Positions 1 to 50,679 of a stretch of DNA of 50,679 bases are shown here, piece by piece. The stretch is from positions 1 through 50,679 of the IMG/VR virus record IMGVR_UViG_3300025083_000056, one strand, 5' to 3'. The translations under genes were made by a program, and so were the position numbers. Under the pieces are notes generated by a model. It did no database searches. It saw nothing but the letters and a program-made list of their open reading frames with translations, and was not told the origin of the DNA. Numbering within the stretch: the first letter of the stretch is position 1; every line of letters begins with the position of its first letter. This DNA comes from a virus.

Positions 1-41
1 CCCAAGCTCGGTCGAATGGATAGCCTCGGAAGAAGCTACTG

Positions 42-1199
42 ATGAGCAGGCCTACAATCTGTCTTTCTATGATCGTCAAGAACGAAGAGAAGGACATTAA
101 ACGATGCCTTGAAAGTGTAATCCCTTTTATTGACTATTGGGTTATATCCGATACTGGCTCGACAGACAAGACGAAGGAGCTTATCCAGGAGATCATGGAT
201 AAGCACGAAGTTCCTGGGGAGCTGCACGAGCATAAGTGGAAAGACTTCTCTGCCAACAGGAACTACGCCCTTGAGCTTTCTAGAGATCACGCTGATTTCA
301 TTTGGTTTATGGATGCTGACGACAATTTCTGCCCGAACGGAAGCGATCCCTTTTCTATCCTTAGCGACAAGTTCGAGTTAATTCACATGAACTATCTATT
401 TGAGAATGAAGGAGTTACGTTCAGTAGAGCCTGTATGATGAAGTCCGCCGCCGACATGGAGTTCAAGGGAGTGCTTCACGAGATCATAGCCAACACTGAC
501 GGCAGCACTGTGAGCTCAGGACTAAGGGTTAACATCCCTCAGTTTGGTCACATCGTTGCAAGAGCTTCGCCTCTAAAGAGAAACAAGACTGAGCGCGACA
601 AATACCTGAACGACGCTAGAATACTTAATAGGGATCTAAAAAACAACCCAGACAATTACAGGTCTATGTTCTACCTCGGGCAATCGTATCAGCTTGCAGG
701 TGAGCTTAAGAAAGCTATCAAGGCTTATGAGCGCAGGGCTTCTTTCCCAGACAAGGGGTATGATGAAGAGGTGTACCTCTCATTGTATGAGATTGCCAAG
801 ATGAAGATTGGGATGAAGCGACCAGAGCCAGAATGTATTGACAGTTGCGTTAGGGCATGGGAGTCCAATTACTCAAGGATTGAACCTATCCACTTAGCCA
901 TGCAGTACTTGTACCTAAGAGGCAGGTATCCATACGCCCTTGCTTTGGGCACGCTTGCTGCTCAGTATATCAGCCCTTCTATTTCTAGCGCCAAACTTGA
1001 GCTTGACGTTTACGACTACAAGTTCCCAGACATCTACGCTAGATGTATCTTTAGATGCGGGGATTCAGATAAAGCAAAGAGCACACTCAAGTCTTTTATT
1101 GATTCGTACCAAGGAGATCCTTCCAAAGAGCGTGCGATCGAAGAGCTTGAAACCACCTTGTCTATCCTATCGGATTACGATAAAGAAAAAGAAAAGTGA
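42..1199 (+). CDS. Family 2 glycosyltransferase with TPR-like C-terminal half
   Basis: The protein (385 aa) starts with a GT-A glycosyltransferase fold of family GT2. Residues 7-45 carry the usual opening (SMIVKNEE, then VISDTGSTDKT) and residues 90-94 the DxD-type metal/nucleotide-sugar motif MDADD. Residues about 210-260 look like tetratricopeptide helices (FYLGQSYQLAGELKKAIKAY). GT2-TPR proteins transfer a sugar from an activated nucleotide to a protein or glycan. In a phage the target could be its own virion proteins or the host surface, which the sequence cannot tell. The ATG overlaps a TGA at 40-42 that may end an upstream gene. The gene ends in a GTGA overlap with the terminase gene, so the two are probably co-transcribed. 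Confidence is high for the fold and low for the substrate. Confidence 0.85.
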   Translation: MSRPTICLSMIVKNEEKDIKRCLESVIPFIDYWVISDTGSTDKTKELIQEIMDKHEVPGELHEHKWKDFSANRNYALELSRDHADFIWFMDADDNFCPNGSDPFSILSDKFELIHMNYLFENEGVTFSRACMMKSAADMEFKGVLHEIIANTDGSTVSSGLRVNIPQFGHIVARASPLKRNKTERDKYLNDARILNRDLKNNPDNYRSMFYLGQSYQLAGELKKAIKAYERRASFPDKGYDEEVYLSLYEIAKMKIGMKRPEPECIDSCVRAWESNYSRIEPIHLAMQYLYLRGRYPYALALGTLAAQYISPSISSAKLELDVYDYKFPDIYARCIFRCGDSDKAKSTLKSFIDSYQGDPSKERAIEELETTLSILSDYDKEKEK

Positions 1200-3316
1200 T
1201 TGTAGACGTAGATGGATACGAAGATAAAGGGATTAAGATCGACCCTAACGGTACGGAAGGTGAGGCTATTGAACTCCATGGGATTCTTGTTGTCCTCCCG
1301 AAAAAACCAAAGCGATCTGAAATACTCTTCCATGACCAGCCAAAGGCTATGCAGATGTGGGGACGCATTCCTATGCCCAAAGAGCTGCAAATGGTTAGAA
1401 GTATGGATGAGTGGTTCGAGAACCCTCCCGAGTTTAGAAAGAAGTTTTCTGGTTACATCGAGAAGGAGTTTGAACGCAGGCGTAACGGTGTTTGGTTTTA
1501 CAACAATGGCGTCCCTACGTATATTACTGGAAGGCACTACATGCTCCTCCAGTGGTCTAACATCGATATCGGAGCCCCGTACTATCTTGCGTTCCAACGT
1601 GAAATCTTTCTCCACATGGCTGCGTGCGAAGCTGATCCCCGTTGTGTCGGTCAGCTTTATACTAAGTGTCGCCGTTCTGGGTATACTAATATCTGTTCTT
1701 CTGTTCTTGTTGACGAAGCTACGCAGGTTAAAGACAAGCTTCTTGGGATTCAGTCGAAGACTGGTAAGGATTCTCAAGAGAACATTTTCATGAAGAAGGT
1801 CGTTCCGATCTTTAAATCATACCCGTTCTTTTTCAAACCCATCCAAGACGGTACAACTAACCCGCGCATGGAGTTGGCTTTCCGAGAGCCATCCAAGCGA
1901 ATTACGAAGAATAACAAGACGTCATACAAAGGCGACGCCCTGAATACTATCATCAACTGGAAGAATACCACGAACAACGCATACGACGGGGAGAAGCTAC
2001 ACATGCTGTACCTGGACGAAGCAGGCAAATGGGAGAAGCCAGTTGACATACGAGAAGCATGGCGCATCGAGAGAACTTGCCTTATCGTAGGCAAGAAGAT
2101 TGTAGGCAAAGCATTGGTAGGTAGCACTGTAAACCCAATGGACAAAGGAGGTAGTGAATACAAAGTTTTGTGGGAGGATAGCAACCCGAACGAAAGGAAC
2201 GCAAACGGCAGAACTAAGACTGGACTTTACCGTATCTTTGTGCCCGCCTATGAAGCACTTGAAGGATTTTTTGACAAGTACGGAGAGCCAGTCATTGATG
2301 ATCCTGGTAGTCCTGTGGATGGTATTGACGGTGATACTATTGAGCAGGGGTCGAAGACATACCTAAAGAATGAGAGAGACAGCCTCAAGGACGATGCTTC
2401 TGAACTGAACGAGGTTGTCAGGCAGTTCCCTTTTACAGAGGAAGAAGCCTTTAGAGATAGCATCGAGGGGAGTCTGTTCAATGTAGGCAAGATCTACCAG
2501 CAGATAGATCACAACAACGACTTGTATCCAAACCCTGTAGTCAGGGGCAACTTCATGTGGAAGGAGAAGGACAAAGAAGTTATATTCTCTCCTGACCCTA
2601 ACGGTAGGTTCCACGTAGCTTGGCAGCCTGCCTCTGCAGACAGAAACAAATTCATAGATGAACGTGGAAAGAAAAAACCTGGGAATAGCCACATTGGTTG
2701 TGGCGGTGTTGACTCTTATGACCTCGATCAAACTGTTGACGGCAGGGGGTCCAAGGGAGCTCTACACTTATACAACAAGTTCAACATGCACGCCCCCGCA
2801 AACATGTTTGTTGTTGAGTATGCTTCCAGACCTGACCTTGCCAGCATTTTCTACGAAGACGTTCTTATGTGCGCCTTCTACTACGGCTATCCACTCCTCG
2901 TGGAAAACAACAAGTACGGCATTGTAAGGTACTTTGAGTCAAGAGGTTACGATGGCTACCTAATGGACAGACCAGCTCACTTAGCATCTTCCAGCTCTAA
3001 GGTTAACGTCAAGACTAAGGGTATCCCGTCGAACTCCCAAGACGTAATTCAATCTCACGCTCAAGCGATTGAGGCTTACATTCATGATCATGTAGGTGAG
3101 AACTCAGAGACAGGGGAGTTGGGTAAGATGTACCTCAACAGGACTCTTGAGGATTGGATAGGTTACAAGATCTCAAATAGAACCAAGTTTGACTTGACGA
3201 TTAGCTCTGGTCTAGCGCTTCTTGGGTCACAAAAAGTCAAAGCAGAGAAACCCAAGTCTGACTTCAACGAGAAGAAATTCTTTAGGCATCATAAGATAAA
3301 ACACTGGCACTCGTAA
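1196..3316 (+). CDS. terL: Terminase large subunit
   Basis: This 706-aa protein is the packaging motor: an N-terminal ATPase that pumps DNA into the prohead and a C-terminal RNase H-like nuclease that cuts it. TGRHYMLLQW (111-120) precedes the ATPase. The Walker A position is the degenerate TKCRRSGYT (156-164), the Walker B is MLYLDEA (270-276), and a coupling motif VGSTVNP lies at 308-314. Nuclease acidic residues fit GVDSYD (D506) and LLVE (E570). The start is GTG at 1196, overlapping the upstream stop; the next in-frame ATG lies about 50 residues in and would remove conserved-looking sequence. The portal gene follows behind a promoter. The Walker A is atypical (SGYT rather than GKS/T), as in several phage terminases. 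Confidence 0.9.
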   Translation: MIVDVDGYEDKGIKIDPNGTEGEAIELHGILVVLPKKPKRSEILFHDQPKAMQMWGRIPMPKELQMVRSMDEWFENPPEFRKKFSGYIEKEFERRRNGVWFYNNGVPTYITGRHYMLLQWSNIDIGAPYYLAFQREIFLHMAACEADPRCVGQLYTKCRRSGYTNICSSVLVDEATQVKDKLLGIQSKTGKDSQENIFMKKVVPIFKSYPFFFKPIQDGTTNPRMELAFREPSKRITKNNKTSYKGDALNTIINWKNTTNNAYDGEKLHMLYLDEAGKWEKPVDIREAWRIERTCLIVGKKIVGKALVGSTVNPMDKGGSEYKVLWEDSNPNERNANGRTKTGLYRIFVPAYEALEGFFDKYGEPVIDDPGSPVDGIDGDTIEQGSKTYLKNERDSLKDDASELNEVVRQFPFTEEEAFRDSIEGSLFNVGKIYQQIDHNNDLYPNPVVRGNFMWKEKDKEVIFSPDPNGRFHVAWQPASADRNKFIDERGKKKPGNSHIGCGGVDSYDLDQTVDGRGSKGALHLYNKFNMHAPANMFVVEYASRPDLASIFYEDVLMCAFYYGYPLLVENNKYGIVRYFESRGYDGYLMDRPAHLASSSSKVNVKTKGIPSNSQDVIQSHAQAIEAYIHDHVGENSETGELGKMYLNRTLEDWIGYKISNRTKFDLTISSGLALLGSQKVKAEKPKSDFNEKKFFRHHKIKHWHS

Positions 3317-3322
3317 TTTTAG

Positions 3323-3330
3323 TATATTTG
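3323..3330 (+). promoter_or_regulatory. Phage promoter -7 box (TATATTTG) before portal gene
   Basis: The sequence is TATATTTGC, matching the Bacteroidota -7 consensus TAnnTTTG. The last G lies 6 nt before the portal ATG, so the mRNA would start at or next to the start codon. No clear TTTG -33 box is visible. Confidence 0.75.
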
Positions 3331-3335
3331 CGCTA

Positions 3336-5792
3336 ATGTACGGGGACAACAAACCAACCAAAAAAGGATTTCCCAGTCCTCTTGAAAAGAAAGAGGTAAA
3401 AGAAAGTCTCTCTTATGGTCTACAATACGCTAAGGCTATTGAAAACCAATGGGGTACTCTCGATAGAGAGAACTCACTTATGAGGCGAAGACGGGATACG
3501 TTCCTTAAGAATCGAGCTTACGCTAATGGAACGCAAGACACTGCGATCTACCGTCAGCTTCTTACGGGTATGGACCCGAACAATGGGGATGGGACTTTCC
3601 TGAACCTGGACTTTACTCCAGTGCCTATCCTCCCTAAGTTCGCTAGAATCGTAGTGAACAAGATTTTGTCCCGAGAGCCTTACCCTAACTTGGAGGCCGT
3701 TGACCCTCTCTCTTCCTCTGAGAAGGATAGGGAGCGCAAGAAGATGGAGGCTCTCATCAAGGCCAAAAAGCAGCTCTCCGAAATCAAAGAAAAGACTGGA
3801 GTGGATGTCGCTGAGGTGGACTCTCTTCCAGACACTCTAGAGGAGGCTGAGATCTTTATGGGGAACAACATCAAGTCTTCTTCTGAGATCGCTGCACAGA
3901 TAGCAACCAACATGACCCTGCAGTGGAATGATTTCCACGACTCTATTTACAGAAGGTCTGTCAAGGATATTGTGGATCTAGGTATGGCTGTAGTGAAAAG
4001 AAGCAACGATCCTAACTATGGAATCAAAACGGATTACGTTGACCCAATCGATTTCGTTCACAACGAAGTAAAAGACCCTTCTTTTGGCGATATGGTCTAC
4101 GCAGGCCACATCAAGAGAATGCCTATTCATGAACTCAAGAGATTGGCTGGAGATCAGCTGACTGAGGATGATTACAAGAAGATTGCAGATAAGGTAAAGT
4201 CGAAGAATCAAAACAAGTCTCATAGAATGTCTCAGTCTACGTATGACCCCGAAACAAATCGGAGTCACTACGGGTATGACGAGTTCATGGTGGAGGTTCT
4301 TGAGTTTGAGTTTTTGTCTGTGGACAAAATGTACTTCGAGGAGAAGGAAAGCAAGTACGGCAACGTAGGTTTCTACGCAAAGGAAGAGGGATATAAAGCT
4401 CCTAAGAATTCTGTATACAGAAGAGAGGTTAAGTGCCTTGAGAACGAGACTGTGTATGGTGGTTACTACGTGATTGGATGCGACAAGCTCTTCAGCTACG
4501 GCATGAAGACTAACATCCCCAAAAACCTCTATGACCTTTCAAAAGCGAACCTTTCTTACTCTGTCGTTGCAACGAACATCGACAACATGGTGCCTAAGTC
4601 CATGGTGAATAGCTGCATTGGTTTCGCTGACCAGCTCCAGCTTACACACCTCAAGATTCAGCAGGCAGTAGCCAAGGCTAAGCCTGACGGCATCATTATT
4701 GACATCGAGGGATTGGAGAACGTCCAGCTCGGTAAGGGGGGAGAGCTTCAGCCACTTGAGCTTCACGACATCTACGAGCAGACGGGTGTATTCTACTACA
4801 GAAGTAAAAACCCAGAGGGTGGATTCCAAAACCCACCGATCCGAGAGATTGGTAACGCTGTTCGAAACATCAATGAGTTTGTTGGTCTGTACAATCACTA
4901 TCTGAGATTGATAAGAGACACTACGGGCATCAACGAGATGATGGATGCTTCTACACCTAAAGGGGATACTCTCGTGGGTGTTCAGCAACAAGCAATCGCG
5001 GCTGGCAACAACGCCATTTACGACATGACTCACGCATCTATCGTCCTCTTCAAGAAGGTTTGTTCAGACGTAGTCAAGTGCTTGCAAGTCTTGCCAGTAG
5101 GTAGTGTTATCTACGACGCCTACACTAATGCTGTTGGTCAATCTAACATGGAGGTGCTTTCTTCATTCGAGAATCTTCCTATGTACAACTTCGGTGTGAG
5201 AATCGTAAAAGAGATGGAGGACACTGAGCGGCAATACCTTGAGCAGAACATTCAGATCGCGCTGTCTCAGAAGGAGTTGGATATCGAGGATGCCATAGCC
5301 ATAAGACAGCTTAAAGATGTCAACCAAGCCGAGAGGCTTCTTGTTGTGAGGAGGTCTAAAAGAATAGCTCGCAATCAGCAGATTGCAATGCAAAATTCTC
5401 AGCAGCAAGCGCAGATTCAGCAGCAATCAGCCGCCGCTGCATCTCAATCCAGACAGCAGGAAATGCAAATGGAAGCTCAGATCGATGCTCAGAAGATGCA
5501 AATGAAGGCTCAGTTTGACATGCAGATGGAACAAGTCAAGCATCAATACCGCAAGGAGATTGAGCTTATCAGAGCTCAGGCAACACTTGGATTCAGAACC
5601 GAAGAGCAAGAGTTCAAAGAGAAGCTTGAAGTACTCAAAGAGGATCGCAAAGACGAGCGTGTTGAGAAGCAAGCAGTCGAACAAAGCAAGCTTATCTCAC
5701 AGAGAAAAGGAGATAGGTCGGAGTTGAGTGATGCCAAAGATGTGGCTCAAGAACAGGCCGAAGAAATAGTTAACAACATCATTGATCAGTAA
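3336..5792 (+). CDS. Portal protein
   Basis: This 818-aa protein directly follows the terminase and has the features of a large podovirus portal. It would form the dodecameric ring at the capsid vertex through which DNA is packaged and ejected and to which the tail attaches. The N-terminal half contains LPKFARIVVNKIL and a DP-x-DFVHNEVKDPSFGD wing-like region. The middle holds helical segments such as SVVATNIDNMVPKS. The C-terminal 150 residues are a very Gln-rich, Met-rich coiled coil (QQQAQIQQQSAAAASQ and later), which is likely the barrel/crown and is seen in portals of crAss-like phages. The next gene starts in a TAATG overlap with this stop. Family assignment comes from context plus overall pattern. 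Confidence 0.82.
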   Translation: MYGDNKPTKKGFPSPLEKKEVKESLSYGLQYAKAIENQWGTLDRENSLMRRRRDTFLKNRAYANGTQDTAIYRQLLTGMDPNNGDGTFLNLDFTPVPILPKFARIVVNKILSREPYPNLEAVDPLSSSEKDRERKKMEALIKAKKQLSEIKEKTGVDVAEVDSLPDTLEEAEIFMGNNIKSSSEIAAQIATNMTLQWNDFHDSIYRRSVKDIVDLGMAVVKRSNDPNYGIKTDYVDPIDFVHNEVKDPSFGDMVYAGHIKRMPIHELKRLAGDQLTEDDYKKIADKVKSKNQNKSHRMSQSTYDPETNRSHYGYDEFMVEVLEFEFLSVDKMYFEEKESKYGNVGFYAKEEGYKAPKNSVYRREVKCLENETVYGGYYVIGCDKLFSYGMKTNIPKNLYDLSKANLSYSVVATNIDNMVPKSMVNSCIGFADQLQLTHLKIQQAVAKAKPDGIIIDIEGLENVQLGKGGELQPLELHDIYEQTGVFYYRSKNPEGGFQNPPIREIGNAVRNINEFVGLYNHYLRLIRDTTGINEMMDASTPKGDTLVGVQQQAIAAGNNAIYDMTHASIVLFKKVCSDVVKCLQVLPVGSVIYDAYTNAVGQSNMEVLSSFENLPMYNFGVRIVKEMEDTERQYLEQNIQIALSQKELDIEDAIAIRQLKDVNQAERLLVVRRSKRIARNQQIAMQNSQQQAQIQQQSAAAASQSRQQEMQMEAQIDAQKMQMKAQFDMQMEQVKHQYRKEIELIRAQATLGFRTEEQEFKEKLEVLKEDRKDERVEKQAVEQSKLISQRKGDRSELSDAKDVAQEQAEEIVNNIIDQ

Positions 5793-6187
5793 TGGCCAAA
5801 GTAAATCTAGATATAGCCCCTAGGCTAGACATCACATGTAAGAGAGGTGACAGCTTCAAACTTGTGGTTGACTTTCAGACCGCCATGCCCTCATTGGATG
5901 GCACGAACTCTAGCGCATACCTTCTCAAGGTAGCTGAAGACTCCGAGTCAACTCCAAACGCGATTACTTTTGCCTACGATGTTGAGGATGGCGAAGCATC
6001 AAATTCTCAGCTTACGGTTACTTCTTCAGCGGCCACAACTGCTGACATCGAGCCAGGTCTGTACGTGTACGACCTTCAAGTGACGGATACTGCTGAAGAC
6101 GTCTTTGACAACGTCGGTGGTAGCGCATACATCAAGACTCTGCTGTACGGAACCTTCAGGGTAAACGACGACGTCGACGCCACCTGA
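5792..6187 (+). CDS. Small beta-sandwich virion protein (LtfC/baseplate-like)
   Basis: This 131-aa protein opens with LDITCKRGDSFKLVVDF and ends with YIKTLLYGTFRVNDDV. That pattern is common in phage beta-sandwich proteins placed just before tail fibres, such as the LtfC-like or BppU N-terminal domains. In the middle, IEPGLYVYDLQVTD is a typical strand pair. It probably caps or anchors fibres or decorates the virion. It overlaps the portal stop (TAATG) and is followed by a promoter and the long fibre gene. The fold is a moderately confident guess; the exact role is unknown. Confidence 0.55.
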   Translation: MAKVNLDIAPRLDITCKRGDSFKLVVDFQTAMPSLDGTNSSAYLLKVAEDSESTPNAITFAYDVEDGEASNSQLTVTSSAATTADIEPGLYVYDLQVTDTAEDVFDNVGGSAYIKTLLYGTFRVNDDVDAT

Positions 6188-6197
6188 TCTTCTTTAG

Positions 6198-6205
6198 TAT
6201 ATTTG
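6198..6205 (+). promoter_or_regulatory. Phage promoter -7 box (TATATTTG) before tail fibre gene
   Basis: The box TATATTTGC ends 5 nt before the ATG at 6210, the same geometry as at 12104, 16772 and 22771. The transcript should be leaderless or nearly so. Confidence 0.75.
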
Positions 6206-6209
6206 CAGT

Positions 6210-9200
6210 ATGAGTAGTCCAAAGGTAATTGTAAATTCCACACCAGTAGTCAAAGTCAATTACGGGCTGCCCGCTGTTGGGGTTCCAAAAGGAGGAACTA
6301 GACCACAGGTATTAAAAAAAGTTTCAGGCACCGACTACGACACCGAGTGGGGTGACGCTGAAATACTTGTTCTTAATAGAAGCGGCTTAACGTTCAGCGG
6401 CACTTTATCTAAAGGAGATCCAGTTTACTTGACGTCTGGATCAGCTCTAGCGGCATGTGACGCTTCAAACTCTGACACCCTCCCTCCTATTGGATTGGTG
6501 GCTGGGGATGTTTCTGCGGCTACTGATGACGTAGAAGTTATAGTTTTTGGGGGTTTATACAACATGGACACCTCTAGCTTTTCTGCTGGAGATAGATTGT
6601 ACGTGGATGTAGGCGGAGGCCTCACTGCCACTGAACCTAGTGGCTCTAACGGGTCCTTCTATGTCGGCGTGGTAACGAAAGTAGACGCTTCTGAAGGCGC
6701 CGTATCTGTGGATATATCGGGAGTCAATGGGAACACTTTTGACCTTGCTCACACCAAGGTTTGGATCGGTAACATTAATGGCGTCGCTACCCCTACAGAT
6801 CACGAACTTAAAAGACTCATTGATGTAGATTCATTTTTGAATCCAAGTGCAAACGAAGTACTTAGGTACTCTGGAGTTCAGTGGGAGGCTGTGTCATTGG
6901 GGTTTGATGACATCCCGCTCGACCAGCTAAATGTTGGTCAAGTGTACGCAGGCAACTCCTCAAACCAGGCCACAGCTACAGACACCATCTACGTGGATAT
7001 TGCCAACAGCAGAGTTGGTATTGGAACCACGTCTCCGCTCGAAGCGCTGCATGTAGATGGCAACATCAAGGTAGAAAACAGTGCCAACAACACACTTATA
7101 GGTCATTCTTGGAGCTCATTAACAACGGCCTCTGAATCTACCTCGTTGGGTTGGAGGGCTTTGCTTTCAGTTACTACAGGGGACAGGAATACCGCTATTG
7201 GCGGAGAGGCTTTGCGAGGTACCAGCAATGGTTTTGAAAACACAGCCGTCGGTTATGGCGCGTTAGTTATTGGTAATCACAGCAAAAACACCGCTGTTGG
7301 ATATAGAGCTGGTATATACGGTAGTGGAACATCAAACTCTGTATATGTAGGGTGGCGCGCGGGAGAGTATACGGGGGGTTCTGACAACGTCCTTGTTGGC
7401 CGTCAAGCTGGGTTTGGTGCAGGTGGCTCCACCTTTACTCAGACCGTAGCCGTAGGGTCCCTCGCTCTTTCATCTCTCACTACTGGTAATGGAAACACAG
7501 CCGTAGGCTTCGCCTCGCTCGATGCGCTAACAGACGGCTCATCTAATACTGCTATCGGCTTCAGAAGCATGGAGTCAGCTGTATCAGCGGGTCAAAACAC
7601 AGCTCTAGGATATGAGGCTCTTAAAGACCTGACTACCGCTGGAAGTAACATAGCGGTCGGATACAGAGCTGGAACGAGCTTGACGACGGGCGCGGCAAAC
7701 ACTCTTGTTGGTCATGGCGCAGGCGTCTCTCTGACCACACAGGGCAAGAACACATTGATCGGGAACAGCACGACGGGAACAGAAAGTTCCGTTTCCGTAG
7801 GTAGCGCAGCTTCATCAGGAACGCAATCTGTAGGCATAGGCCAACAGGCTGATGTAGAGGGGCAGGCTATTGGGATTGGGTACCAAGCTGATGCTGGAGA
7901 TGACTCCGTTGCTATCGGATTTATTGCTAGAGCAGAGACCGACAGTGTTGCTATCGGTAGGGAGTCGGGCAGATACAATCAGGGTGAGAACAACGTGGCT
8001 ATTGGATTCAGGGCTGGCATTGGTCAAAACACAATCAATGGGTCTAACTACGACTACAATGTACTTATTGGTTACGAAGCTGGAAACGTTCTTGAAGGAG
8101 GGTCGGGTAACATCCTTATTGGGTACAAAGCAGGTCAATTCCTTGAGAACGAAAACAACAGACTCTATATCGCAGGCCACGCTCAAGTAGCTACAGGAAC
8201 GCCTCTCATCTACGGTGAGTTTGATACCGAGTTCGTTAAAATCAATGGAGATCTTGAAGTAAGAGACGAAATAGTAAGCAGTAGCGGAGCCGATATTGTG
8301 ATTAATCCTGACGGAGCAGGTCGCGTTGTCATGGGCAACTACGAGTTCGACGTTGACCAAGAAGTAGGTGAGGGTACTGATAATTACGTTCTTACGTATG
8401 ACGATGCTACTGGAGAGATTTCTTTGAAGGAGAATCTTCAAGAAATAGAAGGTGCTACAGAGATAACTTTTGCGATAAGGAATGACGAGGGAGCTTCTAT
8501 CCCAGCAGGCACCCCTCTGTACTCTAAAGGTGAGATTGGGAGCAGTGAGAGAATAAGAGTTGGTATTGCTGACGCCAGTGATCCAGATAAGATGCCATCT
8601 ATTGGTATTGCCAAAGAAACTCTTGCTGATCAGGCTGACGGCGACGGCATGATCATGGGCACGTTTAATACGAACCTGACTGGGTACACTGGGGCGGATG
8701 AAAACCAAGTCCTCTACGTAGCCGTTGGAGGCGGCCTACCCACAAACGTAAAGCCTACTGGTTCTGGGAACTTGATTCAAAACGTAGGAATCGTCTTGAA
8801 GGCAAACGGGGCTGGAACCAATGTTCAAGGTCTTAAAGTCTCTTGCATTGGCAGAACCAACGACGTACCGAATCTTGCCGTAGGAAACATCTGGGCAGGT
8901 AACTCAAGCGGAGTAACCCAGTCCACAAGCACGGCTTATATAGACATTGCTAACGGCAGAGTTGGTATCGGCACCACATCCCCTACTCAAGCCCTTCATG
9001 TAAGCGGCTCAGGAAAGAACATATATATTGACGACGGCAACTTAGTTCTGAACGCAGCAAACTCTGGTAAAGTATACTTCGGTGTAGCTGGAGAGATGGG
9101 TGCGAGTAATACAGGAAACTCAGTAACACTTCAGAAAAGCGGAAACGGCAATAAGTTTTTGTTTGACACGCAGAACGGAGATTTGATCGTTCGAAATGAC

Positions 9201-10421
9201 AACACAGGCGCTTACACAGTAGTCGAAAAAGAGGCTATTAGAATAAATTCTTCAGGAGCCCTCAAGTTCCTTCAGCACAACGGTGCCACGAACAATGACG
9301 GAAAGGTTCTTGTTTGGAAGAACTCGCCTTCTTCAGTAACCAACGTAAGAGGCGTGGTTGATGTTGCTGGAGACTTGAGGGTTAACGACTACTCTTCTGG
9401 GTCTGCCGTTGAGGTTGCCAGACTCGGTAATGACGGGGTTCTCAGGTTCTGGGAGGGTGCCAACTACGTAGGCCTGAAGGCTGCTTCAGCCATGACCTCT
9501 GATGTAGAATTTGCCCTGCCAGCTTCTGACGGTACTGCAGGGCATGTGCTTGTAACAGACGGTTCTGGAAACTTGAGTTTTGCCGCTCAGTCTGGCGGAG
9601 GTCTTTTAGAAGATGATCCTTCTCCTAGCCTATCGGCAGACCTAGATGTTTATGATGGAACAACACCTCATTCCATCACCACCACCGAGACTAACGGAGA
9701 CATATCAATCCAGCCCAACGGCACAGGTAATGTGTTGCTAGGTGATTATGAATTTGATGGTGATCAAGGAGCAGCATCTGGTCTTGACAATTACGTCTTG
9801 ACATACGACCATGCTTCAAGAACAATCTCTCTTGAAGCTTCACAAGGATTGCAGTCTACAGGTACCATTTCTAGTAATGAGGTTCCATTCTTCTCTTCTG
9901 GAGATTTGGCGACCGATACTGACTTCACATTCGATAGCGACATCCTGACGGTCCCGATGGTAACTCAGGACAAGATACGGAAACTGAAGCCTTCTCCTAC
10001 TTCTGCCGTAGGATCTTTTGGATCGAACTCTCAGACTATGTCGAGATTCGGTGGCAATGTTAGCGTTACCGTAGGACTGGTTTACGCAGCCTCTGGCGGG
10101 TCGTTCGGCCTGGCCGACGCTGACTCAGAGTCTAGCGCCAAGGGTCTTCTTGCTGTAGCGTCAGCAACAGGGAACTCGGACTCTACAGATATGGTTGTTC
10201 AGGGATTTGTTAAGCTGTCCTCAAACGGGGGTTTCTCCAGTGCGAGTGCTGGAGACCCTCTGTACATCAGAGCCTCTGCAGGCACACCTGCGAGTGAAGG
10301 TCTTCTTACATCTAGCGCTCCTACAGGAACAGGAAATATTGTTAGAGTCGTCGGGTATGTCTCAGACCCCACTAATGCAATCGTATATTTCAATCCAGAT
10401 AACACTTGGATTGAATTATGA
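6210..10421 (+). CDS. Tail fibre / adhesin with YadA-like head repeats
   Basis: This 1403-aa protein should be a trimeric receptor-binding fibre. Residues about 300-655 consist of a long series of 14-20 residue repeats of the kind GNxNTAVGYxAL / SVAIGxxA, which build the left-handed beta-roll head of YadA-type adhesins. Two copies of the fibre motif GRVGIGTTSPxxALHVxG lie near residues 267 and 913, each after an IDIAN-type strand. Several domains are duplicated around them (VWxGNSSxxxTxSTAYIDIAN; YEFDxDQxxxxGxDNYVLTYD). I see no intramolecular chaperone (peptidase S74) at the C-terminus, so trimerisation may depend on the neighbours. It overlaps the next gene by 4 nt. Confidence 0.85.
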   Translation: MSSPKVIVNSTPVVKVNYGLPAVGVPKGGTRPQVLKKVSGTDYDTEWGDAEILVLNRSGLTFSGTLSKGDPVYLTSGSALAACDASNSDTLPPIGLVAGDVSAATDDVEVIVFGGLYNMDTSSFSAGDRLYVDVGGGLTATEPSGSNGSFYVGVVTKVDASEGAVSVDISGVNGNTFDLAHTKVWIGNINGVATPTDHELKRLIDVDSFLNPSANEVLRYSGVQWEAVSLGFDDIPLDQLNVGQVYAGNSSNQATATDTIYVDIANSRVGIGTTSPLEALHVDGNIKVENSANNTLIGHSWSSLTTASESTSLGWRALLSVTTGDRNTAIGGEALRGTSNGFENTAVGYGALVIGNHSKNTAVGYRAGIYGSGTSNSVYVGWRAGEYTGGSDNVLVGRQAGFGAGGSTFTQTVAVGSLALSSLTTGNGNTAVGFASLDALTDGSSNTAIGFRSMESAVSAGQNTALGYEALKDLTTAGSNIAVGYRAGTSLTTGAANTLVGHGAGVSLTTQGKNTLIGNSTTGTESSVSVGSAASSGTQSVGIGQQADVEGQAIGIGYQADAGDDSVAIGFIARAETDSVAIGRESGRYNQGENNVAIGFRAGIGQNTINGSNYDYNVLIGYEAGNVLEGGSGNILIGYKAGQFLENENNRLYIAGHAQVATGTPLIYGEFDTEFVKINGDLEVRDEIVSSSGADIVINPDGAGRVVMGNYEFDVDQEVGEGTDNYVLTYDDATGEISLKENLQEIEGATEITFAIRNDEGASIPAGTPLYSKGEIGSSERIRVGIADASDPDKMPSIGIAKETLADQADGDGMIMGTFNTNLTGYTGADENQVLYVAVGGGLPTNVKPTGSGNLIQNVGIVLKANGAGTNVQGLKVSCIGRTNDVPNLAVGNIWAGNSSGVTQSTSTAYIDIANGRVGIGTTSPTQALHVSGSGKNIYIDDGNLVLNAANSGKVYFGVAGEMGASNTGNSVTLQKSGNGNKFLFDTQNGDLIVRNDNTGAYTVVEKEAIRINSSGALKFLQHNGATNNDGKVLVWKNSPSSVTNVRGVVDVAGDLRVNDYSSGSAVEVARLGNDGVLRFWEGANYVGLKAASAMTSDVEFALPASDGTAGHVLVTDGSGNLSFAAQSGGGLLEDDPSPSLSADLDVYDGTTPHSITTTETNGDISIQPNGTGNVLLGDYEFDGDQGAASGLDNYVLTYDHASRTISLEASQGLQSTGTISSNEVPFFSSGDLATDTDFTFDSDILTVPMVTQDKIRKLKPSPTSAVGSFGSNSQTMSRFGGNVSVTVGLVYAASGGSFGLADADSESSAKGLLAVASATGNSDSTDMVVQGFVKLSSNGGFSSASAGDPLYIRASAGTPASEGLLTSSAPTGTGNIVRVVGYVSDPTNAIVYFNPDNTWIEL

Positions 10422-11341
10422 GTGTAAGTAAAATAAACGGTGTTACTTGGAGTGATATCTCCAAGACCAATGGAGTTGCTAGTGCAGACATTGAGAAAGT
10501 CATGGGTGTCGAAGCGGCTGATACGCTTCTTCTAGATACCTATACTGGCACTACGGCAGCGTATAGCTTTAGAAAGCTTAGAGCTGCGTACTCGGGCAAC
10601 TGCATAAGGGTTCAAAACGACAACGGAATAAATCTTGATATTGGGTTTTCAGGTGGGTACTTAGATACAGCTGCCATAGCAACGCACTGCGGAAGTGGAG
10701 ATGGAAAAATAGTTACCTGGTACGATCAATCATCGTCAGGCGCTAACGTAACTCAAAGCTCAGCTTCAGCAATGCCCATTATATTCTCTAGTGGGTCCAT
10801 GAACAACGTCAATGGCAAGGCTGCTGCTTCTTTTGACGGGGGGGATAGATTAAGGTCTTCATCAGCCTTCGACCTTCATGCAGGCACTTACTATGCAACA
10901 AGCGTAGTTTCAATAGGTAGCTCTGTACCCAACGCTCAGATCCTTAGCCAAGACGATTCTGCTGCGGGAAGCACCTCTAGGATAGCTCAGTACATAAGGC
11001 TCGCATCAACGGCAAGACTTATAGCTTTTCTCACAACTGGTAGCGTAGTTCAAGATCGAGGCAACGTTCCAGGAACAAACTCACAGCAGCAGATTTCAAC
11101 TATAGCGTTATCAAGTAGCCTTGAAGCTTTTGTAGATTCCGCCAGTAATGGGTCGACTAGCTATAGCGGATCATTAAGAAACGGATCTGACGAAGTTTCT
11201 GTTGGATCCAGCAATAGAAGCACTACTGCTTCAGATTTATTTACAGGAGATATCCAGGAAATAATTCTTTGGGATGGTGATCAATCTTCAAACAGATCCC
11301 TCATTGAATCTGCTGTTGATACTTACTATTCAATAACATGA
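10418..11341 (+). CDS. Tail-tip protein with GH54/arabinofuranosidase-like lectin domain
   Basis: The N-terminus (307 aa in total) repeats a short motif, INGVTWSDISKTNGV then GVEAAD, that is common in phage tail proteins. Residues about 40-305 resemble the beta-sandwich of GH54 alpha-L-arabinofuranosidases and related phage/ConA-like domains: AYSFRKLRAAYSG, IRVQ, DIGF, LDTAAIATHCGSGDGKIVTWYDQSSSG and AAASFDGGDRL. This fold binds or cuts glycans, so the protein is likely a fibre tip or accessory adhesin recognising host surface polysaccharide. Whether it keeps catalytic activity cannot be judged from sequence alone. It is translationally coupled to the fibre gene (ATGA overlap). Confidence 0.65.
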   Translation: MSVSKINGVTWSDISKTNGVASADIEKVMGVEAADTLLLDTYTGTTAAYSFRKLRAAYSGNCIRVQNDNGINLDIGFSGGYLDTAAIATHCGSGDGKIVTWYDQSSSGANVTQSSASAMPIIFSSGSMNNVNGKAAASFDGGDRLRSSSAFDLHAGTYYATSVVSIGSSVPNAQILSQDDSAAGSTSRIAQYIRLASTARLIAFLTTGSVVQDRGNVPGTNSQQQISTIALSSSLEAFVDSASNGSTSYSGSLRNGSDEVSVGSSNRSTTASDLFTGDIQEIILWDGDQSSNRSLIESAVDTYYSIT

Positions 11342-11730
11342 TAAAGTACGTAGACTCTTCTCTGAACTCAGACCTTAACACTCTAGCAAAAATGAGATTA
11401 GCTAGTCGGTGTTTATTTTTATGTGTTAATCCATCTGTAGTCCCTCCATACTCTTCGTACAATTTTTTTGAGGTGTCTGAGGAGGGAGATAGATCGGTTA
11501 TGATTGTGAATGAAAACGAGAAGATTAAAATTTCAGATAAGGATCATCTATCTGAATTTCTTGATTTGTTTTCAATAACGGAGTCAGAAAAAAACTCCAT
11601 ACTCGATTCTGTATCTGTAGGCGACAAGGTCAGCTTTTCTTTTATTGAGCCTAGCTCGATGGTAAAAAAGACTTATGACGAAATGGTCGATCTTGGTCTA
11701 CTAAATATTGAAGACGTTGACGACATGTAA
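11338..11730 (+). CDS. Unknown protein of the fibre cassette
   Basis: This 130-aa acidic protein has no motif I recognise. It overlaps the lectin-like gene by 4 nt (ATGA), which points to coupled expression and a role in fibre assembly or attachment. The C-terminal sequence NIEDVDDM is strongly acidic. Fibre chaperones are often small acidic proteins encoded right after the fibre gene, so that is one possibility, unproven. Confidence 0.7.
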   Translation: MIKYVDSSLNSDLNTLAKMRLASRCLFLCVNPSVVPPYSSYNFFEVSEEGDRSVMIVNENEKIKISDKDHLSEFLDLFSITESEKNSILDSVSVGDKVSFSFIEPSSMVKKTYDEMVDLGLLNIEDVDDM

Positions 11731-11741
11731 GAACAGCTTCG

Positions 11742-11749
11742 TATATTTG
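11742..11749 (+). promoter_or_regulatory. Phage promoter -7 box (TATATTTG) with short leader
   Basis: TATATTTGC ends 24 nt before the ATG at 11773, so this transcript has a leader of about 18-20 nt, unlike the leaderless set. Confidence 0.7.
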
Positions 11750-11772
11750 CACCAACAATAAATTTCATTTCA

Positions 11773-12051
11773 ATGCCACAAACATTTACAACCAAGAGAT
11801 GGTCTATCTCAGAGGAACAGAACTTCGGGGAGTTCACATTGCTAAACCCTGAAGTCAAGGTTCTTGCATGTCAAGTTCTCTGGAACAGCGCTGTGCTTGT
11901 GATAGAAGCCACTGAGAACGGAGGTGCATTCAAGCATCGCAGCAGTGTGTCGTATGCTAATCCAGCTGAGACCGACATCAATGAAATCGTAGACGCAGCG
12001 ATGACGGCTGCATTCCCTGGCGCTACTGTGACTACAGAGCCAGCGGAGTAA
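11773..12051 (+). CDS. Unknown small virion-region protein
   Basis: This 92-aa protein has no family I recognise. It has its own promoter and is followed by a terminator, so it forms a single-gene unit. The sequence is mixed beta (KVLACQVLWNSAVLVIEATENG) and lacks a signal peptide or membrane segment. Expression alone between a dedicated promoter and terminator suggests high dosage, as for a decoration protein, but that is inference. Confidence 0.7.
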   Translation: MPQTFTTKRWSISEEQNFGEFTLLNPEVKVLACQVLWNSAVLVIEATENGGAFKHRSSVSYANPAETDINEIVDAAMTAAFPGATVTTEPAE

Positions 12052-12067
12052 AACAATAAAGAACCAT

Positions 12068-12097
12068 AAAGAGAGGGGCCATCGAGCCCCTTTCTTT
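12068..12097 (+). terminator. Intrinsic terminator
   Basis: A GC-rich stem (GGGGC paired with GCCCC, extended by AAAGAGA/TTTCTTT with one wobble) with a 6-nt loop is followed by a T-rich tract. It ends the single-gene unit and lies directly before the next promoter. Confidence 0.85.
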
Positions 12098-12103
12098 GTT
12101 TTG

Positions 12104-12111
12104 TATATTTG
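12104..12111 (+). promoter_or_regulatory. Phage promoter -7 box (TATATTTG)
   Basis: TATATTTGC follows the terminator T-tract and ends 5 nt before the ATG at 12116. The terminator/promoter pair isolates the downstream operon of basic proteins. Confidence 0.78.
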
Positions 12112-12115
12112 CGTT

Positions 12116-12397
12116 ATGAGCAGTCCAAGCGCTATCTCCAAGAGAATAAAGAACATGCTAAAGAAGTATGGGCTGAAGGGTGTGAACAAGGCAAAGAAGA
12201 CACCTAGCCACCCGAAGAAGTCTCATATCGTTCTCGCCAAAGAAGGCAACAAGATCAAGCTAATTCGTTTCGGAGAGCAGGGCGCCAAGACTAACCAGAA
12301 CGCGAAACAGCGCAAGGCTTTCAAAGACAGGCACAGAAAGAACATTGCCCGTGGCAAGATGAGCGCAGCTTGGTGGGCTAACAAAGTAAAGTGGTAA
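12116..12397 (+). CDS. Small basic protein, RFGxxG...RKAFKxRH family
   Basis: The ATG at 12116 is preferred over an upstream TTG because the promoter box sits 5 nt before it. The 93-aa product is very basic and carries the signature KLIRFGEQGAK, RKAFKDRHRKNIARGK and a C-terminal AAWWANKVKW. This belongs to a family found in phages and large DNA viruses (I believe the one catalogued as DUF5872). Its function is unknown; a basic virion or DNA-binding role is plausible. It heads a four-gene cluster of small basic proteins before the scaffold gene. Confidence 0.75.
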   Translation: MSSPSAISKRIKNMLKKYGLKGVNKAKKTPSHPKKSHIVLAKEGNKIKLIRFGEQGAKTNQNAKQRKAFKDRHRKNIARGKMSAAWWANKVKW

Positions 12398-12398
12398 C

Positions 12399-12584
12399 AT
12401 GAACGCAGTCAAGTACAACAAGGGAGGCAAGCTCAAGGTGAGCACGAAAACTATGAGTGTTCCACCGCCCGATGGGTATCACTGGATGGAGGAGCGTGGT
12501 AGATACTTCCTCATGAAGGGAGACTACAAGCCACACCCAGGCGCCGTCAAAAACGCAAAGTTCAAACTTGTAAATCATTCTTAA
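12399..12584 (+). CDS. Small protein with PPPDGYHWMEE motif
   Basis: This 61-aa protein begins with a KYNKGGKL stretch and contains PPDGYHWMEERGRYFLMKGDY-like sequence, a pattern I associate with small uncharacterised proteins in the capsid region of Bacteroidota phages. The gene starts 1 nt after the previous stop, with a further gene 1 nt downstream. No function can be assigned. Confidence 0.7.
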   Translation: MNAVKYNKGGKLKVSTKTMSVPPPDGYHWMEERGRYFLMKGDYKPHPGAVKNAKFKLVNHS

Positions 12585-12585
12585 T

Positions 12586-13011
12586 ATGCCAGGAAACAAA
12601 TCAAGAATAAGCTACCTGCTAGATCAGCTTGAAAGAGCGGACGAAGGTAGAAGCACTAGCCCAGACAGAGCCGCTCACCTGTCTTACATAGATGACAGGA
12701 TCGGAGATATGCTTTCTCCTTCTGAAGCTAGAATGGCAAAGGAAGATCTAACTAGAAGAAGACTTCAAGGTGAGTCTGCTAAAGGTCAAGCCGATGCCAT
12801 ATCTAAGATGAATAGCGGAGGAAAGGTAAAGTTCAATAAGAAGTATACATCTGGTTCGAGTAACGTCTCTGAAAGAAAAAAGTTGATGGCTGAGATTGCA
12901 GCTATTTACAAGAAGTACAGAGGGTCAAAAGAAAAGAGAAAGAAGAAAGGATTCCCACCTGCTGTAGCTGCTAGACTCAAGAAGCTTATGGCTAAAAGAG
13001 ATAAGATATGA
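12586..13011 (+). CDS. Unknown basic protein
   Basis: This 141-aa protein has a helical N-terminal half and a lysine/arginine-rich C-terminal half (SKEKRKKKGFPP, ARLKKLMAKRDKI). The middle contains MNSGGKVKFNKKY, the same GGKVK-type element found in both neighbours, so the three may share a binding partner. It overlaps the next gene by 4 nt. Confidence 0.7.
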   Translation: MPGNKSRISYLLDQLERADEGRSTSPDRAAHLSYIDDRIGDMLSPSEARMAKEDLTRRRLQGESAKGQADAISKMNSGGKVKFNKKYTSGSSNVSERKKLMAEIAAIYKKYRGSKEKRKKKGFPPAVAARLKKLMAKRDKI

Positions 13012-13334
13012 AGCCACTAAAGAAACCTACAGAAGATCAAGAAGGTCTGAAGAAACTCCCCGAAAAAGTTCGAAATAATATGGGCTACTTAGAAGAGGGT
13101 GGTTCTGTACAGAAGTACAAGAAGGGAGGAAAGGTTGGAAAGAAAGGCAAGGGCTATGCCAGCCTGGATGCTGCTGAAAAGCAAGTATACAAAAGAGGAC
13201 TGGCGGCTTATATGAGCTCAGGAAACAGACCTAAAACATCTCAGCACGCTTGGGCTATGGCAAGAGTAAGGTCAGCATTTGGAAAGAGAGAGGCAGCCAA
13301 GATCCGCGCAGGCAAGAGCAAAAAGAAGAAGTAG
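13008..13334 (+). CDS. Unknown basic protein with GGKVGKKGKG element
   Basis: This 108-aa, lysine-rich protein contains LPEKVRNNMGYLEEGG, then KYKKGGKVGKKGKGYASL, then a helical motif SSGNRPKTSQHAWAMARVRS. Similar small basic proteins cluster before the scaffold in related phage genomes, but their role is not known to me. DNA or capsid binding is a guess from charge. The gene is followed by a promoter. Confidence 0.7.
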   Translation: MKPLKKPTEDQEGLKKLPEKVRNNMGYLEEGGSVQKYKKGGKVGKKGKGYASLDAAEKQVYKRGLAAYMSSGNRPKTSQHAWAMARVRSAFGKREAAKIRAGKSKKKK

Positions 13335-13345
13335 TAATTTCATTA

Positions 13346-13353
13346 TATATTTG
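13346..13353 (+). promoter_or_regulatory. Phage promoter -7 box (TATATTTG) before scaffold/capsid operon
   Basis: TATATTTGC, within a longer alternating TA run, ends 16 nt before the scaffold ATG, leaving a leader of about 11 nt. It should drive both scaffold and major capsid genes. Confidence 0.75.
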
Positions 13354-13368
13354 CACAAAATTTAATTC

Positions 13369-14451
13369 ATGGAAAATCAAGAAGTTAACGAGACTCCGTC
13401 AGTGGAGTTTCTTTCTGACGAGCAAGTTCAGAACGTCACACCTGAAGAGATTCAGCAGTCAGAGGCAGCTACACCGCCGCCGCCTGATGTGATTGATCTG
13501 GATGCAGCGATGGAGTCAGAACAGCAGGAGGCAACGGCACCTGTTGAAGAAACATTTGACAATACAGAAAACCAACAACAAACACAAGAGTCGCCAGTCG
13601 ACCTCGACGCAGAAGTTCTCTCATATCTAAGCGAAAAGCTGGGTAGAGATCTTGGGTCGTTCGATGATCTGGCTACTCAGCAACAAGAAAGCGTGCTTGA
13701 TGAGCGCGTAGAAGCTATCGCTCGGTTCGTCCAAGAGACTGGCCGAGACCCTCAGGACTGGTTTAGATATCAGCAACTCAATGCCTCCGAAATGGATGAC
13801 ATTACCGCTGTTAAGATCAACATGATCTCAGACTATCAAGACCTTTCTTCAGACGATTTAGATACGCTTCTGTCAAGCAAATACAAGCTCGACCCGAATC
13901 TGCATACAGAGGAGGAGGTGAAACTTTCGATGTTGCAGTTGAAGATGGATGCTAAAGAAGCTAGGGATAAGATTAACGGTCTCCGTGAGTCTTACAAGAC
14001 CCCCGTGGCTCAACAGCAGTCTGTCGACGACACTTCTCCGTTTGATGACCAATGGGTCGCAAGCATGAAGAAAGATCTTGGCGCCCTTGATGGTGTCGAG
14101 TTCGATTTGGGAGACGGTAAGTCTTTCACCTTCGGTTTGACCAACGACTACAAAGGTCAGCTTGCTGAGAAGAATACTCGCCTTGAAGAGTTCTTTGATC
14201 CTTACGTGAACGAGGATGGGAAATGGGACTACGATATGCTGAACATGCACCGCACTGTGATTGACAATATCGAAACGATTGTACAGTCAGTCTACAAGCA
14301 AGGCATGTCAGACGGTCAACGAGGAATCGTTAACCAAGCAGCAAACGTCAGTGCTAAAAGCCCGAACCAAGGAAGTTCTCAATCAGGAGATTCGTCACTC
14401 GCAGCGCAGCTTCGGCAAGCGTTGGGAAATGACCGTCTCACATTTCGTTGA
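13369..14451 (+). CDS. Capsid scaffolding protein
   Basis: This 360-aa protein is highly acidic and rich in Gln, Glu and Asp, with a disordered N-terminal third (PPPPDVIDLDAAMESEQQE) and helical middle. Composition and the position immediately before the major capsid gene are those of a scaffold that guides prohead assembly and is then lost. The C-terminus ends in a short basic segment (LAAQLRQALGNDRLTFR), which in scaffolds commonly binds the coat protein. No protease domain is seen in or near it. Function is assigned from composition and position. Confidence 0.75.
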   Translation: MENQEVNETPSVEFLSDEQVQNVTPEEIQQSEAATPPPPDVIDLDAAMESEQQEATAPVEETFDNTENQQQTQESPVDLDAEVLSYLSEKLGRDLGSFDDLATQQQESVLDERVEAIARFVQETGRDPQDWFRYQQLNASEMDDITAVKINMISDYQDLSSDDLDTLLSSKYKLDPNLHTEEEVKLSMLQLKMDAKEARDKINGLRESYKTPVAQQQSVDDTSPFDDQWVASMKKDLGALDGVEFDLGDGKSFTFGLTNDYKGQLAEKNTRLEEFFDPYVNEDGKWDYDMLNMHRTVIDNIETIVQSVYKQGMSDGQRGIVNQAANVSAKSPNQGSSQSGDSSLAAQLRQALGNDRLTFR

Positions 14452-14476
14452 TTAATAACTTGCTAATAACTATAAA

Positions 14477-15850
14477 ATGGGAGCAACTAACCAGGACAAC
14501 GGCACAGCCTACGGTCCTAAAAGCCTCGGGCTCGGGGCGCAGAACTACACTTCATTGGGATCACTTCTCGACCCAACGAAGGAGGATGTAAGAGAGCTTT
14601 ACATCGAAACTTTTGGAGATCAGGGATTGACAGGATTCTTGGATCTCACAAATGCAGTGAGAAACGCAGGTACTTCTGATGAAGTCCAGTGGTACGAAGA
14701 AGGCCGCTTGCACAGAACTTTCAGCATCACCTCTACAGGTGCTTTGGTTGACGGAACTGCGCAAACCTTCACTATCACAGCTGACGATTCAGTTGACACT
14801 ATAGTAAACTCAGAGGACATCGTTCGTGTAAACGACGTGTTGTTGAGAGGGGACGACAGAATCATCGTTACAGAGGTTAACGCTGCAGTTACTTTCTCTG
14901 GCGTGCCTATGAACGCCAACGCATCAGCCATCTCAACTGCAGCTGAGTGCGCAGTAATCGGTAACATGTACGGTCAGGGAACTGCCCAGCCAGGTAAGTT
15001 CTACCAGTCTTCACTCACGAAGCGTAGAAACAGCTACATTATCACCAAGGACACGTTCCACGTCAATGGCTCTCAGGCCACCAACATCGGTTGGTTGAAG
15101 GTCGGCGGCCAGTACAGATGGTACGTTAAGGGTGAGATGGACGCTCGTAAGCGCTTCATGAACCAGCGTGAAGCGATGATGTTGTGGTCTAACGGTAGCT
15201 CTACTGCAGCCGACACACTCACCGTTGGTACAACCTTCAACAAGTCTGAAGGATACTTCGCTGCCGTTGAGGACAGAGGCATTACTACTGACGAGTTTGG
15301 AACCGTTGGTGGTGGCGCGGGTACTCTCGCTGACCTCGACGCGATCATCTTGGAGCTCGACAAGGAGGGCGCAGTGAACGAGTACGCTATGTACTTGAAC
15401 AGACAGGCCTCTTTGGATATTGATGATGCCTTGGCTACGGGTATTGGAGGATCTATCACTGGAGGCTTGGCTTCTCAGTTTGGTGCCTTCAACAACTCTG
15501 AAGACTTGGCTGTAAAGCTCGGCTTTAAGTCCTTTACTCGTGGTGGCTACACTTTCCACAAGCACGACTGGAAGCTGTTGAACGACCCAACCATGGGTGG
15601 TATCGGAAACGTCAAGGGCGCGATGGTGCCTATGACTCAGGTTGCTGACGCTAGCACTGGTGTCAAGTCTCCAGCTTTGGAGATGTGCTACAAGGCTGCG
15701 AACGGGTACAGCAGAGACATTGAGCACTGGGTCGAAGGTGGTGGAGTCCTCGGATTCAACACTAACGACGAGGATGTGGCTAAGTTCCACTACCGCTCAG
15801 AATGCAACTTGGTAACTCGCGCTGCAAACCAGCACGTATTGCTCAAGTAA
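14477..15850 (+). CDS. Major capsid protein
   Basis: This 457-aa protein has the composition and layout of an HK97-fold coat protein. It has a flexible N-arm, a DPTKEDVRELYIETFGD helix, a beta-rich stretch and a C-terminal domain ending VTRAANQHVLLK. It follows the scaffold and is followed directly by a strong terminator, the usual arrangement for the most abundant virion protein. Codon use is enriched in C-ending codons compared with its neighbours (for example many TTC and AAC), consistent with high expression. The fold is inferred from context and pattern, since coat sequences diverge quickly. Confidence 0.8.
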   Translation: MGATNQDNGTAYGPKSLGLGAQNYTSLGSLLDPTKEDVRELYIETFGDQGLTGFLDLTNAVRNAGTSDEVQWYEEGRLHRTFSITSTGALVDGTAQTFTITADDSVDTIVNSEDIVRVNDVLLRGDDRIIVTEVNAAVTFSGVPMNANASAISTAAECAVIGNMYGQGTAQPGKFYQSSLTKRRNSYIITKDTFHVNGSQATNIGWLKVGGQYRWYVKGEMDARKRFMNQREAMMLWSNGSSTAADTLTVGTTFNKSEGYFAAVEDRGITTDEFGTVGGGAGTLADLDAIILELDKEGAVNEYAMYLNRQASLDIDDALATGIGGSITGGLASQFGAFNNSEDLAVKLGFKSFTRGGYTFHKHDWKLLNDPTMGGIGNVKGAMVPMTQVADASTGVKSPALEMCYKAANGYSRDIEHWVEGGGVLGFNTNDEDVAKFHYRSECNLVTRAANQHVLLK

Positions 15851-15864
15851 TCTAAATGGTAATC

Positions 15865-15894
15865 GAGGGGGAGAAACGGTCTCCCTCTCTTTTA
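15865..15894 (+). terminator. Intrinsic terminator after major capsid gene
   Basis: A 10-bp stem (GAGGGGGAGA with TCTCCCTCTC, one G-T wobble), 5-nt loop and T-rich tail follow the capsid stop. It should limit read-through and set a high capsid-to-connector ratio. Confidence 0.88.
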
Positions 15895-15924
15895 CTTTCT
15901 ATTCTTTAATTAAAATCTAATTCA

Positions 15925-16737
15925 ATGGCGACTAAAACAACTAGCCGTAAAAAGGCTACAGGCTCTACGACGGCGGCTATGGTAATTCCTAGCAACTCTC
16001 AAAGAAAAGCCCCTACTGCCGACGGAAAGGCAAAACAACTGCACGAGTACAGACTGAACAGACCTGGAGGTGCTGTTTACTTGATGAGAAACACTACGTA
16101 CAACTACTACGACGAGGACCTAAATAAAGTCCGAAACGTGAGATACTGTGCTGGAGAGACCTCTATTTTTTCAGACGAGCAATCAGACAACCCTGTAAGA
16201 ACTCCACTCACCTTTAGAATGGGCGTATTGCTTGTCAATAAAACTCAGCCGAATCTGATTGAGTTTATGTCGAAGCATCCAGACAACGTAGCTAATGGCG
16301 GCACTAAGTTCTACCTGGTTGACTACGTATCTCAGAAGCAAGAAAGCTTGGACGACGAGTTCCTTGCTGCAGACGCTATCGTAACGCTGAGAACAAAGCC
16401 AGCTGAGGAGCTGCTGATGGTAGCTACTGCTTACGGCATGGACACAGATAGAGAGTTTGCTGAAATTAAGCACGACCTGCTTCAAAAGGCAAAGGCGAAT
16501 CCTGCAGGTTTCATCAAGTCATTTGACGATCCTGCAGTGAAGATGAAGTCTAAGATCAACGCGGCTGTCAACTATCAAATAATTAAACTTGACCCTGACG
16601 CAGTGCGATGGTTTGACACTGGGCAACAGATTATTTCTGTTCCAGCAGGCATGGACCCACTCAATGTGTTTGTCCGATACTGCTTGACGGAAAAGGCTGT
16701 TCCTATCGTAGAAGAGATAGAGAAACAGCTTAAGTGA
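15925..16737 (+). CDS. Unknown capsid-associated protein
   Basis: This 270-aa protein has a basic Ser/Thr/Lys-rich N-terminal tail (MATKTTSRKKATGSTT) followed by a mixed alpha/beta body (VYLMRNTTYNYYDED, VRTPLTFRMGVLLV, SKHPDN). The position between capsid terminator and connector promoter, plus a strong terminator of its own, suggests a minor capsid or auxiliary virion protein. I do not recognise a family. No promoter with a perfect TATATTTG box precedes it, so it may depend on capsid read-through. Confidence 0.7.
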   Translation: MATKTTSRKKATGSTTAAMVIPSNSQRKAPTADGKAKQLHEYRLNRPGGAVYLMRNTTYNYYDEDLNKVRNVRYCAGETSIFSDEQSDNPVRTPLTFRMGVLLVNKTQPNLIEFMSKHPDNVANGGTKFYLVDYVSQKQESLDDEFLAADAIVTLRTKPAEELLMVATAYGMDTDREFAEIKHDLLQKAKANPAGFIKSFDDPAVKMKSKINAAVNYQIIKLDPDAVRWFDTGQQIISVPAGMDPLNVFVRYCLTEKAVPIVEEIEKQLK

Positions 16738-16740
16738 GAG

Positions 16741-16770
16741 AAGGCCCCTGAGAAGGGGCTTTTTCTTTTT
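16741..16770 (+). terminator. Intrinsic terminator
   Basis: The stem AAGGCCCC/GGGGCTTT (one wobble) with loop TGAGAA is followed by TTTCTTTTT, which also leads into the next promoter. Confidence 0.88.
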
Positions 16771-16771
16771 G

Positions 16772-16779
16772 TATATTTG
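16772..16779 (+). promoter_or_regulatory. Phage promoter -7 box (TATATTTG) before connector genes
   Basis: TATATTTGC lies directly behind the terminator T-tract and ends 5 nt before the ATG at 16784, again predicting a leaderless mRNA. Confidence 0.78.
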
Positions 16780-16783
16780 CCTT

Positions 16784-17530
16784 ATGCCAGTAAGTGTAAA
16801 CGTAGTTTATGGAACGCTGAAAAACCTAGTAAACAAGGACCAGTTGGGCTTTGTGACTATTGACGAATTCAACAGGTTCGCACAGGTGGCTCAGCTTAGA
16901 ATCTATAACAGGCTGTTCGATCAACTAAAGGACGGCAGCAGATTGGAGCGAGCTGGCTTCGGCCAGGGAAGAGATAAGTCCAAGTTCAAGCAGGTACAAG
17001 AAGACCTAGCTACTTTCGCTAAGTCAAAGACAGTCACCAAGGCCAGCGGTGTATTCGCTAAGCCAGATGATATGTCTCGGGTCATTTCAGTCGCTACGGC
17101 TGGAGACGTTCTGTTTGGGCAGACCACGAGAGTTCCTGTGGAGATTTGCTACGACGAAGAGAAGATCGAAAGGATTCTCGGTAGCACTCTCAACGCCCCC
17201 TCTGAAGCCTTCCCCGTGGCTCTCGTCACTGGGGACATAGAGGTCTTTCCTGAGAGCATTAGAAAGGTTAAGGTTAGGTACTATAAGGTCCCTCAGAGCT
17301 TTCAGACTGACGGAACGACTCGGTCCGATGACCCACCCACGTTCGGTGTGGTTTCTCCTTCTGAGACTTACGACCCTACAGCGAGCAGGGACTTTGAGCT
17401 TCCTGAGCACTACACCATGGATTTGATCTTGGAGATGGCTAGCCTTATCGGGGTCAACCTTAGAGATCAGGCTGTCATTGCTTTTGCCGAGAAGGAGCAG
17501 CTGGACAGAAAAACTGAACAATCATTCTAA
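16784..17530 (+). CDS. Head-tail connector (ring/adaptor) protein
   Basis: The ATG at 16784 is chosen over a TTG at 16769 that lies within the promoter. The 248-aa protein begins with a helical segment (VNVVYGTLKNLVNKDQLGFV, EFNRFAQVAQLRIYNRLF), has a beta-rich middle and ends in helices, as do podovirus adaptor proteins that stack below the portal. It overlaps the next gene by one base (TAATG), and the next product is of similar size, so the pair may form consecutive rings. Assignment rests on position and size. Confidence 0.6.
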   Translation: MPVSVNVVYGTLKNLVNKDQLGFVTIDEFNRFAQVAQLRIYNRLFDQLKDGSRLERAGFGQGRDKSKFKQVQEDLATFAKSKTVTKASGVFAKPDDMSRVISVATAGDVLFGQTTRVPVEICYDEEKIERILGSTLNAPSEAFPVALVTGDIEVFPESIRKVKVRYYKVPQSFQTDGTTRSDDPPTFGVVSPSETYDPTASRDFELPEHYTMDLILEMASLIGVNLRDQAVIAFAEKEQLDRKTEQSF

Positions 17531-18348
17531 TGGCCAGAAACTACATACCTATAAGTCAGGTCGTAAACGACTTCATGATCAGCCTAGACGGTAACGACTA
17601 TGGCGCTCATATAAGCGATGCAGCTGTTAGAAACTTTGCACTCAGGGGTGTCAGGGAGCTGGGGTTCGATATGCTCAAGGTGATTAGATCATTGAAGCTT
17701 AAGGTCAACACAGCGAACAGCACTGTCGAGTTGCCAGACGACTATGTCGATTGGAGTAAGGTTGGCATTGTTGGAGGCGATGGACTTCTGTACGTTTTGG
17801 GTGAAAACAAAAACATCAACTATTCTCAGAAGTATTCAGAGACCGACGGCAGCACATACGACACTGACGGAGACGGACTGAAGGAGAGAGAGGATAGCAA
17901 GGGCGCTACAGATGGGCAAGTAGGAGGATCATCAGATGACGGATTCGGATCTTATGTGTTCAGAAACTACGTATACGGCAATGGTGACGGACAGCTTTAC
18001 GGGTACGGTGGCGGCAGATACCAAGGTGAGTTCAGGGTAAACATGGACCAAAACAGAATCGAACTCAAGAGCAACAACGACATCAGTGAGGTAGTCATCG
18101 AGTATGTAGCTGATGAAGCTAGATCGACAAATCCTCAAGTTCACGTTTATGCTCAAGAAGCTTTGATGTCTTACATGTACTATAAGATGATCGAGCGCAA
18201 GGCTGCCGTTCCAGCTAACGAGAAGGCTAGAGCTAGATCTGAGTACTACAACGAGAGAAGAAAAGCCAACGCTCGCATCAAGTCGTTCACCAAAGAGGAA
18301 GCCCTCAAGGTCATCAGAAAGAACTACAAGCAAGCTCCTAAGGGATGA
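17530..18348 (+). CDS. Second connector/ring protein
   Basis: This 272-aa protein begins with SQVVNDFMISLDGNDYGAHI and a helical domain with VRNFALRGVRELGFDMLKV. A Gly/Asp-rich, probably loop-forming stretch (DTDGDGLKEREDSKG, YGNGDGQLYGYGGG) divides it near residues 115-165. The C-terminal helices include an aromatic ALMSYMYYKMIERKA segment. Size, place and overlap with the previous and next genes (ATGA at its end) suggest a tail adaptor. No family is recognised with certainty. Confidence 0.6.
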   Translation: MARNYIPISQVVNDFMISLDGNDYGAHISDAAVRNFALRGVRELGFDMLKVIRSLKLKVNTANSTVELPDDYVDWSKVGIVGGDGLLYVLGENKNINYSQKYSETDGSTYDTDGDGLKEREDSKGATDGQVGGSSDDGFGSYVFRNYVYGNGDGQLYGYGGGRYQGEFRVNMDQNRIELKSNNDISEVVIEYVADEARSTNPQVHVYAQEALMSYMYYKMIERKAAVPANEKARARSEYYNERRKANARIKSFTKEEALKVIRKNYKQAPKG

Positions 18349-21300
18349 TAGAAAGTACTACTCCAAAGAAGTGGGTTTCGGATAAAGACGAGCGCCTGCT
18401 TGGTCCAGGCGAAATGATTTTCGCTCAGAACGTCATAGTCTCTGAGAGAGGTGGTGGCTCTGTAGGTGTCATCAAAACGATGAAGGGGACCACTAGCATC
18501 AACCCAGTTACAGCGGAGAGCGGAACTGACACCAGCGCTTGGGAGGTTTCAGGATCGGTTGCTGACAATCAGAGAAACTACCTCTACCTTTTCGTCAATG
18601 ACGAAGCGTCGGGTGATAGCGGGAGAATTGTAAGGGTTGATGCAGAGAATTCAGAGTGGAAGACAGTTCTGTCTAATGGCATCTCCCTGAAGAGAGGTAA
18701 CCACGTAGTTGGCACCGTCATCAACAAGGCCTTCCAGCAGGACGGTGTTGTTCAGACAGTTCTCTACTTCACAGACAATCACTATCAGCCATACAAGATA
18801 AATGTAGATAGAGCGCTCGCTGGTGATTACGACGACATCGACAATGATGAGTACCAGCGTTTTGCCATGCACACGATCAGAGCTGCGGCTTGGCAGATAC
18901 CTAATGTTGGTTTTGAAACCGACGAGGACTTTAATGGCAACAACTTCAAAAGTGATGTCTTTCAGTTCGCTGTCCAATACATCTACAAGGATGGTGAGGA
19001 GTCTGCGCTTAGCGGATATTCAAAGCTGGCCGTATCCCCATACCTGTCTAACAAAGGAACTAGCCTGATAAGCAAAGGGGCGGATACTGGCAATGTTTGC
19101 GTGATAGGAAACTTGTGGGGTTCGCTGTTTAGCGACAGGTACGCTGACGTAACGAAGGTGAGGCTGCTTGCCCGAATAAGCAACAACGATCCCTTTTACG
19201 TTCTCGATGATTTCGATCCGAGAGCGAACAAGACAAGGTACGTTGGAGGAAACTCTACGGTTGTCTACGACTCCACTACATACGAGTATAAGTTCTACAA
19301 CGATCAGTACTACACCACAGTATCCCAGACGACATCTCAGAAGATGTACGACAACGTCCCTCAGAAGGCAGAGGGCCAGGCGATTTCTGGAAACAGACTT
19401 ATGTACTCCAACTACGAAGAAGGTTATCCGAATGTAGATCTAGGAGACGACATCACCTTCACGGTCACCTATGGAGAGGATACTACCGCTGGAGGTGTGT
19501 TTCACGTATCTGCAGCGGGAGCAGCTCAAAAAGCAATAAGAGTATCGGGAAGCTCTGTATCTGGAGAGACACCAGTCACTGCAGAAGGAGACCCCTTGAA
19601 AGGTGATGTTTTTGTGGATCTGACTTCATCTGGGTTTGTGTGGCCTGGGAGTAATAACGCGAGCTCAACTGTGCCCGCTGGCACTGTGACTCGTATAGGT
19701 TTTACATACCAGCCAAGAGCCGAATACCACAAAACAAGTACTGCGGGCGGCGGTGCTGGCATAACCCTCATTGAAGGAGCCTCTAATTCAGGCGGAGATA
19801 CGTTTGACCTGAGGCTCGCATCTGTGTCTGGGGATAGCCTGAATACAGGCGTTAGCGCAACTTCTTTCACTGTAGATCAAGAATGTGTGTTCTTGCTTCA
19901 GTACACATCCGACACTGACGAGGATGTGGATGACATTGCAACCAATATGAGATCTCAGCTTTCTGATGAAAGCGTAGAAGAGACAATGAGGTTTACTCGT
20001 GTGGGGTCGGGGACTGTCGGAGGCGTTATTGAAAATTCTACCGCGACAAGCGGGTCCTGGTCGAACGGAAACTCAGTCAACTTTGACAACTGCACTCTTG
20101 ACGTCACTTTCGGTTTTAACGACACTGATGTTTCTGGGAGTAATGATGGAGATTTTGTTATAGAGCCGTATGTGAAAAGAATCAAAGTTATTCAGCACGA
20201 GGTAAGCGGGTTGGTTCTTGACGATGCAACATACACTGATTATCCGACTATACAGGCCAATGTTGTGATCAACAACAACCAAATATCTTTTGGATCTCCT
20301 ATAGACACGTATGTCAAAAACGGATCTCAGAGTGTATTCTCTGTAGCCCCAACAGACTCATCATCATTCAAGGCTGGGTCTTCTCACGATTTTGGAATTG
20401 TCTTCTTTGATCAGTGGGGTAGGTCTGGGTTTGTGAACGAGATAGGTTCTGCATACATCGACCAAACAGGAGAGAGGGCGGCAGGAACTGGAAAGGGATC
20501 CGCTCAACTAAGAATAAACTTCCCTCAGGGCTTAAACTCTGTTGTGCCTGACTGGGCCTACTCATGGGCTCCAGTGTACGGAGGGTCTCAGTTTTCTAAT
20601 GTCCTGCAGTATACAACGGGTGGCGCGTACATCGTTAAAGAAACCTCAGGCACCTACGCCTCTATCGTGGCGGACAAAAGAATTTATGTGTCTCTGAACA
20701 CACTGGTTCAACACAAAGAGAAAACATCATCCACTAGAGATTATTCCTTTACCAAAGGTGATATCTGCAGGGTGATAAGCTATAAGGATGCTGACACGGG
20801 AGTGAGAACTTTCCCGAGCACAAACGAAAGCGGAGGAGGCATTATAGAGTTTGAGGTTCTTGGGGTTGAGACGTTAACTGCTGGCAATGGAAACCCTATT
20901 GAAGGAGCCTCTTCTAACGATCAGACTGAAGGACAGTTCTTGGTTTTAAGGGCTCCAGAGATTGAGGGTGGCTTTAGAGTGGACACTACTGGAGACGGAA
21001 GCCCAGATGCCAACCTTAAGTACGAGGGGTTTGACTGGTTCTCAATGACGGGTGCTGCTTCTTATCCAGTAGACGTAAACCCTAACTCTGGAACCGCCAC
21101 GAACTATTGGGGACAAGAGTGTGTCATAGAGCTTCTTACACCTAAGAAGTCTGCGGACACAAAAGTGTACTATGAGTTTGGAGTGCAGAAAAAACTGACA
21201 AACACCAGCAACCCTCTCGGAGCTAACTTAACACTGATCGATGGAGACGTCAGGCTAAGAACAGTCTCTTGCGTAACCCCAGAGTGGAACGGTGTAGATT

Positions 21301-22769
21301 CTTTCAACCAAGACGATCTTGAGGATTGGGTGTTTGTTCCGTTTGCACTAGAAGATCAATATCCTACCGAGATCTCAAGCGAGAAGGCATGGAACAGGGG
21401 TAGAGCTCATGTGAAGTTTGACAGAGCCGCAACAGTCAACAGATATAACAGCATCACGTACAGTGATCCTTACGCTGATGACACCGCGTTTCTTACGCTG
21501 TCTTCTTTCACGCCTGCCAACGCGAACTTCTTTGACTTACCGTCAGAGCACGGCGGTTGCAAGTTTATTGGTATGAGCGGTGACAACCTCATGGCTCTCC
21601 AGGAGAATAAAGTTTCAAGACTTAGCATAAACAAGAGTGTTATTGAAACGGGTACCCAGAGCGGACTCGTATCTCTGGCGGCCTCCCCTGTAAACAACCT
21701 CGTCTCCTACTCTGCAGATTTCGGAACTCAGAATCCAGAATCTGTTACCGTTAGGGACGGTGTCGTGTACTTCGCGGACGTAGAGAGATCCGCTCTTGTG
21801 AAGGTATCCCAACAAGGAATGACTGTAATGTCTGACACGGAGAACAAGTCGACATTCGATGACAGGTTTGACAACTCTACTTCTGTTGTGTCTGGGTTCG
21901 ACCCAGAAGACGACATAGTGTTCTTTACATTTAACGCTTCAGGCGGCTCTAGGACCTTCGGGTGGGACGAGAAGAGTGGAGCTTGGACATCGGTCTATAC
22001 GTTTATCCCTGAGGGCTACGCCACACTGAGAGGTAGGTTTTACGCTCTCGGATCTGGCGATTCTAGCACTGGCGCATTGGCTCACGAGTTTAACGACGAA
22101 GACAACTCTAACGTATTTATGGGGAGGTCTTCAGCTGACGTCTCGAAGGTGCATGTCATCTTCAATGACAATCCGAACAGGGTCAAGCACTACCAGAGCA
22201 TCTCCATAGAAGGTGATAAGGCTTGGATTACGGTCATTAAAAGCAGTGAAGGCACTACATCTCCAAACCTTTCATTTGAAGAGAAGGAGGGTGTCCATTA
22301 CGCTTACGTAGGCGCTGGCTCATCCACAAACTACAACAACGTATACGCAAATTCTGAGAAGTACCTCCCTATTGGAGAAGTGGAGTCTGTTGATTCAGGC
22401 ACCAATACTGCTGTCATCAAGAACAGCCTCAGAGGTATGCATATACCTATCGGGTATAAGCTGGCTCAAAAAGGAGTAAGTGAGGACACCATATCGGATC
22501 TGGTTGGTATCACAATCTCGTCTGTTAACAGATCAGAAAAGAAGATTACATTTAACGGTGTGACTGGTATAGACGTAGGAGATAGGCTCTTCTGCTTCGC
22601 AGATGGAGGCATCACTGGAGATAAGATAAGAGGCAACTGGGCTAGAGCTGAACTCAGCTACACTCCTCAGGGTGCATCCTTTCCATCCGAGATAAGCGTA
22701 AACGAACTACATGCAATCAATGCCTACTACAAAGATTCTAAGGCGAATCACGCACTAGGCAATCAATAA
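18345..22769 (+). CDS. Large tail tube/nozzle protein
   Basis: This 1474-aa, beta-rich protein follows the connector genes and probably forms the tail nozzle, as do long 'tail tubular B' or muzzle proteins of podoviruses. The N-terminus contains STTPKKWVSDKDERLLGPGEM and AQNVIVSERGGGSVGVIKTM, typical of proteins that line the tail tube. The centre carries beta-propeller-like stretches such as KFIGMSGDNLMALQENKVSRLS and VTVRDGVVYFADVERSALVKV. No catalytic motif is visible. Overlap with the upstream gene and a promoter just after its stop define its transcription unit. Confidence 0.65.
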   Translation: MIESTTPKKWVSDKDERLLGPGEMIFAQNVIVSERGGGSVGVIKTMKGTTSINPVTAESGTDTSAWEVSGSVADNQRNYLYLFVNDEASGDSGRIVRVDAENSEWKTVLSNGISLKRGNHVVGTVINKAFQQDGVVQTVLYFTDNHYQPYKINVDRALAGDYDDIDNDEYQRFAMHTIRAAAWQIPNVGFETDEDFNGNNFKSDVFQFAVQYIYKDGEESALSGYSKLAVSPYLSNKGTSLISKGADTGNVCVIGNLWGSLFSDRYADVTKVRLLARISNNDPFYVLDDFDPRANKTRYVGGNSTVVYDSTTYEYKFYNDQYYTTVSQTTSQKMYDNVPQKAEGQAISGNRLMYSNYEEGYPNVDLGDDITFTVTYGEDTTAGGVFHVSAAGAAQKAIRVSGSSVSGETPVTAEGDPLKGDVFVDLTSSGFVWPGSNNASSTVPAGTVTRIGFTYQPRAEYHKTSTAGGGAGITLIEGASNSGGDTFDLRLASVSGDSLNTGVSATSFTVDQECVFLLQYTSDTDEDVDDIATNMRSQLSDESVEETMRFTRVGSGTVGGVIENSTATSGSWSNGNSVNFDNCTLDVTFGFNDTDVSGSNDGDFVIEPYVKRIKVIQHEVSGLVLDDATYTDYPTIQANVVINNNQISFGSPIDTYVKNGSQSVFSVAPTDSSSFKAGSSHDFGIVFFDQWGRSGFVNEIGSAYIDQTGERAAGTGKGSAQLRINFPQGLNSVVPDWAYSWAPVYGGSQFSNVLQYTTGGAYIVKETSGTYASIVADKRIYVSLNTLVQHKEKTSSTRDYSFTKGDICRVISYKDADTGVRTFPSTNESGGGIIEFEVLGVETLTAGNGNPIEGASSNDQTEGQFLVLRAPEIEGGFRVDTTGDGSPDANLKYEGFDWFSMTGAASYPVDVNPNSGTATNYWGQECVIELLTPKKSADTKVYYEFGVQKKLTNTSNPLGANLTLIDGDVRLRTVSCVTPEWNGVDSFNQDDLEDWVFVPFALEDQYPTEISSEKAWNRGRAHVKFDRAATVNRYNSITYSDPYADDTAFLTLSSFTPANANFFDLPSEHGGCKFIGMSGDNLMALQENKVSRLSINKSVIETGTQSGLVSLAASPVNNLVSYSADFGTQNPESVTVRDGVVYFADVERSALVKVSQQGMTVMSDTENKSTFDDRFDNSTSVVSGFDPEDDIVFFTFNASGGSRTFGWDEKSGAWTSVYTFIPEGYATLRGRFYALGSGDSSTGALAHEFNDEDNSNVFMGRSSADVSKVHVIFNDNPNRVKHYQSISIEGDKAWITVIKSSEGTTSPNLSFEEKEGVHYAYVGAGSSTNYNNVYANSEKYLPIGEVESVDSGTNTAVIKNSLRGMHIPIGYKLAQKGVSEDTISDLVGITISSVNRSEKKITFNGVTGIDVGDRLFCFADGGITGDKIRGNWARAELSYTPQGASFPSEISVNELHAINAYYKDSKANHALGNQ

Positions 22770-22770
22770 C

Positions 22771-22778
22771 TATATTTG
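22771..22778 (+). promoter_or_regulatory. Phage promoter -7 box (TATATTTG) before ejection-protein genes
   Basis: TATATTTG lies just after the nozzle gene stop and ends 5 nt before the ATG at 22783. It probably drives the 383-, 523- and 3082-aa genes and the lysis genes. Confidence 0.75.
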
Positions 22779-22782
22779 TAAA

Positions 22783-23934
22783 ATGCTGGAAGCACTACAC
22801 ACTCTCATATCAATCATCTTCAGGGAAGCAGACCCTAATCTTACCTACGCGTTTGAACCCGTGACCATGGGCCTCATGGCGGGTAGCGCTTTGCTTAAGG
22901 CTCTAACTGGTAAGATGCAGTCGGGGATGCAATCCGATGCGTTCCGCGATCAAGCTGAGGCTGATGCGCTGCGAGCGAAGACTTCAATAGGGGAGGCAGA
23001 CAGAATGATTGAGGCGGCGGAGCGCCGCAGAGCAGACTATGGTTTGGGGCCGTCCTTCACAGACCTAAGAAGAATGGTCATGGAGGATCCCACCTCTGAC
23101 TACTTAAGGAGGGAGGCGGCCAAGACTGAAGCGAAGAATCTTGACGCTCTAAAGTATGGAGGCGCTAGATCTCTTGCTGCGGGAACTCAATCCGCTACTC
23201 AGCAAACACTAGACAACCTGTCTAAGATTGCCGCAGATGAGCAAGCAAGGAAGGCTCAGGGTCTTGGCGTCGTAGGAGCTCAAGAGCAGCGAGTTGCAGA
23301 ACAGAAGCTTGTGGATGCCAGAACAGACCTCACGCTCGGTAGAGGTATGCGTGCCGAGGGTTTGGCGCAGCAGTATGGATCGGAAGACATGATGAGGTTC
23401 GGAGATGTGCAGAAGAGAATGGGTAACCTTCAGTTCGGCAGTGACCTTATTGGGTCTGGAATTGACATCGCAATGCAGACTGATTGGGGTCAAGGCAAGG
23501 GTGCTGGAGGCGGACTCAAGAAACTTTTTGGAGGTGGTGGCGGAGGCAACATTGAGAAAGCCGCTGAGTTGTTTGGAACAGGGGGTACAGGGGGTACTTC
23601 AGGCGGAGGTGGTGTAGACCTTTTTAGTGGGGCAGACCCTTACGCCCAGATTGACATCTTCGGCAGGAAGGAAAACGGAGGGAGAGTGACAGCCTTCAAG
23701 GAAGGAGGGGAACTGATGAGAGACCAAGAAACTCCTGGGGAGTTCTCTCACAAAAACAACCCTATTGACATCATGCAAGACGGAGCTAAGATCGGAGAGA
23801 TGACTGGAGGAGAAGGCATTGTGTCACCTGAAGACATGGGTGAATGGGAACAAGAAGCTGCTAAGGGGGACACTCCGCTTCACAGGAAAGTCAGAGCTTG
23901 GTTCAGAAAAATAAATCAAAAGGATAATGGCTGA
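22783..23934 (+). CDS. Internal virion / ejection protein
   Basis: This 383-aa protein has a short hydrophobic start, a helical Ala/Arg-rich body, a glycine-rich linker at about 245-290 and a C-terminal EFSHKNNPIDIMQDG, EMTGGEGIVSPEDM motif. That motif recurs in phage internal proteins located before giant ejection proteins. The ATG is fixed by the promoter 5 nt upstream, although an internal ATG at MGLMAGS would also give a sensible protein. It overlaps the next gene by 8 nt. It is likely packed in the head and released with the DNA. Confidence 0.6.
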   Translation: MLEALHTLISIIFREADPNLTYAFEPVTMGLMAGSALLKALTGKMQSGMQSDAFRDQAEADALRAKTSIGEADRMIEAAERRRADYGLGPSFTDLRRMVMEDPTSDYLRREAAKTEAKNLDALKYGGARSLAAGTQSATQQTLDNLSKIAADEQARKAQGLGVVGAQEQRVAEQKLVDARTDLTLGRGMRAEGLAQQYGSEDMMRFGDVQKRMGNLQFGSDLIGSGIDIAMQTDWGQGKGAGGGLKKLFGGGGGGNIEKAAELFGTGGTGGTSGGGGVDLFSGADPYAQIDIFGRKENGGRVTAFKEGGELMRDQETPGEFSHKNNPIDIMQDGAKIGEMTGGEGIVSPEDMGEWEQEAAKGDTPLHRKVRAWFRKINQKDNG

Positions 23935-25498
23935 TTCAAGAGGGACAATAGCTGGGCTAGGTCGATTTAATCGCCCGACTCAGTCTCCGTATGCCAAGGA
24001 GTACATGAAGGGCATGCAGCAGAGTAATCTCGCTGCGGGTTCAGCACTAACAGATTTTGCCAAGAAGTTCGGAGAGATCAAAACGCAAGAGCGTAAGGCT
24101 CTTACGATGATCCCAGACGCTGACTTCTCAAGCGACCCAGCGGTATCATCTATGTTTGCCTCTGACGCCCAGGGGATTAAAGACAAAATTAACGGAGGTG
24201 TAGAGGGTGCATACAATTTCGCTGACGAGGCTGATATCCTGAGGTTTAACAATGACGTAGCTAATTTCCAGAAAGAAATAACAGAGGCTGAGACTATATA
24301 TGATCAATCAATCAAGGGGTTTCAGGACTTAGAAACTGCGCACGACTACTTTGTCAAGACTGGGGCAGATCCCAGGCAGGCACCTACCGAAAACATCAAG
24401 GGTGTCGGTGAGGTTTACAACGCCAAGATTGGGATGCAAGCTTTCGACGACACGATGGCAAAAGCCTCAGCTTTGAGAGAAGGCGAGATGAAGAAGCAAC
24501 CTGATGGAAGCTACGTTCTTGTAGGTAAAGGAGGTCAAAAGCTAGGTGAATACAGGTCTAAAGAGGAGTACTTCAAAGAGTTAGCTGAGCTCTCAAAGCC
24601 AGACCTCCAGCCAGTTCCTGTCATCGACGGATTGAACTTTGCCATAGAAGAAAAATGGGCTACTCAGTTTGACACTAGAAGTAAGGCTGAGTCAGCTGCG
24701 TTGACCTATGTACTAAACAACCCTGCTATCGCAGACAGAAGAGCTCGTGAAGTCATGGGGGTCTCTGAACTAGCTGAGCAAGGTGAGATGTCTGAAGAGG
24801 CTAAAGCCATGCTTGCGAAGCATCCAAACGCATCGGCTAGATTTGATTCGGTGTCTGATGCACAGCTCGCTTACGCAAAAGAGATTGTTCAGGGGTGGGA
24901 AGACCTCAAGAAAAAGGAAGCGGCACCAAAGGCTACAGCAACTCAGACTGCGAAAGCACAAGAGAAAAGAAAGAGAAAGGACGCCGCCATGGAGTCTATC
25001 AGGGTTGTGGGAGATGAAATCCAGAACGCTGTTCGTGGTGGAGGGTTGTTTGAGGCTGTTGTTGGGTCTGGTAATATAGAGCCTGGCACAACTGCCCCTG
25101 GAGAGAAAGTTACCTTCCCCTACTCGCTTGATGACAGCATTCAGGTTACCGACGAGGATGGCAATGAGCTCGACTTGAAAGTCACGCAGTTTTCTTACGA
25201 TGTTTTCGGAGACAAGATTCAGCTGATAGGAACAACATCCAAGTCCAGCTCCCCTGGTCAAGCGGAAACGATCGTAGACAAAAGAGTCACGATTGACGGA
25301 TCAAATATCGATCAGATCGCCAAGTTGGATCAACTCTTAAACATGGAGTACGGCGTAAAGCTAGCCGAATTATTTCGTAAATTTACATCAGGCGAATACC
25401 AGATGGCTCCAGACTTTCAGGGTCGTACTACCCAGGAAGAAATTAACGCAGCGATGGGTCGAACAACTACAAGTCCAACAGGCGGCATAGCACGATAA
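23927..25498 (+). CDS. Internal virion / ejection protein
   Basis: This 523-aa protein is mostly helical, with Lys/Ala-rich coiled-coil sequence near residues 320-350 (KKKEAAPKATATQTAKAQEKRKRKD) flanked by a beta-rich C-terminal domain (VTFPYSLDDSIQV, DKIQLIGTTSKSS). It lies between another probable internal protein and the giant 3082-aa protein, the usual location of the three-protein ejection set of podoviruses. No enzymatic motif is recognised. Confidence 0.55.
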   Translation: MADSRGTIAGLGRFNRPTQSPYAKEYMKGMQQSNLAAGSALTDFAKKFGEIKTQERKALTMIPDADFSSDPAVSSMFASDAQGIKDKINGGVEGAYNFADEADILRFNNDVANFQKEITEAETIYDQSIKGFQDLETAHDYFVKTGADPRQAPTENIKGVGEVYNAKIGMQAFDDTMAKASALREGEMKKQPDGSYVLVGKGGQKLGEYRSKEEYFKELAELSKPDLQPVPVIDGLNFAIEEKWATQFDTRSKAESAALTYVLNNPAIADRRAREVMGVSELAEQGEMSEEAKAMLAKHPNASARFDSVSDAQLAYAKEIVQGWEDLKKKEAAPKATATQTAKAQEKRKRKDAAMESIRVVGDEIQNAVRGGGLFEAVVGSGNIEPGTTAPGEKVTFPYSLDDSIQVTDEDGNELDLKVTQFSYDVFGDKIQLIGTTSKSSSPGQAETIVDKRVTIDGSNIDQIAKLDQLLNMEYGVKLAELFRKFTSGEYQMAPDFQGRTTQEEINAAMGRTTTSPTGGIAR

Positions 25499-25501
25499 AC
25501 A

Positions 25502-28500
25502 ATGAACGAAAACGAACAGCTTCTAAAAGACTACGTAGCAACGTGGGATAAGTATCAGGATTGGGATACGGTCAATTCGAAGTTCCCAGAGTTTGCGGAC
25601 ACAGACTCTCAGATCCTTAAGGATTACGTGGCAACTTGGGAGAAGTATCAGGATTGGGATCAGGTAAACGAGAAGTTCCCAGAGTTTTTCTCTCAAAAAA
25701 AAAAGGATGGTCCATCCGAATCGGACGTCTCTCCATCTCTTGGAGCAGGAACTGAACCTGGGAGCCTAGGCTGGACCTTAACTAAGTTCTTTGGCAAGAT
25801 GTCCCCCAACATGGGGATTAAGATGGGGGCCTACGAAATGGAAGCTGAGGAGAGGAGGTTGGCTGAGGCTGGACTTCTTGAGGACTTCAACAGGTATGAT
25901 TTTGGTGGACTTGACGTAGACGCTATCACGAGGTCAGCTCAGATAAAGGCTGAATCTCAGGCCCCTGAAATTTATTCGGCCCTGGGGAGTGATCAAGATT
26001 TTCTGGATGGCCTTGCTCTCATAGAGAGTAAGAAGGCTGGTGACAAGATTGCCGTCGGAACTAGCTATGCAGGGTATGGAGCTGCCTACACCCCCACGCA
26101 ACACCGAGGTCTGACGCAAAAGGAGATCGATGAAGAAAGAGAGAACTTCATAAAGGAGGCCTATACGAACAAATTTACGGAGTTCAATCAGGGGTCTCTT
26201 AAGGAAGAGATTTTGAGCCAGCTTACACCAGAACAGAGAGCAAACAAGGAGTTCCTCTCGATGCTGTCGGATAAGCTGTACTATCACGGAGAACTGAATG
26301 TGGACTTAGATGGTGATGGTAGATACAACGACCAACCCCTCATACAAGACATGGTCACGTCGATAGACATGAGTTTTACTGGATTGGCTCAGGGGGTTGC
26401 GCTTCCTGCTGTGATGCCTTTTCTAGACGAAGAGCAACAGAAGGCACTGTTCGATCACATGAACGATGCCGACGAAACCGCTGGAAGAACTATGACGGTA
26501 ACCGAGGACGGGATTTCGGACTCTTACCTCAACGGAGATTTCGTAAACGGAACCAAGCAGCTACTTACTGGTGTTGCTGGAGCGGCTCCAAGTATTGCGC
26601 TAGGTATGACTGGCTTTGGAGGAGCTGCTGCCTTGGGTGTTAGCGGTGGTTTCAAGTCCTACGCAGAAGTGGCTTACGACGAAGAATTCACTAATGACTT
26701 GGGTAAGTATGGATATGCCATTGCTAACGGCGTAGGAGACTTTGCGTTTGCTCGGATCGGCACTTCCATCTTCAAAGGCGCTGAACAGGCAGCTTTGAAG
26801 TCTTACACGACGGCAGGGTTGGCTAGAAAGAATGGTCAGATGTTGACTATGGATATGATTAAGGGGTACGGATACAGGAAGGGGATTGCTTTTTCCTCTG
26901 AGTTCCTTGAAGAGGCGGCCACTGAACTAACGACCAGCTACTTTTCTGCGATCGGAAAGGGTGAAAAGTTTGACTTGGCCTCCGAGATTTCTGGCGTGAT
27001 CGATGCTGGCCTAATCGGTGGCTTTGCTGGTGTAAGCGTTGACACAGCAGGTAATACATCTGGTAGAATTAAAGCCGCAGCAAACGCACGAGCAAACGCA
27101 GCGGCAGAGACTCAGCGTCAACTCGAAGCTCAAAAAGCACAGCTTCAAAAGAAGCTTGCTGGGTACGCGACGGGAGACCCAAGAACTCAAGATCTTCAGG
27201 CTGAGATCAGCAGAATTGATTCTGATATTGAGAGCATCGTGAGAGGAAGGCAGGACTTCTATACCATGATGAGCGTTCGTCACGAGGCTGACTTTGAGCA
27301 GATGCAGCTGCTTGACGCAGAGATTGAAAGGATGGCGTCAGCCGCCAACAAAGAAGGAGTTACTGAAGAAGAGCGTTCTGTTCTGTTGGAAAGAATGGAG
27401 GGTGTAGTCAAACAGCGTATTGAGCTGCAGCAAAAGCATATTGGCGAAGACGTATCTCTCACTGAAGAGGAGTCTGACCTGATGTTCGGGAAAGCCCTGA
27501 AGGACGGACTGTCAGCAATCGACGATGAAGTAGATAAGGCGCGTAATGCGGTCACTATGTTGAGAGATAGACTTGGAACGCAAGACCCTCCTTCTCAGTC
27601 AGCATTGGATACAGCAGAGAAAGCTTTGCAAGATGAGGTCGGTAGAAGAAAAACTGTTCAACAGTTGATGGGTGAACTTGACGCTGCTAGATCTGAAGCT
27701 AGGTCAGCAAGAGCTGAGGCCGCAACAGAGGGCGGAGACATCGAAGCCTTTAACGAGGCTATGGAAAATGTAGTGTTGCTTGAGGGAGCCCTGGCTGAAG
27801 TCGCTGGTGTTGACAGCAAGATAGTTGCAGGCCCATCTCGATTCGTAGGGGATGTGCTTGACATCAACGCTCAGATCGCAAACAGAGCCACCAGTGAGTG
27901 GACTGAGGCCAACATCGAGGCTATGCAGAACTCAGGCCTCACGAAGGAACAGGTAGAAGCAATCCTCCAGTCTGAGAACTACGCAATGGTTACGGCTGAG
28001 AACCCCAATGCAAGGGCAGTAAGCGATAAGTCTAATGAAGCCAACAACAAGAAAGCAGAGGAGTACCTAAAAAAACTAGGACTTAAATACCACAAAATTG
28101 TGGGTCGCTATGGTAACGGAGAGAACAGCTTCCTTGTGGAAGGTATGACGAGAGAGCAAGCTTCAGAGTTTGCACGTCAGTTCGATCAGGAATCAGTAGC
28201 GCACAGAGAGGGACTCGTCCTTAGAGACGGGAGCATGCAGGTGTTTGGAGAGGGAGTTGACTTTAGTGGCGACCTTGACAATTACTTCAGCGCCATCAAG
28301 GATGCCGAAGGAAATGTCGTAAGGTTTGCCAAGCCTCTTTCTGAGAAATACGTAGACAAAGAAGGCAACGAAATTACCAAGCAGGAATATGAAGGCCGCA
28401 TAAAGGACCTTGAGTCAAACATGCAGGCGATTGAGAACTACATTGTAGAAAAAGTTCAAGAAGCCCAAAAAGAATCAGAGGATCAGAAGGCTACAATAGA

Positions 28501-31500
28501 TCAGAAGAGTGGTCTCCCAGAGGGGGCCGTGACAGTGAATCCTAAAGCGGGTGTCAAGATGGGTGAGGGCGGTGTTCTCAACAAGAACGAAGCCAGAACG
28601 ATTAACAATCTTTTTAAGCTGTTCCAATCTCTCTACGGGTCAGAGGCTAGAATGGTTCTCATGCCTGAGGGATCTCAATCCTATATGGGTGAGGGGAATG
28701 GTGGTTTGTTTTTCGACAAGAAGGACGGAGTTCCAACCATTTTTGTGTCAGCATCTCAAGTTAGAATCAACGCAGCTAGCGAGGCTTCTCAAGCTAAAGA
28801 GCAGGGCGCGGAATACAGAACAAAGTCATTTTCCGAGACTGTCGTAGAGGAGGTCGGGCACGCAGCTATCGGGCCAGGCTTTCAGCAGCTGACAGATACT
28901 CAGCAGCAAGCCATGGAGAGGAGAGCTTTTGAGATCGCGGGCAAGGCCAGAGATGGCGGTGCTCTACTCAACAGGCTGATCGCAAAGAAAGATACTTACA
29001 CGAGCGAGGGGAAGGACCCAAGAACTGTAAGAGAAGAGGTCGTCATGGATCTCCTCTCAGCCTTGTCTGGCGGGTCTTCAAATGTAAACCTCGGTATCGC
29101 AGATAGCGTTATGAGACTCTTCAATGAGATCTTGGTGAAGGCTGGCATGGCCAAAGACATGCGCTTGAATGATCCAAAATCTATCTTCCGTGTAGCTGCA
29201 CAGCTTAACGCGGCAAGAAAGACTGGTGATACATTCTCCGCCGATGTAAAGTCGAATCCAAGAGAGGAATCTAAAGCCTCTGGCATGGTGAAGCCATTAG
29301 GCCTCAAGCCTGGGGAGGACGGTAAGGTTAAGATAAAAATGCTTGAAGCTTTTTACTCTTACAAGAATGGCCTCAAGAAAGACATAGGTAGTAAGGAAGT
29401 TACGAAGGAGTTTAATGACAAGTACCACTTCATCAACTGGTGGAAGAAAGTAACTAATTCTGGCGCTGACACACACTACTCCAGATTCCAAACTGAGGAT
29501 GGTAAGACCATCGACACCAGCGTAATCAACAAGAAACGCAGAGAGAGAGGTAAGCCATCTAGCGATGTTGTTAATATGTCTCTTGAGGTGTACAAAGAAA
29601 GAGTGCTTGAAGCCGAGAGGCAGGGGTTGATCGATGCAGCTGCGAAGCGCATGATGCTCAACAACTACTACAAGGTCAAGAGAAGATACAATTCGGAGAA
29701 GGATTCCTACGGACTCAACTACGAGAGCTACGTTCAGAATATGAACGACAAAGCTGAGGCGATGCTAAAGAGCGCTAGCGATAGAACAGGCGTTGACTTT
29801 AACTTCGAAGAAGATTCACCAGAGGGCAAGGCTTCCTACGCGCTTAAGCTTGACCTGAGAAAGAGAGGTCAGTACCTTTCTTTTGAAGAGAAGGCTAAGT
29901 TTATGGAGATGCGATTCGGCATTAGATATGACGCTGGAAACAAGGCTCTTACTAGAATGTTCCACTCATCTGTAGCTAAGGAGGAGTACGGTATTGACTA
30001 CGACAACCAATCAGAAGGTGAAGTAATCCAGAGAACCACTGATGCCTTGACTGGTCTCATGAGATCGTACTACGGAAGCGTTGGCGAAAGAGCAAGGGTG
30101 TTTGGATCAGACCCCACTGAGTTCTTCGCTAAGGATAAAGAGCAAGCTCAGATTGACGTAGACAATATGCTGAGAGCTATGGGGGGTGTGATAGACTCCT
30201 CCCCAGAGGGCTTCCTTGCTGCTTATCAGTTTGTAAAGTCGATGACATCTGTAGGCAACAAAGCCAAGCCAAATATCGTTCTCGCAAAACAAGTGATGCT
30301 TGAGTCCGCTAGATGGAGAGATTCTGGAGGGAAGACGTATATCGACCCTAGGATAATTCAAGACATCAGAGAGGGATCTGATTCTGCTGGTTTTGATGTG
30401 AAAGGAGTTCCAGGGAAGACGAGAAAAACCATTGCTGATAATCTTGACAAACTAAACAGAGAAGTCGCTAAGTATCAGAATGAAGATGGAACCTACAAGT
30501 TAGTAGAGTTTCTTGACGCAATGAACCAGGTAGACGGAGAAAAACAAACCTCTCTGTTCCCGTCAGAAACTGGCCCGAAAAGATTCGTCGCTCAAAGAGT
30601 GTTCTCGGAAAAGGTAGGCGCATTCGCTCTCAACCTGAATGGCAACAATGACGCCATGACAATCGATAGCCACATGGGTAGAACGCTTCTCCAGTTGATG
30701 GGAAGATACAATACCATGGAGAGCGTCATGGACAGGTATAGAGAAACGCTTGCTGAGATGGTAGACATGCCAGTTCCCACGGATATATTTGAGTTAGCGG
30801 AATACGACAAGAAACTTATCGACAAAGCTGGAGAGCTTGCGATGAGATCAGAAGAACAGCTTCAGAGGAGGATTGAGCGAATGCTTGAAAACATTACTGG
30901 AGAGGACAAACCAATCCCAGTAGAGTATAAGCAGCGCAGGATTATGGAGGCTGTTATTGCTCAGTCCGCTGAAGAAATGGACATGAGTATCGCAGAGTTT
31001 ACTCAGCTCTTGTTCGCTGATGGACAGGTCATGAAAGGAGCTAACGACTTTAGACCAGCTGGGTATAGCGATTTTGCTACAGCTGCGGAGCAGGCCAGGC
31101 TTGAAGAAGACATGACATTCTCTGAGCGAAGAGAGGCTAGATTGACCAGACTTATTGTTGAGGCCAACAACGTAGCTGCTGCTGAGGGTGTTAATAGAAA
31201 GAACACGAAGGATTACCTAGAGTCAGCAGAGTCAGGAGTCATAGATCCAACTATGGAAGCCAAGGCTTCAATGCAGCTGTCGCTCCCATTCAATAAGAAT
31301 CAAAATGCTGAAGACTCAAATCTATACAGGAAGAGATCAGCTGAAGAAGCTCTGACTGTTAAGTCAGGAATGAGGCTTAGTGACCGAAAGGTCATGGATG
31401 CCCTTGGAACCGACGCCACTTCAAGAAGAATTTTAGGTAAGAACTCTCAAATTACTGAGGGTCAACAAGTTGGGGTTAGGCTAAACCTCAATGTCATGAA

Positions 31501-34500
31501 GAACACTGGGGTGCCAGTTCAGACTATGCACGACAAGAATGCGACAGGGGAAGCTCTCAAGTACGCAGCAGTCGTGACCGTGAAGAATCCTGTACTCGCT
31601 GTGAATCAGAATGCACGTCGCAAGATCCTCTCTTTCCAAGAGAACAAGTTCCCAATGGCTAGTGTCAACGGGGGGTTCCTTACGGATAAGATCTCAGAGT
31701 CCAGCTTCGACGGAGTCAAGGCGTTCTTCAATCCATTCAAGCATAACGTATTTGTAGACGCTCAGGGCCGACCAATCAAGAGCGCAGGGGAAGCCACTAT
31801 CGTTGGCAACACAGTGTACCTGAGAGGAGACATTGAGTACTACGATTACAACGACCCGATTTTGAAAGAGGGTAGAACCGAGAGCGCAGAACAGAGATCG
31901 AAGAGAACTGAGCGCGGACCTAAGTACGATAAGGCTCTGAAGAGATTCAAGGCTTACTCCGAAAGAGTTCTAGGATTGCAATACGCCAACGACACAGACC
32001 TGCAGGAAGCTTATGACAATATGACCTTCACTTCTCAAGTTGCTCTTGACGAAAGCGATGCTGCATCGAGAGCTGAAGAAGCTGAAGCACGAGCCTCGGC
32101 AAGACTTATGATCAGGAGAACAGCAGGTAAAGCCGCTAGGAAGTACGGTGCTGTACGGGAGCAAATATTACAAGACCCAAGAAACTACTTCTCTAAGCAA
32201 AGCATTGCCAAAGAGAAGGAAAATCTTGGTAACATGTCTGATCAAGAGCTCATCGATATAATGACTGATGACGCTTTGGGTAGGCTGCAAAGCAGAAACG
32301 ATGACATGGGAGTGCTCGCTTCTGCGGAAATGATCAAGCGTGCTGTAGCGAGAGGTGACATGGATGCCATCCCAGGAATCGTAGCTGAAGCCGCAGCCAT
32401 GGGGACAACAGCGGGTAGGCTGCTTCGTCACTTCCGTGAGCTTAAGAACTCTACACCGAAGGGAATCATTGAAACTCTTAAAAAGGAAATCGAGCTTAGA
32501 GGAAGAACCCTCAACGAAGCGCAAGAGAAACAGCTTAGCGGCATAGCCTCTGAATTGTTCAGGCTTCAGGCTGAGGTAGAAGAGCTCATGAAGAAGGGTG
32601 CTCAGGGAGAAGATGTAGACGCGGAACTCAAAGCGAAAGTAGCTGAGTTAAAGGAAGCTGAGCGAACGATGGATACGTTTGCAAACAAGATGATCGAGAG
32701 GAACTGGAATGAGATCGGTTCTATGCTTATTCAGGGCAACCTGCTTACTCCTATGTCTCAGATCACAAACGTTGGAGCTAACATCATCAACGCAATCGGG
32801 CAGATCGGAGTTGATCTGGTGGCATACCCAGTAGAGAAGTTGATTAAGATCTTTGACAAGAACTCTGACCCAGTTAGACGGCCGTCTTTCTCTGCGTACA
32901 TGTATGGCATTAGAAAGTTTGGCAGCGGATTCATTGAGTCGCTTAATGAGGTTGTCACTGGTCAGTCTCAAGATGTGACTGAGTGGAGAATCAACAGAGG
33001 GTTTATGCCCTTCAGGTCTTTGACGGCTGCTGTATCTAATGATGGTTTGCCGCTCATGATGGATGGAGAGCCCACGAAAATTGATAGCCAAAGGGTCAAG
33101 CTGTTTGTTCAGGGGACACTTGGTGTCCCTGCTGAGATCATGTTCAGGCTCCTGTCTGTCGGTGACACTCCATTTAGAAGAATGTTTGAAGGCATTGAGC
33201 TTTACGAGCAGGCAAACGAGCTCGGTCTAGAGGGAGAGGCTAGGGATAACTACATCAAGTACCCAGGGAAAAGAGCTCAGCAAATCGCAGAGTCTCGGGG
33301 TAGAAGAATAACCTTCCAGGAAGAGACAGTAGCCTCTAGAGCTGCTGATGAGTTTGTTGGGATACTCGAAAGACTTTTCGACGGTATACCTGGCATGGAT
33401 GGTAAATTCTTGGTGAGAACCTTCATCCCTTACAGAAGAACTCCAGCAAATATCCTGTATGAAACCCTTACTTTCGCTGCCCCTCCAGTAGCTATCGCTA
33501 GGGCTTACAATGCTATGTCTAACGGAGACAGCAAGGAGGCTTCTCAGAACATTGGTAAGGCTTTGATTGGGGGAATGGCTTCCACTACCGCTATGATGCT
33601 TATCAAGGAGGGCCTGCTTAGCGGGCCAGTTGACTACGGAGATGATGAAGAAAAGAACTTGATGTATGATCAGTTCCCTCCGAATAGCATTAACGTTACT
33701 GGATTGCAAAGACTTATGAACGGTGAAGATCCAGCAAAGCAAACTGACGATTACTTCATTTCGTACAACAAGCTTGGTATTATCGGAGCCATCTTCGGCG
33801 CTGTAGCAAAGGGAACATCAAAGCAAGAACTAATCGAGCGTGGAGATCAACCTCTAGTTACACATACTATAGCTGACGCATTTGGATTGAGAGCATTCTC
33901 AACCATGTCTCACATGATGGATCAGAGCTTCCTTCAGGGTGTGCAGGGATTGACTGGTATCTTGTCTGCGGCCACAGAGTCTGAGTGGGAGAGGGCAGCT
34001 GAGAATTGGTTTAAGAGCGTGTGGCAGGCAACGACAGCCACAGCTCTTCCTAACACAATGTCAGCTCTTTACAGGTCTCACAGGGAATATCTTCCAGACA
34101 CAAGGGTGACCAAAGACATGGATGTCATGGAGAGGTTGTGGACCAAGGCCAAGTACACAGTTATGGACAGGACGTTTGGCTTGAGCGATGTGCCAGTAAG
34201 AGTAGACTGGAAAGGTAATCCGATCAAACAGACTCCAAGGGGTGCGAATGGGTACATGTATCAGCTGTTTGACATCACAAAGGCTAGGCAGGGTCAAGCA
34301 GATCCAGTCTCTAATGAGATGTACAGGCTGTTCGAACAAACGGAAGAGTTGCCTAGAGCTCTGGGTACGCCAAGATTTGCAAGCACATCTCAGGTAAGTG
34401 TTCCAGATGTAATCAGCAGAAAGGACAAGTACAGAGCTCAAAGAAGCGGAGTTGATTTTTCCTGGATGGACGACGAAGAGTTCATGAAAGAGAAGATTAG

Positions 34501-34750
34501 ACTCAATGTGGAACAGATCAACCGCATGATGGCGGTGGCAGGTAAGGCTAGATACAAGGAGCTCGAAGACCTTATCAACGCAAACAAGTACGTCAAGGCG
34601 ACGGACGAAGAGAAGATAGATATGATGGACGACCTCAACAGAGGGTACTCAAGAGCGTGGTCCTACGACGGAAACAGACTCGCTCCCCACACAGTGGAGC
34701 TTTGTAGAATTCTAAACGAGATTTATGAAGGAAGGAAGAAAGAAGATTAA
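25502..34750 (+). CDS. Giant polyvalent virion (DNA ejection) protein, 3082 aa
   Basis: This very large protein is probably packaged in the head and ejected. The N-terminus has a 25-residue tandem repeat (residues 7-31 and 38-62, each LxKDYVATWxKYQDWDxVN plus KFPEF). Near 352-385 lies a glycine/alanine-rich hydrophobic segment, and a coiled coil covers about 540-800. Around residue 1116 the sequence VVEEVGHAAIG looks like a degenerate zincin (EExxH instead of HExxH). Near 1718 is TIDSHMGRTLLQLMG, and near 2411 GNLLTPMSQITNVGAN, a motif I associate with phage large polyvalent proteins. I see no RNA polymerase catalytic DxDxD motif. The region overlaps the holin gene by 26 nt. Role is inferred from size, position and motifs. 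Confidence 0.75.
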   Translation: MNENEQLLKDYVATWDKYQDWDTVNSKFPEFADTDSQILKDYVATWEKYQDWDQVNEKFPEFFSQKKKDGPSESDVSPSLGAGTEPGSLGWTLTKFFGKMSPNMGIKMGAYEMEAEERRLAEAGLLEDFNRYDFGGLDVDAITRSAQIKAESQAPEIYSALGSDQDFLDGLALIESKKAGDKIAVGTSYAGYGAAYTPTQHRGLTQKEIDEERENFIKEAYTNKFTEFNQGSLKEEILSQLTPEQRANKEFLSMLSDKLYYHGELNVDLDGDGRYNDQPLIQDMVTSIDMSFTGLAQGVALPAVMPFLDEEQQKALFDHMNDADETAGRTMTVTEDGISDSYLNGDFVNGTKQLLTGVAGAAPSIALGMTGFGGAAALGVSGGFKSYAEVAYDEEFTNDLGKYGYAIANGVGDFAFARIGTSIFKGAEQAALKSYTTAGLARKNGQMLTMDMIKGYGYRKGIAFSSEFLEEAATELTTSYFSAIGKGEKFDLASEISGVIDAGLIGGFAGVSVDTAGNTSGRIKAAANARANAAAETQRQLEAQKAQLQKKLAGYATGDPRTQDLQAEISRIDSDIESIVRGRQDFYTMMSVRHEADFEQMQLLDAEIERMASAANKEGVTEEERSVLLERMEGVVKQRIELQQKHIGEDVSLTEEESDLMFGKALKDGLSAIDDEVDKARNAVTMLRDRLGTQDPPSQSALDTAEKALQDEVGRRKTVQQLMGELDAARSEARSARAEAATEGGDIEAFNEAMENVVLLEGALAEVAGVDSKIVAGPSRFVGDVLDINAQIANRATSEWTEANIEAMQNSGLTKEQVEAILQSENYAMVTAENPNARAVSDKSNEANNKKAEEYLKKLGLKYHKIVGRYGNGENSFLVEGMTREQASEFARQFDQESVAHREGLVLRDGSMQVFGEGVDFSGDLDNYFSAIKDAEGNVVRFAKPLSEKYVDKEGNEITKQEYEGRIKDLESNMQAIENYIVEKVQEAQKESEDQKATIDQKSGLPEGAVTVNPKAGVKMGEGGVLNKNEARTINNLFKLFQSLYGSEARMVLMPEGSQSYMGEGNGGLFFDKKDGVPTIFVSASQVRINAASEASQAKEQGAEYRTKSFSETVVEEVGHAAIGPGFQQLTDTQQQAMERRAFEIAGKARDGGALLNRLIAKKDTYTSEGKDPRTVREEVVMDLLSALSGGSSNVNLGIADSVMRLFNEILVKAGMAKDMRLNDPKSIFRVAAQLNAARKTGDTFSADVKSNPREESKASGMVKPLGLKPGEDGKVKIKMLEAFYSYKNGLKKDIGSKEVTKEFNDKYHFINWWKKVTNSGADTHYSRFQTEDGKTIDTSVINKKRRERGKPSSDVVNMSLEVYKERVLEAERQGLIDAAAKRMMLNNYYKVKRRYNSEKDSYGLNYESYVQNMNDKAEAMLKSASDRTGVDFNFEEDSPEGKASYALKLDLRKRGQYLSFEEKAKFMEMRFGIRYDAGNKALTRMFHSSVAKEEYGIDYDNQSEGEVIQRTTDALTGLMRSYYGSVGERARVFGSDPTEFFAKDKEQAQIDVDNMLRAMGGVIDSSPEGFLAAYQFVKSMTSVGNKAKPNIVLAKQVMLESARWRDSGGKTYIDPRIIQDIREGSDSAGFDVKGVPGKTRKTIADNLDKLNREVAKYQNEDGTYKLVEFLDAMNQVDGEKQTSLFPSETGPKRFVAQRVFSEKVGAFALNLNGNNDAMTIDSHMGRTLLQLMGRYNTMESVMDRYRETLAEMVDMPVPTDIFELAEYDKKLIDKAGELAMRSEEQLQRRIERMLENITGEDKPIPVEYKQRRIMEAVIAQSAEEMDMSIAEFTQLLFADGQVMKGANDFRPAGYSDFATAAEQARLEEDMTFSERREARLTRLIVEANNVAAAEGVNRKNTKDYLESAESGVIDPTMEAKASMQLSLPFNKNQNAEDSNLYRKRSAEEALTVKSGMRLSDRKVMDALGTDATSRRILGKNSQITEGQQVGVRLNLNVMKNTGVPVQTMHDKNATGEALKYAAVVTVKNPVLAVNQNARRKILSFQENKFPMASVNGGFLTDKISESSFDGVKAFFNPFKHNVFVDAQGRPIKSAGEATIVGNTVYLRGDIEYYDYNDPILKEGRTESAEQRSKRTERGPKYDKALKRFKAYSERVLGLQYANDTDLQEAYDNMTFTSQVALDESDAASRAEEAEARASARLMIRRTAGKAARKYGAVREQILQDPRNYFSKQSIAKEKENLGNMSDQELIDIMTDDALGRLQSRNDDMGVLASAEMIKRAVARGDMDAIPGIVAEAAAMGTTAGRLLRHFRELKNSTPKGIIETLKKEIELRGRTLNEAQEKQLSGIASELFRLQAEVEELMKKGAQGEDVDAELKAKVAELKEAERTMDTFANKMIERNWNEIGSMLIQGNLLTPMSQITNVGANIINAIGQIGVDLVAYPVEKLIKIFDKNSDPVRRPSFSAYMYGIRKFGSGFIESLNEVVTGQSQDVTEWRINRGFMPFRSLTAAVSNDGLPLMMDGEPTKIDSQRVKLFVQGTLGVPAEIMFRLLSVGDTPFRRMFEGIELYEQANELGLEGEARDNYIKYPGKRAQQIAESRGRRITFQEETVASRAADEFVGILERLFDGIPGMDGKFLVRTFIPYRRTPANILYETLTFAAPPVAIARAYNAMSNGDSKEASQNIGKALIGGMASTTAMMLIKEGLLSGPVDYGDDEEKNLMYDQFPPNSINVTGLQRLMNGEDPAKQTDDYFISYNKLGIIGAIFGAVAKGTSKQELIERGDQPLVTHTIADAFGLRAFSTMSHMMDQSFLQGVQGLTGILSAATESEWERAAENWFKSVWQATTATALPNTMSALYRSHREYLPDTRVTKDMDVMERLWTKAKYTVMDRTFGLSDVPVRVDWKGNPIKQTPRGANGYMYQLFDITKARQGQADPVSNEMYRLFEQTEELPRALGTPRFASTSQVSVPDVISRKDKYRAQRSGVDFSWMDDEEFMKEKIRLNVEQINRMMAVAGKARYKELEDLINANKYVKATDEEKIDMMDDLNRGYSRAWSYDGNRLAPHTVELCRILNEIYEGRKKED

Positions 34751-35165
34751 GAATACGAAGCTTGGGGCTTGGCTTAAAGAAAAGGCGCCAGGAGTACTCA
34801 GCACCGTAGGGGATCTGCTACCAGATAGCGGAGCCCTCGGTGTGGTTAAAAACCTGCTCGACAAAGAGCCAGGTGTAGATCCAGCCGAAGCTAAAGCAAT
34901 GTTGGATGCTGAGGTTGCTTACCAGAAGGAAGTGTCTAGAAGGTGGGAGGCTGACATGAGCAGCGATGTAAAGCTCGCAAAACTCATTAGACCAGTCACT
35001 TTGATCTGCCTTATGGTGATGTTTATGGCGACTATGATAGCGGATTCCATTGATAATCTGCCATTTAACGTCAAAGATTCTTATGTATCTTTGCTTGAAA
35101 TCCTTATGTTGACAGCCTTCGGCGCTTACTTCGCTGGAAGAACTATAGAAAAAGCTAGGAAATAA
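34725..35165 (+). CDS. Holin, three-TM GTA/phage type
   Basis: This 146-aa protein has a helical cytoplasmic N-terminus (LGAWLKEKAPGVLSTVGDLLPDSGALGVVKNLL), then RWEADMSSDVKLAKLIRPVTL, a hydrophobic segment at about 88-108 and another at about 120-139, followed by YFAGRTIEKARK. This arrangement matches the phage/GTA holin family (SD-x-x-L-x-K-x-IRP motif before the first membrane helix). It would form the inner-membrane lesion that ends infection. It starts inside the end of the 3082-aa gene and overlaps the next gene by TAATG. No endolysin is recognised next to it. Confidence 0.8.
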   Translation: MKEGRKKIKNTKLGAWLKEKAPGVLSTVGDLLPDSGALGVVKNLLDKEPGVDPAEAKAMLDAEVAYQKEVSRRWEADMSSDVKLAKLIRPVTLICLMVMFMATMIADSIDNLPFNVKDSYVSLLEILMLTAFGAYFAGRTIEKARK

Positions 35166-35374
35166 TGCTTGATAACCTGAGTCACTTTGAGTTTCTAACC
35201 GTAGCTGGTGCCCTTGTAATGGGGTGGATCAAGTTTCAGGCCGACTACAACAAGCTTAGTTCTAGAGTACAAGCTCTCGAAGCAGACAACGCAGAGTTCA
35301 AGGACGACGTCAAGCAACTGCTCAAGGATATCCAAGAGATAAAGCTACTTCTGGCTAAGAACCAGATGCAATAA
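35165..35374 (+). CDS. Small membrane protein with coiled coil (possible lysis accessory)
   Basis: This 69-aa protein has one hydrophobic helix near the N-terminus (EFLTVAGALVMGWIKFQ) followed by a heptad-like coiled coil (LSSRVQALEADNAEFKDDVKQLL). The layout resembles XhlA-type holin partners or small spanin-like proteins. It overlaps the holin stop (TAATG), which supports a lysis-related role. It is the last gene of the late module. Confidence 0.65.
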   Translation: MLDNLSHFEFLTVAGALVMGWIKFQADYNKLSSRVQALEADNAEFKDDVKQLLKDIQEIKLLLAKNQMQ

Positions 35375-35440
35375 GGGCCGACCGCAATTAAGCAGCCGAC
35401 CCTAGTAGCGAAGTTCCACAGCAATTATCCCTGTGTAACG
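35370..35440 (-). ncRNA. Candidate small RNA between late module and nrdA
   Basis: A TATATTTGC promoter on the minus strand stands just after the nrdA stop and points into this gap, where no gene lies on that strand. The predicted RNA starts with a 9-bp hairpin with one mismatch (stems 35431-35439 and 35413-35421, loop 9 nt). It ends with a 12-bp hairpin (35392-35403 and 35374-35385, loop TTAATT). On the minus strand all 12 pairs of the second hairpin form, three of them G-U, whereas the plus-strand transcript would have three mismatches. This asymmetry argues that the minus strand is the functional RNA. It could be an antisense or 3'-end-derived regulator of late transcripts, or a shared end for converging transcripts. 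The 3' end is uncertain because only a weak T-run follows. Confidence 0.6.
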
Positions 35441-35443
35441 TTG

Positions 35444-35451
35444 CAAATATA
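35444..35451 (-). promoter_or_regulatory. TATATTTG promoter for the candidate small RNA
   Basis: On the minus strand the sequence reads TATATTTGC, the same box as the late promoters, 4 nt after the end of nrdA. Transcription would begin near 35440, exactly at the base of the first hairpin. Confidence 0.6.
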
Positions 35452-35455
35452 AGCA

Positions 35456-37120
35456 CTACGCCTCACACACTGCGCAATTTAAGATATCTCTACCAACAGC
35501 TTGCGCCTGGTTGACACCGCGTTGATAGTACAGGGTCTTGATACCCAGCTCCCAAGCCTTGATAACCAGTTGATTGATGTCCTTCAAGGGTACCTCGTCG
35601 CTGATCATGACGTTAAGTGACTGACCTTGATCAATGTACTTCTGGCGATCTGCAGCTTGCTGCACAACCTCCATCTGAGAGATCTCAGCAAACGTCTTGA
35701 ATACATCCTTCTCGTCCTGTGTAAGGAAGTCTAGATGCTGTACTGATCCACCCTTCATCATGATGTCCTTCCATGTGGCTGCATCATCCTTACCCTTCTC
35801 GGCAAGTAGGTCTTTGAGGTATGGGTTCTTGTATGTGAACTTACCCTTAGCCAAATCCTTTGTGAAGTAGTTAGACTGCAGTGGCTCAATAGACGGAGAC
35901 ACCTGACCGAGGATGAACGAGGAAGAGGTAGTGGGGGCTACTGCCATGCGTGTGCTATGACGTAAGCCATAACCCTTGAGTACCTCTGGCTCACCACCCA
36001 TCAATGCCAACGCCTGACTCATCTTGTCAGATGAATCTTGGATGGATCGGAAGATGGACCTGTTCAGGCCACGAGCCATGACGCTCTCGAATGGGATGCC
36101 CTTGCTCTGCAGGTACGAGTGGTACCCAAGCACTCCGATACCGATGGACCTGTGCTCCTCCGCAAAACGAACAGCCTTCTCCATGAACGGTAGATCCTTA
36201 GCCTTGTCTACGAACTCAGTGTATACTGCGTCAAGAAAGGCTGTCATGATCTGCACAGCGTCAGTTCCCTTCCAGTCGTCGTAGTGCAACGCATTCATCG
36301 AAGACAAGCAGCACACGAAAGACTTGGTGTCGTCAGTGTACTCCATGATCTCAGCGCACAACTGTGAGTGCTTAATCTCCATACCCTTATCTACGTAGTA
36401 GTCTGGGCGATCTTTGTTCACGTTGTCACGGAAGAAGATGTATGGGTAACCTGTCTCACTGCGCTTCTTGTGGATCTTGGCCATGATAGAGCGCTTCTCT
36501 TGGTCGCCACGGACCATGTCCTTCATCCAGTCGTCTCCGATGCACACTGCAAACGACACGTCCTGAATGGGATGCCCCTCGCTGCGGATCTGCAAGAACT
36601 CCTCGATGTCTGGGTGTTCTACGTCTAGGTATGCAGCCCAGCTACCACGACGAACCTTACCCTGCGAGATGATGTTAGTCGTTGTGTTGAACAACTCCAT
36701 CATGGACACTGCTCCGTTAGTCTCTCCGCCTGTGCTAATCTTAGCGCCACGAGGACGCAGGTTACCGAAGTACGTAGCCGTACCTCCACCCACTTTACTC
36801 ATGGCTCCAATCTCTGCAGCACCACGCAAGATGTCGAACGTATCGTCCTGAACTGTGGTCCCGAAGCACGAGATAGGCAGGCCTTTGTTCTTGCCGAAGT
36901 TCACCCACACTGGGGTGCTCAGACTAAACCATCCACGGCTCATGTAGTCGTAGAACGTATCGGCGAAGTTGTCGAACGCCCCTTCCATTGTCTTCTCAAG
37001 GATCGCCTCTGCGTGATCGGCAATCTCTCTCACCCTCTCTTCGACCGTCTGGCCAGGGTCGAGGTAGCCCTTCTCCATAAATTGTCGGGTCTCTTCTGTG
37101 ACCCAGTAAAACTCTTTCAT
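35456..37120 (-). CDS. nrdA: Class I ribonucleotide reductase, large subunit
   Basis: NrdA reduces ribonucleotides to deoxyribonucleotides with a radical passed from NrdB. At 554 aa it is short: the N-terminal ATP-cone is missing, so dATP inhibition is probably absent. Visible elements include active-site Cys85 (LPISCFG), the finger-loop Cys255/Glu257 (HSQLCAEI), Cys270 (SFVCCLSS), RSIGIGVLGYHSYL, PTTSSSFILGQ, the radical-relay tyrosines 531-532 (LYYQR) and the C-terminal redox pair C549/C552. The usual Asn two residues before the finger-loop Cys is Gln253. The gene overlaps nrdB (TAATG) and supplies dNTPs for replication by degrading host nucleotide pools further. Confidence 0.95.
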   Translation of the reverse strand: MKEFYWVTEETRQFMEKGYLDPGQTVEERVREIADHAEAILEKTMEGAFDNFADTFYDYMSRGWFSLSTPVWVNFGKNKGLPISCFGTTVQDDTFDILRGAAEIGAMSKVGGGTATYFGNLRPRGAKISTGGETNGAVSMMELFNTTTNIISQGKVRRGSWAAYLDVEHPDIEEFLQIRSEGHPIQDVSFAVCIGDDWMKDMVRGDQEKRSIMAKIHKKRSETGYPYIFFRDNVNKDRPDYYVDKGMEIKHSQLCAEIMEYTDDTKSFVCCLSSMNALHYDDWKGTDAVQIMTAFLDAVYTEFVDKAKDLPFMEKAVRFAEEHRSIGIGVLGYHSYLQSKGIPFESVMARGLNRSIFRSIQDSSDKMSQALALMGGEPEVLKGYGLRHSTRMAVAPTTSSSFILGQVSPSIEPLQSNYFTKDLAKGKFTYKNPYLKDLLAEKGKDDAATWKDIMMKGGSVQHLDFLTQDEKDVFKTFAEISQMEVVQQAADRQKYIDQGQSLNVMISDEVPLKDINQLVIKAWELGIKTLYYQRGVNQAQAVGRDILNCAVCEA

Positions 37121-38103
37121 TAAAATAATTCTTCTGCGGTGAAACTCTTGGTGCTCTTTGCGTAGTCGATGGGCTTCTTGTGGAAGAAGTCAGACAGGGC
37201 AGAAGCATACACCTCCTCATCCATCCATGCTGTCACCTCTAGCTCGTCTTGGTTCACGGGGAACTCAAAGGCAAAGCCGATGCGACGCATGCTCTCGTTC
37301 ACACGATTCTTCAAGTAGTTGTTTAAGATAGACTCGCTAAGGAACTCATTATCAAAACCTTGCAAGATCCACTTAATCAATCCGCTCTCTGCGTCGAGGG
37401 CTACTTGCGCCTCTTCCAAGATGCGTGACTCCAGGTCAGCGTCGAACAACTCAGGGTGCTCAGCTCGGATCTGATTGACCAGAGCCATGCCTCCCTCTGC
37501 GTGCAGATTCTCTTCTTTGCTCGTGTACTGCACAACGTTAGCCGTGTCCTTGAGAACAGCCTTGAATCTATTGAATCCAAGGATGGTGTAGAACTGGCTG
37601 AACAGTGACACGTTCTCAGTGAAGAGGGTAAAGAGGATGAGACTGTACAGGAACTGCTTACGATCGTCTTCGTATACGCGATCAACGTACTTGTTGAGAT
37701 AGTTAACGCGGTTCAGTACAGGCTCATTCTCCAGGAGCGTCTTGAACTCGTCCTCCAATCCGAGCTTCGTCAGGATCTCTGAGTAGGCACGGGAATGGAC
37801 TACTTCAACGCCTCCAAATACAGCCCCCATGTCCGCAATCTCTGGCTTAGGCAGATGCTTACCAATGTTCGACCAGTATGACTTCACTGCCACTTCAACC
37901 TGCGAGATGAGAAGGATGGCGCGTTTGATCACATCGCGCTCCTGCTCGGTCAGGCTCGTATGGTAGTCCTGAACGTCAGCCTTGAAGTTAAATTCATTGT
38001 GAGTCCAGTGGCTTGCCCACATCGCGTTGATGAGTGGGTCAGTGATTTCAGAATAGTCGAAGGGCTTGTAGCTCAGCCTCTTCTCAAAGATTGAGGTAGT
38101 CAT
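37120..38103 (-). CDS. nrdB: Class I ribonucleotide reductase, small subunit
   Basis: This 327-aa protein holds the diiron/tyrosyl radical cofactor. Metal ligands are visible as Glu70 (SQVEVA), Glu100 and His103 (GVEVVHSRAY), Glu163 (LFTENVS), Glu198 and His201 (KEENLH). The radical tyrosine is Tyr107, four residues after His103, as in E. coli Y122. The C-terminus ends in an acidic tail (FTAEELF) that would bind NrdA. The first iron ligand is Glu rather than Asp, which is common. It lies upstream of nrdA on the same transcript and downstream of two nuclease genes. Confidence 0.95.
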   Translation of the reverse strand: MTTSIFEKRLSYKPFDYSEITDPLINAMWASHWTHNEFNFKADVQDYHTSLTEQERDVIKRAILLISQVEVAVKSYWSNIGKHLPKPEIADMGAVFGGVEVVHSRAYSEILTKLGLEDEFKTLLENEPVLNRVNYLNKYVDRVYEDDRKQFLYSLILFTLFTENVSLFSQFYTILGFNRFKAVLKDTANVVQYTSKEENLHAEGGMALVNQIRAEHPELFDADLESRILEEAQVALDAESGLIKWILQGFDNEFLSESILNNYLKNRVNESMRRIGFAFEFPVNQDELEVTAWMDEEVYASALSDFFHKKPIDYAKSTKSFTAEELF

Positions 38104-38143
38104 GGAGGTAGTAAAAAGGTTGATGAAAGGACCTACAAGATAC

Positions 38144-38593
38144 TCAATAATCCGTCTCGTAGCCCCACACTCGGTAGGACTCTAAACACTTGAGGTCGTG
38201 TAAGTTGAGTTTTGTGATGACATCTTCACGGTCTTTGCGACTGTACTTTTTTCGGTACGCATGTCTCTTGTCCGTAACAAATTCATCGATGACATTCTTC
38301 TCACACCAGAATGCCAACTCTTGTCTGTCGACAATGGCAAACCCACCCTCTTCGGGTATGTCGAATGCGATGATGTGCGCGTTGCCATACATCCATCCTG
38401 GGTTTCCCCTAACGTTTTTGAATTCACACCAGATTTCGTCTGGTAGATTGTTTCCCTTGACATCAACTGCGTGCTTCCTGTCTGTGTACAGGAGCCAGTA
38501 ATCGATGTGCTTGTGCATATCTTCCTTGCGGCTGGCCTTCACGACCTCAAACCCAAGTTTCTCTGCGGCCCTCTTGAACCTCACCTCTGCCAT
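38144..38593 (-). CDS. PD-(D/E)XK-type endonuclease (resolvase-like)
   Basis: I choose the ATG at 38593, which gives 149 aa and leaves a 13-nt gap to the upstream gene; an ATG at 38638 would overlap that gene by 32 nt. The protein has an N-terminal helix (AEVRFKRAAEKLGFEVVKAS), then HIDYWLLYTDRKHAVDVKG. Asp31, Asp44 and Lys46 fit the PD-(D/E)XK core, with a second acid at CEFK (57-59). This pattern occurs in small phage nucleases acting in recombination or packaging. The exact substrate is unknown. Confidence 0.7.
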   Translation of the reverse strand: MAEVRFKRAAEKLGFEVVKASRKEDMHKHIDYWLLYTDRKHAVDVKGNNLPDEIWCEFKNVRGNPGWMYGNAHIIAFDIPEEGGFAIVDRQELAFWCEKNVIDEFVTDKRHAYRKKYSRKDREDVITKLNLHDLKCLESYRVWGYETDY

Positions 38594-38606
38594 TCTGCCA
38601 GTGGAG

Positions 38607-38861
38607 TTAGAATAACTCCTCCTGCTCTGGCTTTGCATTTGCTTCCCAGTATTCGTATGATGAATCTCTTGCTAAACTTGCTTCGTGCCTCAGCTTTGAT
38701 ATCATAGAGTCAATGACTCTTGATACCTCCCCAGGGTCCTCCTTAGGTTTGCCGTCTGAGGTGTAGAGGTCTTCGCTGTAGTTAGTTATGACCTCATACA
38801 TCCTCTCGATAGCTACCCCGTAGGCAGTACCTAGGGCTTCGATTGGAATCTTCTTGTTCAT
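38607..38861 (-). CDS. Unknown small protein between nuclease genes
   Basis: This 84-aa protein is mainly helical with an acidic C-terminus (ANAKPEQEELF). It overlaps the upstream nuclease gene by 4 nt. The EELF tail resembles the C-terminus of NrdB, but similarity over so few residues is not evidence of shared function. No family is recognised. Confidence 0.7.
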   Translation of the reverse strand: MNKKIPIEALGTAYGVAIERMYEVITNYSEDLYTSDGKPKEDPGEVSRVIDSMISKLRHEASLARDSSYEYWEANAKPEQEELF

Positions 38862-39304
38862 TTTGATTTGATTATTTGGATGGCTTCTTCAATTTGTTGC
38901 CTGTTACGGCAGATGAATAACATCGGGAGTGGCTCACCAAGTTTCATTAGGTAGTCCATGAACAGCTTCCACCGCATGGGGAAGTCATGGTGTGAATGGA
39001 TGTACCCTTTGGTCTCGATGATCCAGCTCCCATCCTTTGCTACGAAGTCAGGGGTGTATCTGATTGGAAGAACCACCTTGCCAGTCTTGTCAATCAGACT
39101 CTTTGATTTTGGAGTCATCTTGAAATAAGTCTGTGGGTAGTTAAACTTGGGGAGGATCTCGTACTCACGTTCCTCGTAGGCAAAACTTAGCCCCGATTCA
39201 GCGAGAAGATTCCCACATGTCTTTTCCAATCCGCTCTTGTACTTCCCTAAATCCCTTTTCTTAGCGGACTTCCTCTTCGTAGTTCCTTTCCTTTGTCGCT
39301 TCAC
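38858..39304 (-). CDS. T7 endonuclease I-like resolvase
   Basis: This 148-aa protein starts with GTG at 39304 and overlaps the end of the primase-helicase gene. After a basic N-terminus (RQRKGTTKRKSAKKR) it has YKSGLEKTCGNLL (Glu27), YTPDF (Asp86) and WIIETKG (Glu97, Lys99), the active-site pattern of T7 endonuclease I and related nucleases. These cut Holliday junctions and branched DNA before packaging and can degrade host DNA. Size matches the family (about 150 aa). The substrate is inferred from the family. Confidence 0.82.
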   Translation of the reverse strand: MKRQRKGTTKRKSAKKRDLGKYKSGLEKTCGNLLAESGLSFAYEEREYEILPKFNYPQTYFKMTPKSKSLIDKTGKVVLPIRYTPDFVAKDGSWIIETKGYIHSHHDFPMRWKLFMDYLMKLGEPLPMLFICRNRQQIEEAIQIIKSK

Positions 39305-41126
39305 TCTGCGAAGTTACAGCGGAATCTTGGAAAAAGAACTCGTTAGAGGGCATATTAAACCGCTTGTACTTATCAAACTCTTTATCAATGCTTTGAAATA
39401 GCTCACTACCTGTCGTATTGATACGGAAGGCTGTGTGAGAAGTATTCATTGTAAAGGTGATTGGGTCGTCGATAGGGGTAGGCTGTCCACCTGTCTCCGT
39501 CTCACGGACCTTACGGATATGCAACTCAGTAGTTTTCTTGATGTTGTGGTCTGGGGCCTGCACCTTGCGATGAACCGTCATGAAGCAGTCAGCTCGGTTG
39601 ACGAACTTACCGCCACCCTCGGTGTCCTCTGCGTATGGTGCAACAGGCAACCCGTCGTCACCCTTGCGTCGTTGCGCCTCAGTCACAGCGTGCATGTTCA
39701 ACCACACAGCTACGTCATTGGAGTTAGAGAAAGTCAAGAACTCTGAAGCCGCTTGGTAGTGGTAGTCATGAGAGTTACCATTGCCACTGAGCTCAATCTT
39801 AAGGCTGTTGTAGGGGTCAACAAACACAGCGTCGCACTCCTGTTGCCTTACGATCTTCTCAAGGAAGACTATGATATCAGAGTAAGAGTACACTTGGTTG
39901 TTACTAATGACAGTGAAGTGCTCGTTCACCCACTTGTAAGCATCCTTGCGTTGGTCGTAGGTCATGTCACCGATCTTCCTGTTGACTGCGAACTGCATGA
40001 GAGACATCTTCAATGATGCGGTTCTGTTCTCCGAAGAGTACACCACCCACCTCCATCCGTGCCTCACAGCTGAGTTCACCATCATGTACAAGGCGAACGT
40101 AGTCTTACCCACGTTGGAGTGCCCGTTCATAATCATGAACTCCTTCTTGTAACGGAAGTGCTGGTCAAGCTTTGCGTCGCCAGTGTCCAGACCCACAGGG
40201 ATCTTTCCGTTGGCGAAGTCGTCGATCCACCTGAAGTCCTCGTCGTCAGAAGAAATGAAGGACATGTCTCCATCGTTGATGAGCAGATCACGCTGGGCGT
40301 CTTGCTCGTTGTCAATGACCTCTCGGATTGGCATGTTCTTACCTACCTCGATGGCTTGACGGATGGTTTGCATGGCCGCCTGCTCGCTATCGATGTCACG
40401 CTTGCAGATCTCACGAAACAGAACTCGCACAGCCTCCTCTTCTTCAATACGACCTGCTGAGATGTAACCACCTACCAGCTTGGACGCCTTAAGTAGAGCC
40501 GCATGCTTCTCTCCGTCGTCTGACTGACGGATCATTCGTGCCGCGAGGTTGAGCTTCATGTAGTCTGTGAACTCCCCCACCTTCGCCTCCTGCACTTGCT
40601 CACTACGCTCTGTTGCGAACGCACCAAACTTCTTGGCCTCGGGGTTTATGATGAGGTCAGGATCGTAAGACTCGAAGCAAGCTCGTGACTCGTTGATGCC
40701 AGACTCGTCTACCTCTAGGTCGTACTGCTTGTGGAAGTACGTCCGAAGCGCACGAAAGTGATCTCTGTGACGCTCAGGGTTGGTGACTCGGACTAGAGCT
40801 TTGAGCCCATCACCACTCGGTGAAACCCAGCAGCTGTAGACGTGAGCATCCGTAGCCAGAGCGCTCTTGGCCTGAGCAACGTCAATGTGATCGAAGTCCA
40901 GAACAAGAATTCCGCTGTGCTCGAATAGAGCATCATCTGAGCGCGATGCAAACTCACCGCTGAAGCATACGACAGGAAGTTTCTTCTTCGAGCTCTTGTC
41001 TCCAGATCGTACCGCATCAATCGTAGTTTTCGACTGGCCCGTCTTGATTCTGTCGAGGGCAGTCGTGACGTTCACATGGTGTGGCGCGTTCTTGTCGAAG
41101 ACGTCTTTGAAGAAGGTCACTTTCAT
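39261..41126 (-). CDS. Primase-helicase: BT4734-type primase domain fused to RecA-like helicase
   Basis: The ATG at 41126 gives 621 aa; a TTG 15 nt upstream is less likely. Residues 1-165 match the BT4734/VirE N-terminal domain, a relative of archaeo-eukaryotic primases: FFKDVFDKNAPHHV, LPVVCFSGEF, LVLDFDH (76-80, catalytic Asp pair), SPSGDGLKALVRV and RACFESYDPDL. A linker leads to a DnaB/RecA-like ATPase with Walker A GHSNVGKTT (335-343) and Walker B-like DAVFVDPYN (432-440). It would unwind and prime at the fork in one chain. It begins inside the DUF3310-like gene and overlaps the nuclease gene at its end. Confidence 0.88.
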   Translation of the reverse strand: MKVTFFKDVFDKNAPHHVNVTTALDRIKTGQSKTTIDAVRSGDKSSKKKLPVVCFSGEFASRSDDALFEHSGILVLDFDHIDVAQAKSALATDAHVYSCWVSPSGDGLKALVRVTNPERHRDHFRALRTYFHKQYDLEVDESGINESRACFESYDPDLIINPEAKKFGAFATERSEQVQEAKVGEFTDYMKLNLAARMIRQSDDGEKHAALLKASKLVGGYISAGRIEEEEAVRVLFREICKRDIDSEQAAMQTIRQAIEVGKNMPIREVIDNEQDAQRDLLINDGDMSFISSDDEDFRWIDDFANGKIPVGLDTGDAKLDQHFRYKKEFMIMNGHSNVGKTTFALYMMVNSAVRHGWRWVVYSSENRTASLKMSLMQFAVNRKIGDMTYDQRKDAYKWVNEHFTVISNNQVYSYSDIIVFLEKIVRQQECDAVFVDPYNSLKIELSGNGNSHDYHYQAASEFLTFSNSNDVAVWLNMHAVTEAQRRKGDDGLPVAPYAEDTEGGGKFVNRADCFMTVHRKVQAPDHNIKKTTELHIRKVRETETGGQPTPIDDPITFTMNTSHTAFRINTTGSELFQSIDKEFDKYKRFNMPSNEFFFQDSAVTSQSEATKERNYEEEVR

Positions 41127-41325
41127 TGTATTCGTATTCAAGGATTAGTTCTAAGTAGTGAATGGCTTTGATGATATCCTCCGCCCCATTCTTTTGGCGG
41201 TGTCGGCACAGGTACTTGATGACATTGCCTTCTATGAATCCGAGCTTGTTCTTGAAGATGAACTCGGTGGGTTGGATCGCCATGTCGTAGTGATCACCAC
41301 CCTCTTGTCTATTTGATGGTTTCAT
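41017..41325 (-). CDS. DUF3310-like phage protein
   Basis: This 102-aa protein carries GGDHYDMAIQPTEFIFKNKLGF, EGNVIKYLCRHRQKNG and DIIKAIHYLELIL, the signature of DUF3310, found next to replication genes in many phages and sometimes called nucleotide kinase-like, without firm proof. The conserved part ends near residue 62; the rest (SDLLQRRLRQERATP) lies wholly over the start of the primase-helicase gene, an overlap of about 110 nt. It overlaps the upstream gene by 4 nt. Confidence 0.82.
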   Translation of the reverse strand: MKPSNRQEGGDHYDMAIQPTEFIFKNKLGFIEGNVIKYLCRHRQKNGAEDIIKAIHYLELILEYEYNESDLLQRRLRQERATPCERHDCPRQNQDGPVENYD

Positions 41326-41582
41326 ATTGCGCTGCTGTTTACTTTACCTACTGCTTTCTTCGAGCGTATCTGTCGGATCATAATTGACTTGATGCCCTTG
41401 TATGTTTTTCCGTACAGCTCGGTCTCTAATCTGTCCATGGTCTTGATGTCCTTGGACATGATGTCTGCAGGTTTGTCGTACCTACTGACAATCCATACAA
41501 CTCTATCCAGTATGCGCTTCCCCTTCTTGTAGGAGATGTCCGCTGTCATTGAGTAGATGTTCGGGAGATTTTCATTGCCCAT
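41322..41582 (-). CDS. Unknown small basic protein of replication operon
   Basis: This 86-aa, lysine-rich helical protein contains DISYKKGKRILDRVVWIVSRYDKP and TYKGIKSIMIRQIRSKKAVG. It is coupled to its neighbours by overlaps (4 nt with the DUF3310-like gene, 37 nt with the upstream gene). I do not recognise a family. Confidence 0.7.
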   Translation of the reverse strand: MGNENLPNIYSMTADISYKKGKRILDRVVWIVSRYDKPADIMSKDIKTMDRLETELYGKTYKGIKSIMIRQIRSKKAVGKVNSSAI

Positions 41583-41851
41583 TTCTTTTTCAGTTTGTCA
41601 GCGATCCATTGCATCGACACCTTCTTTCCCATCACATCCCTGCAATCTTCTCTGGTGAGTACAACTGTGTTGTCACCCTTCTTGTTGGGGATGAACAGAC
41701 ACAGGAACTTCTCTGTGAAGGTTGGGATGTAGACGTTGAATTCGGAATCGTAGTCGTTCATGACGCAATGAAATGTGAGGTTGACGTTGTCTTTACTTCC
41801 GCAGAAAGAGAAGGGACCGAGAAACTTTACGTCTCTCAGCCCCCACTCCAT
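41546..41851 (-). CDS. Unknown small protein
   Basis: The ATG at 41851 yields 101 aa and starts 22 nt after the SSB-like gene; further upstream starts would lie inside that gene. The protein is beta-rich in its first half (VKFLGPFSFCGSKDNVNLTFHCV) and basic at its C-terminus (WIADKLKKKWAMKIS). Its place between SSB-like and replication genes suggests a DNA-metabolic role, without further proof. Confidence 0.7.
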   Translation of the reverse strand: MEWGLRDVKFLGPFSFCGSKDNVNLTFHCVMNDYDSEFNVYIPTFTEKFLCLFIPNKKGDNTVVLTREDCRDVMGKKVSMQWIADKLKKKWAMKISRTSTQ

Positions 41852-41873
41852 GGCTGCGTAGAGCCCTACTGGT

Positions 41874-42182
41874 TTAGAAGGGCAGGTCCGCAGACTCCTG
41901 CTCTGCATTAGCTGCTTGTTTTTGTTGACGCTTTTCCTTGGCCGCTTCGCTGTTCGGGTTGAACACGCGGGCACAAGCTTTGCCGTTCTTGCTCATGAAG
42001 AGAGTCACGTACACGTTGCCGCCACGACCTTCTTCGTCACGCTTGGTGACGTACTGGTCGAGCATGTCTTTGAGTTCGTGATCCTTGAGACGGACGTTCC
42101 AAGAGATAAGCTCTCCTGCGTCATTGAACTTGGGGTCATCGGCCCAGCCGACGAGAACTGAATCATACTTTTGATCGCTCAT
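41874..42182 (-). CDS. Probable single-stranded DNA-binding protein
   Basis: The ATG at 42182 (MSDQKYDSV) gives 102 aa and follows an AT-rich leader. The body is beta-rich (VYVTLFMSKNGKACARVF) with an acidic, disordered C-terminal tail ending in DLPF. A short acidic tail that ends in D(I/L)PF is the protein-interaction tip of bacterial SSBs, and the size suits a phage SSB. It sits between exonuclease/annealing genes and the helicase. Fold homology is not certain. Confidence 0.6.
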   Translation of the reverse strand: MSDQKYDSVLVGWADDPKFNDAGELISWNVRLKDHELKDMLDQYVTKRDEEGRGGNVYVTLFMSKNGKACARVFNPNSEAAKEKRQQKQAANAEQESADLPF

Positions 42183-42224
42183 TGTAAAATAAAATTTAGT
42201 AAGTGTGAAAAAATTGTCATTGCG

Positions 42225-42232
42225 CAAATGTA
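42225..42232 (-). promoter_or_regulatory. Promoter -7 box TACATTTG for SSB/replication operon
   Basis: On the minus strand TACATTTG fits TAnnTTTG and lies 42 nt before the ATG of the SSB-like gene, leaving a leader of about 36 nt. No clear -33 TTTG is seen. The box would start the operon down to nrdA. Confidence 0.5.
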
Positions 42233-42266
42233 GCCTCCAGTGAGTAGTAAGCCACACATTGCTCTG

Positions 42267-43055
42267 TTAAACTTTGAATTGTACATAGTCTTGTTCTGGT
42301 GTTTTGTTGCCCTGGAGGAAGCCTTCGATGCGCTCGATGGCGTCATTGAATTTCATTTCACCAGCGAACAATGTTTCATCGGAACACTCCACCACTGCAG
42401 GTAGATAGGGGTACGTCTTCTCTTGCACAAGCCAGTAGAACTTGTTGACACCAAACACCTTGCAGTAGATGTAAGCTTGGATGTCGTATGAGAAATCACG
42501 TACACTATAACGGAACTTGTCAACAGCCTTCGTAGACTTGGAGTCGACGATGAATCCATCACCGAGGCAGTCTAGAAAACCTTTGACCTTGATAGGGCCG
42601 AGCATCTCGTTGAACTCTACTTGGTAGTTGCCTGAGGACAGGAGGCTGTCCACCAGACCGCAACGTTCGAGTCTATCGATCATCTCGTTCGCCATCTTCC
42701 AATCAGCAGGTGAGCAAAGCTCCTTGCCTTGCTTGCCCGCCTCTTCAATGAGAGCTGCTTGCATCTCCTTGAACTCCTTCGTCAATTTTGGACGCTTTGA
42801 CGCACGGGTTTTGTCCGAGCATCTGTCAAGGATAGCATCATCTGATACTACTGAGTAGGTATCAAACGCTTTCTCACGTTCGAATAGAAGCATGTCGTAG
42901 AGTGTACCGAAGGTCAGTGCGTGTGACTGGAACTTCAGTTCACCTTTCATGTACTGGTCGAACTTCGCCATGTCGGTGAGAGCCACCTTCAATGACGAGT
43001 ACGACAGGTGCGGCTTGTTGTACCGCTCTTGTAGTGCTTGAGGGATATCAATCAT
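42267..43055 (-). CDS. RecE/exonuclease VIII-like nuclease
   Basis: This 262-aa protein has the PD-(D/E)XK layout of the RecE C-terminal or DUF3799 nuclease family. It shows SHALTFGTLYDMLLF near residues 44-58, Glu147 (VEFNE), Asp162 (VKGFLDCLG), Asp171 and Lys173 (FIVDSKST) and the helix DIQAYIYCKV. Such exonucleases resect double-stranded DNA to give 3' single strands for annealing. A probable annealing protein is encoded two genes upstream. The gene overlaps the HTH membrane gene by 8 nt. Confidence 0.85.
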   Translation of the reverse strand: MIDIPQALQERYNKPHLSYSSLKVALTDMAKFDQYMKGELKFQSHALTFGTLYDMLLFEREKAFDTYSVVSDDAILDRCSDKTRASKRPKLTKEFKEMQAALIEEAGKQGKELCSPADWKMANEMIDRLERCGLVDSLLSSGNYQVEFNEMLGPIKVKGFLDCLGDGFIVDSKSTKAVDKFRYSVRDFSYDIQAYIYCKVFGVNKFYWLVQEKTYPYLPAVVECSDETLFAGEMKFNDAIERIEGFLQGNKTPEQDYVQFKV

Positions 43056-43269
43056 TCAAGTACCTATGAACCGTGGACTTAGGAATCCAAGTGCGACGGG
43101 AGATTTCACGAATCGTCATGCCCTTCTTTCGGAGGGTGCGTACTTGCCTAATCTGGCTTGCGTACTTCATGCGATTGTTCTGCGCCTCCCTGCGCTCCTG
43201 CAGCTCAAGGTAGATACCTGAGACTGCAAGAACCGCGAGGACTCCTGAGATGAATCCGAGCAACATCAT
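43048..43269 (-). CDS. Small protein with N-terminal membrane helix and C-terminal HTH
   Basis: This 73-aa protein begins with a hydrophobic segment (MLLGFISGVLAVLAVSGIYL). It ends in a helix-turn-helix of the resolvase/Tc1 type (LRKKGMTIREISRRTWIPKSTVHRYL). It thus looks like a membrane-anchored DNA-binding protein. The gene overlaps both neighbours (exonuclease and annealing-protein genes). A role in tethering replication or regulating the operon is possible but unproven. Confidence 0.72.
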   Translation of the reverse strand: MMLLGFISGVLAVLAVSGIYLELQERREAQNNRMKYASQIRQVRTLRKKGMTIREISRRTWIPKSTVHRYLND

Positions 43270-43784
43270 CGCACAAACTTCTTAAGACCCGCCATTTGCT
43301 TTTCGCTGAGCTGGTCGCCATACTTAGTGACGATGCTGTCGAAAGCTTTCTGCTTGTTTGTCTGTGACTTGATGTACGTCACGGCTTTGTCCATGATGTT
43401 TTCAGTCGGAACACTGGCGCTCGTTTCTTGCTTGGCAATGGCGTCTTGGACTTCATTAGCTGACGCAATAGACGCGTCGATTCCGATTCCGAGAATTGCC
43501 AGTGCGCGACCGACGGCTGATGTTTCACAGTTTTCGACATAGCTAGTTTTGTTGATGTTGGACGAACCTTTTTCCTCGTGAGCATGCCCTTGCGCTACGA
43601 TCTGACCCTCGGGGGTCGTGATTGTACATAGGCACAAGCATTGCTCTGAGTCAAGCACAGGGAACTCCGTAAGGATGCCCCAGTTCTTGTACTGCTCCTC
43701 TTGTCGGAAGAACTTGATGCGCTCGTTGACTTCAACGTACTGCTTGCCACGAATGTTCGTGGTCTTGAACTTGTAATTAGACAT
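43266..43784 (-). CDS. Probable single-strand annealing (recombination) protein
   Basis: This 172-aa protein contains YVEVNERIKFFRQ, YKNWGILTEFP, a beta-hairpin region (IVAQGHAHEEKG) and NKTSYVENCETSAVGRALAILGIG followed by IASANEVQDAI. The SxVGRALA-type motif appears in Rad52/ERF-like phage annealing proteins and related families. With the RecE-like exonuclease two genes downstream it would form a recombination pair. The C-terminal 50 residues are lysine-rich and helical. The family call is tentative; the context supports it. Confidence 0.55.
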   Translation of the reverse strand: MSNYKFKTTNIRGKQYVEVNERIKFFRQEEQYKNWGILTEFPVLDSEQCLCLCTITTPEGQIVAQGHAHEEKGSSNINKTSYVENCETSAVGRALAILGIGIDASIASANEVQDAIAKQETSASVPTENIMDKAVTYIKSQTNKQKAFDSIVTKYGDQLSEKQMAGLKKFVR

Positions 43785-44172
43785 TTAATTTAGATTGAAT
43801 TGATTTCTTCTCTTTGACCATCTCCCGAATCATCTTGTCGATGTATGCAATGCGGTCAAGCTTTGCGGTCTCGCTGAAGTATGAATCGACGATGTACTGC
43901 GCAGTCTCAAAGAACGTATCATACCCATCCCACGCAACCATATTGTCGTCATGTGTCCGTTTGTAGTGTATGATGGTCGTTCTGTCCTTATCCAATACAT
44001 CTGAGGTGAGGGAGTCACCGATGTGCTTGGTAAGTGCTACCCCAAATGCGATACGAGGTTGCGTATGCTTGAGGTGTCTCGCTTTCGAATCGAACTCTAT
44101 ACCTATCGTTTTGAAGTATAGATTCAGGGCATCACGCCCGTTGTCGATAAGGGTTAGTGGATTTGAATTCAA
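43777..44172 (-). CDS. DnaA domain IV-like DNA-binding protein
   Basis: The likely start is a TTG at 44172; no ATG or GTG lies at a sensible place. The 131-aa product contains RIAFGVALTKHIGD and LDKDRTTIIHYKRTHDD, which resembles the DnaA domain IV signature (RDHSTV helix) that binds DnaA boxes. There is no AAA+ domain. It might bind the phage origin or compete with host DnaA. It overlaps the annealing-protein gene by 8 nt. The similarity is short, so confidence in function is moderate. Confidence 0.6.
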   Translation of the reverse strand: MNSNPLTLIDNGRDALNLYFKTIGIEFDSKARHLKHTQPRIAFGVALTKHIGDSLTSDVLDKDRTTIIHYKRTHDDNMVAWDGYDTFFETAQYIVDSYFSETAKLDRIAYIDKMIREMVKEKKSIQSKLNV

Positions 44173-44192
44173 AGTTAGTGAATTAGTTGCTG

Positions 44193-44540
44193 TTAAACGA
44201 ATTTTCCATGGACTTTTTCTCGAATGTTTGAGTGGATGTCAGCGTAGACCTGCATCGCAAGCATCACAGTCTCCATCTTCTCAGACAGATCGTGTAGCGC
44301 ACCCTCCATGTCAAGCGGAGTGTACGTCTTGCGGGAGGCGTACTGCGGAATCACCATCTCATTGGCGTTCTTGCAGTGCTCGATGAACTCACCGAGTCCT
44401 GCGCTGACAGGCATCTTGGACCATTCAAGAACGTCGAACTCAATGATGTCCTCCATCGCAAACATACGGGCTAGAGTGACAGCCTTTGAGTCGAAGTCAA
44501 ACTCGCTGTTGATGTACTTGATAGCTTCTTCGTTGGTCAT
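44193..44540 (-). CDS. Unknown acidic helical protein
   Basis: This 115-aa protein is helical and acidic at the N-terminus (TNEEAIKYINSEFDFDSKAV) with no motif I recognise. It overlaps the upstream 53-aa gene by 4 nt and is separated from the DnaA-like gene by 20 nt. Confidence 0.7.
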   Translation of the reverse strand: MTNEEAIKYINSEFDFDSKAVTLARMFAMEDIIEFDVLEWSKMPVSAGLGEFIEHCKNANEMVIPQYASRKTYTPLDMEGALHDLSEKMETVMLAMQVYADIHSNIREKVHGKFV

Positions 44541-44698
44541 TTGGGGTACAGGTCTGGGTTTATTCTCATACCCTCCTCAGTTACCACTACGAAGGGTTCG
44601 CTGTGAGTACAGCGCTTCCATGCCAGTTCCAAGCTTGGCGTTACTAAGATACCCCCGTTGCGGAAGTACCCGTAGATAGGTTGACTTTCAATATCCAT
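44537..44698 (-). CDS. Unknown small protein
   Basis: The ATG at 44698 gives 53 aa (MDIESQPIYGYF...NPDLYPK) and overlaps the end of the upstream 56-aa gene; longer readings would overrun that gene. Sequence is aromatic-rich with no family. Confidence 0.65.
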   Translation of the reverse strand: MDIESQPIYGYFRNGGILVTPSLELAWKRCTHSEPFVVVTEEGMRINPDLYPK

Positions 44699-44858
44699 AC
44701 TCTTTTGCGGCTTTGTACGCTTCAAACATTTTGTAACCGAGTTTCTCGTAATTCGGCTGAGCGTAGGATTTGCGTCGCGTCTGCGAATCTTCCCATTGTT
44801 CGTACTCGGTGACGAACACACCCAATAGTATTTCTGCTTGCTTATTCTTCATAGGCAT
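44688..44858 (-). CDS. Unknown small protein (56 aa)
   Basis: An open frame of 56 codons starts at ATG 44858 (a second ATG follows at 44852) and ends in TGA at 44688. The peptide is helical and aromatic (VFVTEYEQWEDSQTRRKSYAQ). It overlaps genes on both sides, as do most members of this operon. It is too short for family assignment. Confidence 0.6.
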   Translation of the reverse strand: MPMKNKQAEILLGVFVTEYEQWEDSQTRRKSYAQPNYEKLGYKMFEAYKAAKEYGY

Positions 44859-45009
44859 CTGATTGTTTTAGTTTAAGTCTCATCTTAGCCTCCCAATCCC
44901 TGACCATGCAGTCAAGAATCATCTTGTCGTTGGGGGAAGCTGTCTCTTCGAACCTTTGTAGGCGGGCTTCTATCTCTTGCCATTTCTTTTCTAAATACTC
45001 GTCGGTCAT
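44842..45009 (-). CDS. Unknown small protein (55 aa)
   Basis: The frame starts with ATG 45009, overlapping the stop of the HTH gene (ATGA), and ends with TAA at 44842. The product is a charged helix (YLEKKWQEIEARLQRFEETA, MVRDWEAKMRLKLK) that may form a coiled coil. No family is recognised. Confidence 0.6.
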   Translation of the reverse strand: MTDEYLEKKWQEIEARLQRFEETASPNDKMILDCMVRDWEAKMRLKLKQSDAYEE

Positions 45010-45485
45010 TGCTTGGGGTTTCTTGAGAACGTGTAGGTGTCGTTGCCGATTGTGAATGTGAAGGAGAATTCTTCGTTGCTTGTTGGTGCTTGCATCTGCT
45101 TTGGTGCTTGAGGGGTTGGTTTGGGTGCTTGTACTGGCGTGGGTGTTGACACGACTCCTGTTTGCGACTTCACTTTGGTTCGCTTCCTTCCGTTAATTGC
45201 CCTGTCCACAGTGGCGGGGCTACACCCAACTGCTTTTGCAATGGCACGATGTGTCACTCCTTTGTCTTTGAGATTCCTGATTTTTTCGTCGCGCTCTTGT
45301 CGCGCTCTGTTTTCGTCTGCGTTTCTGATGTTCATTTCTTCTGCGTGTTTAATTATTTTTTTGATTTGATTCTTACTGATTCGGTACACTCGTTCGATTT
45401 CCTCGATGCTTGCACCGCGATGGAAGTACATACGTCTCACGCCTGTATCTACATCTACCGCTGATATTTTTGTCGTGTATTTCAT
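45006..45485 (-). CDS. Double helix-turn-helix regulator
   Basis: This 159-aa protein has two predicted HTH units, ASIEEIERVYRISKNQIKKII (about 25-45) and VTHRAIAKAVGCSPATVDRAI (about 77-98). These are followed by a proline/glutamine-rich linker (PTPVQAPKPTPQAPKQM) and a short beta-hairpin tail (FSFTFTIGNDTYTFSRN). It probably binds DNA to regulate early or middle transcription. It overlaps both neighbours by 4 nt. Confidence 0.72.
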   Translation of the reverse strand: MKYTTKISAVDVDTGVRRMYFHRGASIEEIERVYRISKNQIKKIIKHAEEMNIRNADENRARQERDEKIRNLKDKGVTHRAIAKAVGCSPATVDRAINGRKRTKVKSQTGVVSTPTPVQAPKPTPQAPKQMQAPTSNEEFSFTFTIGNDTYTFSRNPKQ

Positions 45486-46048
45486 GATTCTTGGTCATCT
45501 ACTCCGTGGACTCGGCACTCGAACTTGTTGTCTGCACACAGGTTCTTAAGTGCATTAACGACAGCATCTTCGGAGTAGTCCCCGCACTTGCCGCGCATCC
45601 AGTCAAGGTCGAGTTCGTCGTCGAGGTCGATGAGCTTGTCGAATGACACCTCGAATCCACCGACATACTCCCTCTCTTCGATGTTAATTGTCTGCCCTTC
45701 AAGCTCTGTACATGCGGCCTCCACCCCGTGCTGCACACCCTCACGGAAGATGGCGATGGCTACTGCCTTGGGGATGACGGGCATAGTGGGTTTCTCGGGC
45801 TGTTCAAGGGCGTTGACCTCTGCCTTCAGTCGTTCGTTCTCATCACGTAAGTACTTGACGTTCTTCTCCAACATCTCCCGCTCCTCTTCGAGGGCGGCCT
45901 CCCGCCCTGTCTGTTCGGATGATTGTTTCTTGGCCATCTCTTGGCGGAACTCCATCGACTCGATGGTTTTGTTGGCTGATGAGATAGCGTTCTCTGCATA
46001 GCGGATGGCCGCTTCAAGCTCTTGTTTGGATTCTTGTACTGAATTCAT
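45482..46048 (-). CDS. Coiled-coil protein of unknown function
   Basis: This 188-aa protein starts with a long charged coiled coil (residues about 1-85, with AALEEEREMLEKNVKYLRDEN) and continues in an acidic alpha/beta region (FDKLIDLDDELDLDWMRG). The C-terminal part contains C-rich elements (NLCADNKFECRV). No family is recognised. It overlaps the HTH gene and the upstream 63-aa gene by 4 nt each. Confidence 0.7.
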   Translation of the reverse strand: MNSVQESKQELEAAIRYAENAISSANKTIESMEFRQEMAKKQSSEQTGREAALEEEREMLEKNVKYLRDENERLKAEVNALEQPEKPTMPVIPKAVAIAIFREGVQHGVEAACTELEGQTINIEEREYVGGFEVSFDKLIDLDDELDLDWMRGKCGDYSEDAVVNALKNLCADNKFECRVHGVDDQES

Positions 46049-46236
46049 GAGTCGTTATGGTTGATTAGTGTGAGTTGAATTTCGGATTCGTGATTGTTGT
46101 GTAGCGGGTCGAGGAACACTGCATCTACATAGAAGTCGTAGCAGTCTTCGTATGCTGTCGTGTCATGCACCATGATGACAACTGGGTCGTCGTCTTTGCA
46201 GTCAGACAGGCTGTCGATTAGTTCTTTTTTAGTCAT
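46045..46236 (-). CDS. Unknown small acidic protein
   Basis: The ATG at 46236 gives 63 aa (MTKKELIDSLSDCKDDDPVVIMV...) and overlaps the upstream gene end by 8 nt. The KKELIDxLxxxxDDDPVVI pattern is common in small phage proteins of unknown role. Confidence 0.68.
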   Translation of the reverse strand: MTKKELIDSLSDCKDDDPVVIMVHDTTAYEDCYDFYVDAVFLDPLHNNHESEIQLTLINHNDS

Positions 46237-46816
46237 TGTTCTTGGGTTTGGGGATTCGGAAAGCGTGCATCGAGTAGTCGTCAACGTCGATGAAGGCGTG
46301 GTTGCGGTAGTACACAGAGGAGATGAACTCCGTGAGTTGGTACATGTTGGTCTCATGGCAAGTGTACTTGCCTGTGTTGTCCATCACGTCAGACGATACA
46401 CGAGCCACCAAGGACATACACAAGGGGAAGTAGTCCCATGCTTGGGTGGTATCCTGTTGGTCCCACGTCAGCCACATGTGCTCGGTGGTGGGTGCATTCT
46501 TGTAGCGTTCGCAGTCAATCTCGATGATACGGAAGACCTCGACACTAACCTCGTCGCCATTCTCTGCAACGTAGTCGTCATGCTCCATGTCCTCGGGAAC
46601 ACAAGCCTTGTAGTCGTCAGAGTCAGGGGATAAAGTGACGTAGGTACTGTCTCCGTCATGCTCAATCCTGACACACATCTCATCCTCTCGGTAGGTATCG
46701 ACGTGTTGCTTGATGTGCTTGTCTGCGAACCCCCTGTTAGGGAAGAACTCACAAGTGGTGTCGGAGTACCCTTCGAAGAGTCCTGCGACAGCGTGGATTA
46801 CTGCATATTGTTTCAT
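46229..46816 (-). CDS. Acidic early-region protein of unknown function
   Basis: This 195-aa acidic protein has no recognised motif. It is preceded by the leader motif (46827-46837) and by the first conserved hairpin (46852-46894). Several aromatic and histidine residues are spread through it. Small acidic early proteins often inhibit host enzymes or mimic DNA, but nothing specific is visible here. Confidence 0.72.
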   Translation of the reverse strand: MKQYAVIHAVAGLFEGYSDTTCEFFPNRGFADKHIKQHVDTYREDEMCVRIEHDGDSTYVTLSPDSDDYKACVPEDMEHDDYVAENGDEVSVEVFRIIEIDCERYKNAPTTEHMWLTWDQQDTTQAWDYFPLCMSLVARVSSDVMDNTGKYTCHETNMYQLTEFISSVYYRNHAFIDVDDYSMHAFRIPKPKNND

Positions 46817-46851
46817 GCTGATTGAATTGAAGTTTAAGATTTGAAGTGTTC

Positions 46852-46894
46852 GTGTATATCACCTTCTTCGTAAACTCAGAAGGTGTATATACAC
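46852..46894 (-). repeat. Conserved leader hairpin, copy 1
   Basis: The core stem CACCTTCT/AGAAGGTG encloses a 10-nt loop; beyond one bulged T the stem extends by 8 further AT-rich pairs. The loop is identical in the copies at 48805 and 49815. It lies 36-78 nt before the ATG at 46816. It could act as an RNA leader element or as a DNA hairpin promoter. Confidence 0.8.
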
Positions 46895-47235
46895 TCACAC
46901 ATAAGTAGCAGAGGGTGGAGTCGAACCACCACACAAGCTCATACTCGTTGCCATAAGCCCTCGGTAAAGGGTAGAAGGAGTAGATATTGCTGTGTACACA
47001 CCAATGCGATGCCTCCATCGCTAGTGTCACTGCCATGTAACGAATGCAGGTGGAGCCTGAACGTCTAGGTGTCACCCGTTCAGTGGCATTGCTCTCCTTG
47101 CCCGCACTCTCCCTTGATGCTTGTTACCCCACAAGGTATCGGGGCGTGTGGAATATATCTCGACCCTGCCGCATCCACACTTGACGGGATTCAAGGTCAC
47201 TTGTTAGTATGCGTTTAACGTCCGCCGACTAATAG

Positions 47236-47324
47236 AAGGGAGGTTGGGATTCGAACACAACCGCCGTCCGAAAGACCTGCACAAAGGTCTTGGGAGTGGA
47301 CGTGCGCACCGACTGCGCTCCCTT
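47236..47324 (-). ncRNA. tRNA-like cloverleaf (non-canonical)
   Basis: The element has a 6-bp acceptor-like stem (AAGGGA/TCCCTT), a D-arm of GCGC, loop AGTCGGT and GCGC, and an anticodon-like stem CGTCC/GGACG whose 28-nt 'loop' contains a further hairpin (AAGACC/GGTCTT). It ends with a T-arm with the universal loop TTCGAAT in a 7-bp stem with one mismatch. The usual 2-nt link between acceptor and D-arm is absent and no regular 7-nt anticodon loop exists. So it is a tRNA mimic or decayed tRNA, not a translating tRNA. Confidence 0.5.
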
Positions 47325-47333
47325 GATTGAGGT

Positions 47334-47365
47334 GGGGGTGGCGTGACGTTTCACGTCTCACCCCC
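47334..47365 (-). other. GC-rich hairpin
   Basis: A 7-bp GGGGGTG/CACCCCC stem surrounds a perfect 5-bp GACGT/ACGTC hairpin. It lies 35 nt after the stop of the 68-aa gene and could stop or stabilise that transcript, though no T-run follows. Confidence 0.7.
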
Positions 47366-47369
47366 GTGG

Positions 47370-47382
47370 TCAAACTTCAATT
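47370..47382 (+). repeat. Inverted copy of the leader motif
   Basis: The motif TCAAACTTCAATT appears here on the plus strand, so transcripts of the minus strand carry its exact complement (AATTGAAGTTTGA). It lies at the 5' side of the structured region and could pair with the leaders of the early genes. Confidence 0.65.
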
Positions 47383-47399
47383 AACCAATACCTCTAATT

Positions 47400-47606
47400 T
47401 CACCAAAATCCATCCGTCAAGAGGATTCTGTTGTACTCCTGCATCGTCACTCGCTTAAACGATTTCTCGTTGATAGTCAGGATGGGTTGCCTTTGGTCAG
47501 CCCACTTATCCCTCGCCTGCTTACGAGCCGATCGAATGTCAGGCGCCCAGATAGAGTTCCACCCACCCTGATTCCAGTTAAAGATGTAGCAATGATTATT
47601 ATTCAT
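47400..47606 (-). CDS. Unknown small protein
   Basis: This 68-aa protein is aromatic and basic (FNWNQGGWNSIWAPDIRSARKQARDKW). It overlaps the zinc-ribbon gene by 8 nt and is the last gene before the structured gene-free region. No family is recognised. Confidence 0.68.
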   Translation of the reverse strand: MNNNHCYIFNWNQGGWNSIWAPDIRSARKQARDKWADQRQPILTINEKSFKRVTMQEYNRILLTDGFW

Positions 47607-47781
47607 GGTTATCTCTTTCTTTTGGCGTCAATTCAAAGTTCACATCCCATGTGGCTTCGCAGTCTTCGCACTCATAGTCGTGCTCTATCTGAACAAATCC
47701 GTTGTAGGTGTAACCTACCTCTTGTGAGCCGAGGTAAACGCCTTGGCCGCCACACTTGTGGCACTTATCGTAATCTTTCAT
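47599..47781 (-). CDS. Small zinc-ribbon protein
   Basis: The ATG at 47781 gives 60 aa with two CxxC knuckles, CHKCGGQG and CEDCEATW, about 28 residues apart, the pattern of a treble-clef or zinc-ribbon. The C-terminus is acidic (LTPKERDNHE). Such small proteins often bind nucleic acid or RNA polymerase; the partner is unknown. It overlaps the upstream gene by 4 nt. Confidence 0.75.
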   Translation of the reverse strand: MKDYDKCHKCGGQGVYLGSQEVGYTYNGFVQIEHDYECEDCEATWDVNFELTPKERDNHE

Positions 47782-47993
47782 TTGTCTTTTGTTTTGGTTT
47801 TGAGAGGTGGAAGTGTGCCCCACCATACAACCTCTTCGTCGTGGATTCGGAAGCTGAATGACTCCTGAAGGTCAGAGTTCCACACGCTGTCCAACCACAC
47901 TCCGTGGTCGTCAGGGGCGCCCATCACATGAGAGGCCTCAAACCCTGATTCTTGCAGTCTCTTGACTGCTGATTCGCATTGTTCTTGTGTCAT
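47778..47993 (-). CDS. Unknown small protein
   Basis: This 71-aa protein starts MTQEQCESAVKRLQESGFEA and ends with a lysine tail (LKTKTKDK). It overlaps neighbours on both sides by 4 nt. No family is recognised. Confidence 0.68.
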   Translation of the reverse strand: MTQEQCESAVKRLQESGFEASHVMGAPDDHGVWLDSVWNSDLQESFSFRIHDEEVVWWGTLPPLKTKTKDK

Positions 47994-48301
47994 AGGTCAA
48001 TGATTACGCCCTTCTCTTCGAGGGCTTTGATGATGTAGTCAGGGAGTTCGAAGCATCCGTCGTAGCCCGTCAGTGTTGCCTTATCGCCATCGAAGTCAAC
48101 CTCGAGGACGCCTTCTGCATAGAAGCGGTCGCCACCTGTTTCGAGGTCGTAGGTTTCGTACCATCCGCCGTAGCCGTGGTCAGGGTCAATAGACACCTCG
48201 GTGTCCATCTCTACGTTCTTCGCGGCGTCAAGGTCTACGTCGTAGGCCGTCCGCATTGACACGAAGGGAAGTGTGTGTTCGAAGCTGTGTGTGAATTTCA
48301 T
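47990..48301 (-). CDS. Unknown acidic beta-rich protein
   Basis: This 103-aa protein is strongly acidic and beta-rich (VLEVDFDGDKATLTGYDGCFELPDYI). Such composition is shared by several neighbours. A DNA-mimic or inhibitor role is possible but not shown. It overlaps neighbours by 4 nt. Confidence 0.7.
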   Translation of the reverse strand: MKFTHSFEHTLPFVSMRTAYDVDLDAAKNVEMDTEVSIDPDHGYGGWYETYDLETGGDRFYAEGVLEVDFDGDKATLTGYDGCFELPDYIIKALEEKGVIIDL

Positions 48302-48516
48302 TGTGTTTTTGTTTCGATGATTTCGATGACATGCTCTGCAACCAACTCCTCCATGCGGTCGATGACGTCATCCACCTCACCCTCGGTCAGGCCACAGACG
48401 TGGCGGAGGTACTTGTCCAACAGCTTGTATGCGCTGTCTGACGTGGTGTGCTTGTGGTTGAAGCAGTTGCTGATTTCGACTTGGATGTCGAGGTCTGTGA
48501 ATGCTGTAATCGTCAT
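48298..48516 (-). CDS. Unknown small protein
   Basis: This 72-aa protein is acidic and helical (LTEGEVDDVIDRMEELVAEHVI). It overlaps both neighbours by 4 nt. No family is recognised. Confidence 0.68.
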   Translation of the reverse strand: MTITAFTDLDIQVEISNCFNHKHTTSDSAYKLLDKYLRHVCGLTEGEVDDVIDRMEELVAEHVIEIIETKTQ

Positions 48517-48767
48517 GATTTCTTGAGCTTGAAGATGAGGTCGTTGTCCACGTCATTAGCGTAGTCGTCGAGCAGGTTCACGATATCCTGAACTTGGTCA
48601 GGGCTTGGGTTGACCACGTTTGACAGGAGGGAGGCGAAGCCCTTGACGTCATTTGGCACGAGTCGTGCGGCTCGGTTGAGCACATTGAGGTTCTTGCCGA
48701 AGTGGAAGTCATTGAGGTAGAGCACTGCACGCCCCACAGGTTGTCCGAAAAAATTGTCTTTGACCAT
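48513..48767 (-). CDS. Unknown small protein
   Basis: This 84-aa protein (MVKDNFFGQPVGRAVLYLND...) is the first gene after hairpin copy 2 and carries the leader motif in tandem (48779-48796). It heads a six-gene overlapping operon that runs to 47400. No family is recognised. Confidence 0.7.
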   Translation of the reverse strand: MVKDNFFGQPVGRAVLYLNDFHFGKNLNVLNRAARLVPNDVKGFASLLSNVVNPSPDQVQDIVNLLDDYANDVDNDLIFKLKKS

Positions 48768-48804
48768 AATTGGTAGATTTGAAGTTTGAAGTTTGAGAGG
48801 GTTC

Positions 48805-48843
48805 GTATATTACCTTCTTCGTAAACTCAGAAGGTATATATAC
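48805..48843 (-). repeat. Conserved leader hairpin, copy 2
   Basis: The core stem is TACCTTCT/AGAAGGTA, where the outer C-G pair of the other copies has become T-A on both sides. The 10-nt loop is unchanged, and the bulged T and distal GTATAT/ATATAC pairing are kept. This compensatory change supports a selected hairpin. It lies 38-76 nt before the ATG at 48767. Confidence 0.82.
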
Positions 48844-48852
48844 TCACCTCTA

Positions 48853-49023
48853 TTATTGGAAGTCCGTTGTCGAGATGCCGAACTCTCGGAGGTCGATGTA
48901 CACATCAGCGTCAAACGCATCTGACACCATGTGAATGGCCTCCTCGTCCTCCATGACGGAGAAGATGAGGTATGACATCACGAGTTCCTTGTGGCTCATG
49001 CCGTTGAATGGGTTGTCGCTCAT
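48853..49023 (-). CDS. Unknown small acidic protein
   Basis: The ATG at 49023 gives 56 aa and overlaps the stop of the upstream membrane gene (ATGA). Acidic and helical (VMEDEEAIHMVSDAFDADVYI). No family is recognised. Confidence 0.65.
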   Translation of the reverse strand: MSDNPFNGMSHKELVMSYLIFSVMEDEEAIHMVSDAFDADVYIDLREFGISTTDFQ

Positions 49024-49163
49024 CGTACTTGCGTTTTGGCTTCCGCCACGTCCAACAAGTAAGAGATGAACTGGCCGATGCCAGTCAACACGATTCCCCA
49101 CGCCAGTGACATTTGAGCGTACATCAGGAAGGGAACACCGAAGGTTGCAATGAAATCTTGCAT
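49020..49163 (-). CDS. Small membrane protein downstream of hammerhead ribozyme 2
   Basis: The ATG at 49163 is chosen because the leader motif and the ribozyme lie just before it. The 47-aa product is one hydrophobic helix (FGVPFLMYAQMSLAWGIVLTG, then IGQFISYLLDV) with a short polar tail (AEAKTQVR). It may be a holin-like or superinfection-related membrane peptide. After ribozyme cleavage its mRNA would begin 28 nt before the ATG with a 5'-hydroxyl. Confidence 0.7.
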   Translation of the reverse strand: MQDFIATFGVPFLMYAQMSLAWGIVLTGIGQFISYLLDVAEAKTQVR

Positions 49164-49185
49164 AGCAAATTGAAGTTTGAAAATT

Positions 49186-49234
49186 GATACTGACACCAAA
49201 GGTGTTTCGGCTATTGAAGCCTCATCAGAGTACC
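49186..49234 (-). ncRNA. Type I hammerhead ribozyme 2
   Basis: Read on the minus strand: stem I GGUACU, core CUGAUGAG, stem II GGCU/AGCC with loop UCAAU, core GAAA, stem III ACACC/GGUGU with loop UUU, cleavage triplet GUC, then AGUAUC closing stem I. All invariant core bases (CUGANGA, GAAA, UH) are present. Cleavage is expected between 49192 and 49191, leaving a 28-nt leader before the ATG at 49163. The stop codon of the upstream 50-aa gene (49225-49227) lies inside the CUGAUGAG core. Stems I and II differ from ribozyme 1 by paired changes. Confidence 0.93.
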
Positions 49235-49377
49235 TGCTTGACGGACTTGACCCGATGCCCATCAGGGCAAAGGTCAAGCGCTCGTTCCTTGGCGTCCTTG
49301 TCACTTGACGCCTCGAAGGTGACCGCATCCCAATCGTCGCGGTCGAACCCTCGGTAGTGAATCATTCGGTAGGTCAT
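49225..49377 (-). CDS. Unknown small protein ending inside ribozyme 2
   Basis: The frame starts at ATG 49377 (overlapping the 53-aa gene stop) and ends in UGA at 49225, giving 50 aa (MTYRMIHYRGFDRDDWDAV...KSVKQVL). The last codons form stem I of the ribozyme and the stop is part of its core. No family is recognised. Confidence 0.65.
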   Translation of the reverse strand: MTYRMIHYRGFDRDDWDAVTFEASSDKDAKERALDLCPDGHRVKSVKQVL

Positions 49378-49535
49378 GACAAATCTTCGATTTCTTGTGT
49401 GACCATCATCTGCATGTCACATGACATACTTGTGAACTCCTCTGAGTTGTAGTAGGCATCAGCCCCGAACACGTTGTACATGTCCACCATGGCTTGCAAC
49501 TTGGCGATTCTCGCCTGAACATCTGAATTTTTCAT
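49374..49535 (-). CDS. Unknown small protein downstream of hammerhead ribozyme 1
   Basis: The ATG at 49535 gives 53 aa (MKNSDVQARIAKLQAMVDM...), a helical acidic peptide. The ribozyme and leader motif upstream fix the start. It overlaps the next gene by 4 nt. No family is recognised. Confidence 0.68.
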   Translation of the reverse strand: MKNSDVQARIAKLQAMVDMYNVFGADAYYNSEEFTSMSCDMQMMVTQEIEDLS

Positions 49536-49555
49536 TGGAAATGAATTTGAAGTTT

Positions 49556-49607
49556 GATACAGACACCCCGAAGGGTGTTTCGTCCATTGAGGACTCATCA
49601 GTGTACC
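49556..49607 (-). ncRNA. Type I hammerhead ribozyme 1
   Basis: Read on the minus strand: stem I GGUACA, core CUGAUGAG, stem II GUCC/GGAC with loop UCAAU, core GAAA, stem III ACACCC/GGGUGU closed by a UUCG tetraloop, cleavage triplet GUC, then UGUAUC closing stem I (6 bp, one G-U). Stems II and III are closed and stem I is open, so it is type I. Cleavage is expected between 49562 and 49561, leaving a 26-nt leader. The upstream 51-aa gene stops 7 nt before the ribozyme. Confidence 0.95.
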
Positions 49608-49614
49608 TGTGGTG

Positions 49615-49770
49615 TCACATACCCAAGTGGGCTTCGAGTTCTTCGTCGAGGTGGTATTTGAGGATGTAATCCTTTGCAGAGGGGTCGTCACCTAACGTCC
49701 TGTAGACGTCTACACTTGTCATGTAACCTGAAGCGATGACGCAATCGATGATGTCTGAAACGTTTGACAT
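49615..49770 (-). CDS. Unknown small protein upstream of ribozyme 1
   Basis: The frame starts at ATG 49770, 11 nt after the leader motif, and ends in TGA at 49615, giving 51 aa (MSNVSDIIDCVIASGYMT...EELEAHLGM). It is acidic at its C-terminus. Hairpin copy 3 precedes it. No family is recognised. Confidence 0.65.
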   Translation of the reverse strand: MSNVSDIIDCVIASGYMTSVDVYRTLGDDPSAKDYILKYHLDEELEAHLGM

Positions 49771-49814
49771 GATGGTTGAATTGAAGTTTGAATTTCGAGT
49801 TAGAGAGAGGGGTC

Positions 49815-49853
49815 GTATATCACCTTCTTCGTAAACTCAGAAGGTGTATATAC
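49815..49853 (-). repeat. Conserved leader hairpin, copy 3
   Basis: The core stem is CACCTTCT/AGAAGGTG with the same 10-nt loop and bulged T as the others, and GTATAT/ATATAC distal pairing. It lies 45-83 nt before the ATG at 49770 and just after the end of the 183-aa gene. Confidence 0.82.
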
Positions 49854-49868
49854 TCCCCCACTCATGGG

Positions 49869-50420
49869 TTAGTGGGTTGGGTCGAATGGCAAGTCAGAGA
49901 AGCAAACTTCGTTTGCCGTGGGTGTCACATCTGACGCCATCATGACGGCCAAGGTAGCAGTCAACTGCTCCAACTTAGCTTCCAAGGAAGCTACACGATC
50001 GTCTGACGTCACCTGAGCAGGGGAAGCAACAGCTTCCTTCACTGCCTCGGCTTTCCTCATGGCTCGGCTTTCAGCCCCTGTGTGACGTGACACGTCCTGA
50101 GCCGACTTTCGAGCCGATTCGACGGAAGCCTTTGGCTTCTGTGTGGATGGTGTGACAGGTGTGTCTGCCTTGCCGTGGAAGGCCTTTTCTTGCTTGTCAG
50201 CTACTTTAGTAGCTGTGGTGGCTTTGCCACTCTTTTGCTTCCGCTTACGCTTCTTCGAAGCGTTCTTCTTGGTGGACTCCAAAGAGTCCAAGTACGCCAT
50301 CAGGTCACGGACTGCGGCCTTAGCCTCCTTGACTCGACCTTCGGTCGTTGAGAAAGATGCAGCGTTCACTGCTGACTTAACTGCTTTCAGCAGTTCTACA
50401 CGATTGGTTTGATTGTTCAT
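49869..50420 (-). CDS. Unknown Lys/Ala-rich early protein
   Basis: This 183-aa protein has a helical N-terminus, a strongly basic central tract (KKNASKKRKRKQKSGKATT), a low-complexity linker, then a heptad-like helix (VASLEAKLEQLTATLAVMM) and an acidic end containing FSDLPFDPTH. The layout suggests a nucleic acid-binding, coiled-coil protein. It is the first gene after a promoter and leader motif at the right end of the window. No family is recognised. Confidence 0.7.
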   Translation of the reverse strand: MNNQTNRVELLKAVKSAVNAASFSTTEGRVKEAKAAVRDLMAYLDSLESTKKNASKKRKRKQKSGKATTATKVADKQEKAFHGKADTPVTPSTQKPKASVESARKSAQDVSRHTGAESRAMRKAEAVKEAVASPAQVTSDDRVASLEAKLEQLTATLAVMMASDVTPTANEVCFSDLPFDPTH

Positions 50421-50433
50421 CGTAGATGAAGAT

Positions 50434-50444
50434 TTGAAGTTTGA
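50434..50444 (-). promoter_or_regulatory. Leader motif TCAAACTTCAA (one of six)
   Basis: On the minus strand this 11-nt motif stands 14-24 nt before the ATG at 50420. Copies precede the genes starting at 49770 (49781-49791), 49535 (49547-49557), 49163 (49170-49180), 48767 (tandem, 48779-48796) and 46816 (46827-46837, one change). It is probably a ribosome-recruiting, unstructured leader or a binding site for a regulator. Confidence 0.7.
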
Positions 50445-50472
50445 CGACCAAGACCGAGTGTCGAGGTCGGTA

Positions 50473-50480
50473 CAAAGCTA
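50473..50480 (-). promoter_or_regulatory. Early promoter, -7 box TAGCTTTG
   Basis: TAGCTTTG fits the Bacteroidota -7 consensus TAnnTTTG, and a TTG lies 20 nt upstream at the place of the -33 element. Start of transcription would be near 50468, about 48 nt before the ATG at 50420. Confidence 0.55.
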
Positions 50481-50493
50481 ATTCAGGAGGTTC

Positions 50494-50548
50494 GTTGCCA
50501 CAAGTTTTTCGGCAACCAATTCCATGCGCGATTTTACTTTCAGTAAAA
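50494..50548. other. Two hairpins upstream of the early promoter
   Basis: A GTTGCC/GGCAAC stem (50494-50499 with 50511-50516) and a perfect 7-bp TTTTACT/AGTAAAA stem with a 3-nt loop (50532-50548) lie in the gene-free right end. They may be operator sites or an upstream terminator. Confidence 0.55.
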
Positions 50549-50587
50549 CACCCGCGAAGAATTCGTGTATGCGCGTAATGCACAGAG

Positions 50588-50632
50588 CCGTCCAGCGTGT
50601 CGTGATGCAGTGTGACGTGGTGCAGTGTGGCG
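50588..50632. repeat. Imperfect 15-bp tandem repeats
   Basis: Units 50603-50617 and 50618-50632 differ at two positions; a third, more diverged unit lies at 50588-50602. The gene-free end continues with a CCCCTTAGGGG palindrome (50658-50668) and a second TTAGGGG. Function unknown; possible replication or regulator sites. Confidence 0.5.
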
Positions 50633-50679
50633 TCATGGCGGAGGGAGTTCGGGTTTACCCCTTAGGGGGTTAGGGGATT

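Follow-up and report, generated by a model that had tools for sequence, protein, structure and literature searches.

Two type I hammerhead ribozymes at cistron junctions of a phage operon and their probable part in protein-free mRNA processing

The locus and its junctions

The window analyzed here, a stretch of 50,679 nucleotides, comes from a phage of Bacteroidota, whose terminase places it near Flavobacterium and Cellulophaga podophages (about 40% identity; 47% to an uncultured podovirus). Between 50.4 and 48.5 kb, its minus strand carries a succession of small ORFs with no Pfam matches at the cut-off, including none for the 53-aa ORF downstream of hammerhead 1. The features of this operon are collected in Table 1. 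Elsewhere on the minus strand, positions 35456-38103 hold the large and small subunits of a phage ribonucleotide reductase.

Table 1. Coordinates of the ribozymes, leaders, ORFs, and hairpins in the window
Feature	Position	Strand	Basis or remark
Hammerhead ribozyme 1, type I	49556..49607	-	sequence, model R1, MFE fold
Hammerhead 1 stem I	49607-49602 with 49561-49556	-	6 bp
Hammerhead 1 core CUGAUGA	49601-49595	-	
Hammerhead 1 stem II	49594-49591 with 49585-49582	-	4 bp
Hammerhead 1 loop II UCAAU	49590-49586	-	
Hammerhead 1 core GAA	49581-49579	-	
Hammerhead 1 stem III	49578-49573 with 49568-49563	-	6 bp; UUCG loop 49572-49569
Hammerhead 1 predicted self-cleavage site	C17 at 49562 / U at 49561	-	inferred from hammerhead numbering on the sequence
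Leader left on downstream mRNA by hammerhead 1	49536..49561	-	26 nt, directly before ATG 49535; UCAAACUUCAA at 49557-49547; includes TCAAACTTCAA
53-aa ORF (MKNSDVQARIAKLQAMVDMY...) downstream of hammerhead 1	49374..49535	-	ORF list
51-aa ORF upstream of hammerhead 1	49615..49770	-	7 nt between its stop and stem I
Hammerhead ribozyme 2, type I	49186..49234	-	sequence, model R1, fold
Hammerhead 2 predicted cut	49192/49191	-	
Leader after predicted hammerhead 2 cut	49164..49191	-	28 nt; UCAAACUUCAA at 49180-49170
47-aa ORF (MQDFIATFGVPFLMYAQMSLAWG...) downstream of hammerhead 2	49020..49163	-	
50-aa ORF between both ribozymes	49225..49377	-	start overlaps stop of 53-aa ORF (ATGA); stop inside hammerhead 2 core
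Conserved non-hammerhead hairpin, copy 1	49822..49866 (approximate ends)	-	preceding cistron junction; same leader motif after it, 49791-49781
Conserved hairpin, copy 2	48803..48850 (approximate ends)	-	then TCAAACTTCAA twice, 48796-48779
Conserved hairpin, copy 3	46855..46900 (approximate ends)	-	before ORF 46816-46229; degenerate leader

Read 5' to 3' on the minus strand, hammerhead 1 consists of stem I (GGUACA with UGUAUC), the core CUGAUGA, stem II (GUCC with GGAC) closed by UCAAU, the core GAA, and stem III (ACACCC with GGGUGU) closed by UUCG and followed by the C of the predicted cut; stem I carries no loop or bulge of its own. This structure is exactly the MFE fold (-18.9 kcal/mol). The fold energy is only modestly better than that of shuffled sequences (z -2.0), and the evidence therefore rests on the core and on comparison rather than on stability. 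The uncut fold does not sequester the start codon, and exposure of the ATG therefore does not depend on cleavage; the leader is predicted to be unstructured (MFE 0).

A second hammerhead lies 370 nt downstream. Its stems I (GGUACU with AGUAUC), II (GGCU with AGCC), and III (ACACC with GGUGU, around UUU) all differ from those of the first copy through compensatory changes, around the same CUGAUGA and GAA and an unchanged loop II, and the UGA within its CUGAUGA (49227-49225) terminates the 50-aa ORF upstream. All catalytic positions (CUGANGA, GAAA, and UH at the cut) are intact in both copies, and their three stems pair with an open end on stem I, as judged from fold, model, and covariation. The initial annotation had proposed a type I hammerhead with a complete core, stems of 6, 4, and 6 bp, and UUCG on stem III, cut at 49562/49561 to leave a motif-bearing 26-nt leader before the 53-aa ORF within a polycistronic minus-strand message. 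Sequence and MFE fold bear out this description, and the chain of minus-strand ORFs around the ribozyme agrees with the context claimed. The hammerhead is real but no lone oddity: the second copy had been missed, and up to 14 copies occur in other phages.

The operon has two kinds of junction. In the first, an ATGA joins the stop of one ORF to the start of the following one, as at 49377-49374 and 49023-49020. In the second, the leader UCAAACUUCAA comes after a structured element, which at two places (49.6 and 49.2 kb) is a hammerhead and at three others (near 49.85, 48.83, and 46.88 kb) is a different conserved hairpin. In the resulting layout, [51 aa] cut [53 + 50 aa] cut [47 + 56 aa] hairpin [84 aa ...], the ribozymes delimit translation units and not single genes, and the junctions with an ATGA overlap or the other hairpin indicate that a ribozyme is not needed at every gene. 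The hairpin is built from an outer stem, a UGA/GAA or GA/GA internal loop, 6-8 bp, a bulged A, a 7-bp stem, and an apical UGA-G-UUUA-C-GAA loop. Base pairs in both its inner and its outer part covary among copies and relatives, it precedes a TCAAACTTCAA-type leader, and its loop sequence is present at 16 IMG/VR loci. No Rfam family matches this hairpin, which may represent either an undescribed ribozyme or a site cut by an RNase III-type enzyme.

Detection and anatomy of the family

The Rfam type I covariance model, proposed as a check in the initial annotation, recognized neither hammerhead 1 nor hammerhead 2 at its gathering score: for hammerhead 1, RF00163 gave 20.9 bits against a gathering score of 34, which is a curated threshold and not a catalytic feature, and which most core-intact members of the family likewise fail to reach. 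RAGATH-1 (RF03152) gave 23 bits against 56.3. Pistol and type II hammerhead models had no match in the window at the gathering score. As these matches, obtained from runs at the gathering score and at E values up to 5, were weak, we built a covariance model of our own (R1) from 20 gap-free rows of phage relatives. R1 scores 74.7 bits (E = 1.1e-19) on hammerhead 1, which was included in its training, and 63.1 bits (E = 3.5e-16) on hammerhead 2, which was not. A further match on the plus strand (23705-23754; 15.9 bits, E = 0.05) lies in the structural gene region with broken stem I pairs and is taken as chance.

The pattern CTGATGAGNNNTCAATNNNCGAAAC, which fixes the core around stem II and demands no stem pairing, matched at least 120 IMG/VR viral contigs, against none for a scrambled pattern of equal length and spacing. 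Among the matches listed, 131 copies (86 distinct) have stem I, stem III, and a UH cut site, and with a single exception these also pair in stem II. At the level of sequence comparison, it is confirmed that hammerhead 1 is not a chance occurrence. Within four phage sequences (L124-L127), Rfam at its own cut-off recovers 4 of the 28 R1 matches, and it reports no hammerhead in L128-L132 or in 13 other loci. Phage annotation thus misses most ribozymes of what is a large, mostly unannotated family.

The family shares with the RF00163 type I hammerhead the core CUGANGA...GAAA...UH, three stems in type I order, and a cut after C17. It departs from that model in an open stem I of almost invariably 6 bp, capped A..A or (U/C)..U, and in a 4-bp stem II with a U-type pentaloop or GUAA. 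RAGATH-1 has the same core, but the window copy scores 33 bits under its cut-off and gives no support for the extra 5' hairpin of RAGATH-1. A rule-based scan, which required a stem I of at least 5 bp, yielded 180 distinct examples, 173 with a stem I of exactly 6 bp. The base at the cut is C or A across the family, and stem III varies in length between loci while the stem itself is kept.

Natural hammerheads owe their speed to contacts of loop II with the end of stem I, and the family shows covariation at this place. All 147 examples with a U-type pentaloop II (e.g., UCAAU) have the stem I cap A..A, whereas all 13 with a GUAA loop have (C/U)...U and none has A..A. In a fresh scan for GUAA, 25 of 27 new examples have a 6-bp stem I, 25 have U at the 3' cap, and none has A..A. 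The Fisher value for loop II versus cap is 2e-19, which cannot be read as a probability since the sequences are related; for the same reason, the family counts are not independent. The clean switch of loop and cap together fits a direct contact between loop II and stem I, and this covariation argues for a working tertiary fold. In an alignment whose rows were chosen to have stem I and stem III pairing, 99.7% of cells are paired, against 27-38% in sliding controls, and 13 of 16 pairs show double changes.

Placement between cistrons and occurrence in other phages

Comparison establishes the position of the family along with its structure and conservation. In 133 of 175 examples, the predicted cut is followed after 18-36 nt by the ATG of an ORF of 25 aa or longer, the median being 26; in the first set, 55% of cuts lie 20-30 nt from the ATG, against 6% for random same-strand positions. 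The upstream stop usually lies no more than about 20 nt from where stem I begins and is often a UAG at the A-G cap, a UAA at the stem I end, or the UGA of CUGAUGA. Leaders after the cut are poor in G, and only 15 in the first set carry a Shine-Dalgarno-like run. Five close relatives of the window (L149, L152, L155, L156, and L025) keep the hammerhead-leader cassette between differing flanking proteins. An orthologue of hammerhead 2 lies between orthologous proteins in L019, and there stem II has changed from GGCU/AGCC to GGGU/ACCC, a double compensatory change. At 4211-4430 of L019, two hammerheads stand in tandem: hammerhead 1 leads directly into another whose stem III holds an insert of about 100 nt, and the leader comes after this second copy.

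Searches of whole records with R1 found 14 copies in a 39.8-kb T7-like phage (G005), 8 in G012, and 7 each in G024 and G026; the copies of any one phage share the same strand. The genes directly downstream include those for single-subunit RNA polymerase, ATP-dependent DNA ligase, DNA polymerase, and MazG. Cultured carriers are the Pelagibacter phages HTVC019P, HTVC131P, and Jormungand and the Flavobacterium phage elemoB. A particularly informative record is L132 (IMGVR_UViG_3300030102_003384), in which six successive junctions at 305-2515 hold pistol, hammerhead, hammerhead, pistol, pistol, and hammerhead, and one pistol and one hammerhead precede the identical leader AACUUUAAAACAAACAAAUUAUG. 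The pistol (RF02679) is likewise a self-cleaving RNA but has an unrelated fold, and two unrelated self-cleaving folds in the same place before the same leader are the best evidence that cutting there is selected.

Message processing and its alternatives

From these comparisons, we consider it probable that the hammerheads provide a protein-free, unit-by-unit processing of mRNA that leaves short, unstructured 5'-OH leaders. Both window copies would be transcribed within the minus-strand operon, and, with the passage of RNA polymerase, each ribozyme would fold and cut the message at its cistron junction. The upstream message would then end in the stem II and stem III hairpins with an expected 2',3'-cyclic phosphate, and the downstream message would begin with a 5'-OH and a G-poor, unstructured leader of 26-28 nt, just enough for ribosome binding. 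We infer the self-cleavage, these ends, and an effect on translation or stability. An initiating ribosome covers about 26 nt upstream of the start, and a 26-nt leader close to this footprint favors a clean 5' end for each translation unit. Stem I may be kept at 6 bp because the contact of loop II with the cap would drive cleavage, yet the short product helix could still dissociate. The reading of hammerhead 1 as a leader processor, already offered in the initial annotation, gains support from comparison, namely the same position in well over 100 examples, compensatory change between orthologues, and pistols at equivalent junctions of another phage.

One long transcript would in this way become a series of translation units with standard leaders, freed from upstream sequence, a result comparable to two known arrangements. 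In T7, sites at which host RNase III cuts the polycistronic early mRNA between cistrons lie around the genes for RNA polymerase and ligase; the ribozymes occupy comparable places, but a protein enzyme acts on a hairpin in T7, whereas here the RNA would cut itself. The insulator RiboJ, engineered from a plant satellite RNA ribozyme and an added hairpin, also places a hammerhead in the 5' leader to standardize the mRNA start; unlike RiboJ, the phage ribozymes are natural and lack this addition, and the family offers many compact natural leader insulators for engineering. It is an evenly balanced proposition that many tailed phages mature their messages without protein, using interchangeable ribozymes (this hammerhead, pistol, and perhaps the window hairpin) at each translation-unit border to cut about 26 nt before the start, and that in T7-like phages these replace the job of host RNase III. 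Given the overlap of the upstream stop with the ribozyme, ribosomes terminating at this stop would prevent folding, and cutting may depend on upstream translation, which we offer as a guess.

A close second to processing into translation units is that active hammerheads serve mainly mRNA stability, with a hairpin-protected upstream 3' end and a downstream 5'-OH that blocks 5'-monophosphate-dependent decay. This calls for the same cut chemistry, and it agrees with a stem III hairpin one base from the new 3' end that is kept across loci despite its variation in length. Stability alone would leave both the tight 18-36 nt spacing from cut to ATG and the shared G-poor leaders unexplained; we give it somewhat less than an even chance as the main role, and the two roles may act together.

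Because ribozyme and leader are kept in relatives whose proteins differ on both sides, the cassettes could also be thought of as recombination linkers for shuffling small early genes, with ribozyme activity secondary. This is improbable, as compensatory drift in the stems suggests selection on structure and not on sequence identity, and pistols replace hammerheads. More doubtful still is the excision of segments between paired ribozymes as circular mRNAs or small circular RNAs, by RtcB-type joining of 2',3'-cyclic phosphate to 5'-OH: the two window copies would free some 370 nt of RNA whose ends could be joined, and many phages carry serial copies, but RtcB-driven circularization was rejected on the absence of RtcB from 24 such phage records (a host enzyme could act in its place), and a search by Perreault et al. 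for spliced or circular products was negative (PMC3088659). That the window copies, which score below the Rfam cut-off, are a mimic or relic serving as a hammerhead-like binding site or terminator that no longer cuts is highly improbable in view of the intact catalytic positions in both, the C or A at the cut throughout the family, the covariation of loop II with the stem I cap, and the lack of a U-run after stem III. This lack also rules out an intrinsic terminator, and a retrozyme or satellite-type dimer is ruled out by two single copies with different flanks.

For processing into translation units, there is a precedent. Perreault et al. (2011) described clustered hammerheads in prophages, showed activity for some of them in vitro and in E. 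coli, and suggested processing into operon- or gene-length mRNAs; they also placed the HHphage hammerhead of haloviruses HF1 and HF2 13 nt before the helicase start codon (PMC3088659). The present family resembles this set in its location at gene borders and in the proposed single-gene mRNA processing, and differs in its one uniform architecture, fixed spacing from cut to ATG, and presence in many free phages, at up to 14 copies each. The initial annotation had called the use as a leader processor little described. We found no description of the leader arrangement of this family in the open-licence literature, and its uniform architecture and scale look new, but the idea of mRNA processing by clustered hammerheads dates from 2011. 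A 2017 review named the role of hammerheads in prokaryotes, with their persistent link to phages, an open question (PMC6155905). At least 120 viral sequences carry the family in this position, which gives the question a concrete candidate answer, and the uniform family, fixed place, covariation of likely contacts, and cultured carriers (HTVC019P, HTVC131P, and elemoB) make the function directly testable.

Several further loci place ribozymes in other surroundings. In L025 (7527-7683, minus strand), a window-type hairpin is immediately followed by a hammerhead, which lies about 40 nt before a tRNA gene (RF00005, 38.8 bits, with an odd anticodon call); tRNA processing was rejected as a general role, as the window has no tRNA and a tRNA follows the hammerhead in L025 only. 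Streptomyces R4-type phages were considered as family members and set aside, their sequence matches being type II hammerheads instead. Above the Rfam cut-off, seven of these occur in Streptomyces phage R4 (L136) and five in Streptomyces phage Paedore (L137), within 5 and 8 kb, many at gene borders and absent from the record annotation. Finally, in three Pelagibacter phages (L133, L134, and L138), a hammerhead lies shortly before marR and integrase genes, with ArdA nearby in L134, a neighborhood of the kind reported in 2011 for Agrobacterium prophage hammerheads (PMC3088659).
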